Of a stretch of 64,000 nucleotides of DNA, positions 1 through 64,000 are shown piece by piece (the stretch's first letter is position 1; each line of letters opens with the position of its first letter). The stretch is taken from positions 1 through 64,000 of the forward strand of contig JADLBD010000200.1 of the NCBI GenBank assembly GCA_020847975.1, written 5' to 3'. The notes beneath the pieces are model-generated. The model worked only from the letters and a program-made list of their open reading frames with translations, did no database searches and was not told the origin of the DNA. The DNA is from Bryobacterales bacterium (lineage in GTDB: Bacteria; Acidobacteriota; Terriglobia; Bryobacterales; Bryobacteraceae). Position numbers and translations under genes: made by a program.

Positions 1-130
1 TATGTTCTGGACCGTCCGAGGTGCGAATTCAATCATCGCCCTCCGCTGTTGTCATCTCAACGGCCGGTTCGAGGACTATTGGGAGGCCCGCCGGGCGGCC
101 TGACTTCCACTTTTATGTCGCACACCCACG
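1..130. other. Left edge, no gene seen
   Basis: I see no convincing gene or regulatory element here. It is the 3' flank of the minus-strand TPR gene. Confidence 0.4.
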
Positions 131-1507
131 TTAAGGACGCTGTTCGACTGGCTGCCGAAGTTCGCCACCGCCGAAGCCAATGCGCTGTAGCATCTGGGCG
201 AAACGCGGATCATCCCGCAGGCGTTTGTACGGAGGCCATGCGTGGAGCCAGGTGACATAAAGGGATTTCTCCTCAAGCGCTTGCCGAAGCGCGCTGAACG
301 CCGCCTCGACATCGCCAAGCCCGGCGTACACTGTCGCGAAATCCGTCGCAGGCACGTAGCGACACTTCCGAATGACCTCTAGATTCCGGAGGCACTCCAG
401 ACTTTCCTGCCGTCGCTCCAGTACTGCTAGGACGTAGCCCAAGGCGGCCAAAACGCCAGTGCTCTCCGGCGCCAGATCGGCTGCTCGACGCAGATGCTTC
501 ACACCGACATCGGCGTCGCCACGTTCGGTGAGGATCAGGCCCAGGTAGAAGTGGCTGAAGTAGAAATCCGGACTGATCTGGAGAGCAAGCTGAATGACGT
601 CGAACGCATGATCTAGGTCTCCGGCGACGTACAGGATCTTGGCAATGTGACTCAGGACCACCGCGCTTGGATCGTGCTCGAGCGTCTGGGCCTTTCGCGC
701 CTGCTTGATCGCTTCAGAAAACCGGCCAACACAGATCAAGTGGCTTATATACCAGCAACGAACCTCGATCGAGTACGGCGCAAGCGCCAGGGCCTTTAGA
801 AAAAGCTGATCACCAAGTTCCCAGTTCCATTCGTAGGCGGTCGTTGCGAAAGCAAGGGCGGCGTGGGCGCCCGCATCTCCGGGATTGGCGCTGATCGCCT
901 TGATTGCCCACTCCTTGGCCTTCGGCATGGTCTCGTGTGGCGGGAATCCGAAGAGAGTCAGGAAGCAGTAGCACTCGGCTATGCCTGTCTGGGCGCTCGC
1001 CGAGTGTTCGGGGTCTTCGCGGATCGCTTCTTCGTAGAGCCTGATTGCCTCCATAGTCGGATCGGGCATCCGTTGGCCCCACAGATGGCGAGTTTCACAG
1101 ACGAGTTGAAGGTAACGGGGATTCTGGGATTCTTGCACCTCGTGATGTCGAAGCTGGAACTCGGCGGAATATCCATCCTTACCAGAAGCCTTGGGAATCG
1201 AGATGATGATCACGTCGTCCGCGCCTTCCTGGTCGTAGTAATCGCGCAGCTTGGTCCTGAGGCGGCCCATTTCCCGGCGAACGTTGGAATCCTGGAGAGC
1301 ATCAAACTGCCGGTACCCGAGCGCCTTCGCGATCGCTGCCTGGCTTTGCCGATGCCCTGCAAGAGTCTGTTCCACGCAGAAGCGCAGCAGCTTCGCCATA
1401 TTAGGGGCATTCGAAAAAGTCCGACTGCCCACGATCTTGTTAAGCGCTTGAAGCACGTGCTCCGCGGGGATCTCAGCGCGCGTGTTCGGCATTGGCGGCG
1501 ATGGCAT
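131..1507 (-). CDS. TPR-repeat protein with winged-helix-like N-terminus
   Basis: This is a 458-residue protein. Residues about 20-115 carry the pattern of many acidobacterial regulators: LLRFCVEQTL, then VRREMGRLRTKLRDYY, then an acidic and basic stretch ending IPKASGKDGY. From about residue 130 to the end it is a chain of TPR helices (for example LALAPYSIEVRCWYI and ALAFATTAYEWNWE). TPRs mediate protein-protein contacts. The start at 1507 is chosen because GGAGG lies 4 nt upstream; an earlier in-frame ATG at 1588 has no such site. No membrane segment or enzyme motif is seen. It is probably a cytoplasmic regulator or scaffold of the host chromosome rather than a phage gene; the target is unknown. 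Confidence 0.75.
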   Translation of the reverse strand: MPSPPMPNTRAEIPAEHVLQALNKIVGSRTFSNAPNMAKLLRFCVEQTLAGHRQSQAAIAKALGYRQFDALQDSNVRREMGRLRTKLRDYYDQEGADDVIIISIPKASGKDGYSAEFQLRHHEVQESQNPRYLQLVCETRHLWGQRMPDPTMEAIRLYEEAIREDPEHSASAQTGIAECYCFLTLFGFPPHETMPKAKEWAIKAISANPGDAGAHAALAFATTAYEWNWELGDQLFLKALALAPYSIEVRCWYISHLICVGRFSEAIKQARKAQTLEHDPSAVVLSHIAKILYVAGDLDHAFDVIQLALQISPDFYFSHFYLGLILTERGDADVGVKHLRRAADLAPESTGVLAALGYVLAVLERRQESLECLRNLEVIRKCRYVPATDFATVYAGLGDVEAAFSALRQALEEKSLYVTWLHAWPPYKRLRDDPRFAQMLQRIGFGGGELRQPVEQRP

Positions 1508-1640
1508 GAAACCTCCAGGCGTCGCTCCGGAAAGGGGCCCACCCGTCCGCGCCATCGTAGCACAAAGAAATGAGCATCCGCTCAGCAAAAGCGAACTTTT
1601 GCTCGTGGTCTTTTTGCTCGTATGGCCGAAGTCTGGAGAA

Positions 1641-1910
1641 GTGGGTGCCAGCCGAGACGTGCCGGCCCATTACGCGCGATTCTTCCGTGCCCTGGGTCAC
1701 CGGATACGGTCCTACCGAATGGAGCGCCAACTGAGCCAGGAGGATATGATCTCCCACGGCTTCAGTGTTCGCCACTGGCAGATGATTGAGGCCGGTCGCC
1801 CGATTACCGTCTTCACGCTGTTACGGATCTGCGAGACCTTCGAGGTTGCGCCGGAGGAGCTGCTGGCTGGCCTCACGCAGCATCTCCGGAAGCGAAAGAG
1901 AGAACCATAA
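1641..1910 (+). CDS. XRE-family helix-turn-helix protein
   Basis: This is a small DNA-binding protein of about 89 residues. RALGHRIRSYRMERQLSQEDM, SVRHWQMIEAGRPITVFTLLRICETF and APEELLAGL form the five-helix XRE/Cro fold, with a basic tail RKRKRE. The start is uncertain. The frame stays open upstream to 1482, across the promoter of the divergent TPR gene. I use the GTG at 1641, but the GTG at 1659 is also possible, and no start has a well-spaced Shine-Dalgarno site. It is divergent from the TPR gene and may regulate it. Family knowledge supports DNA binding; the operator is unknown. Confidence 0.6.
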   Translation: MGASRDVPAHYARFFRALGHRIRSYRMERQLSQEDMISHGFSVRHWQMIEAGRPITVFTLLRICETFEVAPEELLAGLTQHLRKRKREP

Positions 1911-1945
1911 AGTACCGCCCGGCAATGAAGCCGTTCCAGGCACGA

Positions 1946-2704
1946 TCAGTCAAGTTTGGAATCGATGTCCCGCACAGAGTCTTCCAGGTCATTGATCGTG
2001 TGCTCGATGTCCCGAATCTTGTCGTACTTCTCGTCGATCCAGACCTGCACCCGATCCGCGAACTCCGATGAGCGGGCGTCTCGCTGCAGGTCGCGACAGC
2101 GGTCGACGTCTCGCTCGATTTGCGCGACGATGTCGCGAAGGTGGTCGATGCGGGAGAGCTTCCGGGATTTGGCTTCTCGAAGGCCTTGTTGCCATGCCTC
2201 GTGTTTGCTCTGACGCTCCTGCTGGCGTCTTTGCCAGTCTGCCTGCCGCCGCTCCAGTACCGCCGTCGCGATGTCATAGGCCTCATCCAGGATTCCCCTG
2301 ATCTCATCGAACTGCCACTTCTCCATCGTCCGGCCCTTCATTGCCTGATGGACCTCGCGCACCTTCGCCTTCGCATCGCGAGGAAGCTCTTCGGCCCAGC
2401 CTTTTGCCTGATAGGCATCATGCTTGAAGGCCCCATAGTTGAAGTCGCAGATCTCTTTCCAGCGGTAGTGAATCGTCTCCTTAACGGAAAGATACTTTTC
2501 CCAACAAGCATCGTGGTCCTCTCGGAGCATCCGATTCGTCTTGTCCTTCAGCATCTCCAGGACTTCGTGGAGCATCTCACGAGCTTTTCGCAAGTCCTGG
2601 CCTGACTCGGCGCCATGCGCCTGGTGATAGGTGTCATCCAGTTTCGATTGGACCAGTTCGCGCCGCTGTCGCGATAGGTCCGCGCGATCGTTCCAGAAAG
2701 CCAT
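1946..2704 (-). CDS. Long coiled-coil protein of unknown function
   Basis: This protein of 252 residues is almost wholly helical and highly charged. It has heptad-like stretches such as RRELVQSKLDDTYHQ, WQRRQQERQSKHEAW and IEHTINDLEDSVRDIDSKL. The middle contains Trp- and Tyr-rich segments (HYRWKEICDFNYGAF). I do not recognise a family. The start at 2704 is taken because it lies 4 bp after the stop of the upstream ribbon-helix-helix gene, so the two form a tight minus-strand operon. A regulator followed by a longer partner recalls toxin-antitoxin pairs, but no nuclease or kinase motif is visible. It could instead be a structural or mobilisation protein. Confidence 0.6.
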   Translation of the reverse strand: MAFWNDRADLSRQRRELVQSKLDDTYHQAHGAESGQDLRKAREMLHEVLEMLKDKTNRMLREDHDACWEKYLSVKETIHYRWKEICDFNYGAFKHDAYQAKGWAEELPRDAKAKVREVHQAMKGRTMEKWQFDEIRGILDEAYDIATAVLERRQADWQRRQQERQSKHEAWQQGLREAKSRKLSRIDHLRDIVAQIERDVDRCRDLQRDARSSEFADRVQVWIDEKYDKIRDIEHTINDLEDSVRDIDSKLD

Positions 2705-2708
2705 CGGT

Positions 2709-2954
2709 TCAGTAATCCGGCAGGTAGGCCTGGGGGTCGAGGCCGAGACGACGGAGCCGTTCCATCGCATCGTCCTCCTCGAAGTCACGTTCTTCAGCGG
2801 TCCGCTTGCCCACATTCCTCTCCTGCAATCCAAGCCTGGCCCGTACGTAGTTGTTCACGCTCTGGCCGGCGGCGCGGGCCCGCGCTTCCACATCGAGCAT
2901 CTCTGCAACGTTCAGCCTGATTCGGAGGATGCGTTTGTCGAGTGCATGGGGCAT
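2709..2954 (-). CDS. Ribbon-helix-helix-like small protein
   Basis: This 81-residue protein has the N-terminal pattern RILRIRLNVAEMLDVEARARAAGQ, then SVNNYVRARLGL, which fits a ribbon-helix-helix DNA-binding domain (Arc/MetJ/CopG, also the MobC-like antitoxin type). The C-terminus is acidic and basic (RTAEERDFEEDDAMERLRRLGL). An alternative GTG start lies at 2963. It is the first gene of a two-gene minus-strand operon. Its promoter region overlaps one arm of a 60-bp inverted repeat carrying a palindromic site, which suggests autoregulation; this is inference from position. Function beyond DNA binding is unknown. Confidence 0.6.
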   Translation of the reverse strand: MPHALDKRILRIRLNVAEMLDVEARARAAGQSVNNYVRARLGLQERNVGKRTAEERDFEEDDAMERLRRLGLDPQAYLPDY

Positions 2955-2970
2955 GGCTTTCACATGCCAT

Positions 2971-3295
2971 CATGCCACGCCGATGCGCATGTATAGGCAA
3001 TCCGGATTTCTCTCCGAACAATATTGCTCACTCAGGATCTTCAAGGGCGGTGTCAACCGCGCGCGTGCGTGCGAAGCATGTGGAACGCCAAAAGGTCCGG
3101 TGATGTGCGGCGAGTCAATAACCGACAGTCTCATATGCCAAGATTGGACTCAGGTCGTGGCAGCGCAAAGCGTCCGAGTGCAAGCACATGGCACGATTGC
3201 CGCGTTCTCACGGTCTTCTGACCCGATTCTCTTCGAGCAATATTGCTCGGAGAGAAATTCCGACTCCCTATACATGCACATCTGCGTGGCATGGG
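2971..3295. repeat. Pair of 60-bp inverted repeats with palindromic core
   Basis: Positions 2971-3030 and the reverse complement of about 3236-3295 match at about 52 of 60 positions. Both arms contain GAGAGAAAT and TATACATG. The outer tip of the right arm is the perfect 14-bp palindrome GAGCAATATTGCTC (3234-3247), and the left arm has a one-base variant. The left arm sits directly upstream of the ribbon-helix-helix gene and could hold its promoter (TATACAT as -10) and operator. The right arm is the same unit pointing the other way, towards 3300. The 200 bp between them has no evident gene. It could be a duplicated operator-promoter or a small terminal-inverted-repeat element. Confidence 0.6.
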
Positions 3296-3416
3296 TGGCA
3301 GCCGTGAAGACTCGCCTGCTGAGCCTCGCGGAATTCCGCTCGCGAATTTCGCCCGTCTTGAACGCCGCCCCAGATGGGAGTGGCCTTACTCATTGATAAC
3401 AATCGAGATAAAACGT

Positions 3417-3446
3417 TTGACTACGGTTATGTTGTTTTGCCATAAT
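3417..3446 (+). promoter_or_regulatory. Likely leftmost prophage promoter
   Basis: TTGACT at 3417 and CATAAT at 3441 are separated by 18 bp. An inverted repeat surrounds them: TTTGACTACGG on the left and CCGCAGTCAAA on the right (to about 3459), a possible operator. It would transcribe the gene at 3608 onward. The promoter at 42116 has the same -35/-10 layout and the same CATAATCG. Confidence 0.45.
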
Positions 3447-3528
3447 CGCCGCAGTCAAATAGCGTGGCGCCGGGACGCCACGATTTTCAAAACCATCTCC
3501 CGCATCTGGCTTAGGCGACGTGTCGGCT

Positions 3529-3596
3529 GAAGCCAACTTCTGAGCGCACCAGATAACTCCAGAGAGCACCAGCATCGGAGTCGCAATTCACCACCA
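3529..3596 (+). repeat. 18-bp phased CCA-motif array, cluster A (degenerate)
   Basis: GAAGCCA, GAGCGCACCA and GAGAGCACCA occur with ends at 3535, 3551 and 3571. A further ACCA-rich stretch follows just before the gene at 3608. This is the loosest of five clusters of the same motif; spacing here is 16-20 bp. Confidence 0.45.
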
Positions 3597-3607
3597 AGGC
3601 GATTTCG

Positions 3608-3979
3608 ATGGAACGCGATATTGCCGTCTACAGCTACGACGGCGCACTCCTTCAATGGATTGATCAAAAGCGATTCAAACGGCTATTCGACGGCGACCGC
3701 CTGGCGCGCGTCGTCAAGACCCGTGCGGGTCGGGTCAAGCGCGTAACGCTCCGGCCCATGCCTGGCGAGTGGAAGCCGTCGCTCTTGTCCGACTACAACG
3801 GCACGAAGTACTCCTTCCAGCACTACCTCGACGATGGCCATCGGTGCTATCGGTTACGCGCGCTTGGCGACAACCGGAACGACGAGGAGTATTACCTTGC
3901 GCCCGAGGAAGCGCGGCCGATCTTTCTGCGCGTGCTGGTGGAATGCCTGGTGCCGGCACCGGCGGCGGTTGGTGCGTGA
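3608..3979 (+). CDS. Hypothetical phage protein
   Basis: This 123-residue protein starts the rightward prophage operon. It is soluble and mixed alpha/beta, with RVVKTRAGRVKRVTL, LLSDYNGTKYSFQHYLDD and EEYYLAPEEARPIFLRVL. I do not recognise a family. Its stop overlaps the next start in a TGATG arrangement, so translation is probably coupled. It lies behind a good promoter at 3417 and one of the phased repeat clusters. Confidence 0.55.
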   Translation: MERDIAVYSYDGALLQWIDQKRFKRLFDGDRLARVVKTRAGRVKRVTLRPMPGEWKPSLLSDYNGTKYSFQHYLDDGHRCYRLRALGDNRNDEEYYLAPEEARPIFLRVLVECLVPAPAAVGA

Positions 3980-4218
3980 TGTGCCCAGACTGCCTGAGCG
4001 ACAACGTTGAGACGTGGGAGTACGACTATGGCGTCTGTCCACAGACCGGCTATCACGATGCTGGCGAGCGTTTCAAATGCCACGATTGCGGGGCGACGGG
4101 CGACGCCGACGATCTGGTGCTGCGCGACGACGAGGACTCGATCGAGCCACGCACGCACGAGCATCGCTGCACGTCTCGGTCCGTTGGTTCCTTCCCGGCA
4201 CTTAGCGGCGGCGGGTAA
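3979..4218 (+). CDS. Small zinc-ribbon protein
   Basis: This 79-residue protein starts with CPDC and has CHDC about 30 residues later. Two CxxC knuckles of this kind normally hold one zinc ion in a ribbon. The C-terminal half is acidic and then Ser/Gly-rich with no clear fold. The ATG overlaps the stop of the previous gene. The role is unknown; such ribbons in phages often bind nucleic acid or partner proteins. Confidence 0.6.
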   Translation: MCPDCLSDNVETWEYDYGVCPQTGYHDAGERFKCHDCGATGDADDLVLRDDEDSIEPRTHEHRCTSRSVGSFPALSGGG

Positions 4219-4380
4219 TCCGATTGCCTAAGTCCGCTAGCGACAGATCGAGAATTCGTTGGTCGCCTGGTCGGCCCACGGCGCGCACCCTCCCGTACCG
4301 TGGGCTGGCTGGTAGGACAGGACCACCCGCCGCCACCGGGCGCAACGTGGGCCACCTGTGGCGCAACGGCTGGGGATTGG
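4219..4380. other. Gap without a recognised gene
   Basis: Open frames exist on both strands here, but none has a plausible start site, composition or recognisable motif. I see only GC-rich sequence leading into repeat cluster B. Confidence 0.35.
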
Positions 4381-4456
4381 GCGAGCCATGGCGCGAGAGA
4401 GTACCACGTTCTTGGAGCGAGCCAAAGACGCCGAGAGCACCATGTCGAGCGAGCAA
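4381..4456 (+). repeat. 18-bp phased CCA-motif array, cluster B
   Basis: GCGAGCCA, GAGAGTACCA, GAGCGAGCCA and GAGAGCACCA end at 4388, 4406, 4424 and 4442, exactly 18 bp apart. A degenerate GAGCGAGCAA follows at 4456. The two motif types alternate and the 8-bp spacers between them are unrelated. The array precedes the split coiled-coil gene. Confidence 0.7.
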
Positions 4457-4536
4457 TGACGACGATGATTGAGATTTTGCGGGTAGTTCTTACGCTGCTC
4501 GAAACCATAAATCTACTAACAAAGGAGATGAAGCGA

Positions 4537-4773
4537 ATGCAGGTAGACCTGACGTAACTGCGTGCCGACGTCGACACGCTCAAGACGGAGACCGCCGCCG
4601 CGCTGGATCGCGTTGCGGTGAATGTGAAAGCGCTGAAGGACCAGATCGCTGCTGGCGGCGGCGTGACGCAGGCCGACATCGACGGCATCGCCACCAGCAT
4701 CGAAGGCGTGATCACCAGCCTCAAGAACCTCGATCCGATTCCGCCGGACACAGGTTCGCTGCCGACGCCGTAG
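4537..4773 (+). pseudogene. Small coiled-coil phage protein split by an in-frame TAA
   Basis: A Shine-Dalgarno sequence (AAAGGAG, about 4520) precedes ATG at 4537. The frame reads MQVDLT, then TAA at 4555-4557, then continues without further stops: LRADVDTLKTETAAALD, VAVNVKALKDQIAAGGG and VTQADIDGIATSIEGVITSL, ending LPTP. Phage proteins of this type normally read through the same point as one short coiled coil followed by the AAGGGVTQADID segment. A GAA to TAA change would explain the break. The frame also extends upstream to ATG 4456. No good internal restart codon follows the stop. A sequencing error remains possible. Confidence 0.6.
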
Positions 4774-4783
4774 TCGCGAGCAA

Positions 4784-4940
4784 GATCGAGCCATCAGCGA
4801 CGAGAGCACCACTCAGCGGCGTGCGAGCCAATGTAGTCGAGACACCAGCATTGCCGAGCGAGCCAACCCAGCCGTGGGCACCAACGATGCCGAGCGAGCC
4901 ACGCGCCTTGTGAGCACCAAGTACACCGAGCGCGATTCCA
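4784..4940 (+). repeat. 18-bp phased CCA-motif array, cluster C (longest)
   Basis: Eight motifs end in CCA at 4793, 4811, 4830, 4847, 4865, 4883, 4901 and 4919. GCGAGCCA-type units alternate with GAGCACCA-type units, giving a 36-bp two-part period. Spacers of about 8-10 bp differ in sequence. A ninth, degenerate unit ends at 4940. The array starts just after the stop of the coiled-coil gene and ends just before the Shine-Dalgarno of the PAPS-reductase-like gene. Confidence 0.75.
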
Positions 4941-4959
4941 TTGCAGGAGATCGCGTTTC

Positions 4960-5826
4960 TTGACAAAACAGATTCACCGCCACGTGCTCAACTTGGGTGC
5001 CGGCGTTCAAAGCACGACGGTGTACTTGATGTACGTGGCCTCCGAGATCCAACCGGCCATCGAGTGCGCCGTCTTCGCCGACACCGGCGAGGAACCGGAG
5101 ACCATCTACCGGCATCTCGATTGGCTGCGGTCCTTGAACGGCCCGCCCATCGTGACGGTGAGCACCGGCAAATTAGGGGACGACCTCCAGCGCGGCCGGA
5201 ATTCCACCGGCCAGCGGTTCGCGTCGATCCCGGCGTACACGGCGGCGCGCGAGGGTCACAAGATCGGAATCGTTCGCCGGCAATGCACGCGCGAATACAA
5301 GATCGAACCCATCGAGCGGTACATCCGCGCCGAACTCCTGGGAATGGCGCGTGGCCAGCGGGTGCCGAATGGGATCACTGTCTTCCAGTCCTACGGCATC
5401 TCGATGGACGAGGCGGGCCGCTCGATCCGGATACGCGACCGCCTGGCGGATCGCCACTGGTTGACGCCGGTGTTCCCGCTGCTCGACCGGCAGATGACGC
5501 GCGGAGACTGCTACCAGTGGCTCCAGCGTTTCGGCGTGCCGCATGAGGTTCAGAAGAGCGCATGCGTCTTCTGCCCGTTCAAGTCGAACGCCGAGTGGCG
5601 CCGGATGCGCGACACCGATCCGGAGAGTTGGGCGCGCGCGGTTGAGATCGACAACGCGCTCCGCGTTCCTGGCAACGTGGTGAACCGGAATCTCGATCAG
5701 AAGTTGTACGTGCACGTCAGTTGCGTGCCGTTGGAGAAAGCGGTCCTCGGGCCGGACGATGATCCGCGCCAGTATTACCTCGGCCTCAATTGGACGGCAG
5801 AGTGCGCGGGGATGTGCGGCGTGTGA
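4960..5826 (+). CDS. PAPS reductase / PP-loop ATPase-like protein
   Basis: This 288-residue protein belongs to the adenine-nucleotide alpha-hydrolase group. NLGAGVQSTTVYLMYV near residue 11 is the PP-loop variant that grips ATP or PAPS phosphates. AVFADTGEEPETIYRHLDWL follows, as in phage PAPS-reductase-like proteins. RRQCTREYKIEPIERYI (about 108), SACVFCPFKSNAEW (about 200) and the final CAGMCGV supply cysteines for metal or sulfur chemistry. The start is TTG at 4960 with AGGAG about 10 nt upstream. Related proteins reduce sulfate or act in nucleic-acid thio-modification. The substrate in phages is not settled, and a role in DNA modification beside the methyltransferases is only inference. 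Confidence 0.7.
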   Translation: MTKQIHRHVLNLGAGVQSTTVYLMYVASEIQPAIECAVFADTGEEPETIYRHLDWLRSLNGPPIVTVSTGKLGDDLQRGRNSTGQRFASIPAYTAAREGHKIGIVRRQCTREYKIEPIERYIRAELLGMARGQRVPNGITVFQSYGISMDEAGRSIRIRDRLADRHWLTPVFPLLDRQMTRGDCYQWLQRFGVPHEVQKSACVFCPFKSNAEWRRMRDTDPESWARAVEIDNALRVPGNVVNRNLDQKLYVHVSCVPLEKAVLGPDDDPRQYYLGLNWTAECAGMCGV

Positions 5827-5829
5827 GGG

Positions 5830-6642
5830 ATGTGGAACGAGCGGTTGGAACAGGCGGCTGCCGAGATGCGCGAGCGCAATCTCGCACAGCAGCAGCAGGA
5901 GATTGTCGCCACGTACCCGCGTCCCGCGCGGACTGGGGAAAGCCGCCAGAGCCAGCGCGCCGGTTTGGACGCGGCACGAGCTCGTCACGCCGCTAGCGCG
6001 CGGGAACGCCAGGACGACGCGATAGTGCTTCCTGCTGCGGTGCCGGCGATCCCGGATCACATTGATCCGCGGGCTTTGCCGCCACGCAAGGCGCTTGGCC
6101 GGCCCAAGGGCATGAAGCGGATGGCGCAGGAGCTCTATCCGGTCTGTCCACGATGCAACGGCTCGAACGTGATTCGGCGAGGTGTCCCGAAGGGGCTCCA
6201 GCAGTACCGATGCAAGGACTGCCAGCGGAACTTCGCCGGACGCGGGGTCCGGCTTTTGGAGCCGGTTGTCGTCAAGCTCATCTGCTACCGGTGTGGTGCC
6301 GAGGGCCGGAACATGGGGCCGTCGCCGGACTCCGGACGCACCGGCTACTGTGCGATGTGCCGGAAACGGTTCATCCAGGGCGGCAGGAACGAGCTCGCGA
6401 AGTACCACCTGTTGCTGGACCGACGCATCGCCGAGTTGAAGTTGCCGGAAGACGTCAAGGCTGAGGTGCTCCAGATGGCGTACCGCGACGTGCTCGAAGG
6501 CGCGGGCTACTGCTGGACCGTGGAGCTGAAGACGAAGGAGGCTTGGCGGAATGCGCGTGGCGAGTATGGCCAGCGTGGATCGGACGACCGGACGTATCGG
6601 CGGGTAGCCGAGGGACAGAGGGTTTATGACTACGGCGATTGA
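5830..6642 (+). CDS. Multi-zinc-ribbon protein
   Basis: This 270-residue protein has a charged helical N-terminus (WNERLEQAAAEMRERNLAQQ), a Pro-rich linker, then zinc-binding pairs. CPRCNGSNVIRRGV with YRCKDCQRNF (about 105-140) is the ribbon seen in IS1/InsA-type transposase N-termini and other DNA-binding proteins. CYRCGAEG with CAMCRKRF (about 155-185) is a second pair. The C-terminal 80 residues are helical and basic. It probably binds nucleic acid. Its first 25 residues resemble those of the gene at 29079. The start lies 3 bp after the previous stop. Confidence 0.6.
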   Translation: MWNERLEQAAAEMRERNLAQQQQEIVATYPRPARTGESRQSQRAGLDAARARHAASARERQDDAIVLPAAVPAIPDHIDPRALPPRKALGRPKGMKRMAQELYPVCPRCNGSNVIRRGVPKGLQQYRCKDCQRNFAGRGVRLLEPVVVKLICYRCGAEGRNMGPSPDSGRTGYCAMCRKRFIQGGRNELAKYHLLLDRRIAELKLPEDVKAEVLQMAYRDVLEGAGYCWTVELKTKEAWRNARGEYGQRGSDDRTYRRVAEGQRVYDYGD

Positions 6643-6952
6643 GACGCTCTTCGGCACGGTCCTCGTTCCGCAACCGGATCCGGGATCGAAGGGCATGACC
6701 GCCGACGAGATCCGGATCGTCGAGGCGTTGTACGGTTGCTCGTTCTCTCCTGGGAGCAGCCAGAAGAGGTTCGTCCGGAACATGCTTCACCGCGATCGCG
6801 CCAAGCCGTTGACCGACCGCCAGCGCGCGTACCTATGGGCCATCGCGTGGTCCTGGCGCAGACAGTTGCCCGGCTCGCTTGTGCGGTTGGCGGGTGAGTA
6901 TAGCGGCGGTGTCGGGATTCGTGGACGGAAGGTGCTGGAGGCCACGGCGTGA
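6626..6952 (+). CDS. Hypothetical phage protein
   Basis: This 108-residue protein overlaps the previous gene by 17 bp. It contains a basic helical stretch (QKRFVRNMLHRDRAKPLTDRQRAYLWAIAWSWRRQL) of the kind seen in small phage DNA-associated proteins. I do not recognise a named family. It overlaps the next ATG by one base, so it is part of the same operon. Confidence 0.6.
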   Translation: MTTAIETLFGTVLVPQPDPGSKGMTADEIRIVEALYGCSFSPGSSQKRFVRNMLHRDRAKPLTDRQRAYLWAIAWSWRRQLPGSLVRLAGEYSGGVGIRGRKVLEATA

Positions 6953-7212
6953 TGCTGTCGTACTGGAGGCGTGTCGCCGCACCGATCATCGCGAAGGTAC
7001 TTCAGGACACCGCAGGCCAGCCCGCGCGTGAAGTCCGGGCCGCGTTGTTGAAAGCGTATCCGTTCGGTCCTCGGAAACATCATCCGTATCGCATCTGGCG
7101 CGATGAGGTCCGGACGCAGATGGGTCGCCGGAAGTTGGACAACCGTGTTCGGAAGGCGCAGGGACGGGAGCCAGAACCGCCCGATCCTCGGCAGACCGCG
7201 CTATTCGCATGA
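6952..7212 (+). CDS. Hypothetical phage protein
   Basis: This 86-residue basic protein has LSYWRRVAAPIIAKVL, EVRAALLKAYPFGPRKHHPYRIWRDEV and a Pro-rich end. It starts at the ATG that overlaps the previous TGA; a GTG 3 bp upstream is an alternative. The pattern GPRKHHPYRIW recurs in small phage proteins of unknown role. It probably belongs with the DNA-metabolism genes around it. Confidence 0.6.
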   Translation: MLSYWRRVAAPIIAKVLQDTAGQPAREVRAALLKAYPFGPRKHHPYRIWRDEVRTQMGRRKLDNRVRKAQGREPEPPDPRQTALFA

Positions 7213-7415
7213 GTATTGCGCCGACTTTTATGAAGACCAGGGCCCAGATCGCATACGAAGCCTACTTCGAAGCAGCGGGCGGCAAGTCGCTCGCGACCGG
7301 CCAACCGTTGCCTCAATGGGACGCGCTCTCGCCGGAGATTCGTGCGGCGTGGGAAGCGGCCGCCGTCGCGGTAATGAAGTCGGTAGGACAGGACATCATC
7401 AGGTACGCCGAATGA
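7209..7415 (+). CDS. Hypothetical phage protein
   Basis: This 68-residue acidic helical protein reads TRAQIAYEAYFEAAGGKSL, then PQWDALSPEIRAAWEAAAVAV. Phages carry many short proteins with this signature (AYxxY followed by WDxLSPxxRxAW); none that I know has an assigned function. ATG overlaps the stop before it, and its own stop overlaps the methyltransferase start, so it is translationally coupled on both sides. Confidence 0.6.
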   Translation: MSIAPTFMKTRAQIAYEAYFEAAGGKSLATGQPLPQWDALSPEIRAAWEAAAVAVMKSVGQDIIRYAE

Positions 7416-8980
7416 ACTTTCAGGCGGTCGCCGTCCAAATGGCGCGGCGCATTGAGATTTGGCCGCTTGACCGGTTGAAGCCGTACGCGCGCAACGCGCG
7501 CACGCACTCGGATGCGCAGGTCGCACAGATCGCAGCATCGATTGTGGAGTTCGGCTTCAACAACCCGATCCTCGTCGACACCGGGGAAGGGATCGTGGCC
7601 GGCCACGGGCGCCTCCTGGCGGCGCGGAAGTTGGGTCTCGCTGAATGTCCGGTGGTGGTGCTGGACCACTTGAGTGAGACCCAGCGTCGCGCATATATCA
7701 TCGCGGACAACAAGCTCGCGCTCAACGCAGGGTGGGACGAGAAGATGCTGGCCGTGGAGTTGCGCGAACTCGATGCTGCCGGGATGGACCTGGGCACCGT
7801 GGGATTCTCCGATGTCGAGTTGGAGGACCTGTTCGTCGACGAGGAGCCGGAGTCGCCGCGCGATGTCGAGGAAGAAATTCCGGACGAGCCGGCCAATCCG
7901 GTCACCCGGCCTGGCGACGTGTGGGTGATTGGGAAGCACCGGTTGATTTGCGGCGATTGCCGGGATCGGAATACTCTCGGAATGTTATTCCCGGTTCATG
8001 CGCGCGCGAACGTGGTGATCACCTCGCCGCCGTACGCAAAGCAGCGGGACTACGACACCACGAGTGGCTTCACGCCGATCCCGCCAGAGCAGTACGTCGC
8101 CTGGTACGCTGCCGTGGCTGCCGGTGTGGAATCGGTCCTCGCGCCGGACGGATCGTACTTTCTGAACATCAAAGCCCACGCCGATGAAGGCGAGCGGAAC
8201 TTGTACGTGATGGATCTCGTCCTCGCGCACAAGCGGCTGTGGGGCTGGCGCTTCGTTGACGACCTTTGCTGGCGGAAAACAGACAATGGCGTGCCTGGCG
8301 GTTGGGGAAATCGCTTCAAAAACGCATGGGAACCTGTGTTCCACTTCTGCCGCCAGCAAGAGATCAAGTTCCGGCCGAAACGGGTCGGACACGAGTCGGA
8401 GGATTGTTTTGATTACAGCCCCAACAATCCGAAGTCGAAGTCCGGCAGCGGGCTCCTGGGAACTGGCGCGCGTGGCGCCGCAGCCGATGGCGGGAAGAAC
8501 CAGTCGGCCTGGCAGCGTTCGCGTAGCAGCCTGACTAGTGACTCGGATGGCCGGCGCGCTGGTGTGGCGCGGCCATCCAACGTAATCGAGGTCAAGAGCG
8601 AGTCGAGCCAGGGATCGCACTCGGCTCCGTTCCCGCGCGCGCTGGTGGAGTTTTTTGTGCTCGCGTATTCGGATCCGGGCGATGTGGTCTTCGATCCGTT
8701 CTGCGGGTCTGGAACCACGATAGCCGCCGCGGAGTTGCTCGGGCGCACCGGGTACGGAACAGAGCTCTCGCCGGCCTACTGCGACGTGATCGTCCGGAGG
8801 CTTATGGCGTTGACCGGGAACGACGCGGCGATGGACGTTACCGGAGAAACATTCGCAGCGGTCGCCGAGGCGCGTGGCGTTCCGCTCGATCAGGCCTTAA
8901 ACCCCAAGGCGAACGACTCGCGCGCCATCAAGCACAACGGGCCCAATCCACATTACGGGTCCAAGCGAAAAGCTTCGTAA
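7412..8980 (+). CDS. ParB-like domain fused to DNA methyltransferase (TSPPY type)
   Basis: This 522-residue protein has two parts. Residues about 8-120 are a ParB/Srx-like domain (KPYARNARTHSDAQVAQIAASI, GIVAGHGRLLAARKLGL, IADNKLALNAGWDE). The rest is an amino-methyltransferase of the beta order: TSPPYAKQRDYDT near 210, then DPFCGSGTTIAAAELLGR near 430. The TSPPY form of motif IV is typical of N4-cytosine and some N6-adenine enzymes. It would methylate DNA with S-adenosylmethionine, probably to protect phage DNA. No restriction partner is encoded nearby. A paralogue with the DPPY form lies at 9721; a 70-bp patch of the ParB part is nearly identical in DNA. Confidence 0.85.
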   Translation: MNFQAVAVQMARRIEIWPLDRLKPYARNARTHSDAQVAQIAASIVEFGFNNPILVDTGEGIVAGHGRLLAARKLGLAECPVVVLDHLSETQRRAYIIADNKLALNAGWDEKMLAVELRELDAAGMDLGTVGFSDVELEDLFVDEEPESPRDVEEEIPDEPANPVTRPGDVWVIGKHRLICGDCRDRNTLGMLFPVHARANVVITSPPYAKQRDYDTTSGFTPIPPEQYVAWYAAVAAGVESVLAPDGSYFLNIKAHADEGERNLYVMDLVLAHKRLWGWRFVDDLCWRKTDNGVPGGWGNRFKNAWEPVFHFCRQQEIKFRPKRVGHESEDCFDYSPNNPKSKSGSGLLGTGARGAAADGGKNQSAWQRSRSSLTSDSDGRRAGVARPSNVIEVKSESSQGSHSAPFPRALVEFFVLAYSDPGDVVFDPFCGSGTTIAAAELLGRTGYGTELSPAYCDVIVRRLMALTGNDAAMDVTGETFAAVAEARGVPLDQALNPKANDSRAIKHNGPNPHYGSKRKAS

Positions 8981-9093
8981 GCCATTCGAAGTGCGAGAAC
9001 CACCGCCTCCGAGCGAGCCAGTCCGCAGAGAGCACCAGGGGAGATAGCGAGCCATTGAGCCGACATGGACCATGTCCAACGAGCGATCTTCCA
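8977..9093 (+). repeat. 18-bp phased CCA-motif array, cluster D
   Basis: Motifs end in CCA at 8984, 9002, 9020, 9037, 9054, 9072 and 9093, so spacing is 17-18 bp for the first six. GAGCGAGCCA and GAGAGCACCA are again the best units. The array begins on the stop codon of the methyltransferase and ends about 30 bp before the gene at 9124, which has its own AAAAGGAG site. Confidence 0.7.
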
Positions 9094-9123
9094 TCAGTTA
9101 ACTGACAAAAGGAGAAAACCAGT

Positions 9124-9708
9124 ATGCCCGAAGTCGCGACGCCGAATCAGGCGGAACGTGAATTTGAAACCGGATCGGACGAGTTTTTCAAGTCCCACTC
9201 CGAACTGACCGCAGCCAACGCCAAGCGGACCTACGATGAGTACCAGCACGCCGGTCTGGAACACATCCGGAACAACCAGAGGTTGTTCGATCAGGCCGCA
9301 TCCAACTTGCAGACGCAGTTGGCATCTATCAACAACATCACGACGCAGCACCTGCAGAACGCGGTTGCGGCGGCGCATCAGATCAACCAGAACGCGATCG
9401 AGACCGCGAACATGACGGCCAAGCAGGCTGTGAAGCACGCGGACGTCGCGGCGGATGCGATGTGGAACCCCGTGCAGCAGGGCACGGCAGATACGCTCAC
9501 CGCCACCGGCTACACGCCGAATCGCGCCGTCGATACGGCGACCGCCGGTGTCAGCGTCTCGGCCGAGGCGGTGGCTGCCGCCGTTGCCAAGCAGGTCGAC
9601 GCGACCGTTACGCCGGTCGTTGCGGTCCTGCAGCAGTTGATTCAGGCGCTCGCTACGGCGACGACCGCAATCGCCAACACGGTCAACCAGACCCAGCCCA
9701 AGAGCTAG
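9124..9708 (+). CDS. Phasin-like helical protein
   Basis: This 194-residue protein is Ala-, Asn- and Gln-rich and fully helical. Long amphipathic stretches include LFDQAASNLQTQLASINN, ITTQHLQNAVAAAHQINQNA and TVTPVVAVLQQLIQAL. The pattern of regularly spaced small and polar residues resembles phasin or apolipoprotein-type bundles, but there is no specific motif to prove it. It has a strong AAAAGGAG site and sits between the two methyltransferases. It could be a DNA- or membrane-associated scaffold. No signal peptide is seen. Confidence 0.55.
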   Translation: MPEVATPNQAEREFETGSDEFFKSHSELTAANAKRTYDEYQHAGLEHIRNNQRLFDQAASNLQTQLASINNITTQHLQNAVAAAHQINQNAIETANMTAKQAVKHADVAADAMWNPVQQGTADTLTATGYTPNRAVDTATAGVSVSAEAVAAAVAKQVDATVTPVVAVLQQLIQALATATTAIANTVNQTQPKS

Positions 9709-9720
9709 GGGACCACAACA

Positions 9721-11016
9721 ATGATCGCGCAGAACGGAACCAAGCATCCTGCGAGTGCCACGAATTCCGTGTGCGTTCTGCGCGATCTCGCTATTGAACG
9801 CTGGCCAATCGACAAGCTCGTGCCCTACGCGAGGAACGCGCGCACGCACTCCGATGCGCAGGTCGCACAGATCGCGGCATCGATTGTGGAGTTCGGGTGG
9901 ACCAACCCGATCCTCGCTGGCAGCGACGGCGTGATCGTCGCCGGCCATGCGCGCCTGGCTGCCGCACGCAAGTTGGGTATGACCGAAGTGCCGGTCATCG
10001 TCCTTGATCACCTCACGCCAACGCAGCGGCGCGCGCTGGTCCTCGCCGACAACCGCCTGGCGCTCAACGCCGGATGGGACGAGGAGATGCTGAGGGTCGA
10101 ACTGGCCACACTGAAAGAGGAGAACTTCGACCTTGACGTGGTCGGCTTCACCGACGAGGAGGTCGATGCGTTCCTCTCGGACGAGGAGCCGAACCAAGGG
10201 CTGGTCGAAGACGATGCGGTTCCGGACCAACTAGCGAAGGTCGTCACCGTCCGTGGCGACTTGTGGCTCCTGGGAGACCACCGGTTGCTATGCGGCGACG
10301 CCACGCAGATGGCCGACGTCGAGAAAGTCATGGCTGGCGGGCTGGCCGATATGGTCTTCACCGATCCGCCCTACAACGTCGACTACGAGGGCAAGACTGC
10401 GAAGAAGCTCAAGATCGGCAACGATGCCCTCGGCGGTAAGTTCTATGAATTCCTGCGCGACGCCAGCGCGAACATGCTGGCGGTCACCAAGGGCGCGATC
10501 TACATGTGCATGTCCTCGTCGGAGTTGCACACGCTTTATGCGGCCTTCCTGGATGCCGGTGGTTACTGGTCCACCTACGTGATCTGGGCCAAGCACCACT
10601 TCACGTTGGGCCGGTCGGATTACCAGCGCATGTACGAGCCGATCCTGTACGGTTGGCGCAAGGGCGCGGAACACTTCTGGTGCGGCGCGCGCGACCAGGG
10701 GGACGTGTGGTTCATCAAGCGGCCGGCGAGCAGCCAGGAGCACCCGACCATGAAGCCGGTCGAGCTCGTCGAGCGCGCCGTCCGGAACAGCAGCAAGTCG
10801 CGCGATACGATCCTGGACCCGTTTGGCGGGAGTGGGACGACGATGATCGCGTGTGAGAAGGCGGGCCGGCAGGCGCGCCTGGTGGAGTTGGAGCCGAGGT
10901 ACTGCGACGTGATCATCCGTCGATGGCAGGAGTGGACTGGCGACGTCGCTCGCCACGCCGAGTCGGGCCGCGCATTCAACGAAGTTGCGGCCGAAATCGA
11001 GGCAAGGGTCGCCTGA
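9721..11016 (+). CDS. ParB-like domain fused to DNA methyltransferase (DPPY type)
   Basis: This 431-residue protein has the same layout as its neighbour at 7412. A ParB-like domain occupies residues about 20-130 (VPYARNARTHSDAQVAQIAA, VIVAGHARLAAARKLGM, LADNRLALNAGWDEEM). A beta-order methyltransferase follows, with FTDPPYNVDYEG near 220 and LDPFGGSGTTMIACEKAGR near 360. DPPY suggests N6-adenine methylation. It also has HPTMKPVELVERAV before motif I, as usual. With the first fusion and the C5 enzyme at 50383, the phage carries three methyltransferases with different catalytic motifs, which is usually read as protection from host restriction. Confidence 0.85.
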   Translation: MIAQNGTKHPASATNSVCVLRDLAIERWPIDKLVPYARNARTHSDAQVAQIAASIVEFGWTNPILAGSDGVIVAGHARLAAARKLGMTEVPVIVLDHLTPTQRRALVLADNRLALNAGWDEEMLRVELATLKEENFDLDVVGFTDEEVDAFLSDEEPNQGLVEDDAVPDQLAKVVTVRGDLWLLGDHRLLCGDATQMADVEKVMAGGLADMVFTDPPYNVDYEGKTAKKLKIGNDALGGKFYEFLRDASANMLAVTKGAIYMCMSSSELHTLYAAFLDAGGYWSTYVIWAKHHFTLGRSDYQRMYEPILYGWRKGAEHFWCGARDQGDVWFIKRPASSQEHPTMKPVELVERAVRNSSKSRDTILDPFGGSGTTMIACEKAGRQARLVELEPRYCDVIIRRWQEWTGDVARHAESGRAFNEVAAEIEARVA

Positions 11017-11025
11017 AGCAGGAAA

Positions 11026-11048
11026 GCCGCCAGCAGGACGCTGGCGGC
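11026..11048. terminator. Hairpin between convergent genes
   Basis: GCCGCCAGC, loop AGGAC, GCTGGCGGC: a perfect 9-bp stem just after the methyltransferase stop and before the convergent minus-strand gene. There is no T-run, so it may be a weak bidirectional terminator. Confidence 0.5.
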
Positions 11049-11062
11049 AAGGAAGGATAGGT

Positions 11063-11287
11063 TCACCACTCGATGCCGTGTTCGATGGTGTCGACGCGAT
11101 AGTAGTCGTATCCGAAGAGGCCGTCTTCGAGGTGCTGGATTTCGATGCTGGTGTACTCGTCAGCCTCGATCAGTTTGGTGGCGGCGGCGCGGGCGGTTGC
11201 CTCGTCGGCCATCCACGCTCTCTCGTGGCTGGTGATCACGCAACCGTGCTCGGCGTCGTAGAGGCGGTACGGGGAAGGTGCTGGCAT
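11063..11287 (-). CDS. Hypothetical protein
   Basis: This 74-residue acidic protein is the last of three minus-strand genes. It reads YRLYDAEHGCVITSHERAW, then EATARAAATKLIEADEYTSIEIQHLEDG and FGYDYYRVDTIEHGIEW. I do not recognise a family. The start at 11287 is 8 bp from the upstream gene stop at 11296, consistent with one operon. Its opposite strand is also open but has no coding character. Confidence 0.5.
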   Translation of the reverse strand: MPAPSPYRLYDAEHGCVITSHERAWMADEATARAAATKLIEADEYTSIEIQHLEDGLFGYDYYRVDTIEHGIEW

Positions 11288-11295
11288 GCTGGTCT

Positions 11296-11601
11296 CTACA
11301 GTTCGATCGCGAGGAATTCGGCGGCTACGCGGTGCTCGCCGTCCAAGCCGCGCGCCCAGATCTTGTAGATGTACGGGCAAAGACGGTCATGCTCGGGCTG
11401 GCGGATGCGGCGTCTCCAGTCGTCGCGGGCTTCGTCGCGTCCTTCGCCGATGGTTGCTACGACGCCAAGCGGCTCGTAGTGGCCGTCTTCGTCCTCGACG
11501 ATCAGTGTTGCCAGCCCAAGGTCGGTGTTGGCGGTCAGTTTGATCGCAAAACCAGGCGTGGCAGCCTGCTGCTTGCGCTTATTGGCGGTGGCGGTCTTCA
11601 T
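11296..11601 (-). CDS. Hypothetical protein
   Basis: This 101-residue protein has a basic N-terminus (KTATANKRKQQ) and a beta-rich core (GFAIKLTANTDLGLATLIVEDEDGHYEPLGVVATI) followed by a helix with DEARDDWRRRIRQ. The family is unknown. The ATG at 11601 lies 2 nt after a 39-nt element (11603-11641) that is also present upstream of the gene at 12158. That suggests shared control of these two minus-strand genes. Confidence 0.5.
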   Translation of the reverse strand: MKTATANKRKQQAATPGFAIKLTANTDLGLATLIVEDEDGHYEPLGVVATIGEGRDEARDDWRRRIRQPEHDRLCPYIYKIWARGLDGEHRVAAEFLAIEL

Positions 11602-11602
11602 A

Positions 11603-11641
11603 CATGACGATTCATCGCTCGGGTTGGCCCCGGAAGCAAGC
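11603..11641 (-). promoter_or_regulatory. 39-nt shared upstream element, copy 1
   Basis: Read on the minus strand it begins GCTTGCTT and ends GATGAATCGTCATG. It matches 12196-12234 at 33 of 39 positions. TTGCTT and GATGAA are 17 bp apart, like a weak -35/-10 pair. Both copies would also encode the short peptide SDESSC if read in frame, so a translated role is not excluded. Confidence 0.4.
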
Positions 11642-11711
11642 AAAATCGGACTCCACAAACAGAAACGCCGCCAACCTCGCGGGCGGCGGCGTGATTTCGC
11701 GGTGGAGGCGA

Positions 11712-12158
11712 CTACTTGGCGATGTGGTACGTCCGCTCCCCTGCGTCGTTCTTGCTGGACTCCACCGTCAGGCCCATCTTCTTGGTCAGTTGGCCCGAAA
11801 TGAAGCCCCTAATCGAGTGGTTCTGCCAGTCGGTGGCCTTGGCGATCTCGGCCATCGTCGCGCCATCCTTGCGGCGCAGGAGGTCGAGGACGATCTCCTT
11901 CTTGCTGCCTTCGCGCGGGGTGGCGGTTTTGGCGGCTTTGGACGCCTTCTTGCTGGCCTTCTCCTTGGACTTCGGCGCGCTCTTGGCTGCCGTGTTGGGG
12001 GAGGCGCTCTTTGCGGCCTTCTTGGCCTCCTTCTTGGCCTTGGGCGCGCCCTTTTTCTGGCTGGCGCCCTTCTTCGAGGAGGCCTTCTCCGGCGCGACGT
12101 TCGCGCCCTGTTCCGCAACAGCGGCGGTTTCGGTAGCAACTACGGCTTCATTCGTCAT
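11712..12158 (-). CDS. DUF3489-type protein with Lys/Ala-rich histone-H1-like arm
   Basis: This 148-residue protein has two parts. Residues about 15-80 are a Lys/Ala/Ser-rich disordered arm (KASSKKGASQKKGAPKAKK and similar), like the tails of histone H1-type bacterial proteins. Residues about 82-148 are compact: SKKEIVLDLLRRKDGATMAEIAKATDWQNHSIRGFIS, then LTVESSKNDAGERTYHIAK. This C-terminus matches the DUF3489 winged-helix-like family, common in prophages and proteobacteria. It probably binds DNA without much sequence preference. The start at 12158 is preceded by an AAGGGA site. It is divergent from the terminase operon, so it could also influence the late promoter. Confidence 0.7.
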   Translation of the reverse strand: MTNEAVVATETAAVAEQGANVAPEKASSKKGASQKKGAPKAKKEAKKAAKSASPNTAAKSAPKSKEKASKKASKAAKTATPREGSKKEIVLDLLRRKDGATMAEIAKATDWQNHSIRGFISGQLTKKMGLTVESSKNDAGERTYHIAK

Positions 12159-12195
12159 GATCGTTCGGTTTCCCTTTCGGCGGCTTATATCCGCG

Positions 12196-12234
12196 CATGA
12201 CGATTCATCACTCTGGTCGCCCCTGAAAGCAAGC
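12196..12234 (-). promoter_or_regulatory. 39-nt shared upstream element, copy 2
   Basis: This is the second copy of the element at 11603-11641, here 37 bp before the DUF3489 gene start. The layout (TTGCTT, 17 bp, GATGAA) is preserved. It lies in the 96-bp divergent region between the minus-strand genes and the terminase operon. Confidence 0.4.
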
Positions 12235-12254
12235 GCTTTTCGAAGGAAGTTTTT

Positions 12255-12746
12255 ATGGCAGTAATGAGCCAGCGGGCATACGCCCGCCACCGTGGGGTGG
12301 CGATCAACGCCGTCCAAGCGGCGATCCAGAGTGGCCGGATTTCGACCTCACCGGACGGCCAGATCGATTCCGACGTCGCGGACAAGGAGTGGGCTCGCAA
12401 CACCAGGCAGCAGGCACCGCCGACCGGCGCGCGCCGCACGCAATCGGACGACGAAACCGAGGTTTTCGGCGCAAGCCAATATAACAAAGCACGAGCGGTG
12501 CGCGAGCACTACCAGGCACGGCTGGCCAAGTTGGAGTACGAGGAGAAGACCGGCAAGTTGGTTCCGGCCGACGAGGTAAAGATAGCGGCGTTCAATCTGT
12601 TCCGCCGTTACCGCGACCACATGTTGAACATCGCCGACCGGGTGGCGGCGATCCTTGCTGCCGAGACCGAGGCGGCGAAGTGTTACGAGATCCTCTCGAC
12701 CGAAATCAGGAAGGCATTGAATGAATTTGCCGACGCCAACGGCTGA
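12255..12746 (+). CDS. Terminase small subunit-like protein
   Basis: This 163-residue protein begins with a short helix-turn-helix (SQRAYARHRGVAINAVQAAIQSGRISTSPDGQID), which is how lambda Nu1-type small subunits recognise the packaging site. The rest is helical (ASQYNKARAVREHYQARLAKLEYEEKTGKLV), the self-assembly and large-subunit-contact part. It overlaps the large subunit by 26 bp. Order and overlap support the call. It would select phage DNA for packaging. Confidence 0.8.
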   Translation: MAVMSQRAYARHRGVAINAVQAAIQSGRISTSPDGQIDSDVADKEWARNTRQQAPPTGARRTQSDDETEVFGASQYNKARAVREHYQARLAKLEYEEKTGKLVPADEVKIAAFNLFRRYRDHMLNIADRVAAILAAETEAAKCYEILSTEIRKALNEFADANG

Positions 12747-14652
12747 GGAGATCTATTCTGCGGCGGCGGCGGCCGGAATGCGTCCGGACCCGCTGCTGAC
12801 GATCTCCCAGTGGGCCGACAAATACCGGACGTTGTCCCAACGGGCCAGCGCTGAGCCAGGCCCGTGGCGCACGGATCGGACGCCATACCTGCGCGAGATC
12901 ATGGACTGCCTCTCGCCGTCCTCGCCGATTGAGCGCACGGTCTTCATGAAGGGCGCGCAGATCGGCGGTACGGAGTGTGGCAACGACTGGATCGGCTATG
13001 TGATCCACCAGGCGCCAGGCCCGATGATGGCGGTCCAGCCAACCGTGGAGATGGCCAAGCGCAATTCGAAGCAGCGCATCGACCCATTGATTGATGAGTC
13101 GGAAGTGCTACGCGCTCTGGTGAGCGATCCCAGGTCGCGCGATTCCGGCAACACGATGCTGTCGAAGGAATTCCCTGGCGGCGCCCTGGTTATGACCGGC
13201 GCAAACAGTGCCGTCGGCTTGCGTTCGATGGCGGCGAGGTATCTGTTTCTCGATGAAGTTGACGCCTATCCTGGCGATGTCGAGGGAGAGGGCGATCCCA
13301 TCAATTTGGCTTTGGCCCGCACGCGCACGTTTGCGCGACGCAAGGTCTTCATGGTCTCGACGCCGAAGATCACCGGCATGAGCCGGGTCGAAAAGGCGTA
13401 TGAGGACAGCGACCGCAGGCAGTATTGGGTGCCGTGTCCGCTCTGCCGCGAATTCCAGGTCCTTAAGTTCGCCCAGTTGAAGTGGCCGAAGGACGAACCG
13501 GAGAAGGCAGTCTACGCCTGCGAGCACTGCGGGCAGGACATCCAGAACCACCAGAAGCAGTGGATGCTCGCGCGCGGCCAGTGGCGCGCGAATCCAGGCC
13601 CAAAATGGGATCGCATCACGGCCGGCTTCCATTTGTCCGGATTGTACTCGCCGGTTGGTTGGTTCTCGTGGGGTGATGCGGCCAAGCAGTTCGACCAGGC
13701 GCAGAAGGACCCAACGCTGCTCCAGGTGTTCGTGAACACGGTGCTGGGCGAGACGTGGACGATGATGGGCGAGGCGCCGGACTGGAAGCGCCTGTACGAC
13801 CGCCGCGAGACCTACAAGTTGGGCACGGTCCCAGATGGCGGAATGTTCCTCACGGCTGGCGCGGACGTCCAAGCCGATCGCATCGAGGTCGAAGTTGTCG
13901 CGTGGGGACGCGGCAAGGAGTCGTGGTCGATTGATTACAGGGTCTTCGAAGGAGACACCTCGCGCCAGGCGGTCTGGGAAAAGCTCACTGCAATGCTGAA
14001 TGAGACTTACCGGACCCAGACCGGAATCGATCTCGCGATTCTACAGGTGGCCGTGGACTCGGGCTACGCGACCACCGAGGTTTATCAGTGGGCTCGCCGG
14101 CAGGGTGGCCGCGTGCTGGTGATCAAGGGCGACGTTCGCTCTACGGCGCTTCTTGGTGCGCCCGCGCCGATTGAGGTTGGACCCTTCGGCGCCAAACTGA
14201 AGCGCGGAGTAAGAGTTTGGCCTGTCAACTCCGGGATGGCCAAGGAGGAGTTGTACCGGTGGCTCAGGCTCGACCGTCCGACCGACGAAGATCTCGAAAA
14301 GGGAATCTCGTTTCCCACTGGCTACTGCCACTTCCCGCGTTACAGCGAGGAGTACTTCCAGCAGATCACTGCTGAGCAACTGGTAACCAAGCTCGTCAAG
14401 GGCTATCGGCGACACGAGTGGGTCAAGATGCGCCCGCGCAACGAGGCGCTCGACTGCCGCGTGTACGCGCGCGCGGCCGCTGCGCGGGCAGGGATTGATC
14501 GGTTCACGGACAAGCATTGGGCGGATATCGAAGCCAGGTTGAAACCGAAGCCCGTGGAGAAGCTGGTGATCTCCACGTCGGACGACGAAGCAAGAGAGCC
14601 GAGGGACCTTACGTGGCTCGGGGGACGGGGAAAGAAGTGGCTCGGAAGATGA
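12721..14652 (+). CDS. terL: Terminase large subunit, lambda gpA family
   Basis: This 643-residue protein is the DNA packaging motor. The N-terminal ATPase has FMKGAQIGGTECGNDWIGY (about 75-93, Walker-A region of the gpA type) and YLFLDEVDAYPG (about 175, Walker B and catalytic Glu). A zinc-like insert CPLCREF...CEHCGQD lies around 240-275. The C-terminal nuclease domain has DSGYATTEVYQWARRQ (about 445) and ends in a helical ALDCRVYARAAAAR segment. It cuts concatemers and translocates DNA into proheads with the portal at 15055. Length is normal for the family. Confidence 0.92.
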   Translation: MNLPTPTAEEIYSAAAAAGMRPDPLLTISQWADKYRTLSQRASAEPGPWRTDRTPYLREIMDCLSPSSPIERTVFMKGAQIGGTECGNDWIGYVIHQAPGPMMAVQPTVEMAKRNSKQRIDPLIDESEVLRALVSDPRSRDSGNTMLSKEFPGGALVMTGANSAVGLRSMAARYLFLDEVDAYPGDVEGEGDPINLALARTRTFARRKVFMVSTPKITGMSRVEKAYEDSDRRQYWVPCPLCREFQVLKFAQLKWPKDEPEKAVYACEHCGQDIQNHQKQWMLARGQWRANPGPKWDRITAGFHLSGLYSPVGWFSWGDAAKQFDQAQKDPTLLQVFVNTVLGETWTMMGEAPDWKRLYDRRETYKLGTVPDGGMFLTAGADVQADRIEVEVVAWGRGKESWSIDYRVFEGDTSRQAVWEKLTAMLNETYRTQTGIDLAILQVAVDSGYATTEVYQWARRQGGRVLVIKGDVRSTALLGAPAPIEVGPFGAKLKRGVRVWPVNSGMAKEELYRWLRLDRPTDEDLEKGISFPTGYCHFPRYSEEYFQQITAEQLVTKLVKGYRRHEWVKMRPRNEALDCRVYARAAAARAGIDRFTDKHWADIEARLKPKPVEKLVISTSDDEAREPRDLTWLGGRGKKWLGR

Positions 14653-14855
14653 AGATCAAAGGCCTGCAACCAGGCGAGACGCCGGCACAACCGCATCCGC
14701 AATCGGACCGCGTTTGGGAGTATGCGACGGTCACTGCTGAGGCGGAGTCGCAGGACTTGCTCGCGAATTATGGCGCGCGCGGGTGGGAACTCGTCGCTGT
14801 CGTGAAGGAGTTCGGGACGCGGGTGGTCTTCTACTTCAAGCGGAGGCGGCAGTAA
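14649..14855 (+). CDS. DUF4177-like small protein
   Basis: This 68-residue protein has WEYATVTAEAESQDLLANYGARGWELVAVVKEFGTRVVFYFKRR, the beta-helix-beta signature of DUF4177. ATG overlaps the terminase stop. The family is widespread and uncharacterised. In phages it is found between terminase and portal genes, as here. Confidence 0.65.
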   Translation: MKIKGLQPGETPAQPHPQSDRVWEYATVTAEAESQDLLANYGARGWELVAVVKEFGTRVVFYFKRRRQ

Positions 14856-15058
14856 TGGCTTGGGTGCAATCCGATCTGGACGCCATCGACAAGGCGATTG
14901 CGAGCGGCGAACTGACCGTCCACTTCGCCGACCGCTCGGTGACCTACCGCTCGCTCGATGAGCTTCTCAGGATTCGGGCTCTGATTATGGACAACTTGCA
15001 GAGCCAGACGGGAACGACTCCGGAACGCTTCAGTTTGGCGAGGACTTCGAAGGGATGA
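14855..15058 (+). CDS. gpW-like head-tail joining protein
   Basis: This 67-residue protein sits directly before the portal. LDAIDKAIASGELTVHFADRSVTYRSLDELLRIRALI is the pattern of lambda gpW and its relatives, small proteins that seal the portal after packaging and form the tail attachment surface. Size and position match lambda W. ATG overlaps the previous stop, and the stop overlaps the portal start. Confidence 0.8.
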   Translation: MAWVQSDLDAIDKAIASGELTVHFADRSVTYRSLDELLRIRALIMDNLQSQTGTTPERFSLARTSKG

Positions 15059-16596
15059 ACTGGCTGGACAAAGCAATCTCGTGGGTGGCGCCGGAAGCCG
15101 GCCTGCGTCGCGTGCGCGCGCGTCGTGCGGCAGAGCTCGTGGTGCGTCTCGCCTACGAGGGTGCGCGCACGGGCCGACGAACCGATGGCTGGATCGCCAC
15201 AGGCAATTCCGCCAACGCTGAGATCGCGGTGGCTATCTCGAAGCTCCGCGAGCGGTCGCGCGATCTGATCCGGAACAACGCCTGTGCGTCGCGCGCTGTC
15301 GCCGAGGTTATCGGCAATGCCGTCGGAACGGGGATCACGGCGCAGTCGCGCACCGGCGCGCCGGAGTTGAATAGCCAGATCGATAGCGCCTGGCTGGATT
15401 GGATGGAGCAGTGCGATGCCGATGGGCAGGCCGATTTCTACGGCCTTCAGGTGCTCGTGGCGAGGACGGTCTTCGAGAGCGGCGAGTGCCTCGTTCGGTT
15501 CCGCCAGCGCAAGAGTTCTGATGGCTTGAAGATTCCGCTCCAGTTGCAGGTGTTGGAGCCGGACTATCTCGATCACACGAAGACGCAGAAGACGGATACC
15601 GGCTACATCATCCAGGGCGTGGAATTCGATCTGGTTGGACGCCGCACGTACTACTGGCTGTACGGCCAGCATCCCGGTGACGTGGTCCGGACTGGCGTGC
15701 GCGGAGGCATCGGATCTCTTCAGTCCGTCCGCGTGCCGGCGAGCGAGGTCCTGCACATCTACCGGAAGGACCGGCCTGGTCAGGTGCGTGGCGTGCCGTG
15801 GCTCGCGCCGGTGATCATCACGTTGCGCGACCTCGACGAATACGAGGAAGCGGAGTTGGTCAGGAAGAAGATCGAGGCCTGCTTTGCAGCGTTCGTGACG
15901 CAACCGCAGGGCGCCGATGGCCCGATGATTGGAGCGGCAGACGCCGCGACCGATGGGACAAGCTCGACGAGCTCCCCCCATCGCGTGGAGTCGTTCGAGC
16001 CGGGCATGATCGAGTACCTAAAGCCCGGTGAGGAGATCACGTTCGCGGCGCCCACTTACGCAGCGGGATATCGCGATTACGTCGCCGCCAAGCAGGCGCA
16101 GATCGCCACGGGCCTGCAACTGACCTATGAGCAGTTGACCGGCGACCTCTCGCGCGTGAACTATTCGAGCTACCGTGCCGGCCTGCTGAGTTTCCGGAAC
16201 GGCATCGAGATGTTCCGGTGGGCATCGTTCATTCCGATGTTCTGCATTCCGGTGTGGGACCGCGTCATGCAGGTTGCGTTCGCGGCGGGCGCGATCGCGG
16301 AGGCTGGCCCGTTCAAAGTCGAGTGGACGCCGCCTGGTTTCGGCAGCGTCGATCCGTACAAGGACTCGGTCGCGACGTTGAACCGCATCCGCATGGGGAC
16401 GCTCACACTGCGGCAAGCCATCGCGGAGCAGGGCTATGACCCAGATGCGCAGATCGAGCAGATTGCTGAAATCAACCGGGTCCTCGACGAGAAAGGGATC
16501 GTGCTGGATTGCGACCCGCGCAAAGTCAGCAAGACCGGCACAGAGCAGGCCAGCGTGAAGGAAGAGGGCGGCAACCAGCCGCAGGAGGTGAAGTGA
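15055..16596 (+). CDS. Portal protein, lambda gpB family
   Basis: This 513-residue protein follows gpW as in lambda. Recognisable family stretches include SRDLIRNNACASRAVAEVIGNAVGTGI, ARTVFESGECLVRFR, VPWLAPVIITLRDLDEYEEAELVRKKIEACFA and LQLTYEQLTGDLSRVNYSSYRAGLL. Twelve copies form the ring through which DNA enters the head. The C-terminus is Gln- and Glu-rich. The next gene has a GCAGGAGG site inside the end of this one. Confidence 0.92.
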   Translation: MNWLDKAISWVAPEAGLRRVRARRAAELVVRLAYEGARTGRRTDGWIATGNSANAEIAVAISKLRERSRDLIRNNACASRAVAEVIGNAVGTGITAQSRTGAPELNSQIDSAWLDWMEQCDADGQADFYGLQVLVARTVFESGECLVRFRQRKSSDGLKIPLQLQVLEPDYLDHTKTQKTDTGYIIQGVEFDLVGRRTYYWLYGQHPGDVVRTGVRGGIGSLQSVRVPASEVLHIYRKDRPGQVRGVPWLAPVIITLRDLDEYEEAELVRKKIEACFAAFVTQPQGADGPMIGAADAATDGTSSTSSPHRVESFEPGMIEYLKPGEEITFAAPTYAAGYRDYVAAKQAQIATGLQLTYEQLTGDLSRVNYSSYRAGLLSFRNGIEMFRWASFIPMFCIPVWDRVMQVAFAAGAIAEAGPFKVEWTPPGFGSVDPYKDSVATLNRIRMGTLTLRQAIAEQGYDPDAQIEQIAEINRVLDEKGIVLDCDPRKVSKTGTEQASVKEEGGNQPQEVK

Positions 16597-16598
16597 TT

Positions 16599-18620
16599 AT
16601 GGCTACGGAAACCGACATCCAGATTCAGCATCGTGTTCGCGATTCGGACGGTAAAGAGAAGGTGCAGCGGTCCAAGGCCGAAGTCGTTCACCTCGACGGC
16701 CGCACTGAGATTGGAGAGGTGCCGCACCAGCGGTTGCTCGTCCAGTTGGCGAAGACCGACAGCGAGAAGCGCTCCGCGGAGATGACGTGGTACACGGGCG
16801 CGACCGTGCGCCGGTACGGTTGGGGCGGGCCGTTCAATCTGTCGTTCAGCATGGACCCAGCGCACGTGCGCATGGGCCGGCTGGCGAGTGGTAGTGCGCC
16901 GTTGCTCGATTCCCACAACGACTGGAAGCTCAACGATGTTCTTGGCGTCATCGACAGGGCATGGATCGAGGGCGGTGTCGGCAAGGCGAGTGTGCGGTTT
17001 TCGAACCGCGATCAGGTGACCCCGGTCTGGAAGGACGTTGAGGATGGCATCCTTCGCAACGCCTCGATGGGCGTCGCGATTCACAAGCTCAAGGAGACGA
17101 CGAAGGAAGGCGACCAGATCAAAAGCTATCTGGCTGTCGACTGGGAGCCGGAGGAAGTTTCGGTCGTGCCCATCGGGGCAGATCCGGGCGCTGGGTTCCG
17201 GGCGTCGGATCAGGAGCAGTTTTTCCAGATCGAGCAGGAACAGGTTTTGCGGGCAACCAGCCCAAAGGAGAAAGAAGTGGAACAACAGGAAACCACTACC
17301 AAACCGGGCGATCAGGCCCGCACGGAAGTGAATCTGGATGCGGAACGGCAGGCCGCTGCGCTGGCCGAACGCACCCGCGTCGTGGAACTGCGCAAGGTCT
17401 GCCGGTCGCTGAATCTCGATGAAGCATTGGCAGAGCAGCACATCGAGAAGGGAACGTCCGTTGAGGACTTCCGCAAGCTCGCCATCGACGAGAAGGCGAA
17501 AAAGACTGCTGGTCCTCCTGACACGGGGGTACGCGTCGATCGGGATGAGGCCGATGTGCGGCGGGCTGGCATGGCGGCGTCCCTGCTCTTCCGGTTCGAC
17601 CCGACGAAGTACCCGCTCAAAGACGACCTTGGCCGCGACTTCGTGGGCCTGACGCTGCTCGATCTGGCGCGCGAGTGTCTGGAGGCTGGCGGGAAGCGCA
17701 GCACCCGGCGCATGCACCGCAACGAGATCGCGGCGCTCGCTCTCAGCACGTCGGACTTCCCGAACATCCTGGCCGACGTCGCCAACAAGACCCTGCGGCA
17801 GGCTTACGACGCCTACCCGCAGACGTTCAAGCCGTTCTGCCGCCAGCGGTCGGCGTCGGACTTCAAGAACATCAACGCGATGCAGTTGGGTGAGGCTCCG
17901 CAACTCCTCAAGGTCAACGAGAAGGGCGAGTTCACTCACGGGTCGATCGCCGAATCGAAGGAGACCTATAAGCTCCTGACCTACGGCCGGATCGTTTCCC
18001 TCACCCGGCAGACGATCATCAACGATGATCTGAGCGCGTTCACTCGCATCCCGGCTGGATTCGGTGTTGCGGCGGCGACTCTCGAAAGCGACACGGTGTG
18101 GGGCATCGTTACCGCGAATGCGGCGATGGCCGATGGCACCGCCCTCTTCCACGCGAATCACTCGAACCTCAACTCGGGCGGCGGCAGCGCGCTTGCGCTC
18201 GCGGGCCTCGGCACCGGTATGGCGAACATGGCCAAGCAGAAAGGTCTCGACGGCCTGACCACGCTCAACCTGCAGGGGCGCTATATCGCGGTCCCGGTGG
18301 CGTTGCAGTTGACCGCGTTCCAGTTGATCGCAGCGAATTTGGCTCCTGCCGTATCGGCGAACCTCGTTCCCGAGTATCTCCGGGCGTTGATGCCGATCGC
18401 GGAGCCTCGGCTTGATGCGTCGAGCGCTACGGCTTGGTACCTGTTCGCGTCGCCTGACCAGATCGACACCATCGAGTATGCGTACCTCGAGGGAAATGAG
18501 GGCGTGTATCTCGAAACGCGGCAGGGCTACGACGTCGATGGCGTCGAGATCAAGGCGCGGCTCGACTTCGGCGCCAAGGCCATCGATTTCCGGGGCATGC
18601 AGAAGAACGCTGGCGCTTAA
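16599..18620 (+). CDS. Prohead protease-major capsid fusion protein
   Basis: This 673-residue protein joins two head functions. Residues about 1-210 look like a prohead serine protease: SAPLLDSHNDWKLNDVLGVI (His), ILRNASMGVAIHKLKE (Ser) and WEPEEVSVVPIGADPGAG. A charged linker follows (QEQFFQIEQEQVL, then EQQETTTKPGDQ). From about 330 it is a capsid protein with EAPQLLKVNEKGEFTHGS, TYGRIVSLTRQTIINDDLSAF and ALFHANHSN, similar to Mu gpT-type heads. Self-cleavage after assembly would free the mature capsid. Such fusions are known in several phages. Start ATG 16599 has GGAGG about 9 nt upstream. Confidence 0.88.
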   Translation: MATETDIQIQHRVRDSDGKEKVQRSKAEVVHLDGRTEIGEVPHQRLLVQLAKTDSEKRSAEMTWYTGATVRRYGWGGPFNLSFSMDPAHVRMGRLASGSAPLLDSHNDWKLNDVLGVIDRAWIEGGVGKASVRFSNRDQVTPVWKDVEDGILRNASMGVAIHKLKETTKEGDQIKSYLAVDWEPEEVSVVPIGADPGAGFRASDQEQFFQIEQEQVLRATSPKEKEVEQQETTTKPGDQARTEVNLDAERQAAALAERTRVVELRKVCRSLNLDEALAEQHIEKGTSVEDFRKLAIDEKAKKTAGPPDTGVRVDRDEADVRRAGMAASLLFRFDPTKYPLKDDLGRDFVGLTLLDLARECLEAGGKRSTRRMHRNEIAALALSTSDFPNILADVANKTLRQAYDAYPQTFKPFCRQRSASDFKNINAMQLGEAPQLLKVNEKGEFTHGSIAESKETYKLLTYGRIVSLTRQTIINDDLSAFTRIPAGFGVAAATLESDTVWGIVTANAAMADGTALFHANHSNLNSGGGSALALAGLGTGMANMAKQKGLDGLTTLNLQGRYIAVPVALQLTAFQLIAANLAPAVSANLVPEYLRALMPIAEPRLDASSATAWYLFASPDQIDTIEYAYLEGNEGVYLETRQGYDVDGVEIKARLDFGAKAIDFRGMQKNAGA

Positions 18621-18647
18621 TCGCACGGCACAGAAAGGAGAAAAGGA

Positions 18648-18989
18648 ATGAAGAACTATGTTCAGCATGGCGAAACCATCACGCTCACTGCGCCGTATGC
18701 GGTGAGCTCGGGCGGCGGCGCGCTGGTGGGCTCCATCTTCGGCGTGGCCTCGGCAGACTACGCGAACGCGGCCGAGGGAGAGTTCCAGACCTGCGGGGTC
18801 TTCGATCTCACGCGTGAAACCGGAGGCAGCACGGGCTTTTCGGCGGGCGCGCTCATCTACTGGGACAACACCAACAAGCGCATCACCAAGACCTCGAGCG
18901 GCAACAAACTGATCGGGGTGGCGGTCAAGGACGCCGCCGACGGCGACGCTACCGGGCGCGTGCGCCTGAACGGGGCGTTCATCTCGTAG
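18648..18989 (+). CDS. DUF2190-type capsid cement protein
   Basis: This 113-residue protein starts KNYVQHGETITLTAPYAVSSGG and has GVFDLTRETG, GALIYWDNTNKRITKTSSGNKLIGVAVKDAADGDATGRVRLNG. This is the DUF2190 beta-rich fold of capsid decoration (cement) proteins that clamp capsomers of the expanded head. It follows the capsid gene, as expected, after an AAAGGAGAAAAGG site. Confidence 0.85.
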   Translation: MKNYVQHGETITLTAPYAVSSGGGALVGSIFGVASADYANAAEGEFQTCGVFDLTRETGGSTGFSAGALIYWDNTNKRITKTSSGNKLIGVAVKDAADGDATGRVRLNGAFIS

Positions 18990-18991
18990 CG

Positions 18992-19294
18992 ATGGCGTTC
19001 ACCGATTCAGTCGGTCGTGTGGATGATGCCTGCTTGCGGACCTTCGGGCGTGACGTCGCGTACACGCCCGAGGCTGGCGGGCCGGCAACCGTCCGCGCGA
19101 TCTTCAACCCGACGCAGCAGACCGAGGGTAGCGCGCCTGGCGTGTATGCCGTCGTGTTCTGCCGCGAGGCCGACTTGCCCGCGCCGCCGGTGCGGGGCGA
19201 TGAGGTCACCGTGGACGACGCCGTCTACAAGGTCTACGACATCGAGGCTGACTACGGCGGCGGCTTAGTCCTCCGTCTGCGCCAGCATTCGTGA
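18992..19294 (+). CDS. Head-tail connector-like protein
   Basis: This 100-residue protein has VDDACLRTFGRDVAYTPEAGGPATVRAIFN, then a second half DEVTVDDAVYKVYDIEADYGGGLVLRLRQ. The layout fits the small head-tail completion proteins (lambda FII-type and relatives) that dock the tail onto the portal. Position after the cement gene supports this. The stop of the previous gene is 2 bp upstream. Confidence 0.7.
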   Translation: MAFTDSVGRVDDACLRTFGRDVAYTPEAGGPATVRAIFNPTQQTEGSAPGVYAVVFCREADLPAPPVRGDEVTVDDAVYKVYDIEADYGGGLVLRLRQHS

Positions 19295-19301
19295 GGTCCA
19301 C

Positions 19302-19802
19302 ATGGCATCGGTTCGGGTCTTCTTCAAGAAGCAGGTCCGGCTTGACCGGCTCAATTTCCGGCAACAGTCGATGCTCAAGATTGGCACGGTCGGCGTCGCG
19401 GCGGTGAAAAACCGCCTGGCTGCCGCCCAGGGACCCGATGACGGTGCCGCCAAGCCGCTTACAAAACGGTACGCCATCTGGAAGACGAAGATGGGCAAGG
19501 GCAACCGCCGGAACCTCGTGTTCTCCGGCGAGATGCTCCGCAACTTCATGGTCCGGACGGTGAGTGAGAACCGGGCCAAGGCGTCGGTCACCGGCCGCTC
19601 CACGATCAAGACGATCCGGAACAAGCGCGGCAAGTTGATCGGCGTCGAGAACAAGGTCAAGGCGTGGGTCACGAACAAGATTCAACCGTGGATGGTCTTC
19701 TCGCCCAGGAACGAGAAGGCCGTCGTCGAGGCCGCGAACCGCGTGCTCACCGAAGCGGCTCCGCGTCTGGTGCTGGAACGCCAGTTGGGGATTAAGGCAT
19801 GA
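19302..19802 (+). CDS. Tail completion / morphogenesis protein (lambda gpZ-like position)
   Basis: This 166-residue very basic protein has KIGTVGVAAVKNRLAAAQGPDDGAAKPLTKRYAIWK, NRRNLVFSGEMLRNFMV and IQPWMVFSPRNEKAVVEAANR. The SGxML element with a closing FSPRNE.AV fits the phage virion morphogenesis and HK97 gp10-like groups at the head-tail junction. The stop overlaps the next ATG by 4 bp. Confidence 0.65.
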   Translation: MASVRVFFKKQVRLDRLNFRQQSMLKIGTVGVAAVKNRLAAAQGPDDGAAKPLTKRYAIWKTKMGKGNRRNLVFSGEMLRNFMVRTVSENRAKASVTGRSTIKTIRNKRGKLIGVENKVKAWVTNKIQPWMVFSPRNEKAVVEAANRVLTEAAPRLVLERQLGIKA

Positions 19803-20272
19803 TCGATCCTTCCGAAATCGTCAACAATCTGGTCGCGATGCTGCGCGACATCCCCGACCTGGTACAGGAGATGGGCGGCGATCCGGACAAGATCTACGCC
19901 TACCACGACGAGTACCCGAAGAACGTCAGCCTGGCGCAGGCGATCCACAACATGCCCACGCCGTCGATCATGGCGGTCTGGCAGGGCACACAACCAGGGG
20001 CGTTCGGCGGTGTGGACGTTTGGAAGCACCAGATCACGCTGTTCCTCCGCGCGCGCGACACATTCAACGGCGATACGCCGAGCACGTACTACAAGCTCTT
20101 CCGGTTGATCACGAAGGGCATCCCGACGGCGACCGGGCAGGAGATGCTCAACGCCACCGTCCACTCCGCGTGCAACGCGATGGATTTGCCGTTGATTCAA
20201 CGGCAGACTGACGCCGAGGCGCTCGACTATTTTGAAGTTCCACTTTCATTCACCGAGATGGGAGACCAGTGA
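19799..20272 (+). CDS. Tail terminator-like protein
   Basis: This 157-residue protein reads IVNNLVAMLRDIPDLVQEMGGD, SIMAVWQGTQPGAFGGVDVWKHQITLFLRA and DYFEVPLSFTEMGD. Alpha/beta proteins of this size just before the tail tube gene are usually tail terminators (lambda gpU position), which cap the tube and join it to the head. I rely on size, order and the regular strand pattern; no unique motif is visible. Confidence 0.6.
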   Translation: MIDPSEIVNNLVAMLRDIPDLVQEMGGDPDKIYAYHDEYPKNVSLAQAIHNMPTPSIMAVWQGTQPGAFGGVDVWKHQITLFLRARDTFNGDTPSTYYKLFRLITKGIPTATGQEMLNATVHSACNAMDLPLIQRQTDAEALDYFEVPLSFTEMGDQ

Positions 20273-20427
20273 TGCCGAACAAAGTTTGGATGCGGCCACC
20301 CTTCGGCGAGGGCGAGCCGAAGGAGGTTGAAGCAACGCCCGCTGTATTAGTCCCGCTTATGGCTGCTGGCTGGAACCAGTGCGAGCCGCCGGCCACCCAG
20401 GAGGTAAAGACCAATGTCGACGACTAG
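20272..20427 (+). CDS. Small hypothetical protein between terminator and tube genes
   Basis: This 51-residue protein starts at the ATG overlapping the previous stop. It reads KVWMRPPFGEGEPKEVEATPAVLVPLMAAGWNQCEPP and ends 14 bp inside the tube gene. The pattern (V...G...E.V.A....L..LM..GW.Q) is that of a short protein commonly found before tail tube genes; its role is unknown. It carries the Shine-Dalgarno CAGGAGG for the tube gene. Confidence 0.55.
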   Translation: MPNKVWMRPPFGEGEPKEVEATPAVLVPLMAAGWNQCEPPATQEVKTNVDD

Positions 20428-21457
20428 GCTTCAGGAAGTACTGGTCTGCTTTGGGAAACAGAAGCAGACGGACATCGTGACCCCGCAAGCGGCGGCGGCG
20501 ATGTGGCGATTCAGCAAATTGAACGCCGCGCTCGCCAATCCGAAACTCGGAGTGGAGACCGACGCCGAGGAGTACGGCAAAGGCCACGAGTTTCCGACCG
20601 CGACGTTCAAGACGGCGTGGGACGTCAACGGCGCACTGGAGAAGTACCTCTCGGCCGAGATGGCGGCGTGGGCGATGGCGTTCGGCTTGGGCAAGGTCGT
20701 GAAGTCCGGAACGAATCCGAACTTCACCTACACCTGTTCTCCGCTATTCCCGGCGAACGGGGACGCCGCAGAGCTTCCCTACTTCTCGTTCCTGGAGCAG
20801 ATCCGTCCTGGCGCCGGTGTGGTGCTGGACCGTCAGGCGGTCGGTTGCGCCATCGAGTCGTGGCAGATCGCCATCGGATCGGGACCGGGCCGCGCCAACA
20901 GCAAGCTCACGGTCGAGTTTGTCGGGTCCGGCAAGGTCATCGATTCCGCGACCGGCATCACCGTGCCCGCCGCGACCGCGGAGAAGCTCCTGCCCGCTGC
21001 GTCGCTCGCACTCACGATCAACGGGGTCAATTACGTGAGCAGCAAGAACATCGTGTCGCTGGAGACCGGTTGGAAGAACAACATCCGGATGGATGCTGGT
21101 TTCTTCCCCGGATCCGGCTTCCAGTCCGCGGGTGACGGGTCGTCTGGCGCGATCCGCGGCCGGTTGGAGTTCGGCAACCGCCAGGGCAACTTGAAGTTCG
21201 TCGCGCGCTTCGACAACTCCTCGACGGAGTACACGAAGCTCAAAAACCAGACCACCGGTACCGCTGTCATCACAGTCACCTTCGACGCGAATAACTCGCT
21301 CGAAATCACATGGCAGAAGATGGCGTTCTCTGTGGTCGACCTGGGCGAGACCGATCAGATCCTCACGGTCTCGGTCGATTGCACCCCGCTCTACGACGCC
21401 ACCAACGGCGTCATTTCCGCAGTTGCCAAGTGCAACGTGGACCAGATCTGCCAGTAG
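20414..21457 (+). CDS. Major tail tube protein
   Basis: This 347-residue beta-rich protein has VLVCFGKQKQTDIVTPQAAAAMWRFSKLN at the start, FKTAWDVNGALEKYLSAEMAAWAMAFGLGKV, and a C-terminus with VSLETGWKNNIRMDAGFFPGSGFQSAG and TAVITVTFDANNSLEITWQKMAFSV. Hexamer rings of this protein would form the non-contractile tube. Its place between the terminator and the chaperone/tape-measure genes is diagnostic. No sheath gene is present, which supports siphovirus morphology. Confidence 0.8.
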   Translation: MSTTRLQEVLVCFGKQKQTDIVTPQAAAAMWRFSKLNAALANPKLGVETDAEEYGKGHEFPTATFKTAWDVNGALEKYLSAEMAAWAMAFGLGKVVKSGTNPNFTYTCSPLFPANGDAAELPYFSFLEQIRPGAGVVLDRQAVGCAIESWQIAIGSGPGRANSKLTVEFVGSGKVIDSATGITVPAATAEKLLPAASLALTINGVNYVSSKNIVSLETGWKNNIRMDAGFFPGSGFQSAGDGSSGAIRGRLEFGNRQGNLKFVARFDNSSTEYTKLKNQTTGTAVITVTFDANNSLEITWQKMAFSVVDLGETDQILTVSVDCTPLYDATNGVISAVAKCNVDQICQ

Positions 21458-21467
21458 ACAGGACCCG

Positions 21468-22109
21468 ATGGATACCCCCGTTTTTGACGCGAGCATCAGC
21501 ATCGCGATGAACCTGCGCACGCAGGATGGAGTGAAGACCATTCGCGTGCGCTTCCCGTCCGACGAGGAGTGGATCGAACGCCAGCGTCGCCGGAAGGTCA
21601 TTGTGAAGGACCTGGGGCGTGGCGCCTCGGAGACTTCCATCGTGAACCGCGAGGACGCGGATGCATCGCTGTTGGCGAAGATCCGCACGGAGCCGGATGG
21701 CCCCGAGGTCGATCCCTTCGAGGCGGCAAAGCTCATCGAAGAGTTGGCCACCTGCGACGTTGATGATGTGGTGCCGGTCGGCGAAGGCTTCCGGATCACC
21801 ACGCGTGTCCTGGGCGCCACCACGACGCACCTGCTCAAGATCCCCACGGCCAAGGATCAGTTCGAGTACCGGCGCGGTTTCGCGCGCGTCATTGCGCTGC
21901 CGTTTGGCCGGCAGGAGCTCACCGTCAACATCGCCCCGGTCGGCGCGATGTACAAGCGGCTCATCGTGGCGACCGAAGGTTACGCCAGCAGCAACGTGCC
22001 CATCATTCACCAGGCGGTCGCCGTCCGCGCCGCGATGGATGCGCTCGATATGGCGTTCCAAGAGGACCGCGACGCAAATTTTCCGCCGGCCAGTCAGACC
22101 ATTCAATAG
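21468..22109 (+). CDS. Tail assembly chaperone (lambda gpG-like)
   Basis: This 213-residue protein precedes the tape measure and would keep it soluble during tail assembly. It has SIAMNLRTQDGVKTIRVRFPSDEEWIERQRRRKVIVKDLG, EVDPFEAAKLIEELATCDV and GFARVIALPFGRQELTVNI. The reading frame ends 25 bp after the slippery heptamer at 22076. A fraction of ribosomes would shift into the -1 frame and make the longer G-T-type product. Start ATG 21468 is weakly preceded by ACAGGA. Confidence 0.8.
   Translation: MDTPVFDASISIAMNLRTQDGVKTIRVRFPSDEEWIERQRRRKVIVKDLGRGASETSIVNREDADASLLAKIRTEPDGPEVDPFEAAKLIEELATCDVDDVVPVGEGFRITTRVLGATTTHLLKIPTAKDQFEYRRGFARVIALPFGRQELTVNIAPVGAMYKRLIVATEGYASSNVPIIHQAVAVRAAMDALDMAFQEDRDANFPPASQTIQ
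22076..22082 (+). promoter_or_regulatory. Programmed -1 frameshift site A_AAT_TTT
   Basis: The chaperone codons GCA AAT TTT place AAATTTT in the exact X_XXY_YYZ register for -1 slippage. After a slip, the next codon is TCC at 22082 and the frame stays open to 22432. The zero frame stops at 22107-22109. It is directly analogous to lambda G/GT, though the heptamer differs. Confidence 0.75.
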
Positions 22110-22432
22110 GCGACTGGCCGGAGAATCCGTCTTTCCGGTTCCTTGTGCATTGGGCGATGCGGCGCGAGGAACTGTGCGACCCGCGCCTGTGTCCGGACTC
22201 GCCGGAGGACGGCGGCAAGTGTGACCACTGCCCGCTGGATAAGCTCGACGCCGCCCAGGTGTCGGAACGCGGGCTGGTGATCCGGTGCGCGCTGGAACTG
22301 ATGGCCATGATGAAACTCGGCATGCACATCACGCCGGACGATGTCGGCGCCGATGAGGCCCAAGCAATGTTGATCATCGCCGAGGAGCGGGACTTGTTGG
22401 ACCGGGAGAAGATGCCAGGCAATGGCCGATAG
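22082..22432 (+). CDS. Frameshifted T extension of the tail chaperone
   Basis: This frame has no good start of its own: the first GTG (22145) has no Shine-Dalgarno and lies inside a coherent protein-like stretch. Read from the -1 shift it gives SAGQSDHSIGDWPENPSFRF, LVHWAMRREELC and DPRLCPDSPEDGGKCDHCPLD, then MAMMKLGMHITPDDVGADEAQAML. It adds about 116 residues to gpG. The C...C...CDHC cluster may bind metal. As in lambda gpGT, this part would contact the tape measure or tube protein. It overlaps the tape-measure start by 11 bp. Confidence 0.75.
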   Translation, partial: SAGQSDHSIGDWPENPSFRFLVHWAMRREELCDPRLCPDSPEDGGKCDHCPLDKLDAAQVSERGLVIRCALELMAMMKLGMHITPDDVGADEAQAMLIIAEERDLLDREKMPGNGR

Positions 22433-25400
22433 GAACAGGCTCGAACTGGTCGTCGAGGTGGACGTCGGCAAGGCGAACGCTTCGATCAAGAGCATCAATA
22501 CCGGGCTGTCCGGAATGGAAGAAGCAGCCAGGCGTGCCGCCAGTGGTGCGTCTCATGGGATTGATGGCCTGACGGTCAGCATGGTCAAGGGCGCGGCGGC
22601 CGGCACGGTCCTCGCGCACGCGTTCGAGAAGGTTCTTGGCTGGCTGAAGGAGTACGGCACGGAGATCGTGAAGTATGCCGCCCGCACGCAGACGATGGGT
22701 GTCGTCACGACCCAACTTTCGAAGGTCAACGAGTACAACGCGGGCGCCGTGGGCCGGTTGGTGGAGCGCATCAAGCAATTGGGCATCTCTACGCAAGAGG
22801 CGCATGGCGTCGTCCAACGAATGATCTTCGCGGAGCTCGATCTCTCGAAAGCCACAGACTTGGCGCGCGTGGCTCAGGATGCGGCGGTGATCGCTGGCGT
22901 CAACTCGTCTGAAGCCCTGGAGAATATCATCCTCGGCATCACTACCGGCCAGACGCGATTGCTCCACACCATGGGCCTCCAGGTGTCCTTGGAGCAGACG
23001 ATCCAGGAGGAGGAAAAGAAACGCGGCCACGCTCTCTCTGAGTCCGAAAAGCGCGAGGCGATGCTCAACAAGGTGCTCCAGGAGGGTGTGAAGATCCGGG
23101 GCACCTATGAAGCCGCCATGGGCACTGCTGGCAAGCAGATGACGTCGTTGACGCGCCTCTGGCAAGAGGCTAAGAACGCACTGGGCGAACAATTCCTGCC
23201 TGAGTTTTCGAAGTTCATCAAGATGTTGTCGGAGATGCTCGATTGGGTCCGCAAGAACGCCAGCGAGATCTCCGGCTTCATCAAAATGTTTGGCGCGACG
23301 GCGCTCGGTGCGGCCGTGGGCCAGTTCATCAGTTGGATGGCGGCGGCGAGGATTTCTGTGCTCGCTTTGAACGCTGCCATGGCGATCAATCCCTGGATCG
23401 CCGGCGGCATGCTGATCGCGGCGGCCGGTTATGTCGGCTACGAACAGTATCAGGAATACCAGCAACGGCAGCAGGCCCAGGAACAGGAGATGAAAGACGC
23501 AGCGATTCGAGCCGCGATCCAAAGGGGCCAAACGCTGGAGGATCTCAAGAAAGCCGGCTACTCCGAGCAGGAGATCAAGGAGGCGTTCTTCGGTCGGCGC
23601 AAATTGATGGGGATTCCAGGGCTACAGGAGAACGGAGACCTGTCCCTGGATTGGAAGGACTCCGGGGGCGTTAGCGTTGAGCGTGATCTTCAGGGCTTCC
23701 GATTGGTCTTTGCCAAGAAGCAAAAGACCGAGGCTGAGAAGCGAGCGGAGCAGGAGGCGCGGGAGTGGGCCGAAGAGGTGCGCAAGCACCAGGTGAGCGT
23801 CGAGAGGCAGTTTCGCGACGATGCCATCGCGAACCGTCCTGGCGTGATCACCGTGGGCGGGAAGCGAATGGAGGTCCCGTTGAGCGGCTACGCGAAAGAG
23901 GTCGCGGAGATGAACGCCAAGCTCGATAAAGCCACCACCGTGAACAAGGACGGCGTGGAGCGCTTCGTTCCGTTGAAGAAGAAGGCATGGGAATCCGTGA
24001 TGGAGATCATGCGCGGCAAATGGATCGAGTTTCAGCAGAAACTCCACAAGGACACCAAGGAGTACTTCGCCGACTACGTCAGGGAGATGGAGGACGCGGA
24101 CCACCGGCGGCGCGAGCTCGAGGTGAAGCAATTCCAGGAGCGGCTCGCCTATGACGAGAGGATTGCCGAGGCGAACATGCAGCACCTCGCGACCGTCTAT
24201 GCGTTCGAGGAGCAGCGGGCTGGCTTTGACCGCGACGCACGTCTCCGGACGCTGGAGGCCTTCGACGCGCAGACGATTCAGCAAAAGGCATGGGTCGAGC
24301 AGCAGAGGGCGCAAATCGAGATCGATTACCTGGAGCGGGTCCACGAGGTCAAGCAGCGGCTCTTCGATCTGGAAACGTCGCAGCGGGTGATGGACTACGA
24401 ACTGGAGATGAAGCGGCTCGGTTACAGCGCCAATCAGATCCAGCAGCGCATCGCCGAGTACACGCAACAGCGCGACCAGATCCGGCAGCAGCATCAGGAG
24501 GCGACGGACGTGGCCGTGGATGCGGCGCGCCAGAACGCCGCCAACCGGACTGCTGCCATGATTCGCGACCACAACCGGCAGATCTTCGATTCGTTCAAGC
24601 GCCAGGCCGAAGGCGTCTTCGACGCTCTGGTCACGAAGTCGCAGTCCGTGTGGTCGGCTATCGGCAATTCCTTCAAGACCGCGATGCTGACCGCGATCAA
24701 AGAAGTGGTCACCTCGCGCGTCGCGGCCACGCTGATGTACCTGTTCACCGGCCAGCGGACCACGTTCGCAGGTGGCGGTGCTGGTCCCGGCGGCGGTGGC
24801 GGCATCCTGGGCGGGCTGTTTGGGCTCGGCACGATTCCGGTATTCGGCGGCGGCGGCGGTGGAGGTTGGGGTCCCGGATGGACCGGCCCCAACCAGACAC
24901 CGCCTGGCGGTATGGCTTTCGGCGGGATGACGCTCGCCGGGATCGCTGCCGGTGGCGTACCGGTCTTTGTCCCGGCTGGTGCTGGCGGTGCTGGCGGCAG
25001 CGCTGGCACCAGCACGAGTGGCGTCACGCGTGGCGGGCTGTTCAATTGGGGCGGCATGGTCGCCGGTTGGAAGGATGCGCTCACCCGGTTGGGCAACATC
25101 GGCTACGGCCCCAAGGGCGGCGACTTCGGTGGCGAGGTGGCCGGCTCCTACCGCGGAGTCGGCGGCTGGAAGGGCGGCGCGTTGCTGGCTGGTGGCGCTC
25201 TCCTCGCGATGGAAGGCTTGCGCCGTGGTGGTTGGTCCGGTGTGGGGATGACCACTGCTGGCGGCGCGATGATTGGGGCGAAGTTCGGCGGGCCCATCGG
25301 AGCGGCTATCGGTGCGGTCGCCGGTTTCGTGGCGGGCCTCGTTCGCTTGGGCATCAAGGGCGCGCAGGACAAGGCCAAGGACAAAATCAAGGCGCTCTAC

Positions 25401-25868
25401 GGCGTGGATATCCAGGATAAGGAGATCCTGAAGCAGATCGTGGAGACTGCCAAGTCCGCGTTCGGTGGCAACCTCGACATGGCGATCCGATCACCGCAGA
25501 TCCGCGACCTCATCCAGTTGTACGCCATGACCACGGGCCAGAACCCGAAGGGTATGCCGCAGTCTGTGACGCCGCTCTCACTGGTCGAGACCGGGGGCGG
25601 GCTCTATCAGGCGGCCAACTACCAGAACGGCACGCCCTTGTCCGGACTTGCCGGCCTTCCGTCGCTCGACCAAGTCGGCGGCGGTGTGGCGACGAACGCG
25701 GGCGGGACTATTGTGATTCCGCTCCAGATCGACTCGCAGACGGTCGGCAACGTGGTGATCCAGAACGGTCGCGTGGTGACGCAGGGCGCGATCACGGCAA
25801 TGAAGAGCAATGCGGGCCGCAGGGAGATGACCGCCCTTCAGTTGGCTCCTGGGACGTTGGTGTCGTGA
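22422..25868 (+). CDS. Tape measure protein
   Basis: This 1148-residue protein sets tail length. The start NRLELVVEVDVGKANASIKSINTGLSGMEEAARRA is the common tape-measure opening. Two hydrophobic segments follow (about 288-345, with FIKMFGATALGAAVGQFISWM and MAINPWIAGGMLIAAAGYVGY). Residues about 350-720 are long charged coiled coil with Glu/Arg/Gln repeats. After that comes a Gly-rich stretch (about 785-880) and a second hydrophobic region (MIGAKFGGPIGAAIGAVAGFVAG). By the usual 0.15 nm per residue, the tail would be about 170 nm long. It is by far the longest helical gene in the tail cluster, and follows the chaperones as expected. Confidence 0.93.
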   Translation: MADRNRLELVVEVDVGKANASIKSINTGLSGMEEAARRAASGASHGIDGLTVSMVKGAAAGTVLAHAFEKVLGWLKEYGTEIVKYAARTQTMGVVTTQLSKVNEYNAGAVGRLVERIKQLGISTQEAHGVVQRMIFAELDLSKATDLARVAQDAAVIAGVNSSEALENIILGITTGQTRLLHTMGLQVSLEQTIQEEEKKRGHALSESEKREAMLNKVLQEGVKIRGTYEAAMGTAGKQMTSLTRLWQEAKNALGEQFLPEFSKFIKMLSEMLDWVRKNASEISGFIKMFGATALGAAVGQFISWMAAARISVLALNAAMAINPWIAGGMLIAAAGYVGYEQYQEYQQRQQAQEQEMKDAAIRAAIQRGQTLEDLKKAGYSEQEIKEAFFGRRKLMGIPGLQENGDLSLDWKDSGGVSVERDLQGFRLVFAKKQKTEAEKRAEQEAREWAEEVRKHQVSVERQFRDDAIANRPGVITVGGKRMEVPLSGYAKEVAEMNAKLDKATTVNKDGVERFVPLKKKAWESVMEIMRGKWIEFQQKLHKDTKEYFADYVREMEDADHRRRELEVKQFQERLAYDERIAEANMQHLATVYAFEEQRAGFDRDARLRTLEAFDAQTIQQKAWVEQQRAQIEIDYLERVHEVKQRLFDLETSQRVMDYELEMKRLGYSANQIQQRIAEYTQQRDQIRQQHQEATDVAVDAARQNAANRTAAMIRDHNRQIFDSFKRQAEGVFDALVTKSQSVWSAIGNSFKTAMLTAIKEVVTSRVAATLMYLFTGQRTTFAGGGAGPGGGGGILGGLFGLGTIPVFGGGGGGGWGPGWTGPNQTPPGGMAFGGMTLAGIAAGGVPVFVPAGAGGAGGSAGTSTSGVTRGGLFNWGGMVAGWKDALTRLGNIGYGPKGGDFGGEVAGSYRGVGGWKGGALLAGGALLAMEGLRRGGWSGVGMTTAGGAMIGAKFGGPIGAAIGAVAGFVAGLVRLGIKGAQDKAKDKIKALYGVDIQDKEILKQIVETAKSAFGGNLDMAIRSPQIRDLIQLYAMTTGQNPKGMPQSVTPLSLVETGGGLYQAANYQNGTPLSGLAGLPSLDQVGGGVATNAGGTIVIPLQIDSQTVGNVVIQNGRVVTQGAITAMKSNAGRREMTALQLAPGTLVS

Positions 25869-26269
25869 TGCCTGGCGCGGTGCAGAACGCGGCGCCCACG
25901 ACGGTGATGCCGCAGTCGTTGTCGCGCGCGTTCGCCCATGAGCGGGGCTATCCGGTCATCGAGAACGAGTACAAGAACGGCGAGTCGCAACGCTCCGCTC
26001 TGGCCAGCAACAGCCGGAAGCGCTGGAGGCTTGGCAAGCGCCTGCCGCCCGCCGCGCTCCAGGAGCTCCGCGACTTCTACGATGCCCGGAGCGGGCCCAC
26101 GGAGGCGTTCTACTTCTACGACCCGTATGAGACCAGCCCGAAGTTCTCGCATGATTCCACGGGCACAGCTACGACCGGCAGGTACACCGTCCGGTTCAAT
26201 GGCGAGTGGAATCAGGCGAGCGATCCAGGGCGCTCAAGCGTGAACGTTGAACTGATTGAACTGGCATAG
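25868..26269 (+). CDS. Distal minor tail protein, gpM-like
   Basis: This 133-residue protein follows the tape measure. It has SRKRWRLGKRLPPAALQELRDFYDARSGPTEAFYFYDPYET and ends YTVRFNGEW...SSVNVELIEL. The signature (basic strand, F at the end of a helix, AFxFxDP, then RF, then V.V.LIE) is that of phage minor tail M/DUF2460-type proteins at the tail tip. The N-terminal part of the hub protein at 29955 has the same pattern. ATG overlaps the tape-measure stop; a GTG 3 bp upstream is possible. Confidence 0.7.
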   Translation: MPGAVQNAAPTTVMPQSLSRAFAHERGYPVIENEYKNGESQRSALASNSRKRWRLGKRLPPAALQELRDFYDARSGPTEAFYFYDPYETSPKFSHDSTGTATTGRYTVRFNGEWNQASDPGRSSVNVELIELA

Positions 26270-26286
26270 GCCGTAGGGAGAGCAGC

Positions 26287-26670
26287 ATGTCCTTTTCCGC
26301 TTATCTCGACCAGAAGTTTCTTGAGAAGGCTTTCCTCGGGCAGGATTTCTCGATTGCCGCCCGCTGGTGCAGCCTGCACACCGCCGATCCCGGCAAGACG
26401 GGCGCGAGCGAAGCGGCCGGAGGACCGTACGTCCGGCAGTCCGCAAACTCGTACACGCCGGTGGATGATAGCGGGAGCTCGAAGCGGGTCCGGAACGCCA
26501 TCGTCCTGTCGTTCCAGGTTCCTGCGGGCACGTACACGCACGTCGGCCTGTGGGATGCGCAGAGCGGCGGCAACTTCTTAGGCGGCGGCGCGCTCTCCTC
26601 CCCGGCAACGGTGGCGGATGGGGACTTTGTGATCATCGGCGAGAACGGCCTGTCGGTCTTGCAGGACTAA
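26287..26670 (+). CDS. Tail fibre-type beta protein
   Basis: This 127-residue protein reads FSAYLDQKFLEKAFLGQDFS, WCSLHTADPGKTGASEAAGG and AIVLSFQVPAGTYTHVGLWDAQSGGNFLGGGALSSP. The pattern LHTADPG...G.....Y.R..........T...VGLWDA..GG..L is that of small phage tail-fibre proteins with a jelly-roll-like fold. It probably belongs to the tail tip or a side fibre. A GGGAGAG site precedes ATG 26287. Confidence 0.65.
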   Translation: MSFSAYLDQKFLEKAFLGQDFSIAARWCSLHTADPGKTGASEAAGGPYVRQSANSYTPVDDSGSSKRVRNAIVLSFQVPAGTYTHVGLWDAQSGGNFLGGGALSSPATVADGDFVIIGENGLSVLQD

Positions 26671-26680
26671 GGAGGCGCAC

Positions 26681-27157
26681 ATGTCCACTATCCGCACGAA
26701 CTTTGGCCCGGTCACCAATTTCACGATTACGCTCAACGGACTCGCCCAGGTCTCTGCCCGCAGTTCGGCGAAGGTCGAGAACCAGAATACGCGATACGTG
26801 GATGCGATCTGTCAGTTCAAGATCAAGCCCGCTTCGGGCAGTCTCGGCGACCGTTATGCGGTGTACTTCTTCGCGTGGGGAGCGGCGGATGATGCGTCGC
26901 CGGTCTATCCGGCCGGAGTCACCGGCGTCGATGAGGCGGTTTCGGTCACGCTCGAAACGCTTCCGATCCGCGAAATTGGCTCACTGTATGTCCCCGCTGC
27001 GGGCATCATCATCAGCCCGCCGTTCTCGGTCGCGCAGGCCTTCGGAAACGTCCTTCCTCCGGTGTGGGGAGTCATGGCCGTAAACCGTTGCGGCCTGGCA
27101 CTCGATGTGACGGACAACCTCGCCTTCTGGCGTGGCGTGCAGTTCGAGGTCCTCTGA
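26681..27157 (+). CDS. Hypothetical tail-region protein
   Basis: This 158-residue protein is beta-rich: TRNFGPVTN-like start, FTITLNGLAQVSARSSAKVEN, AVYFFAWGAADDASPVYPAG, VSVTLETLPIREIGSLYVPAAG and PVWGVMAVNRCGLALDV. It looks like a phage tail or baseplate surface protein but I cannot name a family. It has a GGAGG site and its stop overlaps the next start. Confidence 0.6.
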   Translation: MSTIRTNFGPVTNFTITLNGLAQVSARSSAKVENQNTRYVDAICQFKIKPASGSLGDRYAVYFFAWGAADDASPVYPAGVTGVDEAVSVTLETLPIREIGSLYVPAAGIIISPPFSVAQAFGNVLPPVWGVMAVNRCGLALDVTDNLAFWRGVQFEVL

Positions 27158-28371
27158 TGCGGTCCCTGCCTTTGAATCCCACGTCCGAGACGCTGTTCCC
27201 CAGTGGTGCGTGCAATCCGTATCCCGACTGGAATGCCCCGCTCGCGAACGGCATCTACGCGCTTTGGCTGCCGACGCGCGAGCCCAGGATGTGGTTCAAT
27301 CCCTTCCGGTTGACCGCCAGGCGTGAGACGATTCCCTTTGAATATTCGTCAGCCTATTTCCATCGGCGGTTGTTGACCGCCGCGCAGCCGTCGGGAGCGT
27401 CCGGACTGGGCATTCTGCCCGGACTGGGAGGCAACTTCCCCACCCCATTCGGCGCGGCCCTTGCGTGCAGTAATGAGCAGTTGGGCTGGAACGGTAGTTC
27501 TCTTGGCGACGCACCCGCGTTTCTCGGTGGATCAGGGAAGGCCATTTCGGTCTGCGTGTGGTTTCGGATCAACCGGCTCAACGGCACCGGGTTCCCGACG
27601 GTATGCAGCACGAGCTATACGACCGGATGGTGGGTGGGCTTGCGGACGAGCACTGGCAAGTACAAGTGCATCTTCCGTAACAGTTCATCCCCGTACGGCC
27701 CGTTCGAGTGGGGTTCCTACGGCGGCGATTTTCGCAAGCTCAACTGCATCTCCTTCGTCCTTCCAATGGACGCGAATGGGACGGCTACCGTCTACCACAA
27801 CGGTGTTCAGGTCGTGCAAGCCACCATTTCGAATGCAAGTTCGGCTTCAGGTAGCGCTTCCGTCTTTCCGCTGTCGTCCTCGACTCCCGGTATGTTCGTC
27901 GAGATCTTCGGCGTCGCCTCGTGGACGCGCGCGCTGTATCCGGAGGAGATGCGGCAACTGGTGCCGGGACCTCGCGTGCTGCTGGCCAAGCGCCAGGCCT
28001 TCTGGTACGGGCCGTTGCTCGCGTCCGTTGCCGCGCAGATCGCTGGTGGTTCCACACTCACATCCGACCGGCAGATCGGCAGGTCACGAACAGCGCTGAT
28101 TCAGGGGAACTCCAGCCAGTCGGCGACGCGGCACATCGGGTTCTCGCGCACAGCGCTGATCTCCAGTGCGTCGACGCTGGCGGCGGCGCGGCACGGCGGA
28201 TACTCCCGCACCGCGTTGATCTCGGGGGCGTCGAGCATCACTGCGCGGGCCTTTCCGAATCCATCACCATTGCGCAAGTGGCTGGTCCGCCCGGAGTCGC
28301 GCTCGTTCGTGGTTCCCGCGGAGTCGCGAACGCTCTTTGTGCGGCCGGAAAAGAGGAGGGTTGACGGGTGA
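27157..28371 (+). CDS. LamG/concanavalin-like tail protein with 20-residue repeats
   Basis: This 404-residue protein has a lectin-type sandwich in the middle (about 135-310): KAISVCVWFRINRLNGTGFP, GWWVGLRTSTGKYKCIFRN, ATVYHNGVQVVQATISN and FGVASWTRALYPEEMRQLV. That fold binds sugars. After it come three 20-residue repeats built on G.SRTALI...S (DNA period exactly 60 bp, about 28079-28245), and a basic tail with RPESRSFVVPAESRTLFVRPEKRR. The protein probably contacts the cell surface or links fibres to the tip. It overlaps both neighbours by a few bases. Confidence 0.65.
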   Translation: MRSLPLNPTSETLFPSGACNPYPDWNAPLANGIYALWLPTREPRMWFNPFRLTARRETIPFEYSSAYFHRRLLTAAQPSGASGLGILPGLGGNFPTPFGAALACSNEQLGWNGSSLGDAPAFLGGSGKAISVCVWFRINRLNGTGFPTVCSTSYTTGWWVGLRTSTGKYKCIFRNSSSPYGPFEWGSYGGDFRKLNCISFVLPMDANGTATVYHNGVQVVQATISNASSASGSASVFPLSSSTPGMFVEIFGVASWTRALYPEEMRQLVPGPRVLLAKRQAFWYGPLLASVAAQIAGGSTLTSDRQIGRSRTALIQGNSSQSATRHIGFSRTALISSASTLAAARHGGYSRTALISGASSITARAFPNPSPLRKWLVRPESRSFVVPAESRTLFVRPEKRRVDG

Positions 28372-28631
28372 CGCACATCAAGGACCCGAACGCTGTCCTC
28401 GATTACTCCGTGGACTGGACGCGGTGGCTCAACGGTGACTCAATCGCCACGAGCGACTGGACGGTGCCAGTCGGCCTGACCGAGGTCACCGACACGCACA
28501 CCGGCACGAAGGCAACGGTGTGGCTGTCCGGCGGCACGGTGGGCGCGACCTACACCGTTACCAACAGGATCACGACCACGGGCGGGCGCACCGACGACCG
28601 CTCGTTCGACGTGAAGATCGCAGAACGCTAA
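28368..28631 (+). CDS. Small phage fibre-tail protein
   Basis: This 87-residue beta protein has KDPNAVLDYSVDWTRWLNGDSIATSDWTVPVGLTEV, TKATVWLSGGTVGATYTVTNRITTTGGRTDDRSFDVKI. The DPxAxLDYxxDWxxWL...D.I..S.W opening and the GxTYxVTNRITTxxGRxDxRSFxI ending are very common in siphovirus tail regions. It is often called a fibre-tail adaptor-type protein. The exact role is not established. Confidence 0.75.
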   Translation: MTHIKDPNAVLDYSVDWTRWLNGDSIATSDWTVPVGLTEVTDTHTGTKATVWLSGGTVGATYTVTNRITTTGGRTDDRSFDVKIAER

Positions 28632-28658
28632 ACACCCCAATCAAGAAAGGATGTTCCT

Positions 28659-29048
28659 ATGAAGCGCGCAATCGTGCTCGTCGTCTTGTGTCTCATGCTC
28701 GCCGTGATGATCGCGGCGCAGAGCGGATCGTCGATGTTGGTCCCCATCTGGGCCGGCACGCGGTATGTGTTCGCCAAACTGGGCCCGACGTTGGTCCTCA
28801 ACAACGGCCAGTTGGACGCGGTAGTACCGTCCATTCCGGTCCACAAACGGGACGTGCTGTTGACCTATGACACGAACGCTGCTGGCTGGAGGCTTCCTGC
28901 TGGCGCGACCAACGTCGTCGTTTACGTGAACGGCCTGCGTTACCACCAGGGCACCGACTTCGTGATCAACGCCGGCGTGGTCAAGAACCAGTTCGACAAC
29001 ATGACTCCGGACATGCTGGTCACCTGCGACTACGACGCACCGAACTAA
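28659..29048 (+). CDS. Exported beta-rich protein of the tail region
   Basis: This 129-residue protein starts with a signal peptide: KR, a hydrophobic core AIVLVVLCLMLAVMIAA, and likely cleavage near AQS. The rest is beta-rich: PTLVLNNGQLDAVVPSIP, RDVLLTYDTNAAGWRLP, NVVVYVNGLRYHQGTDFV. The mature part resembles short fibre domains that display LVYVNGxRYxxGxDY-type hairpins. A signal peptide on a virion gene is unusual; it may be a host-modifying or secreted protein. A GAAAGGA site is about 7 nt upstream. Confidence 0.6.
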   Translation: MKRAIVLVVLCLMLAVMIAAQSGSSMLVPIWAGTRYVFAKLGPTLVLNNGQLDAVVPSIPVHKRDVLLTYDTNAAGWRLPAGATNVVVYVNGLRYHQGTDFVINAGVVKNQFDNMTPDMLVTCDYDAPN

Positions 29049-29078
29049 GCGCAACGTTCATGAACGGAGCAGTGGCTC

Positions 29079-29471
29079 ATGTGGAGCGACCGACTGGAGA
29101 AGGCTGCCACGCGGATGCGTGAGCGGAATTTGGCCGCACAGCAGCAAGCGGCCATTGTCCCCACGCGCCCACGTCGTCCATTGCTCTCTAGGAGCGAGGC
29201 AGCACGACAGAAGCCGCATCTGCATGAATGCGTGTGCGGGCGAATGTACGCATCGCGTTATGTGCGACGGGTGCTGGAGTGCCCTCGATGCCGCCGCCGC
29301 CGTAATTACCGACTGGCCAAGAAACGCAAGGCCGATCCGGCCTTCGTGGCGCGGCGGCGCGCGCTTGATGTCGTCGCTCACGCCTGGCAGGAATTCCAAC
29401 ACATCGCCCTGGATTTGTTCGGGCCAGACGCAAACCTCAAGAGCAGCCTGAGTGGATTGAGTTTCGACTGA
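29079..29471 (+). CDS. Zinc-finger-like basic protein
   Basis: This 130-residue protein is highly basic. Its N-terminus WSDRLEKAATRMRERNLAAQQQ is closely similar to the start of the gene at 5830. HECVCGRMYASRYVRRVLECPRCRRRRNYRLAKKRK (about 47-85) supplies CxC and CPRC pairs for one zinc site. The C-terminal helix is amphipathic. It probably binds nucleic acid or another phage protein. Its position between fibre and lysis genes is odd for that. The stop overlaps the lysin start. Confidence 0.55.
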   Translation: MWSDRLEKAATRMRERNLAAQQQAAIVPTRPRRPLLSRSEAARQKPHLHECVCGRMYASRYVRRVLECPRCRRRRNYRLAKKRKADPAFVARRRALDVVAHAWQEFQHIALDLFGPDANLKSSLSGLSFD

Positions 29472-29973
29472 TGAGCAAGGAACAGAACGACCGCTATAAG
29501 CGACTCGCGCAGGTCGCCCAGATCGCGATGCGCCTTGAGGCCGAGACTGCCATCCCCGCGCGGATGCTCGTGGCGCAGTGGGCTATTGAATCTCAGTGGG
29601 GAGCCAAACCGACCGGCAACGCAAACTACTTCGGGATCAAGCGCGCCAAGCGGCACCAGAAGTTCACCACCGTCGAGACGCGCGAGGTGATCAACGGCGA
29701 GGATGTGGTCTGCAAGTGCGAATTCGCGGATTACGGCTCCCTCGAGGAGTCCTGCCGTGACTACGCTTGGCTCATCACCCACGGCGCGCCCTATCGCGCC
29801 GCTTGACAGAAATTCCAGCAGGACGGGGACCTGGCCGACCTCGTCACGTCCGTCGCGCGCGTGTATGCCACCGATCCTCAGTACGCCTGGCTCGCGTTGA
29901 CGATCATCGGCCAGCAGAACGTTGTGGCCGCACTCAAGGCGGCGAAGAAAGTAAATGCCTGACTACATCGGCA
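29471..29973 (+). pseudogene. Glucosaminidase-type lysin split by an in-frame TGA
   Basis: The frame encodes a mannosyl-glycoprotein endo-beta-N-acetylglucosaminidase-like (FlgJ/glucosaminidase) lysin: AQIAMRLEAETAIPARMLVAQWAIESQWG, GNANYFGIKRAKRHQ, then VCKCEFADYGSLEESCRDYAWLI. After GAPYRAA a TGA stops it (29804-29806). The same frame continues QKFQQDGDLADLVTSVARVY, ATDPQYAWLALTIIGQQN and ends at 29973. Relatives have Trp or another residue at that point, so TGG to TGA is the simplest cause. The lost 55 residues complete the conserved fold. The truncated 111-residue product may be inactive. The tail still overlaps the next ATG (29955). Confidence 0.75.
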
Positions 29974-32900
29974 ACATCGAGGTTCCGGAGATCACTGCTT
30001 CGGGCACTTTCCCCATCGCCTCGGACTACCCGTATGGCCGCGCACACCGTCCGGATGTGGCTATCCATCAGTTCGGATCCGGCAACGCGAAGATCGAACA
30101 GCGCTTTCTTCTGGGCAACGGCGCGAAACAATTCACCGTGCGCCGCCAGTGGATGAACGACCCCCAGCGGATTGCACTTCGCAACTTCTGGGAGTCGAAG
30201 TACGGCCCGTACGGCGCGTTCACTTACAACGCGCCCAACGACGACGGCAACGGCACCACGGCTTATACCTGCCGGTTCGCCAACGAGCCTCTCTCCTGGG
30301 AGATGGTCGCCGACTGGGTGTGCAGCGTGGGCGTCAGGCTCATCGAGATCCCGGCGAGCTCGCCGACTTACTCGCCCATCACGACGGTCACCCGGTTCCC
30401 GAGCCAGACGCTCAAGGACGCTCTGCTGCCGCAAGTGCAGCGGATGATCCCGCTCATCAAGATCCAGCCTCTTCAGGCAGGCTACCCGGCCATTTACCTC
30501 TCTGACCGTCGATGCACCGTCGGCGCGCAGTTGTACCAGGCGCGACTGCTCGACTTCGACGGAATCTCGCAGAGCATGGGGAATGAAGCCGACCAGGCCA
30601 CGTTCACGTTCGGCAACGCTGATCGCGTCATGCGGGACCTCGCCAACGACGTGGATCTTTTCCGCGCCTCGATTGAGTTCTCCCTCCTGCACGTCGGCAC
30701 GCTGATCAAGCTCGACTTGTGGAAAGGCGACATCGTTGATTGGTCCTTCGACTCCGGCCCGGACTTCAAGGTCACCGCCGCGGACGGCTTGTACGAATTG
30801 AACCTGCCCTATCCCACGCGCAAGATCTCGCGCACCTGCTGGAAGGTTTTCAACGGGCAGGCATGCCCGTACTCCCAATCCGGATCGCTTGATCTGGTCC
30901 ACTTCCCAAGCGCCGACGCGACGAAGTGCGACAAGGGCTACGAGACCGCCAATGGCTGCCTTGCGCACGGCATGAAGCGCTACTACGGCGGCATCCTCGC
31001 CGAACCGCAAGGCGTCCGGATCAAGGACAACTCGACCGGCGTGTGGGGCTTCAACCGCGCCAACATCACCAGCACGTCGCTCGTCGCGGATTCGATTCAG
31101 GACCAGGTCGTGCCCGAGATTTGGACTGACGAGGAGATGCCGGTCAACTGCAAGGTCGCGGCGGGCCGCGACGAGAGCGACTTCTACGAAGCATTGGGGA
31201 TAGTCGGCGAAGGTCCCATCATCGCTTACACCTCTCCGCACTACGAGGACCTCGACGGCGACGGCACCGCAGAGACATTCGTGGGCAGCACGCTCGACGG
31301 CCAGGCGCACCACGGCTATCCCACGAACAACTACGGCCTGCGCCAGTGCCTTGGCGCCGATCCGGCCGGCGCGACGGACTTCTTCTCGCTCGATCAGTCG
31401 GGCAACACCACGGGCGGCGACTGGCGCAAGGTCTATTCCGGCAACTCTACTTACAAGGACAATTTCGCGGCCGGAACCGCCTTTCTCGTGATCCGCCGGT
31501 CCGACGCCAAGGGACTGCAACTGTCGAAGCCAGGCGACCACGCCATGATCGCCAACGTGCTCCAGGGGATGAGCGGTTGGGTGTGGACTTCTCCTGGAGT
31601 CCGGACGTACGGGCCGGCTGTCACTAACCCGGTGTGGATCGCCATCAACATGCTCATGCGCGCGCGAGGCCTTCGGCTTGGTGCTGGCGCGACCACTGAG
31701 CAGTTGAACCTTGCCGAGACGTTGTTCGGTGTGGATGCCGCCATCGCCGCCGCTGGCATTTGCAACGAGAGCGTGACCAAGCTCGTCGGGTCCGGCAGCG
31801 AGACACAGTTCAAGTTCCGCGGCGTGCTCCAGGAGGAGAAGCCGCTCCGCGACTGGCTCCAGGAAGTGCTGATGAACTGCCTGGGCTATTACACGTTCGC
31901 GTTCGGCAAGCTCAAGATCGGCATCCGCGTCAACAGCAGCACCGTCGAGACGTTCACCGCCGGGAATGTCCTGTTCCAGTCGCTCCAGTTGGCTCCGTTG
32001 AAGCCGTCCTTCAACCACCTGACGGCCAACTTCGCAGACAAGGATTACGGGTTCGTCAACAACTCGGTCGCGGTCTACGACATCGACTACGCAACACGGA
32101 TCGGCGCGAACGCTGGCCCCCTCTTCCTCAAGTCGCAGGTGAATCTGTGTGGCACGTTCACGAAGAGCCAGGCTGCGCGGATCATCAGCACACGGTTGCG
32201 AGAGGAGTTGGGCGGCATCAGCGCGGCGGAATGGAAAGCCGCCCGCCTGGTCTCGTTCCGGACGACCGTCCTTGCGCTCAACACGGAGCCGGGAATGGTC
32301 TGCTCGATGACCCACACGGACATGCCCGGTGGTGCCGGAGAGTTTCGCGTCACCCAGTGGAAGCTCAACCGGGACTACTCGATCGACATCCAGGGCCGCA
32401 CGACCACGGACTCGATGTACGACCTGATCAACGGCCCGAAGCCGGCCGATGTGGAGGCCTCGCCTTTGCCGGAGGAGGTCTTCCACGATACCGGCGTTCC
32501 AGGCATCGTCACCGGCACGCCCACGCTCACCGACTATGGCTCCTTTGCGGTGAACGACATCGAGATCGCGCCGGACGTCGCCGGCAACCAGAACATCGCG
32601 GGCGCGACCGAGATCACGATGGGGCTGTACTACGTCGACGAGCTCGCCACGGACTTGTGGGCCAGCCTCGACACCGTCATCGACGCCGCAACCGATCCGG
32701 TGACCGTGAACTGCACCGTGAATACGGACACCTCGAGGGTGTTCCGGGTCGGCGACTTCATCGTCTTCAACGACGAGGCTGCGGACGCGGGGCACGGCGG
32801 CCGGCGCTCGTATGAGTGCGCGCAGATCGTTGGCCCAGGAGACACGGGAGACGTGGTCCCAACTGGTTCGTTCCAGATCCAGCGTGCTTATCCCGGCGTC

Positions 32901-33815
32901 GATCCGAGCTATGCCACCTTCGGCACGTTCCGTTGTGCGCATCTCGCCGGCATTCGGTTCTACAAGCTCGATCTGAAGATCTTCACCATGGCGGTGAAGC
33001 GCGGATTCTTCCGGACGCCTGGTCTGCCGCCTCGCGTGGTCGCGACGTTGCCTTCCGCCTGTATCGTGGCGGCACTGGTCGGTGTGGCAAACCACTTCGG
33101 GTACGGCCCGTTCACGGTGTTCCCGCTATCGCATCACAACGAGCCCTACATGCCCGGTGACCGGACATGCTCGGGCGGCGCGTACACGTTCCAGAGTCCG
33201 GGCGCGCTCTCTGCCCAGGAGAACGTGGCTATTCCGATGAAGGTCCACGACGCCGCTTCGATCCGGTGCGTGTTCGCTTATGTCCAGCAGGGCACGAGCG
33301 ACGGCCAGAGCGCGTATCTGGCGAAGTTCAGCCGGGACGACGGCGCGACGTGGCAATCGCTGGAGTACATGGGCATCGCGCAGGCGCTCCCGACCGCATA
33401 CAAGAACACCTACGACTTCCTGGTGAACAACGAAGGATACGGGACGCCGGAGACGCGCAGGCTGCCCTACAACGACTATGGCCTCGCGCTGGCAGATCCT
33501 ATCACCGCCAGTGGATCACCACAGACGGTGCAGACGATGTCCTACGGTGCGAACCGCCTGGGTCTCGATGTGGGTGAGTTTGTCCACGTCGGGCCTGGCA
33601 CTGCCAACGAGGAATACGTGAAGATCACTGCCGTCGATCCGGACAACCAGACGTTCACGGCGATCTTCACGAAGGATCACGCTGCCGGTGAGAACGTGCG
33701 TCCGACCATCTGGCCCACGCCGATCCTCTACGAAGGCGACGCCTTGGCGTTCGACATCCTCTCCGTTGCATCTCCCGATCCGGGTGCCGACTTGACCGTG
33801 GTGATTCAGACGTAG
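29955..33815 (+). CDS. Tail hub protein: gpM-, gpL- and gpJ-like parts fused
   Basis: This 1286-residue protein seems to combine three lambda tail-tip functions. Residues about 20-135 match minor tail M-type proteins (FTVRRQWMNDPQRIALRNFW, GAFTYNAP, VGVRLIEI). Residues about 165-345 match gpL: ADQATFTFGNADRVMRDL, then cysteines in CWKVFNGQACPY, KCDKGYETANGC, the four-Cys cluster that holds Fe-S in gpL. Residues about 400-820 look like the gpJ hub (VNCKVAAGRDESDFYEALGIVGEGPI, PVWIAINMLMRARGL). The rest is beta-rich fibre. It would cap the tail tube and anchor the fibre proteins that follow. Order matches lambda M-L-J. Confidence 0.75.
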   Translation: MPDYIGNIEVPEITASGTFPIASDYPYGRAHRPDVAIHQFGSGNAKIEQRFLLGNGAKQFTVRRQWMNDPQRIALRNFWESKYGPYGAFTYNAPNDDGNGTTAYTCRFANEPLSWEMVADWVCSVGVRLIEIPASSPTYSPITTVTRFPSQTLKDALLPQVQRMIPLIKIQPLQAGYPAIYLSDRRCTVGAQLYQARLLDFDGISQSMGNEADQATFTFGNADRVMRDLANDVDLFRASIEFSLLHVGTLIKLDLWKGDIVDWSFDSGPDFKVTAADGLYELNLPYPTRKISRTCWKVFNGQACPYSQSGSLDLVHFPSADATKCDKGYETANGCLAHGMKRYYGGILAEPQGVRIKDNSTGVWGFNRANITSTSLVADSIQDQVVPEIWTDEEMPVNCKVAAGRDESDFYEALGIVGEGPIIAYTSPHYEDLDGDGTAETFVGSTLDGQAHHGYPTNNYGLRQCLGADPAGATDFFSLDQSGNTTGGDWRKVYSGNSTYKDNFAAGTAFLVIRRSDAKGLQLSKPGDHAMIANVLQGMSGWVWTSPGVRTYGPAVTNPVWIAINMLMRARGLRLGAGATTEQLNLAETLFGVDAAIAAAGICNESVTKLVGSGSETQFKFRGVLQEEKPLRDWLQEVLMNCLGYYTFAFGKLKIGIRVNSSTVETFTAGNVLFQSLQLAPLKPSFNHLTANFADKDYGFVNNSVAVYDIDYATRIGANAGPLFLKSQVNLCGTFTKSQAARIISTRLREELGGISAAEWKAARLVSFRTTVLALNTEPGMVCSMTHTDMPGGAGEFRVTQWKLNRDYSIDIQGRTTTDSMYDLINGPKPADVEASPLPEEVFHDTGVPGIVTGTPTLTDYGSFAVNDIEIAPDVAGNQNIAGATEITMGLYYVDELATDLWASLDTVIDAATDPVTVNCTVNTDTSRVFRVGDFIVFNDEAADAGHGGRRSYECAQIVGPGDTGDVVPTGSFQIQRAYPGVDPSYATFGTFRCAHLAGIRFYKLDLKIFTMAVKRGFFRTPGLPPRVVATLPSACIVAALVGVANHFGYGPFTVFPLSHHNEPYMPGDRTCSGGAYTFQSPGALSAQENVAIPMKVHDAASIRCVFAYVQQGTSDGQSAYLAKFSRDDGATWQSLEYMGIAQALPTAYKNTYDFLVNNEGYGTPETRRLPYNDYGLALADPITASGSPQTVQTMSYGANRLGLDVGEFVHVGPGTANEEYVKITAVDPDNQTFTAIFTKDHAAGENVRPTIWPTPILYEGDALAFDILSVASPDPGADLTVVIQT

Positions 33816-33816
33816 C

Positions 33817-36800
33817 ATGCCCGCAGAAGCGATTCACATCTTCGATCCGCGGCGGAACTTCCAAACCCAAGGGTTCACCGGCAAGGCCGCGACGACCACG
33901 ATGTACAACGCGACCGAGACGGGTGTGTCCATCTCCGGCATCTTTCAGGCGCCGGACGATTTCGCGGTCCTGGGCTGGTGGAACGCTTACGACTATTACA
34001 ACCACCTGCGGTTGAAGCACCTCCCCAAGACCGACCTCTCCGGCCTGAAGCTCGAATTCGACATCGAGTACGACCACACGCTCGATGGCGCGATCCGATT
34101 GGACGCCGCGAAGTACCCGTCCGTCTCCTGGGACGCCATGACGTTCGTCTGCGGCAAGGGGATCGCGCCGGACGACGTGTACGAGGTGCGGCTGCTCGAT
34201 CACGCCACGGTCGTCTCCGGCAGCGAGACTCCGGCCAGCGTGGACATCGACCTCGCCGGCCAGGAGCCGACGGACGGCGTCGACTATCTCCACCTCTACT
34301 TCCGCGACACCCGGTACACGATCACCCACGTCGATTGCCGGTTCGACACCCAACTTACTGCGGCGGTGGAGCCGGCCACTGACGGTGGCGGCAATCTGCT
34401 GCCGGTGGATCTCCACGTGGACGACGCCAGCGGGTTCGCTATTGGCGACATGGTGTGGATCGAGCGCACCGGTGCGAACGAGGAGTTGGTCCTGGTGCTG
34501 GAGGTCGATGCGCCACTTCAATTCATCCGCGCGCGCATCACGAAGACGCACGCCAACGACAGTTACGTCACGCGCAGGACCGTAGCCAAACATGCCGCTG
34601 AGAAGTTCGCGACGCTCATCAACACGGCAGGCGAAACGGTCGCCGGCAGGTTCGGCCCCGACCAGACCGGCATCATCGAGGCGAGCGCTACCGGCTACAC
34701 GGGCGGCGCGAAGCTCGCGATCACGTTCAAGACGACCGCGCTCCCGGGAGGGCGCTACGGCAAACTCGGGAACTTGGACCGCGTGCTCGTCACGTCCGGA
34801 CACGACGGCGCGGGCAGCCAGGCTCTCGACTGGTCCGCAGCAGGCTCGACCTATCGGTTCACCGGCGGCGACCACAACACGAAGCACCACGTGACGCTCG
34901 ACTTCACACAGCCACTCACGGACAAGCAAAGCCGCACCGTCCCGATGAACGACTGCCGCAAGATCTACATGGTCTTTGCGCCGCGATTCGAACAGGCCGA
35001 GGGCGAACTGGAAGATGGCTGCTTCCTCACCTCCGGCGTTGGTCCATCCGACACAGTGTGGCCGGTGGATGACTCCTCGAAGCTCTCCGGTGGCCGGTAC
35101 TTCATCGGCTCGCCGACCGCAGAGGAGCGAGTGCGCCTCATCTCCGTGGACTCGGCCACGCAGATCACCGTCGAGCGTGGCTACCAGTCCTCGACGCCTG
35201 GCACGTGGTCTTCGGGCGCGCGGATGAAGAAGCTCTCGCCACAGAGCGGGTTCGCCAGCGATGTGGAATGGGGCTGCACGATCTCGAACGTCGCGATCAT
35301 GGGCAACGGCAGCCTGAAGGTCGGCGGCGGCTCGCCACGGATCGAAGAATCGGATTCACGATGCTCTTACACCGGCTATTGGGAGAGTTACTCCTTGGAC
35401 TCTGGCTGGCCGAGCCAGTGGTGGTCCTCAGGGCGCGCGCGGCGTTGTGCGCCTTCTTCTGCGCTGGACGTCCGGAAGGTTTCCCTGCGCTACTCATACA
35501 CGCAACAGCACGATCTGTATGTTGGGACGTTCCTCAACACAGACTGCGGAAAGATCAGCATCTCCGTGGACGGCGACGCGCCCACCATGCACGACCTGTT
35601 CCTCAGCGAGTACGGCGGCACCACGGCGAACGTCAAACTCCGCGGCGCGGTTGCGGCCGGAACCCACACGGTCGAGATCACCGCGCTGTTTGAGAAGCAC
35701 GCCTCCAGCAGTGGCTATTACTTCTTCTTCGATTACATATGGCCGCTTGAACCGCAGGACGTTCCGGACGCTCCGAAGGAATACACGGACGTCTCGCTCG
35801 CGCTCGACTTCGACACGGACCACGGCTACAAGAAGCCCCCAGCCTGGCACTTGTGGCAACTCCAGAAGCTCGGTTTCAAGGGCCACGCCGACGTCTACAT
35901 GGGCGTCTTCTGGAACAACAAGCGGAGGCGTGTGGGCGCCACATACCCGTATGCAACCATCGCGTTCACAGGCAACCCGTCTCCGGGCGATGTGGTCTCG
36001 TTCTCGATTGGCGGCACGACGATCAACCACTCCATCGGCTACGGCGAGACGCTCCAGCAGATCGTTTCCCACTTCCGCGCCGCGATCAACGGCATGTTCG
36101 CTGGCGTGTGGGCCGATGACAACTTCGGCACGAGCACCACGCTCCGCATCCAGTCGAAGGCTCCCTCGTGGACGTTCACAGGCTTGGCGGTGAGCACACC
36201 GAATTCGGTAACGCTCACGCTCGACGATCACATGGACACGCCGGGAACCGAGGGCGATTGGGAGATGATCGATTCGGTTACGCCGGTCATGACCGAGGGC
36301 GCACGCAGGTGGATTCGCGATCTCGCAGGCCAGTTCCAGACAGCGGGCATCAAAGCCTCGTTCGCGTTCTCGATGGAATGTTATATCCCGCCCGCCGCTA
36401 TGCGCGCGAAGTACCTGTCCTATGTGGCTGGCGTGGTCAGTCCCGGTGCCGATGTCTTCCTGCCGATCCCTTCACACCAGATGCACTTCGGAACGCGCGT
36501 CCGGAACTACCTGAAGCAGATGTACAAGGAGTGCGCCGACCAGATCGCGGCGGCGGGCGCGCCGGTGATTCTGCAGTTCGGCGAGACTCAGTACTGGTAT
36601 TTCGACAACCGTGGCGAGGACCCGAACGGCGGAATGGGCTTCTACGACCAGGAAGCCATCAGCGACTTGACCGCGCGGTATGGTCACCAGATCTGGCCGT
36701 TCCGCGCGAACAATGACGATCCGGTCGGCGACCCGGCGCAGCCGTACGAGACCGCGAACTTCCTGCGCGACCGCATCTGGGCCTACTGCCAGGACGTAAT

Positions 36801-37356
36801 CACCTATGTGCGCTCGTACCATCCGACGGCGGTGTTCGAATGCCTCTGGCCGCTCGACGCCAACCAGGGCAAGCCGTCTCCGGACCCGGCTTATCGGCGG
36901 CTCCTGATGCACGTGAACCTGCCCAACGAGTGGAAGAACAGCAGTTACGGCATCAAGTATTTCCGTTGCGAAGGATTCGACTATGACGTGTGGCAGAAGA
37001 ACAGCTCGCTCATGCGGCAGGTGATCTCGTTCGCCAAGTCGACGCTTGGCCGGCCCGCCGAGGAGTGCATGTTCCTGTCGGGGCTGTACGGTCCTCCGGA
37101 CCCGCCGATGGCGCAAGCCTACGGCATGTGGTTGCCGCTCAAGCTCTATTCGTTCTGCTTCTGGGCGTTCGACCAGTTCTGTCTCAACAGCCGTCCCGTT
37201 CCGTTGCCGGTCTATTCGGTCTCCGTGAGCAACGCGCAGTACTTCAAGCCCAGGGCGGCGCGTGCCATCGAATCGCCGGTCGGGCAAGCCTGGGTACCTG
37301 CGGCCAGTGGCGCGCTGAACCAATTTCGATCCAACACGAGGGCGTGCAATGAGTAA
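33817..37356 (+). CDS. Giant tail protein with glycoside-hydrolase-like barrel
   Basis: This 1179-residue protein follows the hub. Residues 1-650 are beta domains, including ISGIFQAPDDFAVLGWWNAYDYYNHL and LDGAIRLDAAKYPSVSWDAMTFVCG. From about 665 the pattern is an alpha/beta barrel: DVSLALDFDTDHGY near the start, then EGARRWIRDLAGQFQTAGIKASFAFSMEC, PVILQFGETQYWYFDNRGEDPN (possible catalytic Glu after a strand), HPTAVFECLWPLDANQG, and GIKYFRCEGFDYDVW. Barrels of this kind in phage tails can bind or cut cell-surface glycans. The next gene overlaps its end by 8 bp. I infer a receptor-binding or depolymerase role; the catalytic residues are not proven. Confidence 0.65.
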   Translation: MPAEAIHIFDPRRNFQTQGFTGKAATTTMYNATETGVSISGIFQAPDDFAVLGWWNAYDYYNHLRLKHLPKTDLSGLKLEFDIEYDHTLDGAIRLDAAKYPSVSWDAMTFVCGKGIAPDDVYEVRLLDHATVVSGSETPASVDIDLAGQEPTDGVDYLHLYFRDTRYTITHVDCRFDTQLTAAVEPATDGGGNLLPVDLHVDDASGFAIGDMVWIERTGANEELVLVLEVDAPLQFIRARITKTHANDSYVTRRTVAKHAAEKFATLINTAGETVAGRFGPDQTGIIEASATGYTGGAKLAITFKTTALPGGRYGKLGNLDRVLVTSGHDGAGSQALDWSAAGSTYRFTGGDHNTKHHVTLDFTQPLTDKQSRTVPMNDCRKIYMVFAPRFEQAEGELEDGCFLTSGVGPSDTVWPVDDSSKLSGGRYFIGSPTAEERVRLISVDSATQITVERGYQSSTPGTWSSGARMKKLSPQSGFASDVEWGCTISNVAIMGNGSLKVGGGSPRIEESDSRCSYTGYWESYSLDSGWPSQWWSSGRARRCAPSSALDVRKVSLRYSYTQQHDLYVGTFLNTDCGKISISVDGDAPTMHDLFLSEYGGTTANVKLRGAVAAGTHTVEITALFEKHASSSGYYFFFDYIWPLEPQDVPDAPKEYTDVSLALDFDTDHGYKKPPAWHLWQLQKLGFKGHADVYMGVFWNNKRRRVGATYPYATIAFTGNPSPGDVVSFSIGGTTINHSIGYGETLQQIVSHFRAAINGMFAGVWADDNFGTSTTLRIQSKAPSWTFTGLAVSTPNSVTLTLDDHMDTPGTEGDWEMIDSVTPVMTEGARRWIRDLAGQFQTAGIKASFAFSMECYIPPAAMRAKYLSYVAGVVSPGADVFLPIPSHQMHFGTRVRNYLKQMYKECADQIAAAGAPVILQFGETQYWYFDNRGEDPNGGMGFYDQEAISDLTARYGHQIWPFRANNDDPVGDPAQPYETANFLRDRIWAYCQDVITYVRSYHPTAVFECLWPLDANQGKPSPDPAYRRLLMHVNLPNEWKNSSYGIKYFRCEGFDYDVWQKNSSLMRQVISFAKSTLGRPAEECMFLSGLYGPPDPPMAQAYGMWLPLKLYSFCFWAFDQFCLNSRPVPLPVYSVSVSNAQYFKPRAARAIESPVGQAWVPAASGALNQFRSNTRACNE

Positions 37357-39646
37357 CTTTCCATCGGCCATCGATACTGCCGCCACGCTCTACAGCCCGG
37401 TCGATGCGTTCTCGACCAAGCCGCTCGAAACGACCACTGCGGGCGCGGTGGGTGCGGGCGACTCGACTATCAGCGTCCAATCCACCGCCGGTGGTTTCGC
37501 CGAGGCCTACGGCGTGCTGTCCATCGACGACGAACTCGTCATCTACACGGCGCGGAGCGGATCGCAGTTCACCGGCTGCCAGCGCGGAGCGTTCGGGACC
37601 ACAGCGGCCAGCCACTCAAGCGGGGCGACCGTCCGGGCCAACATGGTGGCCGGCTTCATCACCGCGCTCCAGTCCGCAGTGCTAGCGATCGAGAACGACC
37701 TGGGGACCGCCGCCGCGCGCAACTACGTCCGGAAGGACGGCGCGGTCACGATCACCGGCGTGAAGACGTTCCAGGACGGCGCGGAATTCGGGACCGGCAC
37801 CAAGGCCGGCACCGGGCTGGTACGCCTGCCCAACACGGGCGCGGTGAAGTGGCGCAAGGCCGACAACTCGGGCGACTTGGGCATGGCGCTCAACGCGTCC
37901 GACCACATCGCGATGGATGCGATCATCGACTTCGCGCCCGGGCAGACGTTCGGCGCGTTCTCGTATCCGGACGCCACGACCACCAGCAAGGGCATCGTTC
38001 AGATAGATCCCACAGGAGGCCTCGCTGTTGCGGCAGGGGTGCTCTCAGTGGCGTCGTCCGGCGTCGCTCCTGGCACTTATACCAAGCTCACGGTCGACGC
38101 CAAGGGGCGCGCCACGGGCGGAACGACGCTATCCGCCGCGGACCTGCCAGCCCACACGCACGTGGCTGGCGACATCGTTTCCGGCTCCCTGCCGTTTACG
38201 ATCCAGAACAACGGAACCGTTGTGGGCACGCGGCGGGCACTGAACCTGATCCAGGGCGCGAACATGGCGGTCGCGTTCGCCGACGATTTGGGGGATGATC
38301 GCGTCACGGTCACGGTGGCGCTCGGCTCCGTTCCGGTGCACTCGCACGCTGAAAGCGACGTGACCAACCTCGTCTCGGATTTGGCCGCGCGGCCGACGAA
38401 GGGGTTGGGATGGAATCCCTCCCGCGCCGCCGTCATCGACTCCGGAGGTGCACTCCAGGGAGCCGTGGGGAACGCCGGCGATTGCGTGCTCGTTGACGGC
38501 ACTAGTGCAGCCAAGGCAAACGTGACCCATACGCACGCTGCCTCCGAGGTCAACTCCGGCACGCTCGCACTCGCGCGTGGCGGTACCGCTGCGGATCTCT
38601 CGGCGACAGGTCCGGGCTTCCTGAAGCAGGCGAGCTCGGGTGCGGCGGTGACCGTTGCCGCGATTGGGGCAGGAGACCTGCCTTCGCACACGCACACTTC
38701 GGCGCAGATCAGCGACGCTACCGCGAACGCCACGGCCAGCACGGTCGTCCTGCGCGACGGCTCCGCGGGCGCCAACTTCGGCTACGTCGCCGCCAACAAC
38801 ATGTGGGCTTACCTCGAATCACACTTCCAATCGGTCGAGTGCGGCGCGTTCCAGACGGTGGGCGGCGCGTTCGAGAACATGGCGAAGTACTCGGAGGATT
38901 TCAGCGTCGCCACCTGGGACAAGAACGGCGGCTCCTGTTCGGTCACGGCCAACAGCACCACGGCACCGGACGGCAATACGACCGCCGACACGGTGACTGC
39001 AAGCACTTCGACGCCGATCATCCAGCAGCAGATCGCTGGCTTGGTCTCGGGCGGGCAGTATACGTTCTACGTGTGGGCGAAGGTCGCGAGCGGGACCAAG
39101 CAGGTCTCGATCGCCATCGTGGACAACGCCTATGCCGCGTATCTCGCCGGCCCGACGAGCATCACGCTGACAACGTCCTGGCAGCGGTTCAAGATCACCG
39201 GCACGCTGGCTGGCGGGCAGACCGGACTGTGGATCGTTGTGCGCCAGTTCGCCGGCAACGATGACAACTGGACCTCCGGCGATATCTACCTTTGGGGCGC
39301 GTGTCTTCAGCAGGGTAACGATCCGAAGAAGAGTTATGCCCGGACGTGGGGCTACCAGGCGTCGCCGGTTGCGGCCGGAGTCGCGTGCGGCCCGATGCTG
39401 GTCGTGGCGAAGGACAGTAGCGAGTCGCCGTTCCGGGTCGCCGGCCCAGGCTCGAACCTCGCGGACCACACGCTGCTGCAGGTCACGGCAGGAGGCGAAC
39501 TGATCATTGCCGGCAGCACCGGCAACGGCTATCGGCTCGCGGAACTGATGGGCGCCACTAATCCGTCCGGATGGTCGGGCGTGATCAAAGTGAAGAATCC
39601 CGCCGGGGTCACGGCGGGCTACATCCTGCTCTACTCCAACCCGTAA
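37349..39646 (+). CDS. Tail fibre protein with HxH metal-binding repeats
   Basis: This 765-residue low-complexity protein is Ala-, Thr- and Gly-rich. The start (SAIDTAATLYSPVDAFSTKPLETTTAGAVG) resembles fibre adaptors. The middle contains four His-x-His sites: LPAHTHVAGDI, VPVHSHAESDV, VTHTHAASEV and LPSHTHTSAQI, the motif that binds iron along trimeric fibres such as T4 gp37. Residues about 505-660 form a carbohydrate-binding-like sandwich (FSVATWDKNGGSCSVTANST, GLVSGGQYTFYVWAKVASG, WQRFKITGTLAGGQTGLWIVV). The C-terminus is a short intramolecular tip. It probably recognises the host surface. Confidence 0.75.
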   Translation: MSNFPSAIDTAATLYSPVDAFSTKPLETTTAGAVGAGDSTISVQSTAGGFAEAYGVLSIDDELVIYTARSGSQFTGCQRGAFGTTAASHSSGATVRANMVAGFITALQSAVLAIENDLGTAAARNYVRKDGAVTITGVKTFQDGAEFGTGTKAGTGLVRLPNTGAVKWRKADNSGDLGMALNASDHIAMDAIIDFAPGQTFGAFSYPDATTTSKGIVQIDPTGGLAVAAGVLSVASSGVAPGTYTKLTVDAKGRATGGTTLSAADLPAHTHVAGDIVSGSLPFTIQNNGTVVGTRRALNLIQGANMAVAFADDLGDDRVTVTVALGSVPVHSHAESDVTNLVSDLAARPTKGLGWNPSRAAVIDSGGALQGAVGNAGDCVLVDGTSAAKANVTHTHAASEVNSGTLALARGGTAADLSATGPGFLKQASSGAAVTVAAIGAGDLPSHTHTSAQISDATANATASTVVLRDGSAGANFGYVAANNMWAYLESHFQSVECGAFQTVGGAFENMAKYSEDFSVATWDKNGGSCSVTANSTTAPDGNTTADTVTASTSTPIIQQQIAGLVSGGQYTFYVWAKVASGTKQVSIAIVDNAYAAYLAGPTSITLTTSWQRFKITGTLAGGQTGLWIVVRQFAGNDDNWTSGDIYLWGACLQQGNDPKKSYARTWGYQASPVAAGVACGPMLVVAKDSSESPFRVAGPGSNLADHTLLQVTAGGELIIAGSTGNGYRLAELMGATNPSGWSGVIKVKNPAGVTAGYILLYSNP

Positions 39647-39657
39647 AGGAAATCCAA

Positions 39658-40017
39658 ATGAAACTGACGCTGGATCACACCCAGCGTCTGAACCTGCACG
39701 CGCTCCTTGGCGCACAGCGGGCAGACGTGGGGTCTATTCGCGCGATCTGGTCCATCCAGGACCGGCTCGCGCTCGAGGCCGACGAGGAGAAGGCTGTCGA
39801 ACTGAAACGCGAGATGGTCGCCGGCCAAGAGCGTGTGGTGTGGAACCCCGCGCGCTCGCTGCCGGCGAAGGAGTTTGAGTTCTCCGATCCGGAAATCACG
39901 CGCATCAAAGCCGCGATCCAGACGTGGGACTCGTTTGGCGTCAACGCCGACCGGCGTTGGCTTCAGCCACTCGTCGAGACGCTGTTCTCGACAGAACCGA
40001 AGGGAGAAACGACATGA
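39658..40017 (+). CDS. Hypothetical phage protein
   Basis: This 119-residue helical protein reads LTLDHTQRLNLHALLGAQRADVGSIRAIW and EKAVELKREMVAGQERVVWNPARSLPAKEFEFSD. It is a type often found beside lysis genes in siphoviruses, with no assigned function. It is separated from the fibre by 11 bp and overlaps the next start. A role in regulation or lysis timing is only a guess. Confidence 0.6.
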   Translation: MKLTLDHTQRLNLHALLGAQRADVGSIRAIWSIQDRLALEADEEKAVELKREMVAGQERVVWNPARSLPAKEFEFSDPEITRIKAAIQTWDSFGVNADRRWLQPLVETLFSTEPKGETT

Positions 40018-40205
40018 ACGCAATGCGGAATTGGAAGACTACTGCGGCGGGCCTCTTGAATCTGGCGCTCGTCGTGTTGACGCTCTTGCAGGATTCCGGA
40101 AAGGCGACTGATCCGACCACTATCGGCGGCATCGTGACCGGCATCGGGTTGATCTTCGCCAAGGACGGCGACAAGACCGGCGTGGAGCCAAAGTCGAAGT
40201 CATGA
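40014..40205 (+). CDS. Holin-like small membrane protein
   Basis: This 63-residue protein has one clear membrane segment, TAAGLLNLALVVLTLLQDSG, then IGGIVTGIGLIFAKDGDK and a basic end. Short hydrophobic proteins at this place beside a lysin usually act as holins, or as lysis partners. It overlaps the genes on both sides. The family is not specific enough to be certain. Confidence 0.6.
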   Translation: MNAMRNWKTTAAGLLNLALVVLTLLQDSGKATDPTTIGGIVTGIGLIFAKDGDKTGVEPKSKS

Positions 40206-40558
40206 CCAGCCAAGACATCACGATCGGCATCTCGGTCCTCACCGTGGTCTCCGGCGCGATCAACGTCTACGTCGGCCTTCGGCTTTCGGCTCTCCAGTCG
40301 AAGATGAAGGCCGACTCGGCCGCGTTGGAGATCACGTTAATGAAGCAGTTCGTCACGTGGAAGGACGAACTGCTGCAACTGCTGAACGGCAAATACGTGA
40401 CAGCCACACTCGTGGCCGAAATCCGAACGGGCTTCGCGCATGACATCCAGCGCATTGACAAGGTGCTGGACCGCATCGAGCGCCGTTGCGAGGAGCGAGG
40501 CGCGACGGGTTGCCTCTTCTACCCCGGATCCGAACAGCAGTCGAAGGATCAGCCATAG
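40202..40558 (+). CDS. Membrane-anchored coiled-coil protein of the lysis region
   Basis: This 118-residue protein has an N-terminal membrane helix (ITIGISVLTVVSGAINVYVGL) and a charged coiled coil (SALQSKMKADSAALEITLMK, VAEIRTGFAHDIQRIDKVLDRIERRCEERG). The layout resembles i-spanin or haemolysin-XhlA-type lysis proteins. The stop is 3 bp from the end of the convergent Ku gene. With the holin-like gene before it, it forms the lysis cassette. Confidence 0.6.
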   Translation: MTSQDITIGISVLTVVSGAINVYVGLRLSALQSKMKADSAALEITLMKQFVTWKDELLQLLNGKYVTATLVAEIRTGFAHDIQRIDKVLDRIERRCEERGATGCLFYPGSEQQSKDQP

Positions 40559-40561
40559 CCG

Positions 40562-41506
40562 CTACTTTGCCCGGCGCTTATCCTTCTTTTTTTCCGATTG
40601 CCCCGCCTTCTCCGTCTGGGGAGGCTTTCGTGTGGCATCGAGACTCCTGCGCAGAGCGTCCATGATGTCCACGACTGGCGCTGCCGCCCGTTGTGGGCCG
40701 GCGTCGCGGCCAGGAACAGTCGCGCGGCTCTCGATTACTTCGAGCACCCGCTCCCTGAACTTGTCCTTCAGCTTCGTGGCGTCGAATGTCCCCTTCTGCG
40801 CGTCCACCAGCATCTTCGCGAGTTCGAGCTCCTTTTCGTTAACCATGCCCAGATCCGCGGGAGCCTCTTCCTCAACTCGCACCTCGCTGGCAAAGAACAG
40901 CGTGTGGAGCACGAGGCCACGGCTGCCGGGGCGGATGCACACCGCATACTCACTCCCGCGCATCACCAGCTCGCCCACCGCCACGCATCCGGTTTCCACC
41001 AACGCGCGATAGAAGAGAGCATACGCTTTCTCGCCGCCGTGATCCGACGCGACGTAGTACGACGCATCGAAATAGTTGCGGTCGATCTCGCTCAGCCCGA
41101 CGAATTGCGCGATTTCCAGATTGGTCGAGGCGCGCGCTCGCAAAGCGGCGACCTCGGAACTCCGCAGGACCACGTATCGGTCAGGCTCAAGCTCGTAGGC
41201 TTTGAGGATGTCGGCCTTGTTCAGGACGACGTTCGGGTCCTCGCCTACAAAAGCTTGATGCACTCGCCCCACTCGCTCTGGTAGAGGCGGCTGCTCGGGT
41301 GCTTGTTGCTGGCTCGGAAATTGCCGGACCTTGGACGCCTGCCCTGGCACGTCGGGAGTCTGGACGTGCGGGGATGTGGATTGCCCAACCGCCATCGGGT
41401 ATACGTTATGGAATTGAACCCGTTCCCGGCGAGCCGCCTTATGAAGACGAACTGGAATAGTAACGAGACCGAAAACCAACCGGCCCCGCCAAATTGTTGC
41501 TGCCAT
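40562..41506 (-). CDS. ku: Ku-family DNA end-binding protein
   Basis: This 314-residue protein is a bacterial Ku. ATIWRGRLVFGLVTIPVRLHKAARRERVQFH opens the protein as usual. VGRVHQAFVGEDPNVVLNKADILKAYELEPDRYVVL, IDRNYFDASYYVASDHGGEKAYALFYRALVETG and SRGLVLHTLFFASEV cover the ring-forming core. NEKELELAKMLVDAQKGTFDATKLKDKFRERV is the conserved C-terminal part, then a Lys-rich tail. Ku dimers encircle double-strand ends and recruit ligase D for end joining. No ligase is encoded in the window. The cysteine-rich region near residue 40 of typical Ku is replaced by a Gln/Pro-rich stretch. It lies inside the prophage, on the opposite strand. Confidence 0.9.
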   Translation of the reverse strand: MAATIWRGRLVFGLVTIPVRLHKAARRERVQFHNVYPMAVGQSTSPHVQTPDVPGQASKVRQFPSQQQAPEQPPLPERVGRVHQAFVGEDPNVVLNKADILKAYELEPDRYVVLRSSEVAALRARASTNLEIAQFVGLSEIDRNYFDASYYVASDHGGEKAYALFYRALVETGCVAVGELVMRGSEYAVCIRPGSRGLVLHTLFFASEVRVEEEAPADLGMVNEKELELAKMLVDAQKGTFDATKLKDKFRERVLEVIESRATVPGRDAGPQRAAAPVVDIMDALRRSLDATRKPPQTEKAGQSEKKKDKRRAK

Positions 41507-41592
41507 TGAAGTCACCTCTACTGCATCGCGGCCGGATGACCTGCCGCGCGTGTTATGGAATCCTGCGGGCCTCCTACTGAAGAACTTCCGCT

Positions 41593-41835
41593 CTAAGACG
41601 CTTTCCGCCGGCGCCAACGGGTCCGGATGCGGACCTTGTATTTGCCCGGCTCGACTGGCGCGCCGGCCTCAACTGCTTTAAGCACTTTTTCGCGTTCCTG
41701 TCTTGCCAACTCCAGGCTCTCCGTTCCCGCTGACTCCAGCGCCGCGATGCTTTCCAGCCATGCCTGTGTAACTATTGGTCGCCGCTCTAAGCCTTTCGAT
41801 TTCTTCTGCGCTGAGGGAGTGTTGAAGGAGTCCAT
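41593..41835 (-). CDS. Small basic protein overlapping the preceding gene
   Basis: This 80-residue frame starts at ATG 41835, with GGAAG about 8 nt upstream. It reads PIVTQAWLESIAALESAGTESLELARQEREKV and ends in a strongly basic VRIRTRWRRRKAS. This is a more protein-like sequence than the overlapping end of the 41678-42091 gene in the other frame. It may be a separate overlapping gene, or the true C-terminus of that gene after a frameshift. The family is unknown. Confidence 0.4.
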   Translation of the reverse strand: MDSFNTPSAQKKSKGLERRPIVTQAWLESIAALESAGTESLELARQEREKVLKAVEAGAPVEPGKYKVRIRTRWRRRKAS

Positions 41836-42091
41836 AGGAAGCTTCCACTGCTTTTTTGACGATAGCGAGGAGTTGGGCGTCTCCGCTGGCGCGAACCATC
41901 TCGAACTTCTCCAGGAGCGGATCGGCCTTTGTTGATGGAGGCAACGCAACGGAACGTTCTCCAGTGAGCCACTCCTCGAACAGCCGGGAGCCAATCTCCT
42001 GGAACGTAGTCCTCATCTTGAATCGTTTCTCGTCGAGTTGATCGAACCGCTCTATCGGGAACCGAAGATTCACTCTGCGTTCATGAGCCAT
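41678..42091 (-). CDS. Ribbon-helix-helix-like DNA-binding protein
   Basis: This 137-residue protein starts AHERRVNLRFPIERFDQLDEKRFKMRTTFQEIGSRLFEEWL, which fits a ribbon-helix-helix or similar small DNA-binding domain with a beta strand and two helices. VRASGDAQLLAIVKKAVEASYGLL follows. The last 35 residues (TNSYTGMAGKHRGAGV onward) look unnatural, while another frame is coherent there. It is first in the minus-strand Ku operon and faces a divergent promoter pair at 42116-42160. It could repress Ku or early genes. Confidence 0.5.
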   Translation of the reverse strand: MAHERRVNLRFPIERFDQLDEKRFKMRTTFQEIGSRLFEEWLTGERSVALPPSTKADPLLEKFEMVRASGDAQLLAIVKKAVEASYGLLQHSLSAEEIERLRAATNSYTGMAGKHRGAGVSGNGEPGVGKTGTRKSA

Positions 42092-42115
42092 ATGGTGCGT
42101 TTCCTTATCCGCGTC

Positions 42116-42160
42116 TTGACGCTCTAGGTTTGACTATACCATAATCGAATGGAGATGCAA
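42116..42160. promoter_or_regulatory. Overlapping divergent promoters
   Basis: On the + strand TTGACG (42116) and CATAAT (42140) are 18 bp apart, the same spacing and -10 as the promoter at 3417. On the minus strand TTGCAT (42160-42155) and TATAGT (42138-42133) are 16 bp apart. The two overlap, so only one can be bound by polymerase at a time. They would serve the early operon (rightward) and the Ku operon (leftward). An inverted repeat GCAAATA/TATTTGC at 42239-42262 is a possible operator. The rest of the 295-bp gap shows nothing else clear. Confidence 0.5.
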
Positions 42161-42386
42161 TGAACCTAAAGATATTTTGCGTCTCTACATGGTTCAATGG
42201 TGCAGCCTCAGATCCTCTCTTGGTGAGGGTGGGGGTTCGCAAATAGCAGAGGTCGTATTTGCAGCCTGGGAATCCCGAGCTTGAACACATTCCAACTGGC
42301 CCCGCGGGAGAGTTTCGTATCCTCGGGAGAATCGCGGTCGCGCAAGACCGTGCCATTCCCTCCGGATCGGAAGTGCAGGACGCACG

Positions 42387-43133
42387 ATGAGCCGCCGCGA
42401 TCTGCACCCTTTGCCCACAGCCGCGGCCAAGAAGATCGAGTTGGCGACCGCGCACCTCGAAGTCGAGATCCACGACGCCGTCCTCGCTTGGTATGGCGTG
42501 GCCCGAGCTAACGTCACCGGATTGCGAACCCTCACGGCCGAGCAGCAATCGGAGCTGCAGGATCTGCTGATCGAGATGGCCGTTCAGTTGGGTGAGGCCG
42601 AAGGCGGCGAATACCTCAACGTAACCTCGTCGCCGCGCCAGTTCGTAATCGAAGTCGCGCAACTCATGGATGCGATTGCGGCGGAAACGCGCGAGCGATG
42701 GAGTTGCCTTACGCGCGACTTCCACGTCGAAGGGCTGTCCCCGGACGACCAGAAGCCGGAATGCGAGTTCCACAGGCGACTGCACGAAGCATTAAGGCCA
42801 ATCGCCCGCCGCCTGATACGCGACGCCTGGTCCGTTCACGAGAAGCGTCTTGCGATGGAATGCGCGTGCCCCGTTTCCGAGAACGGCGCGTCGGCTCAGG
42901 AGGCCCTTTCGCACTCGCCACCTGCCAAACAGGCCACCCGCGAACTGCTGGCTCAACGAGTGGAACGACTCAGAATCGACCGGGGCATGAGCGTGGAACA
43001 GCTCGCGCTCGATGCGGAACTCGACAAGAAGACGGTCATTGGTGTTCTCCGCAGCCGGCGGAAGGCCAGGCCCGCGACTCTGAAAAAGATGGCGGATGCG
43101 CTCGGCGTCAGCGCGAGCGAACTTGCCAGCTAG
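42387..43133 (+). CDS. XRE-type regulator with helical N-terminal domain
   Basis: This 248-residue protein has a long helical N-terminus (AAKKIELATAHLEVEIHDAVLAWYG, LQDLLIEMAVQLGEAEGGEYL) and a C-terminal XRE helix-turn-helix at about 188-248: LLAQRVERLRIDRGMSVEQLALDAELDKKTVIGVLRSRR, then LKKMADALGVSASELAS. It is the first gene of the early operon and faces the Ku operon, the usual place of a phage repressor or Cro. It lies directly before an iteron-like repeat array that could be its binding region. No protease domain is visible. Confidence 0.65.
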   Translation: MSRRDLHPLPTAAAKKIELATAHLEVEIHDAVLAWYGVARANVTGLRTLTAEQQSELQDLLIEMAVQLGEAEGGEYLNVTSSPRQFVIEVAQLMDAIAAETRERWSCLTRDFHVEGLSPDDQKPECEFHRRLHEALRPIARRLIRDAWSVHEKRLAMECACPVSENGASAQEALSHSPPAKQATRELLAQRVERLRIDRGMSVEQLALDAELDKKTVIGVLRSRRKARPATLKKMADALGVSASELAS

Positions 43134-43143
43134 AGAGTGCAAT

Positions 43144-43355
43144 TTCCACCGATCTTCCCCCGAAGTTCCACCGTTGTTCCCCGAAGTTCCCTTGACTTTT
43201 CCTCGCGGTTGTGAGTGCCACCGGTTTTCCCTCTCGAAGTTCCACCGATATTCCCCTGAAGTTCCACCGGAGTTCCCTTGACTTTCCCTCGCGTCTGTGA
43301 TTTCCACCGATCTTCCGCGCGAAGTTCCACCGAAATTTCCCACCAAGTTCCACTG
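43144..43355. repeat. Iteron-like TTCCACCG array
   Basis: TTCCACCG or a one-base variant begins at 43144, 43166, 43216, 43240, 43262, 43302, 43325 and 43348, mostly 22-24 bp apart; most copies are preceded by GAAG. The block [TTCCACCG...TTCCCTTGAC...CTCGCG...TGTGA] is repeated at a larger scale (43144, 43216 and 43302). No gene is in it. It sits between the repressor-like gene and the HTH gene at 43412. It could be a replication origin (iterons) or an operator array. Confidence 0.7.
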
Positions 43356-43411
43356 ACATTTCCGAGGCTGCTGGGGCATTCTGTAGCTTCGGTTCGCAAC
43401 GGAAACAGGCG

Positions 43412-43645
43412 ATGGGCACGAGTCAGGAATCATTCGAGCGGTTACTTAACGATCACGAGGTCGCGGCGCGTGTCGGAGTCAGCGTCGCAACGGTTCGGCG
43501 CTGGCGACAGCTCGGCACCGGGCCGTTGTACCTGAAGATCGGTGCGCTGGTTTGGTACCGCCTCCAGTCGATCCAGGAATGGCTGGACAGCCGGCCGATG
43601 GGTGGCGACCCTTCGGATCTCATGGAGGTGGCGCACCGTGCCTGA
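43412..43645 (+). CDS. Excisionase/MerR-like helix-turn-helix protein
   Basis: This 77-residue protein has HEVAARVGVSVATVRRWRQLGTGPLYLKIGALVWYRLQSIQEWLDSR, the helix_turn_helix_17 (AlpA/excisionase) winged-helix pattern. These proteins bend DNA or activate promoters. Being just after the iteron-like array, it may bind it, for origin control or transcription. It is followed by the SNF2 helicase gene with an 8-bp overlap. Confidence 0.75.
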   Translation: MGTSQESFERLLNDHEVAARVGVSVATVRRWRQLGTGPLYLKIGALVWYRLQSIQEWLDSRPMGGDPSDLMEVAHRA

Positions 43646-45389
43646 AGCAGTAGTTAGCCGTAGCAGCGCGGACGTTGTGGACGGGCGGATTCTTGTCCGC
43701 ACAACGTTCGCCGACCTGCTGGCGTGCCGCCGTATTCCCGGCGCCGCGTGGGACATGAAACGCAAAGCGTGGTCATTCCCGGCGACGGCAGACCAGGCTG
43801 AACTCATCAAGAGATTCTTCCGATCCCTCCAGGCCACGGAGCGGTTCGACGCGCTGCTCCAGTCTACGAGCGCGAACGCCCGAGATGGAGCGACCCACGG
43901 TGCGCCGAAACCGCTCGCCGTGGCCAGCCAGGAGTCGACGGCCGCGAATGGTCGCGAGCCTGGCACCGCTATGGTGGCGTCGGCAACCGTACCGGAGATC
44001 GCCCTCCCGTCCGGACTGCTGACGCCGCCGTGGCGTCACCAGATAGCCGCCTTTCAGTTCTGTCTTGCGAAATTTGCCGCCGGCTTCTACGGCCTTCTCT
44101 TGGCGATGGGCATGGGTACCGGCAAATCGCTCGTGGCTTGCATGCTCGTCCTCGCGCTCGCCGCGCGGCGCGTGTTGATCGCTTGCCCGCTCCGCGTGGT
44201 TCCAGTGTGGGTCACGCAGTTTGAACGGCACGTCCGCATCCCGTACGTCATCGTCGCGCTCGACGAAGAGGCTGGAACCGTCGCGCAAAAGCAGGCCTTA
44301 GCAGAGGAAAAACTGAAACTCGCCGAGGCCCGCGGAGTGCCGTTCATTTGCATCATCAACTTCGACGGCATTTGGCGGGAGCCATTCGCATCCTGGGCCG
44401 AGAAGAAGGTTCCCATGTGGGATGTGATCATCGCCGACGAAGCCCATCGCATTAAGGCTCCCGGTGGCAAGGCGTCGCTCGAATTCAAGCGTCTGCGCAC
44501 GCGCACCAAACACCGTATCGCGCTTACCGGCACGCCGATGCCGCACGGCCCGATGGATCTCTACGCCATCTTCCGCTTTCTCGACATCACGATCTTTGGT
44601 CCCTCCTTCAGCGCATACCGGCAGACTTACGCCGTCATGGGAGGCTATCACAACAAGCAGATCACGGGCTTCCAGAAGCTCGATCAACTGGAACGCCTGA
44701 TGGGGAAGATCACGTTTCGCGTGGGCAAGGAGGTCCTGGATCTTCCCCCGGAGACTCACGTTACGTACTATTGCAATCTGGCTGTCGAAGCCCGCCGCGT
44801 GTACCGCGACCTCGAGGAGGATTTCGTGGCGCAGGTGCTCGACGGGACCGTCACGGCCGCGAACGCGATGGTGAAGCTCTTGCGCCTTCAGCAGGTGGCC
44901 GGCGGCATCGTCCCCACCGACGACGGAGTCGCCCACAGGATCGACTGGTCCAAACAGAAGCTCCTGTCCGATGTGCTGGAGGATATCGGCGAAGACGAAC
45001 CGGTGGTTGTGTTTTGCCGGTTCCACGCAGACCTGGACGCTGTACACGAGGCTTGCAAGCAGAACGAATTCAGCAGCCTCGAACTGTCAGGCCGGCGCGA
45101 CGAACTGAAGCGCTGGCAGGATGGCGAAGCTCAGGTTCTCGCGGTGCAAATCAGCGCGGGCGGTGTCGGCGTCGATCTCACGCGCGCCCGCTACTCGATG
45201 TACTACTCGCTCTCGTTTTCGTTGGGCGAGTACGACCAGGCGCTCTCCCGCGTCCACCGGCCCGGCCAGACGCGCCCTGTTGAACACATCCACCTTGTGG
45301 CGAGGAACACAGTGGATTCGAAGATCATGCGCGCGTTGGAAAAGCGCGCCGAAGTAGTGCAAGCGATCCTCGCGGAAATCAAAAACTAA
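43638..45389 (+). CDS. SNF2-family DEAD/H helicase
   Basis: This 583-residue protein is a phage SNF2-type ATPase. A 120-residue N-terminal region precedes the motor (FPATADQAELIKRFFRSL and others). Motif I is LLAMGMGTGKSLVACML (about 152). Motif II is IIADEAHRIKAPGGKAS (about 265). Motif III is ALTGTPMP. Motif VI is QALSRVHRPGQTRPV (about 540). The start is GTG 43638 with GGAGG about 10 nt upstream. Such enzymes move along double-stranded DNA or displace proteins; in phages they are placed in replication or recombination modules. It is the largest early ATPase along with the UvrD-like protein at 54559. Confidence 0.88.
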   Translation: MPEAVVSRSSADVVDGRILVRTTFADLLACRRIPGAAWDMKRKAWSFPATADQAELIKRFFRSLQATERFDALLQSTSANARDGATHGAPKPLAVASQESTAANGREPGTAMVASATVPEIALPSGLLTPPWRHQIAAFQFCLAKFAAGFYGLLLAMGMGTGKSLVACMLVLALAARRVLIACPLRVVPVWVTQFERHVRIPYVIVALDEEAGTVAQKQALAEEKLKLAEARGVPFICIINFDGIWREPFASWAEKKVPMWDVIIADEAHRIKAPGGKASLEFKRLRTRTKHRIALTGTPMPHGPMDLYAIFRFLDITIFGPSFSAYRQTYAVMGGYHNKQITGFQKLDQLERLMGKITFRVGKEVLDLPPETHVTYYCNLAVEARRVYRDLEEDFVAQVLDGTVTAANAMVKLLRLQQVAGGIVPTDDGVAHRIDWSKQKLLSDVLEDIGEDEPVVVFCRFHADLDAVHEACKQNEFSSLELSGRRDELKRWQDGEAQVLAVQISAGGVGVDLTRARYSMYYSLSFSLGEYDQALSRVHRPGQTRPVEHIHLVARNTVDSKIMRALEKRAEVVQAILAEIKN

Positions 45390-45409
45390 GCCAGGAGGCC
45401 AAACCGCTC

Positions 45410-45868
45410 ATGAACATGGAGCAGCTCAGGGAATTTGTGTCCCTTGAGAACAAGAAACGCGATCTGGATGCCGAACTGAAGGCAACCAACCAGAGGCTCG
45501 ACGAATTGGAGGATCTCATCCTCCCTCAGTTCATCGAGGCCGGCGTGCCGTCGATCGCCGTCACCGTCGATGGCAGCACTCGCACGCTTTCGATCTATCC
45601 GGACGTATACGCCAGTCCGCGTAACGACCGCGCGGACGTCGCCGCCGCGCTGAAGGCATCGGAGTTGGGGCAATACGTCGCCGAGAACTACAACAGCAAT
45701 TCACTCACGGCTTATGTGCGGGAAGTGTGGCGCGAAATCGTCCAGGCGGCCGCGCGGGAGAACCGCGTGGCCACCGAGGACGACGTGCGCGCCGCACTGC
45801 CCAAGCCACTGGGGGACGCCATCAAGATCTCCCTGGTTCACAAGCTCAGCAGCAGAAAGAAAGCCTGA
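45410..45868 (+). CDS. Hypothetical phage early protein
   Basis: This 152-residue protein has an N-terminal coiled coil (LREFVSLENKKRDLDAELKATNQRLDELEDLILPQF), then an SIAVTVDGSTRTLSIYPDVYASPR strand region and helices (ASELGQYVAENYNSNSLTAYVREV). The pattern is common in siphovirus early regions but unassigned. It lies in a run of small genes between the SNF2 helicase and the DUF2303 protein, which suggests a replication or recombination role. An AGGAGG site is about 10 nt before the ATG. Confidence 0.6.
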   Translation: MNMEQLREFVSLENKKRDLDAELKATNQRLDELEDLILPQFIEAGVPSIAVTVDGSTRTLSIYPDVYASPRNDRADVAAALKASELGQYVAENYNSNSLTAYVREVWREIVQAAARENRVATEDDVRAALPKPLGDAIKISLVHKLSSRKKA

Positions 45869-45879
45869 AAGGAGTAGCG

Positions 45880-46587
45880 ATGTCAACGGAAATTGTCAAA
45901 GCGGCGGCGGCGCCCAAGGCGCTCACGCTCGCAAGGGAAGAAGCGGCGGCGGTCCAGGAGGCCTTCGCCATCAACGTGGCCAGCGGCGCGGTCTCGGAAT
46001 TCGATCTGCCGCGGGTCAAGATCATGAACGGGGCCGCCTTCTGGCTGATCCCGAAGCTGGAGGGTGAGGAAACCGCGCCCAGTGTCGAGGGTGTGATCGT
46101 CTACGCCCGAGATACCCGCGCCTACTACGCCACCAAAGACGCCGGCAATGTGCCGCCCGATTGCTCGTCGTCCGACGCGGTCACGGGCCGTTGCAAGCCC
46201 GGAGTCAACCTGGGCGGCGAATGCGCGAAGTGTCCGATGGCGGTGTTCGGCAGCGCGCAGGACGGCGGGGACGGCCAGGCCTGCAAGCAGATGAAGCAAC
46301 TCTTCATGCTGCGCGGCGATTCGATGTTCCCTGAGGTGGTTTCGCTGCCGCCCACCAGCATCAAGAACGCGCGGCAGTTCTTCCTGAAGCTCGCATCGCA
46401 GGGCGTGCCGTATTTCAAAGCACTGGTGTCGCTGCCGCTCGAAAAGGCTCAGAACGCCGCCGGCCAGACGTATGGCAAAGCGAACATCAAGTTCCTTCGC
46501 CGGCTGAGCGACGAAGAAGCGGCGCGCGCGGTGGAGTTCCACGAACTGGCGAAGACGTTCGCGGGCAACGTGAGGCCCACGGAGTAG
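45880..46587 (+). CDS. Zinc-containing protein, possibly ssDNA-binding
   Basis: This 235-residue protein has FDLPRVKIMNGAAFWLIPKLEGEETAPSVEGVIVYARDTRAYY, then cysteines CSSSDAVTGRCKPGVNLGGECAKCPMAVFGSAQDGGDGQACKQM, and VSLPPTSIKNARQFFLKLASQGVPYFKALVSLPLEK. The layout resembles phage single-strand-binding or annealing proteins that carry a zinc finger. This is a fold-level guess; no motif is decisive. Context (helicases, nuclease, primase) supports a DNA role. AAAGGAG precedes the ATG. Confidence 0.5.
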   Translation: MSTEIVKAAAAPKALTLAREEAAAVQEAFAINVASGAVSEFDLPRVKIMNGAAFWLIPKLEGEETAPSVEGVIVYARDTRAYYATKDAGNVPPDCSSSDAVTGRCKPGVNLGGECAKCPMAVFGSAQDGGDGQACKQMKQLFMLRGDSMFPEVVSLPPTSIKNARQFFLKLASQGVPYFKALVSLPLEKAQNAAGQTYGKANIKFLRRLSDEEAARAVEFHELAKTFAGNVRPTE

Positions 46588-46600
46588 GAGGCAATCCACG

Positions 46601-46843
46601 ATGAGCACTCCCTCTTATCTGACAAAGAGCATCACGATCCGCGGGGTCGATGGCAACGACATCCGCGTCTCCGAGACGGCCGAACGCCAGGCGGTCGTCA
46701 TCAGCATCCAGCAAAACGACGATGGCGGCCGGATCGCTTCGGTGCGCCTCGATCAGGCGCAATTCGATGCGTTGTGCCACACGCGGTACTCGATGGATTT
46801 CGATAAGCCCGCTGTCGATTCCGAACTCCAGGAGGTCGCCTGA
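46601..46843 (+). CDS. Hypothetical phage protein
   Basis: This 80-residue protein reads YLTKSITIRGVDGNDIRVSETAERQAVVISIQQNDDGGRIASVRLDQAQFDALC. It is beta-rich and acidic, with no recognised family. A GGAGG site precedes it and its stop overlaps the next ATG. It is part of the early operon. Confidence 0.55.
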   Translation: MSTPSYLTKSITIRGVDGNDIRVSETAERQAVVISIQQNDDGGRIASVRLDQAQFDALCHTRYSMDFDKPAVDSELQEVA

Positions 46844-47187
46844 TGTTCCAGGAAACCATCATCCAGATCAACAACGGCGCGGCGGTCCAGGAACTGTCCG
46901 ACGCGCTCAAAAAGGTGGTCGCCGCCGTCCGCGAGACCGGCAAGTCCGGTTCGATCACTCTCACGCTTAAGGTCGCACCTGCTTCGAAGGGTAACGCCGA
47001 CGTGCTGCTGGTGGAGTCCCAGGTGAAGTCCAAGCTGCCTGAGCCCGAGCGCGGCATGACGATCTTCTACGCGACTGACAACAACCTGCTCGTCCGCAAT
47101 GACCCCAAGCAGCAGATGCTGCCGCTCCGCGTGGTCGAGTTCGACCACCAGCCGCGTGAACTCAAGGAGGTAAAGAATGCCGTATAA
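46843..47187 (+). CDS. Hypothetical phage protein
   Basis: This 114-residue protein has TIIQINNGAAVQELSDALKKVVAAVRETGKSGSITLTLKV, then ALVVESQVKSK-like beta strands and MTIFYATDNNLLVRNDPKQQMLPLRVV. The pattern recurs in phages upstream of DUF2303 genes, as here. Function is unknown. It overlaps the genes on both sides; its end carries the AAGGAGG of the next gene. Confidence 0.6.
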   Translation: MFQETIIQINNGAAVQELSDALKKVVAAVRETGKSGSITLTLKVAPASKGNADVLLVESQVKSKLPEPERGMTIFYATDNNLLVRNDPKQQMLPLRVVEFDHQPRELKEVKNAV

Positions 47188-48016
47188 CGACCAAAATGAA
47201 AACGCCAGCATCGGCGACATCCAGTCCGCAATCGCTGCTGGCGCCGCGCTGAGCGAACCGCGCACGATCCCGGAGACTCCGGAGCCCACCGGCTTGTACG
47301 CGGTGGTTCCAGCGGATTACAAGCTCGAATCGCTCGAAGACTTCCTGCCGCGCCCGTTGCGTGTGCGGCAGCAAGTATCTCTTCACGATGCGCAGTCGTT
47401 CATCGCCTACGTGAAGGAGTTCGGCGATCACGAACTGAGCCGGATCTTCTTCAATCAGGAGAAGGAGACGTTCCAAGCCGTGCTCGACTACCACGCCGCT
47501 AATGGGCAACCCGGCTGGTGCGCACACGTGGCCGGATTCACCACGCGCCGCAGTGAAGAGTTCAAAGCCTGGATGGTGCAGAACAAGAAGCAGATGGGGC
47601 AGGTCGACTTCGCGCGCTTCCTGGAGGACAACCTGCCCGACATCGTCGAGCCCGAGGGCGCGATGCTGCTGCAGATCGCGCTCACATTCGAAGCCAAAAA
47701 GGATGTGGAGTTCGCTTCCGGCGTGCGGTTGCAGAACGGCCAAATCCAATTCCAATACAACGAAGTTATTCGCGGCGCCGCGCAGAAGGGAACGCTCGAG
47801 GTGCCCGAGCAGTTCGTCTTGGGCGTTCCGATCCACGTGGGCGGGCCGGCCTACCGGATTCCGGTGCGGTTCCGCTGGCGCCTCCACGATGGCAAGGCGA
47901 TCTTCTGGTACGAGATCGTCCGGCCGCACCGCTACGTCGAGGACGCGCTCAAGGAGATCCGTGAGCGCATCGCGGAGGTGACCCGCCTCGACGTGCTGGC
48001 TGGCGCGGCAGAGTAG
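47177..48016 (+). CDS. DUF2303 (YfdQ-like) protein
   Basis: This 279-residue protein matches the DUF2303 layout. HDAQSFIAYVKEFGDHELSRIFFNQEKETFQAVLDYHAANGQPGWCAHVAGF is the signature core, with FARFLEDNLPDIVEPEGAMLLQIALTFEAKKDVEFAS and later PIHVGGPAYRIPVRFRWRLHDGKAIFWYEIVRP. DUF2303 proteins occur in phages next to recombination genes, but the activity is unknown. AAGGAGG is 5 nt upstream. The stop is followed directly by repeat cluster E. Confidence 0.85.
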   Translation: MPYNDQNENASIGDIQSAIAAGAALSEPRTIPETPEPTGLYAVVPADYKLESLEDFLPRPLRVRQQVSLHDAQSFIAYVKEFGDHELSRIFFNQEKETFQAVLDYHAANGQPGWCAHVAGFTTRRSEEFKAWMVQNKKQMGQVDFARFLEDNLPDIVEPEGAMLLQIALTFEAKKDVEFASGVRLQNGQIQFQYNEVIRGAAQKGTLEVPEQFVLGVPIHVGGPAYRIPVRFRWRLHDGKAIFWYEIVRPHRYVEDALKEIRERIAEVTRLDVLAGAAE

Positions 48017-48020
48017 CAGG

Positions 48021-48123
48021 CTCGAAGCCAAGTACGTCGAGAGAGACCATTCTCCGCGAGCGAGCCATAACGCCTGAGAGTCGCCAGATCTACAGCGCGA
48101 ACCAAAGGGGCATTAGCGCGCCA
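48021..48123 (+). repeat. 18-bp phased CCA-motif array, cluster E
   Basis: CCA-ended motifs close at 48030, 48049, 48067, 48086, 48104 and 48123 (spacing 18-19 bp). GAGCGAGCCA at 48067 is a perfect copy; GAGAGAGACCA, GAGAGTCGCCA, GCGCGAACCA and GCGCGCCA are variants. It fills the gap between the DUF2303 gene and the gene at 48155, far from the other four clusters. Confidence 0.65.
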
Positions 48124-48154
48124 ATGGGCGCGAGTGAATCAGAAGGGAATTGCA

Positions 48155-49033
48155 ATGTACGACACCACCACCATCGACCAGACGCGGGATGCTGTTCAGC
48201 GTCTGAACAGCGACCTTGTGAAGGCCGCGTCAACATTGAGCGTCAACGAGGCACGCTACCTCGTTGACGCCTACTACACGATCCAGGAATACCGGAAGGC
48301 GGCAGCTAACCAAGTTCGCTCGCTCGCGATTTCGGATGAGCCGCACACGGTTATCCAGTGGCTCTTCGACCAGAACCAGACGCTTGAACTGCAAATCAAG
48401 CGCGCTCTCGACTCGTGGACCGAGTCTATCCCCGCTGCAGTGTGGGCAAAAGGAATTGTCGGCATTGGCCCGGTGATCTCCGCAGGGCTTGCCGCCCACA
48501 TTGAAATCGAGCGCTGCAACACGGTCGGCAAGATCTGGCGGTTCGCAGGCCTCGACCCCACGGTCGTGTGGCTGCCCAAAACGAAGCGGCCTTGGAATGC
48601 GGCGCTCAAGTGTCTCTGCTGGAAGATTGGCGAGAGCTTCGTCAAGGCCTCCGGACGCGAGGGCGACTTTTACGGCAAGCTGTACCAGCAGCGGAAGGCC
48701 ATCGAGCAAGGGCACAACGACGCCGGCGAGTTTGCCGACCAGGCGAAGGCGAAGTTGGAGCGCTTCAACATTGGCAAAGATACGGAGGCCTATAAGTGGT
48801 ACTCCGAAGGCAAACTCCCGCCCGCTCACCTTCACGCGCGCGCCAAGCGTTGGGCGGTGAAGCTCTTCCTCGCGCATTATCACCATGTCGCCTGGAAGCT
48901 CTCTACCGGGCAGGAGCCGCCGAAGCCGTACGTCATCGCGCACCTGAATCACGTTGACTACATCGCGCCGCCGAATTTCGGCAAAGGATCGGAGGTTGCC
49001 TGCCGCCTGGATCTCATCGGGGAGGGGCTGTGA
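48155..49033 (+). CDS. Phage protein with IS110-type helix-hairpin-helix domain
   Basis: This 292-residue protein has a helical N-terminus (LNSDLVKAASTLSVNEARYLVDAYYTIQEYRKAA, then LDQNQTLELQIKRAL-like). The middle, VWAKGIVGIGPVISAGLAAHIEIERCNTVGKIWRFAGLDPTV, is the transposase_20 domain of IS110/IS116 transposases: a helix-hairpin-helix that binds DNA. The DEDD catalytic part of IS110 is absent and there is no IS end, so I do not call a transposase. It may bind branched DNA in recombination. The ATG at 48155 follows an AAGGGA site; a GTG at 48134 is possible. Confidence 0.7.
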   Translation: MYDTTTIDQTRDAVQRLNSDLVKAASTLSVNEARYLVDAYYTIQEYRKAAANQVRSLAISDEPHTVIQWLFDQNQTLELQIKRALDSWTESIPAAVWAKGIVGIGPVISAGLAAHIEIERCNTVGKIWRFAGLDPTVVWLPKTKRPWNAALKCLCWKIGESFVKASGREGDFYGKLYQQRKAIEQGHNDAGEFADQAKAKLERFNIGKDTEAYKWYSEGKLPPAHLHARAKRWAVKLFLAHYHHVAWKLSTGQEPPKPYVIAHLNHVDYIAPPNFGKGSEVACRLDLIGEGL

Positions 49034-49218
49034 ACGACTACAAGTCCCGGCTCCTCCTGGCTTGCTTGGCGGCGCTGGTCCGGCGCTGCGGCAAGGCCAT
49101 CGTGATCGCGGACGCCGACGTTGAAGCGGCGCTCGACAACCACACCGAGGTCATGTGGGAGCACGACCACCACGCGAAATGCGTCCGGTTGACGGTCCCA
49201 GTGGAGGTCAGTAGGTAA
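49030..49218 (+). CDS. Small hypothetical protein
   Basis: This 62-residue protein starts with GTG and overlaps the gene before by 4 bp. It reads YKSRLLLACLAALVRRCGKAIVIADADVEAALDNHTEVMWEHD. There is a short hydrophobic helix but no convincing membrane segment. No family is recognised. Confidence 0.5.
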   Translation: MNDYKSRLLLACLAALVRRCGKAIVIADADVEAALDNHTEVMWEHDHHAKCVRLTVPVEVSR

Positions 49219-49442
49219 TGAGCAAACCGGGCGAAATTCATATCGAAGGCGCGCGTGGTTACCGTGGATGTACCTTCTGCGGCGGGCGCGGCTGTCTTGC
49301 CTGCGCGCAGCAGTCGGAACGCGACCGGCAGTACGCCTTCGAGCACCCTCTGTTCGTTGGCGACCCGAATAAGCCGGAGGACATGGAGCGTCTGCGTTCA
49401 ATCCTCCAGCAGTTGGGCATCGCGCCGAAGGAGCGGTCATGA
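49218..49442 (+). CDS. Small zinc-knuckle protein
   Basis: This 74-residue protein contains CTFCGGRGCLAC, a DnaJ-like pair of CxxC/CxGxxC knuckles, followed by a helical C-terminus (PEDMERLRSILQQLGI). Zinc knuckles of this kind mediate protein or nucleic-acid contacts. It overlaps both neighbours. Role unknown. Confidence 0.55.
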   Translation: MSKPGEIHIEGARGYRGCTFCGGRGCLACAQQSERDRQYAFEHPLFVGDPNKPEDMERLRSILQQLGIAPKERS

Positions 49443-49867
49443 GGCGGCAGCCGACACTCGAACACTGCATCGTCGCGCGGATCATGAAGACGCTCCGGAC
49501 CTACCCGCATGTGGTCGTCCGGAAACGCCACGGGACTGCGATGGGCGTCGCCGGTGATCCGGATCTTTACGGCACCATCAACGGCGGCCACTTCGAGATC
49601 GAAGTGAAGCGGCCCAACGATCCCTCTTCTCAACTCACCAAACTCCAGGAGCAGCGGCTTCAGGAATGGGCGGCTGGCGGCTCCATCGTTGGCGTTGCGC
49701 GTTGTGTTCATGACGCGCTTCAGATCCTCGGCCTGGTGCGGCCGGAACCGCGCGTGCGGTGGACCTGCGAGTCTTGCCGCCGCTACACGTGGGAAGGCGC
49801 CTACGCTCCGGCGAGGTGCCCGAACTGCGGACACCGGCACTTCGACAAGCAGGTGGTGGCCGCATGA
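49439..49867 (+). CDS. VRR-NUC/resolvase-type nuclease with zinc ribbon
   Basis: This 142-residue protein has a restriction-fold nuclease: RKRHGTAMGVAGDPDLYGTINGGHFEIEVKRPNDPSSQLTKLQEQRL. The catalytic pattern is GDPDLYG, then E-I-E-V-K, then Q. This is the VRR-NUC and Holliday-junction-resolvase type used to resolve replication intermediates. A C-terminal ribbon follows (CESCRRYTWEG...CPNCGHRHF). It lies among replication genes, which supports a resolvase role. The stop overlaps the next ATG. Confidence 0.75.
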   Translation: MRRQPTLEHCIVARIMKTLRTYPHVVVRKRHGTAMGVAGDPDLYGTINGGHFEIEVKRPNDPSSQLTKLQEQRLQEWAAGGSIVGVARCVHDALQILGLVRPEPRVRWTCESCRRYTWEGAYAPARCPNCGHRHFDKQVVAA

Positions 49868-50079
49868 AGCGCACCACGGTCCACGTCTTCAATGCCGGGG
49901 ATTTTTCGGTCGCGCTCAGCGTCTGCAAATTCCTGAAGCATCACGGCGTGGACGCGGTCGTCGTCACCAAGCACGCGGTGCAGATCCATCCGAATCACGA
50001 GCAACAGACGACCGAGGTGATTCCCGCCTGGCGGTGGGGATGGGACCGGAAGCCGGAGGGCAGCGATGTTCGCGGATGA
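49864..50079 (+). CDS. Small hypothetical protein
   Basis: This 71-residue protein reads TTVHVFNAGDFSVALSVCKFLKHHGVDAVVVTKHAVQIHP and then WRWGWDRKPE. It looks like a compact alpha/beta unit. No family is recognised. It overlaps the neighbours by 4 and 14 bp in the early operon. Confidence 0.5.
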   Translation: MKRTTVHVFNAGDFSVALSVCKFLKHHGVDAVVVTKHAVQIHPNHEQQTTEVIPAWRWGWDRKPEGSDVRG

Positions 50080-50386
50080 GTTGGATCTCATCGCCTGCGG
50101 GCTAAATGCGCCATGGTCGCGGCGGTGGCTGCGGCGGGCTGCATTCTTCCAGTTCGCGGACTTGTCCGAGCCCCTGGAAAGGATCGGGCATATCGATCCT
50201 CCGCTGGTGATTCGGTGCGAATGGGAGCCGGTGCCGGAGGCATACGAGTGCCCGACCTGCGGCATGGCATTCACCGATCTTGGCCGGTACCGCCGTCACA
50301 TTCAACGCCATCGTCGTGTTGGCCTGCGACGGATTGAGCAACATGAGGCCACGCGCAAGCAGTTTCGGCGGAGGTACGCCGCATGA
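50066..50386 (+). CDS. Protein with a classical C2H2 zinc finger
   Basis: This 106-residue protein has an amphipathic N-terminus and one C2H2 finger near residue 62: CPTCGMAFTDLGRYRRHIQRH. The spacing is exactly Cys-x2-Cys-x12-His-x3-His, with a hydrophobic core Phe, as in eukaryotic fingers. A basic tail (RRVGLRRIEQHEATRKQFRRR) follows. It probably binds DNA. Such fingers are rare but known in phages and in the Ros/MucR proteins, which have different spacing. It overlaps the methyltransferase start. Confidence 0.75.
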   Translation: MFADELDLIACGLNAPWSRRWLRRAAFFQFADLSEPLERIGHIDPPLVIRCEWEPVPEAYECPTCGMAFTDLGRYRRHIQRHRRVGLRRIEQHEATRKQFRRRYAA

Positions 50387-51831
50387 TCTACGGGTCGATT
50401 TGCTCCGGCATCGAAGCCGCTACGGTCGCGTGGCACAGCCTTGGATGGCATCCCGCGTGGTTCTCCGAAATCGACCCGTTCGCGCGCGCGGTGCTCGCGC
50501 ATCGCTATCCGGAGGTGAGGAACCTTGGCGACTTCACGGCGCTCCGCGGCCACTGGCTCCGCAGGATCGAAGCAACTCCAGTTGACCTTCTCGTCGGAGG
50601 CACTCCCTGCCAGGCATTCAGCGTCGCCGGACATCGCCTCGGCGTGGATGACGCGCGTGGCAACCTCACGCTCGAATTTCTGCGCACTGTTAAGCGCCTT
50701 CGACCACGCTGGATCGTCTGGGAGAACGTCCCTGGTGTCCTGTCGATTGACTCCGGCGGGACATTTGGAGCCATCCTCGGGACCCTGGCTGAACTCGGGT
50801 ATGGGACCGCCTACCGGATTCTGGACGCTCAGTTCTTCGGAGTGCCCCAGCGTCGCCGTCGCATCTTCGTTGTCGGATTTGCTGGAGCGTGGCAGGCTGC
50901 CGCAGCGGTACTTTTTGAGCGCGAAAGCCTGCGCCGGGATCTTGCGCCGCGCCGCAAACCGCAGGAGGTCGTTACCGCCCTTACTGCGAACAGCCTTGGA
51001 ACGTGTGGCGGCGACCCAAAGCAGGCTCAGGCCGGCCACATCCTCGCCGCCGATGTCGTCCAGCACTCGGTGAGCGCGAAGTGGGCCAAGCGGACCAGCG
51101 GGCCCAGCGGCAGCGAGCACCACAACCTCGTCTGCGTCGATGTGGCGCCCACGCTCCTCGCCGGCGAGAACGACGGCGGCGGCGACCGCTTCCCCGGCAT
51201 GAACGTGGACACGTGCTCGTCGCTGATCGCGTTCTCGTGCAAGGACCACGGCGCCGACGCTATGGAAGACCTCGCTCCCACGCTACGAGCGATGGGCCAC
51301 GACTCCTCGCACCCGAACGCCGGTGGACAGGTCGCGATCGCGTTCCGTGGGTGCGGGCAGGACGGCTTCGTGCCGCGCGAAGTGACGCCGCCCATCCTCG
51401 CCACGGATGGCGGCAATGTCGGGACACCCATGGTGTTCGAGGCGCGGTATGCCCGCAACGGACGTGGCGCGCCCGACTTCGTTGCGCCGCCGTTGAAGGC
51501 GCAGTCCGGTAGTTCCGGCCGTGGTGACGGCGCGCCGTTGCTCACCACTTGGGCGGCTGTGCGGCGGCTGACTCCGCGTGAGTGCGAGCGGTTGCAGGGC
51601 TTTCCAGACGACTGGACGCTGGTCCCCAGCTATCGGCTGAAGTTGCGCCGGGAAGAGGTCGAGGACATCGCCGCGTACCTGGGCATCCCGATCAACGAAG
51701 CTCTCAGGCTCGGCGCAACGCCGGATGGTCCGCGCTACAAGGCGATCGGCAACAGCATGGCAGTGCCGGTCATGCGATGGATTGGCGCCCGGATCGATCA
51801 TGTGGACCGCATGGTCCGGAGGGCCGCATGA
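50383..51831 (+). CDS. C5 cytosine DNA methyltransferase
   Basis: This 482-residue enzyme transfers methyl from S-adenosylmethionine to carbon 5 of cytosine. Motif I is IYGSICSGIEAATVAWHSLGW. Motif IV is GGTPCQAFSVAG (catalytic Cys about 76). Motif VI is WENVPGV, motif VIII is QRRRRIFVVGF. Motifs IX and X are LTPRECERLQGFPDDW and AIGNSMAVPVMRWI. The target-recognition region (about 170-390) is large. All catalytic motifs are intact. With the two beta-order enzymes it completes a three-methyltransferase set in the phage and there is no cognate endonuclease. Confidence 0.93.
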   Translation: MIYGSICSGIEAATVAWHSLGWHPAWFSEIDPFARAVLAHRYPEVRNLGDFTALRGHWLRRIEATPVDLLVGGTPCQAFSVAGHRLGVDDARGNLTLEFLRTVKRLRPRWIVWENVPGVLSIDSGGTFGAILGTLAELGYGTAYRILDAQFFGVPQRRRRIFVVGFAGAWQAAAAVLFERESLRRDLAPRRKPQEVVTALTANSLGTCGGDPKQAQAGHILAADVVQHSVSAKWAKRTSGPSGSEHHNLVCVDVAPTLLAGENDGGGDRFPGMNVDTCSSLIAFSCKDHGADAMEDLAPTLRAMGHDSSHPNAGGQVAIAFRGCGQDGFVPREVTPPILATDGGNVGTPMVFEARYARNGRGAPDFVAPPLKAQSGSSGRGDGAPLLTTWAAVRRLTPRECERLQGFPDDWTLVPSYRLKLRREEVEDIAAYLGIPINEALRLGATPDGPRYKAIGNSMAVPVMRWIGARIDHVDRMVRRAA

Positions 51832-52289
51832 CCGGCTTTTACAGTCGTGCGGCCATGCGCCAGGCGCGCGAAGAACGTGAAGCGCGCGAACTTGCGGGTC
51901 CACCCGCCCAACTCGCGCTCGCGGATATTCCCGTTGACTCGCCAGCCGACGATGCATTGCTTACCGTGTGGGATGGTCAGCGGTGGGTGGCATATGACAC
52001 CTGGCTTGCACGTGCGCCCATCGTGCGCGACGAGTACGCACCGGCCCAGGCCACCAGCAAGCATGACGATGCCAAGTGCGTGGTGGGCGACTGCAACGGC
52101 AAGCGCGTTTGGCTGGTGCGCGACAGCGACCGCTGGCTGATGTTCGCGGGATCACGCGGCCCTGGCGGCCGGCGGCGCGACTTCGCGTCGCCTTTCCTGG
52201 AGCACGCAATCCGGACGGCGGAACTCTGGTACGGCGCGGCCGCCACCGGCTGGTGCCCGGACCTGTCTGCGGAGGTGGCGCGTGGTTAA
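51828..52289 (+). CDS. Hypothetical phage protein
   Basis: This 153-residue protein overlaps the methyltransferase stop and the next start. It has an N-terminal charged helix (SRAAMRQAREEREARELAG), then VWDGQRWVAYDTWLAR, VGDCNGKRVWLVRDSDRWLMFAGSRGPGGRRRDF and a helix FLEHAIRTAELWYG. No family is recognised. It is in the early operon. Confidence 0.5.
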   Translation: MTGFYSRAAMRQAREEREARELAGPPAQLALADIPVDSPADDALLTVWDGQRWVAYDTWLARAPIVRDEYAPAQATSKHDDAKCVVGDCNGKRVWLVRDSDRWLMFAGSRGPGGRRRDFASPFLEHAIRTAELWYGAAATGWCPDLSAEVARG

Positions 52290-52824
52290 TCCGTATTTCC
52301 GCACGTACACCGGCAAGTGGGTTCATATCCGAGATCCACATCCGGACGAGATCGGCATCGAGGACATCGCCCACGCGCTGTCGCACATGTGCCGGTTCTT
52401 CGGCCATACGGACGGCTTCTATTCGGTCGCGCAGCATTCGGTGCTCGTAAGTCAGCAGGTGCCGGCGCGCGACGCATTGTGGGGCCTGCTGCATGACGGT
52501 GCCGAAGCCTACCTGGGCGATCTCGCGAGGCCGTTGAAGCTCGCTCCGGAAATGCAATGGTATCGCTCGCTGGAGGACCGGTTCTTGCTGTGTTTCGCGC
52601 GGAAGTTTGGATTGCCGCCGGAGCTTCCCGGTTCAGTGCTCCGCGCCGACGCATTGCTGCTGGCGACCGAGTTCCGCGACATAACCACCGTGGATCACGA
52701 CCACGATTGGATCGTCGGCGAGTGCGGCGTCGCGCCGCTCGACTCCGGTTTCTTCATCCATCCATGGCCTCCGGCTGTCGCCGAGGACCGGTTTCTCAGG
52801 CGCTTTTTGGAGTTGACGAAGTGA
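52282..52824 (+). CDS. HD-domain phosphohydrolase (YfbR-like)
   Basis: This 180-residue protein has the HD signature: DGFYSVAQHSVLVSQQVP, then ALWGLLHDGAEAYLGDLARPLK, and ATEFRDIT. The His/His-Asp pattern with a following Glu-Ala-Tyr-Gly-Asp matches YfbR-type 5'-nucleotidases and other HD hydrolases. In phages they cleave nucleotides or nucleotide signals. The start is GTG 52282 overlapping the previous gene; the stop overlaps the primase start. Confidence 0.75.
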   Translation: MVNPYFRTYTGKWVHIRDPHPDEIGIEDIAHALSHMCRFFGHTDGFYSVAQHSVLVSQQVPARDALWGLLHDGAEAYLGDLARPLKLAPEMQWYRSLEDRFLLCFARKFGLPPELPGSVLRADALLLATEFRDITTVDHDHDWIVGECGVAPLDSGFFIHPWPPAVAEDRFLRRFLELTK

Positions 52825-54569
52825 CGCCGCTCGAATTTCTAACGCAACTCTGGCAGCACAAGCCCGAGGAGCACTTCGTCCTGATATGGACGACTCCGGA
52901 AAAGCGCTCGCGATGGTTCACCGACATTTCCGCCGCCGCGGACTATGTCACCAGCATCAATGGCGACCGCGATGTGTACGTGGGAGTCGGCCTCTCGAAA
53001 GCGGATTACGGGCCCACGCGCCGGTGCAAATCAGACGAGATTTCTGGCCTGTGTGGTATCGGTGTGGACCTCGATGTGAAATCGGAGGCGCACGGCAATA
53101 AGCCGCTCCCGCCCTCGATCGACGATGCGCTCTCGCTCCTTCCCCCGACATTGTCCCCATCGATCCTGGTCAGCACTGGGAACGGCGTGCACGCTTGGTG
53201 GCTCTTAAAAGAGCCCTTCGTTCTTGACACCGAGGACGACCGAAAGCTGGCTGTGAGCGTGCTCGCGCGCTGGCACACGATGCTCCGGCTGCGCGCGGCA
53301 ACACGCGGGTGGGCATACGACCGACTCTCCGATCTGGCCCGCATTCTTCGCGTTCCTGGGACGCTCAACCACAAAGACCCAAACAACAGGAAGAAGGTGG
53401 CGGTGCTTTCGGCGACCGACCTTCGCTACAACATGTCGGATTTCGAGGAACTCCTCGACGACACCGGCATCCCCGATCCGGAGGCGGAAGAGAAGGCACG
53501 CCGGGAGTGGGCGGAACGTTTCGCCGACAAGCCCCTCGTGATCAACGTCAGCGCACGCATTCAGCAGCAGTTGCTCGACGAATGGATCAACCAGGACCCC
53601 AGGTTCCGTAACACCTGGGAACGTCGCCGTCACGACTTGAAGGACCAGAGTGACTCCGGCTACGACATGGCGCTGGCCTGCTTTGGCGTGGATGCGGGCC
53701 TTTCAGAGCAACGCATCGTCGATCTCGTCGTTCACCACCGCGCACTTCATGGCCGGAAGCAGCGGACGCGGGTGGACTACTTCCAGCGGACTATCGCCAA
53801 GGCAATGGAGAAAGCGGGTGGAGCGCCAGCGGTGACTGTCGGCGCACCGGCGTCTGGCGCGCACGACCCGCGCAGTACTGATGGTAACGACGAGGACGAG
53901 CAGCAACCGGCCGATCCCGCAATCGCGAAAGCGTACCTCTGCGAGACCGTTTCTGCCGCGCTGAGCACGTCCAAATTTCGCGTACAGATCATCCGGATGG
54001 TGAAGTTCCAGGGCAAGGAGCCTACGTATCACATGGAACTGATCCAGGGAAAGATCGAATTCCCGAGCTTCGCGAAGTTCACCGACTACGCCAGCGTCCG
54101 CAATGCAATCGGCGGGCTGACGAACGGGCTCATCCGGAAGATCAAGACAAAGGAATGGGAACCGGTCGCGCAGATGATGCTGGATGCCTGCTTCATCGAG
54201 GAGTGCACCGAGGAAGAAGAATTCGAGGGCGGCGCGCGCGCCAACGTACTCGACTACCTTCAGGAAACCGACTTCATCCCCTCGATTGAGGGCCAGAGGG
54301 TCCAGGACCAGCGCAGACCCATGATCGCTGATGGCCGCATCCTGGTGTCCAGTTCGGATTTCAAGGACTATCTGAACCGGACCAAAAACCTGGGGATATC
54401 TGGCAAAGCGGCCGCGTCGATGCTGGGCGCCATCGGGGCGAAGAAGAGTCCTCGGTTGCGCAGCAACAAGTACAGAAGCCAGTCGCGCTGGGCGCTGCCA
54501 CCAGCAGACTTCAATCCCGCCGAAATTAAGCCGTCGGCGGTGGCGGCGGGGGATATCCATGATGAGTGA
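52821..54569 (+). CDS. RepB-like/AEP-type DNA primase
   Basis: This 582-residue protein starts PLEFLTQLWQHKPEEHFVLIWTTPEKRSRWFTDI, then CGIGVDLDVKSEAHG and PSILVSTGNGVHAWWLLKEPFV. The D-x-D pair and the STGNGxHxWWLL segment form the RepB/archaeo-eukaryotic primase core. ILRVPGTLNHKDPNNRKKV is the usual following motif. The C-terminal half (YLCETVSAALSTSKFRVQIIRMVKFQGKEPTYHMEL and LGISGKAAASMLGAIGAKKS) has no clear helicase motif. It would lay primers for phage replication. GTG start overlaps the HD gene. Confidence 0.75.
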   Translation: MTPLEFLTQLWQHKPEEHFVLIWTTPEKRSRWFTDISAAADYVTSINGDRDVYVGVGLSKADYGPTRRCKSDEISGLCGIGVDLDVKSEAHGNKPLPPSIDDALSLLPPTLSPSILVSTGNGVHAWWLLKEPFVLDTEDDRKLAVSVLARWHTMLRLRAATRGWAYDRLSDLARILRVPGTLNHKDPNNRKKVAVLSATDLRYNMSDFEELLDDTGIPDPEAEEKARREWAERFADKPLVINVSARIQQQLLDEWINQDPRFRNTWERRRHDLKDQSDSGYDMALACFGVDAGLSEQRIVDLVVHHRALHGRKQRTRVDYFQRTIAKAMEKAGGAPAVTVGAPASGAHDPRSTDGNDEDEQQPADPAIAKAYLCETVSAALSTSKFRVQIIRMVKFQGKEPTYHMELIQGKIEFPSFAKFTDYASVRNAIGGLTNGLIRKIKTKEWEPVAQMMLDACFIEECTEEEEFEGGARANVLDYLQETDFIPSIEGQRVQDQRRPMIADGRILVSSSDFKDYLNRTKNLGISGKAAASMLGAIGAKKSPRLRSNKYRSQSRWALPPADFNPAEIKPSAVAAGDIHDE

Positions 54570-56250
54570 GCGCGCAATTGGCAACCTCGAACAGATCGGC
54601 CAGCGGGATCACGCCGAGACCTCCGAGTACCGGATCTTCGGGCCACCAGGAACAGGCAAGACGACCAACCTGACGCGGCAGATCCAGCGGGCCGTGAACC
54701 GCTATGGTCCGGGTTCCATCCTGGTTACCTCCTTCTCGCGCGCGGCCGCCGCGGAACTGACCGGGCGGGATCTGCCGGTCGCATCGGATCGCGTCGGCAC
54801 CCTGCACTCGCACTGCTGGCACGCGTTAGGTGGCACGGAGATCGCCGAGGCAAACGTGGACGAATGGAACCGCGACAATCCACACCTCGCGATCACGCCG
54901 GTCAAGAAGCACTCCACGCTCGATGGCGAGGAGGCAGTGGACGACGATTCGGAGTTGGAGAAGAGCGGCGACGAGGCACTCCAGAGGCTAAACCGCTATC
55001 GCGGGATGATGCAGCTCCGAGAGTTCTGGCCCGAGACCCTGATCGAATTCGAGAAGCTGTGGACCCAGTACAAGCAGGAGAACGGGCTGCTCGACTTCAC
55101 CGATCTGATCGAAATCTGTCATCGGGATGTGTGGGCGGCGCCCAAGAACCCGTCCGTGATTTTCGCGGACGAAGCTCAGGACCTCAATCGGATGCAGTTG
55201 TCGCTGGTCCGAAAGTGGGGTGGGCGTGCCGAGTACTTCATCGTCGCCGGCGACGACGACCAGACCATCTACACGTTCACGGGCGCGACCCCGGAGGCGT
55301 TCCTCGATCCGGACATCCCCGAGGACCACAAGATCATCTTGAAGCAGTCCTACCGTGTGCCGCGCGCCGTGCACTCGTTCGCCGAGGCGTTGATTCGCCA
55401 AGTGAGCCGCCGCCAGGAGAAGCAGTATCTGCCGCGGCCGGAGGACGGCGCACTCGACCGCTTCTCCCGCGATGGCTACAACCGCGTTGACGGCGAAATT
55501 CTCAAGAGCGCCCTTGAACACCTGGAGCGCGGCAAGTCGGTGATGTTCCTCACCGCCTGCTCGTACATGCTGCGCCCAATCATTCAGGTTCTCCGGAAAC
55601 AGGGCGTCCCGTTTCACAATCCGTACCGCAAGTCCAACGGTTTCTGGAACCCGCTCCGCGTTGGCCGCCGCGGATCTACCGCCAGCCGGGTCGCGGCGCT
55701 CTTGGTGGCGCATCCAGGCTGGGGTGAGGGAGCGCGGCCGTGGACGCAAGCCGACCTTGGGCTGTGGGCCGAATCGCTGCAATCGAAGGGCGTCCTGCGT
55801 CTCGGCGCGAAGAAGCGGCTTGGGGCGCTCATCGGCAACGATGAAGTCACCAACGAGATGTTCGACGAGATCTTCGAGCCTGGCGCACTTGATCAGTTGT
55901 TGCAGGCATACGAGGGTGACTATCGAGCGTTGCTCCAGTGGTGGCGCGATCACGTGACGCAGGACCTGTTGGCGCGCTCGCAGTTTCCCGCCGAAATCGC
56001 GTCCAGGCGCGGGCCCCGGGCACTGCTTGCGACGCCTCAAGTGGTGGTCGGAACAATCCACTCGGTCAAAGGCGGCCAGGCCGACGTGGTCTATCTCTTC
56101 CCGGACCTCTCGCACGCCGGAGATGCCCAGTACCGCCGTGGCGGCGGACTGAAGGATTCAGTGATTCGCGTGTTCTATGTCGGAGCGACGCGAGCTCGTG
56201 AACGCCTCTATATCTGCCAGGCCGAGAGCGCGATGCGCATAGCGATTTGA
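54559..56250 (+). CDS. UvrD/Rep-like superfamily 1 helicase
   Basis: This 563-residue helicase has motif I YRIFGPPGTGKTTNL (about 28), Ia SILVTSFSRAAAAEL, II VIFADEAQDLNRMQLSL, III YFIVAGDDDQTIYTFTGA, IV ILKQSYRVPRAVHSFAEAL, V VVGTIHSVKGGQADVVYLFPDL, and VI VIRVFYVGATRARERLYIC. All seven motifs are present. It unwinds DNA 3'-5', probably the replicative or recombination helicase. It is the last gene of the replication block, just before the integration pair. ATG at 54559; a second Met follows. Confidence 0.9.
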   Translation: MMSERAIGNLEQIGQRDHAETSEYRIFGPPGTGKTTNLTRQIQRAVNRYGPGSILVTSFSRAAAAELTGRDLPVASDRVGTLHSHCWHALGGTEIAEANVDEWNRDNPHLAITPVKKHSTLDGEEAVDDDSELEKSGDEALQRLNRYRGMMQLREFWPETLIEFEKLWTQYKQENGLLDFTDLIEICHRDVWAAPKNPSVIFADEAQDLNRMQLSLVRKWGGRAEYFIVAGDDDQTIYTFTGATPEAFLDPDIPEDHKIILKQSYRVPRAVHSFAEALIRQVSRRQEKQYLPRPEDGALDRFSRDGYNRVDGEILKSALEHLERGKSVMFLTACSYMLRPIIQVLRKQGVPFHNPYRKSNGFWNPLRVGRRGSTASRVAALLVAHPGWGEGARPWTQADLGLWAESLQSKGVLRLGAKKRLGALIGNDEVTNEMFDEIFEPGALDQLLQAYEGDYRALLQWWRDHVTQDLLARSQFPAEIASRRGPRALLATPQVVVGTIHSVKGGQADVVYLFPDLSHAGDAQYRRGGGLKDSVIRVFYVGATRARERLYICQAESAMRIAI

Positions 56251-56267
56251 AAGCAAGTGGCTGCTCG

Positions 56268-56480
56268 ATGAAGGCTCGCATTACAATCCCCGAAATTGCC
56301 CAACGGTTGTCAATCGGCCGGATGGCTGTCTATTCGATGCTGGAGCAGGGCATCATCCCTGGCATTCGCCTCGGCAAACGGTGGATCGTCACCAGACATG
56401 CTTACGAGCAGTGGGAGCGTACTGCCGGCATGCGATCAGGCGCTGGATTTAATGCGGAATCCGAGGTAAGGGTCAATTGA
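56268..56480 (+). CDS. Excisionase-like helix-turn-helix protein
   Basis: This 70-residue protein reads ITIPEIAQRLSIGRMAVYSMLEQGIIPGIRLGKRWIVTRHAYEQW, the helix_turn_helix_17/excisionase pattern. It lies 3 bp before the integrase, so the pair would control integration and excision. I use the ATG at 56268; a TTG at 56247 is possible. The other HTH protein of this type at 43412 is remote from integrase. Confidence 0.8.
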   Translation: MKARITIPEIAQRLSIGRMAVYSMLEQGIIPGIRLGKRWIVTRHAYEQWERTAGMRSGAGFNAESEVRVN

Positions 56481-56483
56481 CTT

Positions 56484-57752
56484 ATGCCAGTCCACAAACG
56501 CAAGCGCGACGGAAAGATCAGTTGGTTCTATAAGTTCGACGGCCCGGAGTCCACGCGCGAAAATCGCATCATCATCCAGAAGTGGGGCTTTGCCACGAAG
56601 AAGGAGGCGCAAGACGCCGAATCCGAAGCCCGAGCCGAGGCACTCAAGAAATACGAGATGGCCAAGGCAGGAGCCGGCGTCACAGCAGCGGTCCCGAAGA
56701 CGCTGTCTATGCTGCTGGACGAATTCTTTCGCCAGTACGCGGAGGAGAAATTGGCTCCCAAAACGAACGAGCGCTACCGCGAAATGGCAGCATGCCTTGA
56801 TGCCGGCCTGCTGACGATGCCGCTCAGTGAGATCACGCCGCTTCACCTCAGTCGAGAGTGGACCCGGCTGCTGAAGTGCGGCGGCCACACGCGCAAGGAC
56901 AAGACACCGCGTCCGATGAGCGCGAAGACCGTCCGGAACATTGCAAGCGTGGTTTCCTCGGCATTCGGCCGCGCGATCAAGTGGGAACTGGTTCAGCGAA
57001 ATCCGGTCGAGCACAGTGAGCCGCCGATCCCGGAGAAGCGCAAAGGCGCCGCACTTACGGTGGCACAACAGGACACGCTGATCACTGCCGCGAGTGGGCC
57101 CTGGTGTATGTCGATGATCCTCGAAGTAGACGCCGCGCTCGGCGCACGCCGTGGTGAGGTGCTTGCACTTCGCTGGTCGGACATCGTGGATGGACGCGCA
57201 GTAATCGCACGATCGCTCACGCAGACTTTTCGGCTCGTGGACGGACCGGACGAAAAGAAGATCAAGGTACACGATGTCCTTGAATTCAAGAGTACGAAGA
57301 CCAAGGACATTCGCGTGATCGGGCTCCCAGCGTCAACACTCGCCGCACTGGAGGATCATCGCAAACGACAAGACGAGTTCCGCCAGCAGTTCGGTCCGGA
57401 CTACCGCGCCGACCTCGACTTGATCTTCGCCAACCCGGATGGCACACCGCTGAAGCCGGATTCGGTATCCGCGACGGTATCTGCGCTGTTCCGACGCCTC
57501 AAGATCCCGAAACCCAAGGGCGCATCCCTCCACCTTCTGCGCCACAGCCACGGGTCTCACATGCTGGCGAACGGCGTGCCGTTGCCGGTCGTCTCGGAGC
57601 GCCTGGGGCATTCCTCGGTGCGCGTGACCGCCGACATCTATTCGCACGCGATCCACGGCCAGGACGACGAGGCTGTGCGCAAGTGGGAAGAGTATCAGCA
57701 GCGGAACCGACCTGGGGCGAGCGCTTCCCCTCATGAAGAACAGGTTCAGTGA
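56484..57752 (+). CDS. int: Phage tyrosine integrase
   Basis: This 422-residue recombinase has the usual arm-binding N-terminus (RDGKISWFYKFDG, RIIIQKWGFATKKEAQDAE), a core-binding SAM-like domain (about 85-160) and a C-terminal catalytic domain. The active site is GARRGEVLALRWSDI (Arg, about 225), LHLLRHSHGSHML (His and Arg, about 352) and LGHSSVRVTADIYSHAI (His and nucleophile Tyr). All are intact. It would integrate the phage at its attachment site, perhaps the tRNA-Glu 3 kb downstream. It is the last typical phage gene on the right. Confidence 0.93.
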   Translation: MPVHKRKRDGKISWFYKFDGPESTRENRIIIQKWGFATKKEAQDAESEARAEALKKYEMAKAGAGVTAAVPKTLSMLLDEFFRQYAEEKLAPKTNERYREMAACLDAGLLTMPLSEITPLHLSREWTRLLKCGGHTRKDKTPRPMSAKTVRNIASVVSSAFGRAIKWELVQRNPVEHSEPPIPEKRKGAALTVAQQDTLITAASGPWCMSMILEVDAALGARRGEVLALRWSDIVDGRAVIARSLTQTFRLVDGPDEKKIKVHDVLEFKSTKTKDIRVIGLPASTLAALEDHRKRQDEFRQQFGPDYRADLDLIFANPDGTPLKPDSVSATVSALFRRLKIPKPKGASLHLLRHSHGSHMLANGVPLPVVSERLGHSSVRVTADIYSHAIHGQDDEAVRKWEEYQQRNRPGASASPHEEQVQ

Positions 57753-57848
57753 TCCCATGGGTGTAGAAGATCCAGTGGATTACTTCGCAAGCCCTTCCAC
57801 TTTCCGTGACTTCGCCCCGGGGAGGACGTCCGCACATGAAAGACTCCC

Positions 57849-57868
57849 GGAGAGGTTCGGAGAGGTTC
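57849..57868 (+). repeat. Tandem 10-bp direct repeat downstream of integrase
   Basis: GGAGAGGTTC occurs twice in a row, inside a larger imperfect dyad (CCCGGAG...GTTCCGGGG). It lies about 100 bp after the integrase gene, where arm-type integrase sites are often found. That role is inference. The rest of 57753-57960 shows no gene. Confidence 0.35.
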
Positions 57869-57962
57869 CGGGGGATTGACGGCGAGCCGCCAGAGGATGC
57901 ATACTGGAGGTGGTCGGCTTGGTTAACGAAATTCACAGACCAGAAGTTTAGGCTGTAGCGTT

Positions 57963-58226
57963 AGGCCGCATGGTGCGGCTCTTTGAAAAGTCGGCCCGGT
58001 ACCATACTCTTCGCGTAGTGGAGTCACCGATCTCGTCTGGAAACAGATCGGAGGGCAACCTCCGGCGGGTGGTCTTCAGAGCTTCCGCAAGGAAGCGAGG
58101 CGTTGTAGGGCGTAACGAAATGACATCTTTGTAGTTGCCTGCGAGAGGCGAGAAAACATTATTTAGCATGCTAAGTTAATGTCGGGCGGGGGAACAAAGC
58201 CTCCGCCCACCTTAATTTTTCTCGCA
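57963..58226 (+). ncRNA. Candidate structured RNA or leader
   Basis: Read 5' to 3' the segment folds into a series of hairpins. GCCGCA-TGG-TGCGGC (57965-57979) comes first. TCTG-GAAA-CAGA (58036-58047) is flanked by CCGA/TCGG. GGAGG-GCAA-CCTCC (58050-58063) and GCTTCC-GCAA-GGAAGC (58081-58096) follow, each capped by a GNRA tetraloop. Then an outer stem GCGAGAAAA (58148-58156) with TTTTCTCGC (58217-58225) encloses a hairpin on TTAGCATGCTAA and an intrinsic terminator. It ends 18 bp before the gene at 58244. It is either a free RNA or a regulatory leader. A minus-strand open frame (57948-58169) is the alternative reading, but has no recognisable protein. Confidence 0.55.
58184..58220 (+). terminator. 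Intrinsic terminator inside the structured region
   Basis: GGGCGGGGG, 7-nt loop, CCTCCGCCC, then ACCTTAATTTTT. The 9-bp stem has one G-T pair. The T-run also pairs with GCGAGAAAA at 58148-58156, which could compete with termination. Confidence 0.7.
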
Positions 58227-58243
58227 AAATCAGGCAGGTACAG

Positions 58244-59134
58244 ATGTCATCTATCGCAGAGATCGCGGCGAAGATCGAGGAAGTCGTTCGCCTAGCCCCC
58301 AACCAGCGAATTCTGGGCGCACTTCTGGGTCCACATATTCGTGATTGTGGTTTCAACTCCCAACTACACGGAAAGCTCAAGGATTTCATTCCGATGCATG
58401 TGCCGTCCGTGCGCAAGCTCGAAGCCCACGGCGGCGACTGGTACTACGGGTTGGCGACCCCAAGCTCAGCAGCCAACCCACCGCCTCCCGCGCCTTCTAC
58501 ACAGGAAGCGGGTCCTCTGGCGCAGCTCAGCCAGACGATCCAGGTCGGCGGAGACGTCTGGAAGACATACGCCAGCCCCAACACGCGGTTCATTCTGGCA
58601 GGGAACAAAGAAACCGGAGAACTGACCGTCATCGCGCCGGGACAGCCCGTTCCCGGCCATCCCTGGATTCAGATTCCATCCTGTTCCGCCGACGCGCATC
58701 GTGATATTGCCAAGGCCTTCGTGGCGGAGATCGGGGATGCTGCAAAACGTGACATCCTGCAGCCGGTCGTTGAACAAGCCGGGTCCGGACCCGCGAGCGG
58801 GTTCTATCAGAAAGTCGGCGCCGTCAATCTAATGCAGGAGTGGCACCGGTTTCGCCGCTCCAAGATACTAGAAAACCTCGCCGCCGCCCTACGCGCCAAT
58901 GGCATCGAGTTCCGAGGTGTCGCCAGCTCATTAAGGCCGTCGCCACCACCCCTTCCTGAAAGACAGTTTGAAAGCCGTGCGGCATTCCACCCGGCGACAA
59001 GCGCCAGCGCGCTGGGCCGGACCACAGACATCCGCAGAATCGCCGTGGGAGCCGTGCAGCTCATGTCCGAGTCAGAGCTGCGCGGTCTGAATATTCCCCT
59101 AGGGTATGTGCTTGATATCATCGACAATCGCTAA
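58244..59134 (+). CDS. LOTUS/OST-HTH-like protein
   Basis: This 296-residue protein starts IAAKIEEVVRLAPNQRILGALLGPHIRDCGFNSQLHGKLKDFIPMHVPSVRKL, then GGDWYYGLAT. The arrangement (helices, a GxKLxDFI turn, a final beta hairpin) resembles the LOTUS/OST-HTH domain, which in other proteins binds RNA. A Pro-rich linker follows, then a second region (IQVGGDVWKTYASPNTRFILAGNKETGELTVIAPGQPVPGHPWIQIPS), a helical part and a short C-terminus ending in GYVLDIIDNR. Most of it is unrecognised. It lies directly behind the candidate structured RNA. LOTUS proteins are often paired with NYN-type nucleases. Confidence 0.5.
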   Translation: MSSIAEIAAKIEEVVRLAPNQRILGALLGPHIRDCGFNSQLHGKLKDFIPMHVPSVRKLEAHGGDWYYGLATPSSAANPPPPAPSTQEAGPLAQLSQTIQVGGDVWKTYASPNTRFILAGNKETGELTVIAPGQPVPGHPWIQIPSCSADAHRDIAKAFVAEIGDAAKRDILQPVVEQAGSGPASGFYQKVGAVNLMQEWHRFRRSKILENLAAALRANGIEFRGVASSLRPSPPPLPERQFESRAAFHPATSASALGRTTDIRRIAVGAVQLMSESELRGLNIPLGYVLDIIDNR

Positions 59135-59155
59135 AGTCGCCCGGATGCCTTCTTC

Positions 59156-59791
59156 ATGCGGATTGCGATTGTCGTGGATTATCAACGTACGCTAATGGGC
59201 ACGAAAGGATCGTTCCGGAAGAGAACGGAGACCCTCGTGGGCCGCAAGACCATCCTTGTGTACACCCTCGACGAAATCAACCAGGACGCGCCTTTCGAAA
59301 TGATACAGTCGCTGATCGGGAGCAAGAAAACCATCGAGGGACTTCTTGTCTGCCAACCTTCCGCTGATCCTACGCCGGTGGCGGGCGCGAGTACACCGGG
59401 CAATCCTGGCTTCCACAAGGCTCGGATGCGCGTCGAGGGCTGGCTGAAAGGACTAACCCATACGCGCGGCATTCAATGCCGGCAGGAATACTATGACCCG
59501 AAGAACATCGCCGCGCCAGATGAAGTTCTAGCCGCGATCGATGCCTTTCCCGTGATGTACGTAAGGAATCTCGACGACCTGAAGAACTCCGCCAACCCGA
59601 ACAGATTTTTGCGTCCCGCCGAAGTCGCAACCATCTTCTCGGAGCTCTGGCGTGAGATCAATCCCAGCGGCGTCCGCCATCTGCCGGATCTAATACCGGT
59701 GAAGATCGGAAAAAGAAGCATCGGATACCGCGAGAGCGATGTATACGACTACCTCCAGAAAAAACTTTCCCAAGAAAACATCTTGGCTTAG
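59156..59791 (+). CDS. Protein of unknown function with AlpA-like C-terminus
   Basis: This 211-residue protein begins RIAIVVDYQRTLMGTKGSF, a strand followed by Asp, as in Rossmann-type and NYN-type folds. RKTILVYTLDEINQDAPFEM, KTIEGLLVCQPSADPTPV and MYVRNLDDLKNS follow. The C-terminus LPDLIPVKIGKRSIGYRESDVYDYLQKKL has the AlpA/excisionase pattern (PVKIGxRxxGYRESDV). So it may combine an unknown alpha/beta domain with a DNA-binding wing. It is 21 bp from the gene before, probably one operon. The NYN idea is weak; Asp residues for a full active site are not apparent. Confidence 0.45.
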   Translation: MRIAIVVDYQRTLMGTKGSFRKRTETLVGRKTILVYTLDEINQDAPFEMIQSLIGSKKTIEGLLVCQPSADPTPVAGASTPGNPGFHKARMRVEGWLKGLTHTRGIQCRQEYYDPKNIAAPDEVLAAIDAFPVMYVRNLDDLKNSANPNRFLRPAEVATIFSELWREINPSGVRHLPDLIPVKIGKRSIGYRESDVYDYLQKKLSQENILA

Positions 59792-59908
59792 CGCTCGGAT
59801 CGGCAGGAAGGGCAGGGAAGGTTCGCTTCAATCCTAACGAGGCCGGTATTCTGTTGCCGTCCCAAGTCGGTGCCTTGGGGATTTTCAAAGAAAGGAGGTG
59901 GCAACAAC

Positions 59909-60088
59909 ATGTCGGAACGAAGGATCAATCCTGAAACCGGTGTGTACGAGGAGAACAACGGTTTCATCTTCGACAACTGGACATCGGTCCAGAACGAAAA
60001 CGGTAACGATGAACGCATCAATCCCGATACCGGTGTCGTCGAAGAAAACACCGGCTTCATTTTCGACAACTGGACGCCGAAGGGATAA
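59909..60088 (+). CDS. Small duplicated peptide
   Basis: This 59-residue acidic protein is two copies of one unit: ERRINPETGVYEENNGFIFD and ERINPDTGVVEENTGFIFD, each followed by NWT, with a linker SVQNENGND. It has a perfect AAAGGAGG site. The repeat resembles INPxTGxxEE units seen in many bacterial repeat proteins of unknown role. It follows the genes at 58244 and 59156 and is followed by a strong terminator, so it ends the module. It could be a signalling or sensor peptide. I cannot assign a function. Confidence 0.65.
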   Translation: MSERRINPETGVYEENNGFIFDNWTSVQNENGNDERINPDTGVVEENTGFIFDNWTPKG

Positions 60089-60117
60089 ACACCACAAGGC
60101 GCTCTAGCGTCTAACAA

Positions 60118-60160
60118 GAGGCTCCGGGGCGAATTCGCCGCCGGGGCCTCTTCGTGTTTT
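60118..60160 (+). terminator. Intrinsic terminator
   Basis: GAGGCTCCGG pairs with CCGGGGCCTC (10 bp, one G-T pair), with a palindromic loop GGCGAATTCGCC, then TTCGTGTTTT. It terminates the small duplicated peptide gene. Confidence 0.75.
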
Positions 60161-60286
60161 GGGCCGACCCGAGAAATATTTTCCGAGCAGGCGCACGGAG
60201 TTAGAAACCGTAACGGCAGGAAGAACTGGGACGGTTACCTCTGCAGCCACCATCGTGGCAGTATTGGGCATCGAGGAAATCCGGAA

Positions 60287-60484
60287 ATGCTGCAAGCAAC
60301 TGCAACGCTGGAACAGAGACCCGTGGCGGGTCACACCGCCGGCGAACTCGAATCGGCGGTGCGGCTGCTGAAAGAGCGGCTCTCCGCGGGGCTCCCGATG
60401 GACTTGGCCATGGTCCAGGCAGGAGAGGCTACCGACGCGGCATACCAACGCGCCGCGGAATTGTGGTTCGGGATGGAGTTCTGA
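60287..60484 (+). CDS. Possible small protein
   Basis: This 65-residue frame has GELESAVRLLKERLSAGLPMDLAMVQAGEATDAAYQRAAELWFG, which looks like a real helical protein. The start is uncertain and no good Shine-Dalgarno is seen before the ATG at 60287. It lies between two similar terminators. No family is recognised. Confidence 0.35.
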   Translation: MLQATATLEQRPVAGHTAGELESAVRLLKERLSAGLPMDLAMVQAGEATDAAYQRAAELWFGMEF

Positions 60485-60567
60485 GATGACGGTTACCGAC
60501 AGCGACCACTTCTGGCCCACGCCGATATAGGGGCGGCCCGCCGCCGCTCCAACCTCAGCAAACTGAA

Positions 60568-60610
60568 GAGGCACCCGCGCGAGTTCGCCCTGGGGCCTCT
60601 TCGTGTTTTT
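60568..60610 (+). terminator. Second intrinsic terminator
   Basis: GAGGC and GCCTC close an imperfect hairpin (GAGGCACC...GGGGCCTC), followed by TTCGTGTTTTT. The closing stem and tail are the same as in the terminator at 60118. Confidence 0.6.
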
Positions 60611-60776
60611 GGCAATCTCCGCAGATGTTAGCACCGGCTCAGTGATCCTCGGTGGAACCTACCGCTACTCGACTCGCACCTGTAACCACGCTTCTGCGCT
60701 GACGCGTCGCGCGTGGTTGCCGGTGGTTGCCTGCGGCAGCCAAGTTTACGTAACTCTTTGGAAATAAAAGAAGAAT

Positions 60777-60851
60777 TGGTAGCGCTAACGGGATTCGAAC
60801 CCGTATTTAAGCCTTGAGAGGGCCTTGTCCTAACCCTTAGACGATAGCGCC
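60777..60851 (-). tRNA. tRNA-Glu (anticodon CTC)
   Basis: Read on the minus strand the acceptor stem GGCGCTA (60851-60845) pairs with TAGCGCT (60787-60781). The D-arm is GTCT...GGAC. The anticodon stem AGGCC/GGCTT holds the loop CTCTCAA, giving anticodon CTC for codon GAG. The T-arm is CGGGTTCGAATCCCG. A discriminator A and an encoded CCA follow at 60780-60777. Its 3' end faces the prophage integrase, so it is the obvious candidate attachment site. Confidence 0.95.
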
Positions 60852-60905
60852 ACGAGCCGACCTTCATTATACCCGATCCGCGACCATTCGCTACAATTAG
60901 AACAA

Positions 60906-62018
60906 ATGGATCGACGCGCATTCCTCCTCAGTTCCGCAGCCGCTCCGGCAGCGGCTTTCAACCGCGCAGGCGACGGCATCCCCAAGTACAACATCGTCAC
61001 CGCCTACAAACACGAACCGCACTACGAACTCCCTGGACACGTGGTCCGCGTGCACGCGGCGAATTCCATCAATGAAGCCACGGGAGAAGCCGACCCGGGC
61101 GTGGTCCGCGAAATGATGAGCCGCGGCCTCACCAGCCTCACCGGCGACAAGGACCCGCGCGACGCCTGGCGCCGCTTCATTCAGCCTTCCGACGTGGTCG
61201 GCATCAAAGTCAACGCCTCGGGCGCGCCGAAGATCATGTCCCACCCGGTAGTGGTCGCTGAAATCGTGCGCAACCTCCTCGACGTCGGGGTCAAGCCCAC
61301 CAACATCACTCTGTATGAACGCTTCCCCGATCAACTGACGTCCATCCACTACGACCGCTACCTTCCGGCCAGAGTGAACATCCACGCCGTCGAACCCTAC
61401 CGCAACCGTCTCACCGAATACGACCTCAAGACATACGTCGAAACCGACTTCTTCGGCGAAGAGGAAACGCGCTCCTACATGATCCGCATGGTGACCGAGA
61501 AATTCACGAAAATCATCAACGTCCCCAATATGAAGGACCACGGCGCCTCCGGCGTCACCGGGTGCCTCAAGAACATGGCCTACGGCGATTTCAGCAACGT
61601 GGCCCGCTCGCACGCCTACAACAAGACCCATACGAAAACCTTCATCGGCACTCTCGCCTCCGTCGAACCCCTTCGCTCGCGCGTTGTCCTGCACGTGATG
61701 GATGGCCTCAAGAGCATCTGGCACGGCGGCCCCTTCCAGCGCGATCCGCGCTTTGCCTTCTTCCCGAAGCAGATGATGTTCGGCACGGACGCCGTCGCAG
61801 TCGATCGCATCATGCGCGACGTGATTGAAGCCAAGCGGAAAGCCGAAGGAGCCGTCTCCGTATTCAACCGCGATGTCGAGATCACGAAGAACGTGCGTCC
61901 TCTCGATCCCAACAAGAACCATTACATCCGCGAACCGCTCCACATCGAATACGCAGGCTCCCTCGGCCTCGGCGTCGCCGACATCGAAAAGATCCAACTG
62001 AAGGAGATCACGCTGTGA
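60906..62018 (+). CDS. DUF362-family protein, Tat-exported
   Basis: This 370-residue protein has a twin-arginine-type signal: DRRAFLLSSAAAPAAAF. The body has VVGIKVNASGAPKIMSHPVVVAEIVRNLLDVGVKPTNITLYER, NIHAVEPYRNRL, INVPNMKDHGASGVTGCLKNMAYG and VLHVMDGLKSIW, matching the DUF362 family. DUF362 proteins have no confirmed reaction. Export as a folded protein suggests a bound cofactor, but no Fe-S cysteine cluster is visible. It is the first gene of a two-gene host operon with the gene at 62018. It lies 54 bp beyond the tRNA, divergent. Confidence 0.8.
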   Translation: MDRRAFLLSSAAAPAAAFNRAGDGIPKYNIVTAYKHEPHYELPGHVVRVHAANSINEATGEADPGVVREMMSRGLTSLTGDKDPRDAWRRFIQPSDVVGIKVNASGAPKIMSHPVVVAEIVRNLLDVGVKPTNITLYERFPDQLTSIHYDRYLPARVNIHAVEPYRNRLTEYDLKTYVETDFFGEEETRSYMIRMVTEKFTKIINVPNMKDHGASGVTGCLKNMAYGDFSNVARSHAYNKTHTKTFIGTLASVEPLRSRVVLHVMDGLKSIWHGGPFQRDPRFAFFPKQMMFGTDAVAVDRIMRDVIEAKRKAEGAVSVFNRDVEITKNVRPLDPNKNHYIREPLHIEYAGSLGLGVADIEKIQLKEITL

Positions 62019-62812
62019 TGTGGGCGGTACTGCTGGCCGCCGTCTATCCCACGCTGTTCTCCGGAAGCGAGCCCGCCGGTCTCGTCAAGGTTCCCGCGCC
62101 GGGCGTGCGCTATCGAATGAACATGGCCATGGCCACCTCCGCGCCTTGGGTCGATTCCAACATCTGGCGCTATCGCCGCGACCCTAAGGGGAAGTACTTT
62201 TGCGACGTGCGCGGAAAGTCCGTGCAACTGGCCGCCGTCGAGGCCTACTCCCAGGGAGTCGACTTATCCCTCCAAACCACTCCCGAACAGAAGGAGGATT
62301 ACGACGCCGTCCTCGAGTTTCTGAAGACGGTCCCGGAAGGGCCGGATAAACCATGGGCCGATGCGCGTATCGCATCCGATGACGGTTCACCGCAGGCCGG
62401 GGAAGCGCTCAACCTGCTCGCGCGCCGCAATATCTTCTACACTACCCAAGCCGGCTCCCATGGCCCCGCGCTTCGCCTCGATTCAAAGATCACCAACGCC
62501 TACGAGTACATGCAGGATGTCCGCGAAAAAATCGGCGACGACAAGCGCATCCTCAGGATCTTCGGCAGCGAACTGACCATCGCTACCCCAACCCGCGACG
62601 GCAAGCATATCCGTCTGCAACTGGTCAACTACAGCAACCGGCCGGTGGAAACCCTCCGCATCCGCATTCAGGGCCACTACACGGAAAAGAATATCCACGC
62701 CCGCGTCTTCAAAGTAGCCGAGCCTCATCTTTCCGAGTTCGTTCACGAAGGCAACTACACCGAGTTCACCCTGGAAGAGCTGCCGCTCTACGCCGTTCTC
62801 GATTTCAATTAG
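62018..62812 (+). CDS. Secreted protein of unknown function
   Basis: This 264-residue protein starts with a signal-like MWAVLLAAVYPTLFSGSEPAG. RMNMAMATSAPWVDSNIWRYRRDPKGKYFCDVRGKSVQLAAVEAYSQGVDLSLQTTPEQKEDYDAVLEFL, then HIRLQLVNYSNRPVETLRIRIQGHY and FTLEELPLYAVLDF follow. The C-terminal strands look like a beta-sandwich attached to a barrel-type enzyme, similar to proteins linked to glycan or lipid metabolism. No family can be named. It overlaps the DUF362 gene stop by one base, so the two probably act together. Confidence 0.6.
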   Translation: MWAVLLAAVYPTLFSGSEPAGLVKVPAPGVRYRMNMAMATSAPWVDSNIWRYRRDPKGKYFCDVRGKSVQLAAVEAYSQGVDLSLQTTPEQKEDYDAVLEFLKTVPEGPDKPWADARIASDDGSPQAGEALNLLARRNIFYTTQAGSHGPALRLDSKITNAYEYMQDVREKIGDDKRILRIFGSELTIATPTRDGKHIRLQLVNYSNRPVETLRIRIQGHYTEKNIHARVFKVAEPHLSEFVHEGNYTEFTLEELPLYAVLDFN

Positions 62813-62815
62813 CGC

Positions 62816-63742
62816 TCAGCGCTTCATCTTCCGCTTGCCCAACTCATCGAAGGACACCGCCAGGATAATGACCGCGCCGATGATTGCCTGCTGCACATAG
62901 GGGCTGATTCCGAGCAGATCGCTGCCGTTTGCCAGCAGTCCCATGATGAGCGCGCCGATCAAGGTGCCCACCACGCTGCCCTCACCGCCGCGCAGGCTCC
63001 CCCCGCCGATCACCACGGCCGCAATCGCCTGCAATTCGTAGCCTTGCCCCGCGGTCGGCTGACCCGTCATCAGGCGCGAGGCTTCGATCATCCCGCCCAG
63101 ACCCGTCAACGCCCCGCAGATCGCATACACCGCGGTGGTGTGAAAGCTCACCGGAATCCCCGCGTAGAACGCAGCCGCTTCATTGCTGCCGATGGAAAAG
63201 GTGTATCTCCCGAGCCGCGTGTGTTCGAGGACGATGTGAACCGCCACCGCGCACGCCACCAGCACCCACAGGACGAACGGCACACCCAGCAGGTTTCCCT
63301 CTCCCAGATACGAAAACGCCTGCGGAATCTCATGGACGGGCAGACCATTGGAGATGATCAGCGTCACGCCGCGGATGATCCCCAGCGTTCCCAGCGTCAC
63401 AATGAACGGATTGATCTTCAGCCGTGTGGTGAGCGCGCCGTTCACCAAGCCGCAGGCGCCTCCAGTCAGGATGCCGATCACCACACCCAGCCAGATGGGA
63501 TTGCCCTTTGACATCGCCATCGTTCCCAGCAGTCCGCCCATTGCCAGAATCGAGCCTACCGACAAGTCAATTCCTCCGGCGACAATCACCAGCGTCATGC
63601 CAAGCGCCATCAGATTGATCACCGCCGTCTGGCGCACCACGCTCGAGAGGTTCGTCTTCGTCAAGAAGTGATCGGGCGATGCGATCGACAAACCTACGAA
63701 CAATGCAATCAGCGTAACGAACGGCAGCAGCCGCTGGATCAT
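62816..63742 (-). CDS. Ribose-type ABC transporter permease
   Basis: This 308-residue membrane protein is the RbsC type. It has 8-10 hydrophobic helices: [44 protein letters not shown] (the conserved GGIDLSVG loop), [36 protein letters not shown], and [23 protein letters not shown]. It is the channel for sugar import with the ATPase at 63739. Its start at 63742 overlaps that gene by 4 bp. Family knowledge supports a sugar substrate; which one is unknown. Confidence 0.93.
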
Positions 63743-64000
63743 TCCTTCTCTCCTATGAGCGCCCCGCCGTCGTGCAACGTGGCCAATGTCATGATCTCCT
63801 CCTGCGTGGTGCGTCCCGGCAACTCACCAGTCAGCCTTCCCTGTCTCATCACCAGAATGCGGTCCGCCACTTGCAGGAGTTCGGGCAATTCGGAACTCAC
63901 CATGAGAATCGCCGCGCCGCTGCGCGCCAGTTCATCCATCACTTCGTAGACTTCCACTTTCGCGCCCACATCGATCCCGCGCGTCGGCTCGTCAAACAGG
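63739..64000 (-). CDS. Sugar ABC transporter ATP-binding protein (C-terminal part)
   Basis: Only the last part of the gene is in the window. It reads [20 protein letters not shown] (Walker B with the D-loop), then [40 protein letters not shown], the RbsA/XylG-type second ATPase domain with its His-less switch region. It ends just inside the permease start. It would power the importer formed with the permease at 62816. The rest lies beyond the right edge. Confidence 0.9.

What the first reader, a model, noticed from the sequence alone, without database searches (positions are those of the whole stretch)
4784..4940. Undescribed 18-bp phased repeat arrays in prophage intergenic gaps
Short motifs ending in CCA recur about every 18 bp, alternating GCGAGCCA-type and GAGCACCA-type, so the full period is 36 bp. 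The spacers do not match. The clearest clusters are 4381-4456, 4784-4940, 8977-9093 and 48021-48123; 3529-3596 is degenerate. Cluster C has eight units with spacing 18, 19, 17, 18, 18, 18, 18. All clusters are in prophage gaps, all have one orientation relative to transcription, and each ends before the Shine-Dalgarno of the next gene. One-way, intergenic, phased sites recall the stoperators and start-associated sequences of mycobacteriophages, but the motif and strict phasing are different. They may bind a phage repressor or act on RNA.
Basis: seen in the sequence. Interest (0 to 1): 0.82.

Follow-up and report, generated by a model that had tools for sequence, protein, structure and literature searches.

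The report
TIGR guide-RNA arrays in a prophage
The evenly spaced repeats in this soil-bacterium prophage are small libraries of guide RNAs from a recently described CRISPR-like system called TIGR-Tas, and several of the guides match genes of related viruses, which suggests that the prophage uses them against its rivals.

Summary
The repeats are real, and they are very unlikely to be repressor sites. They are TIGR arrays of a TIGR-TasA system (Faure et al. 2025). The 10-nt boxes GAGCGAGCCA (edge) and GAGAGYACCA (loop) alternate with variable spacers of about 8 nt, giving 36 nt per unit, with truncated edge repeats at the array ends. The prophage encodes an intact nuclease-free Tas protein (48155-49033) just downstream of the weakest cluster; its relatives in PDB are TasR (E 1.2e-18) and TasH (E 2.8e-9). 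Of 88 related viral tas loci, 67 carry arrays of this motif; 0 of 88 do in reversed sequence.

Two things go beyond what I read of the published description. The better arrays lie 39-44 kb from tas, and a close relative has arrays in matching places with no shared spacer. And guides have candidate natural targets: one at 4902-4927 predicts a 16-nt site found exactly in terminase small-subunit genes of related phages. Against 20 related prophage stretches, 59 guides gave 2 exact and 7 hits at <=1 mismatch, versus 0.04 and 0.84 for shuffled spacer pairs. Host DNA, unrelated phages and unrelated guides gave no excess; guides of other phage groups found no targets. Competition between related phages is the likely role; cleavage-free interference is inferred.

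The parts
4381..4455 (+). TIGR array 1, two units: edge (5'-truncated) 4381-4388; spacer A 4389-4396; loop 4397-4406; spacer B 4407-4414; edge 4415-4424; spacer A 4425-4432; loop 4433-4442; spacer B 4443-4450; 3'-truncated edge about 4451-4455
   Evidence: unit 2 matches a 337-aa gene of related phages downstream of terL with 1 mismatch at position 4
4784..4932 (+). TIGR array 2, four units; ends in 3'-truncated edge GAGCG at 4928-4932
4902..4927 (+). Unit 4 of array 2: spacer A CGCGCCTT (4902-4909), loop GTGAGCACCA (4910-4919), spacer B AGTACACC (4920-4927); predicted target CGCGCCTTGGTGTACT
   Evidence: exact site inside terminase small-subunit homologs in 25 of 36 IMG/VR stretches that hold the 16-mer; 3 of 8 exact hits in 400 genomes
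8978..9085 (+). TIGR array 3, three units; its 5'-truncated edge TAAGCCA (8978-8984) contains the stop codon of the methylase gene
   Evidence: the same junction with different spacers in the relative G428
48022..48135 (+). TIGR array 4, degenerate, about three units, directly upstream of tas
   Evidence: parsed by eye; chain score 6; arrays in the same place in relatives G428 and G105
3529..3596 (+). Possible decayed array: two loop-like boxes at 3542-3551 and 3562-3571, no edge repeat
   Evidence: not reported by the chain scan
48155..49033 (+). tasA: Nop-domain Tas protein, 292 aa, no nuclease domain (alternative GTG start 48134)
   Evidence: TasR 9mty E 1.2e-18; TasH 21kl E 2.8e-9; phrog_4285 'transposase' E 4.7e-48
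47177..48016 (+). DUF2303 gene upstream of array 4; the homologous gene of sibling phages holds the predicted target of a guide in L149
12255..12746 (+). Terminase small subunit; own version of the unit-4 target site, 5 of 16 mismatches
7412..8980 (+). ParB_N + N6_N4_Mtase DNA methylase, upstream of array 3; the homologous gene of relatives is matched (1 mismatch) by a guide of phage G428
   Evidence: ParB_N below Pfam's curated cut-off
56484..57752 (+). Integrase of the prophage
   Evidence: phrog_1 E 1.6e-64

Best explanation
The phased repeats are TIGR arrays. They are transcribed with the phage operon and (as published for other TIGR systems) cut in the middle of each edge repeat into 36-nt tigRNAs: half edge, spacer A, loop, spacer B, half edge. 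A dimer of the prophage's nuclease-free Tas protein (TasA, 48155-49033) binds the tigRNA; the Nop domain reads the edge and loop repeats, and the two 8-nt spacers pair with opposite strands of one 16-bp DNA site of the form A + reverse complement of B. In this phage group the candidate sites lie in genes of related temperate phages (terminase small subunit, DUF2303, ParB-methylase and others), so the likely role is interference with competing related phages, by blocking or bending their DNA rather than by cutting it. SHOWN here: array anatomy, the tas gene, the tas-array association, and an excess of correctly oriented guide matches in related prophage DNA. INFERRED: transcription, processing, binding, and interference. 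Own estimates: identity as TIGR-TasA about 0.97; guides aimed at related phages about 0.65; cleavage-free interference about 0.5.
For: Array anatomy: 291 exact pairs from loci with at least 3 give GAGCGAGCCA-N8-GAGAGYACCA-N8; the search seed fixes 16 of these positions, the neighbouring boxes and spacers are free. In 28 records chosen for having arrays the pattern is found in 28 and its reverse in 0. [quoted passage not shown] Protein: the only family found in all 9 array genomes clustered, next to arrays in 8 of them by the script, and in the window just downstream of array 4; TasR and TasH by sequence and fold. Association: 67 of 88 related tas loci have an array of this motif, 0 of 88 reversed; some loci are near-identical copies. 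Synteny: G428 has arrays in matching places and shares no spacer with the window (16 spacers each). Targets: 59 guides of 13 sources, geometry A+rc(B), gap 0. Prophage set 1 (20 loci, 326 kb, chosen by large-terminase similarity): 2 exact and 7 at <=1 mismatch, against 0.042 and 0.84 in 2000 pair shuffles (P 0.0005 and 0 of 2000); wrong geometry 0 and 0. Controls: host chromosome 0 and 2 against 0 and 1.0, P 0.27; unrelated TIGR phages 0 and 0 against 0 and 1.05; 262 unrelated guides against set 1, 0 and 0 against 0.05 and 2.4.
Against: No RNA or binding data. The window arrays are short and array 4 is degenerate; no terminator-like site on the + strand at 4200-9200. Prophage set 2 (299 kb) gave 0 exact and 3 at <=1 mismatch against 0.73, P 0.0385, and two of these three sites lie outside the homologous gene, so they look like chance. 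Guides of other phage groups show no target excess: 2851 units of 146 other sources gave 0 exact hits in related held DNA against 0.69 by 16 shuffles (weak, since relatedness there may rest on the arrays themselves). The broad search of 1586 pairs gave 14 hits against 4-10 in 10 shuffles, wrong geometry 8 against 3-11. In TerL-selected viral loci alone, 52 guides gave 1 exact hit against 0.095, P about 0.09. With gaps of 0-2 the wrong geometry also gave 1 exact and 4 one-mismatch guide-contig pairs, against 3 and 8 in the right one. Homologous sites are not independent. Self-site differences (3-5 of 16) are what ordinary divergence gives. Published TasR did not block phage or conjugation in E. 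coli (PMC12045711).
Confidence: 0.8

Rival explanations
1. Operator or stoperator-like sites for a phage repressor, phased along the DNA.
For: One orientation in the window, intergenic, regular spacing.
Against: Two alternating repeat types with variable spacers and truncated ends, up to 61 boxes in one array, and an array beside a Nop-domain Tas gene in most of 88 loci are explained by TIGR and not by operators. Distal arrays can face either way. Repressor binding was not tested.
Confidence: 0.02
2. TIGR arrays whose guides act on the phage's own genome (self-regulation).
For: Arrays sit between genes of phage operons; TasA has no nuclease.
Against: In 9 array contigs own guides match own DNA no better than shuffled pairs; all 1335 pairs against the same contigs gave 1 exact hit, shuffles 5 and 0. 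The own genome has no site within 1 mismatch of the unit-4 target and 8 at 2 mismatches against 9 for the reversed pattern.
Confidence: 0.08
3. TIGR arrays whose guides act on host chromosomal genes.
For: A regulatory TasA could act on the host; for most of the 59 guides no target was found here.
Against: 337 kb of own-host DNA: 2 guides at <=1 mismatch against 1.0 by shuffling, P 0.27. Only this part of the host genome was tested with all 59 guides.
Confidence: 0.1
4. The matches to related phages are chance or a by-product of conserved codons.
For: Only a few guides carry the signal; one conserved site yields many homologous hits; other tests were weak or negative (set 2).
Against: Shuffling keeps every single spacer and breaks only the pairing, and the excess is then lost (set 1: P 0.0005 exact; 0 of 2000 at <=1 mismatch); unrelated guides or DNA give none.
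Confidence: 0.28

Closest known systems
TIGR-TasA (TIGR-Tas family; Faure et al. 2025, PMC12045711)
   Same: Alternating 8-12-nt edge and loop repeats, 8-9-nt spacers, 36-nt unit, truncated terminal edges, CCA at the end of both repeats, solo Nop-domain protein, phage location.
   Different: Main arrays 39-44 kb from tas in several gaps; short and partly degenerate; repeats begin GAG where TasR repeats begin UG; I noted no ParB gene directly beside tas in the window (the upstream neighbour is DUF2303; the downstream genes were not all identified).
TIGR-TasH of Salicola phage CGphi29
   Same: Nop domain related (26% identity over 62%); 16 nt of spacer in all, as stated in the paper for SpTIGR.
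   Different: The window protein has no HNH nuclease.
IS110/IS621 bridge-RNA recombinases
   Same: Weak structural similarity (Foldseek E 3.7e-3).
   Different: No transposase catalytic domain seen in the model; tandem guide array instead of one bridge RNA (recalled).
Mycobacteriophage stoperators / start-associated sequences (recalled)
   Same: Dispersed, intergenic, directional short motifs.
   Different: No dual repeats, no guide spacers, no Tas gene.

Membership tests
TIGR-Tas | Nop-domain Tas protein encoded by the same element | tested here: met
   pLDDT 77.7, pTM 0.76; the 11 PDB hits with E <= 0.001 are TasR/TasH chains
TIGR-Tas | Two distinct alternating 8-12-nt repeats with short variable spacers | tested here: met
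   within the window some boxes deviate by 1-3 bases or more
TIGR-Tas | 36-nt repeat unit | tested here: met
TIGR-Tas | Array upstream and/or downstream of tas | tested here: met
   array 4 at 48022-48135 (degenerate); 67 of 88 related loci have an array within the fetched flanks; arrays 1-3 are distant
TIGR-Tas | 5'- and 3'-truncated terminal edge repeats | tested here: met
   (read by eye)
TIGR-Tas | Rho-independent terminator after the array (typical, not obligatory) | tested here: inconclusive
   none on the + strand at 4200-9200; hairpins after arrays of G205 and G210 (by eye)
TIGR-Tas | Box C (CCA) and a matching box D in both repeats | tested here: met
   both repeats end CCA and begin GAG; published TasR repeats begin UG
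TIGR-Tas | Processing to 36-nt tigRNA bound by Tas | not testable with these tools
   needs small-RNA sequencing
TIGR-Tas | Guide pairs with both strands of one DNA site | tested here: inconclusive
   pairing excess in geometry A+rc(B) in related prophages; binding not tested
TasA subtype | Nop domain without fused nuclease | tested here: met
   292 aa, all-helical model; no Pfam family at E 1e-3
Stoperator / repressor operator array | Sites bound by a phage repressor | not testable with these tools
   no direct test; array structure points elsewhere

The most novel reading that the evidence does not exclude
These are natural targets of a TIGR-Tas system, perhaps the first seen. A nuclease-free TasA prophage keeps guide arrays in several fixed gaps across its genome, replaces their spacers quickly, and aims them at essential genes (for example the terminase small subunit) of related phages and prophages: an RNA-guided, cleavage-free weapon between phages that infect the same bacterial family.
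Probability: 0.52. Interest if true: 0.9.

Novelty: new member of a known kind. Interest (0 to 1): 0.73.

Why it matters
The discovery paper leaves the natural TIGR targets, the role of nuclease-free TasA and the origin of spacers open. Here one guide has a defined predicted target (terminase small subunit of public contigs) and a defined non-target (the phage's own copy), so the question can be tested at the bench. Arrays more than 5 kb from tas would be missed by a survey of 5-kb flanks such as the paper's; 6 of the 12 long contigs with arrays that I looked at have them. Spacer turnover at fixed gaps (one pair of phages) and only 11 repeated spacer pairs among 1423 units argue against growth by unit duplication.

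Tried and rejected
Rfam on the window at gathering scores: only a tRNA. Protein-coding repeat: rejected, since spacings of 17 and 19 break the frame and stops occur (by eye). CRISPR: rejected, because repeats are 10 nt, two types alternate, and the associated protein is Tas. Self-targeting: no excess. Alternative target geometries: no clear excess (wrong-geometry hits at <=1 mismatch and gap 0 were 0 to 3 per test). Selected self-escape: three synonymous changes in L149's own site looked striking, but codon-aligned comparison of other pairs shows self-site divergence close to the gene average (the L149 pair itself was left out of that comparison), so I do not claim it. Generality: the last viral scan, with the G205 portal-like protein, found only 5 related loci, 2 of them G205 itself and its copy, too few; negative. 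Plasmids: no Tas relative at E 1e-5. PADLOC (2023): no family for the 4 Tas proteins scanned. A first check of the DUF2303 site used an antisense reading of the gene as query; one search repeats it with the right protein and gives the same 5 of 16.

Literature: three searches of the held open-access library. Two papers are about TIGR-Tas, one primary and one review; others name it in passing and were not opened. I read of PMC12045711 the outline, parts 1-3 of 12 of the whole text, and sections 10, 24, 44 and 49 (its supplement was not read), and of PMC12385481 passages only. What I read reports no natural target; subscription papers and preprints are not held, so 'first' is a guess.

Full report
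OBSERVATION. In the own assembly (8.67 Mb) the exact pair occurs three times, all in these clusters, with none on the other strand or in the reversed control. Of 200 relatives searched beside the own genome, 17 had hits and 6 had hits of the reversed control, so most of those look like chance; two, G105 and G101 (the contig of L146), hold true arrays, and G105 has a tas gene beside it.

WHAT IT IS. Single contigs hold up to 43 copies, many at multiples of 36 bp. The 291 exact pairs from loci with at least three define GAGCGAGCCA-N8-GAGAGYACCA-N8; the seed fixes 16 positions, the neighbouring boxes are free, and the spacers are close to random. The 28 records queried, chosen for having hits, all matched and none matched the reversed pattern. 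Arrays have up to 61 boxes in alternation in the first set and up to 93 in L235. [quoted passage not shown]

THE PROTEIN. Clustering the called proteins of 9 array genomes gave one family present in all nine (the next best is in three): window 48155-49033 and its relatives. By sequence the only solved relatives up to E 10 are TasR (9mty, E 1.2e-18) and TasH (21kl, E 2.8e-9). The AlphaFold model (8-sequence alignment, pLDDT 77.7, pTM 0.76) is all-helical without a nuclease domain; its 11 PDB matches with E <= 0.001 are TasR and TasH, followed by IS621-type recombinases. PHROG calls the family 'transposase'. It is therefore a TasA. In the phage collection the only hit is Salicola phage CGphi29 (two records), whose TasH the paper studied.

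ASSOCIATION. The search for related loci with the 8-protein alignment matched 495 stretches, 463 of them relatives; the best 80 were kept. With the 10 loci these make 88 loci, some near-identical; 67 have an array of this same motif, 0 of 88 in reversed sequence. The 21 without may have other repeat types; not examined. Among 400 host-related genomes 5 encode the protein at E <= 1e-10.

LAYOUT. tas lies at 48.2 kb and the better arrays at 4.4, 4.8 and 9.0 kb, 39-44 kb away. The relative G428 has one array between the homolog of window 3943-4218 and the methylase (the window has arrays 1 and 2 plus several more genes there), one directly after the methylase, and one between DUF2303 and tas; in both phages the methylase stop codon sits in the truncated edge TAAGCCA. 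No spacer is shared (16 each), whereas G428 and G105 share 4 of G105's 6. Arrays more than 5 kb from tas occur in window, G205, G210, G218, G220 and G428, 6 of 12 long contigs with arrays (G210's lies at a contig end). Of 1423 units in 70 sources only 11 are redundant copies of a spacer pair within the source.

TARGETS. The paper's cut rule (8-nt 3' overhangs, cut 5' of the base paired to spacer position 5) implies the site spacer A + reverse complement of spacer B; I derived this before the searches. Own genomes: no excess. In 475 kb of DNA of this phage group, 2 of 96 guides had an exact gap-0 site and 0 in the wrong geometry; at least 2 occurred in 7 of 2000 pair shuffles. One is unit 4 of window array 2, in the gene before the large terminase of phage G431, whose window homolog is a terminase small subunit (phrog_57, E 1.6e-34). 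The other is a guide of L149 (Candidatus Solibacter MAG) in DUF2303 of G429 and G431. IMG/VR scans of the two sites: 25 of 36 and 5 of 16 stretches lie in the homologous gene; these are homologs, not independent events.

The better test used DNA chosen by similarity to the large terminase. With 59 guides from 13 sources of this group: group DNA plus TerL-selected viral loci (1.22 Mb) 2 exact and 8 at <=1 mismatch, null 0.075 and 2.69, P 0.002 and 0.0025; wrong geometry 0 and 2. Prophage set 1, 20 of the 21 best non-own terminase places (19 from the host family, one from the class; 326 kb; no array): 2 exact and 7 at <=1, null 0.042 and 0.84, P 0.0005 and 0 of 2000; wrong geometry 0 and 0. Set 1 plus group and viral DNA (1.55 Mb): 3 exact and 10 at <=1, null 0.094 and 3.22, P 0 of 2000 and 0.0015. 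Set 2, 20 further stretches (299 kb): 0 exact and 3 at <=1, null 0.01 and 0.73, P 0.0385, but two of the three lie outside the homologous gene. Controls: host chromosome 337 kb 0 and 2 against 0 and 1.0, P 0.27; unrelated TIGR phages 352 kb 0 and 0 against 0 and 1.05; 262 unrelated guides against set 1 0 and 0 against 0.05 and 2.4, wrong geometry 0 and 3. In set 1 the unit-4 site is exact in two and one mismatch off in two terminase small-subunit genes. Other genes hit include the ParB-methylase, DUF2303, a 337-aa gene downstream of terL, and two small genes, mostly with one mismatch. In whole genomes the unit-4 site occurs exactly in 8 of 400 (reversed control 1), 3 of the 8 inside terminase small-subunit genes; the own genome has none within 1 mismatch.

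RESULTS AGAINST. Guides of other phage groups gave no excess, TerL-selected viral loci alone gave only P about 0.09, set 2 is weak, and own-copy mismatches are ordinary divergence. Some guides were parsed from degenerate arrays, and one of the seven in set 1 has 7-nt spacers. On re-checking I lowered the estimate that guides aim at related phages from 0.7 to 0.65, because two of the three set-2 sites proved not to be in the expected gene.

MECHANISM AND RANKING. Identity as a TIGR-TasA system is close to certain. That the guides are aimed at related phages is the best reading of the pairing excess. How a nuclease-free Tas would harm a rival (blocking transcription, replication or packaging, or bending DNA) is inference; a terminase small-subunit gene can hold the packaging site in some phages (recalled), which would make it a sensible site to occupy.

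Noticed in passing
window 4960-5826: Gene downstream of array 2 matches PADLOC SspD (E 3e-17; PAPS-reductase-like, recalled), possibly a DNA-modification function of the prophage.
   Followed up: no
window 7412-8980 and 9721-11016: Two ParB_N + DNA methylase genes close together; the TIGR paper reports ParB-like genes beside some tasA genes, but these lie 37-41 kb from tas (ParB_N below Pfam's cut-off).
   Followed up: no
L164-L167 (G212) about 53597-54430: tas gene split over several frames beside a 59-box array: decayed, or assembly errors.
   Followed up: partly
G019:C1:136010-136795 (L277): tas homolog with one in-frame TAG beside a 10-box array in a 2-contig genome.
   Followed up: no
L146 2712-2812 (G101/G225:C63): A clear 6-box array in a genome (G101) that was not among the 5 of 400 with a Tas match at E <= 1e-10: an orphan array, or an incomplete genome.
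   Followed up: no
L187/G428 and L143/G105: tas-proximal arrays of two different phages are nearly identical, differing by single bases in some spacers, while G428 and the window share no spacer.
   Followed up: partly
L235 2326-4009; L193 7188-8441; L158-L163 (G210) 90722-91811: Very long arrays of 93, 70 and 61 boxes, above the 5-15 units called most frequent in the paper.
   Followed up: no
G000:C179 and G000:C117 (L436, L437, L456): Two more prophages with related large terminases in the same host; the stretches fetched hold no site within 1 mismatch of any of the 59 guides.
   Followed up: partly
L145 2891-2919 (Gilvimarinus algae): Single pair match in a bacterium from another group; may be chance.
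   Followed up: no
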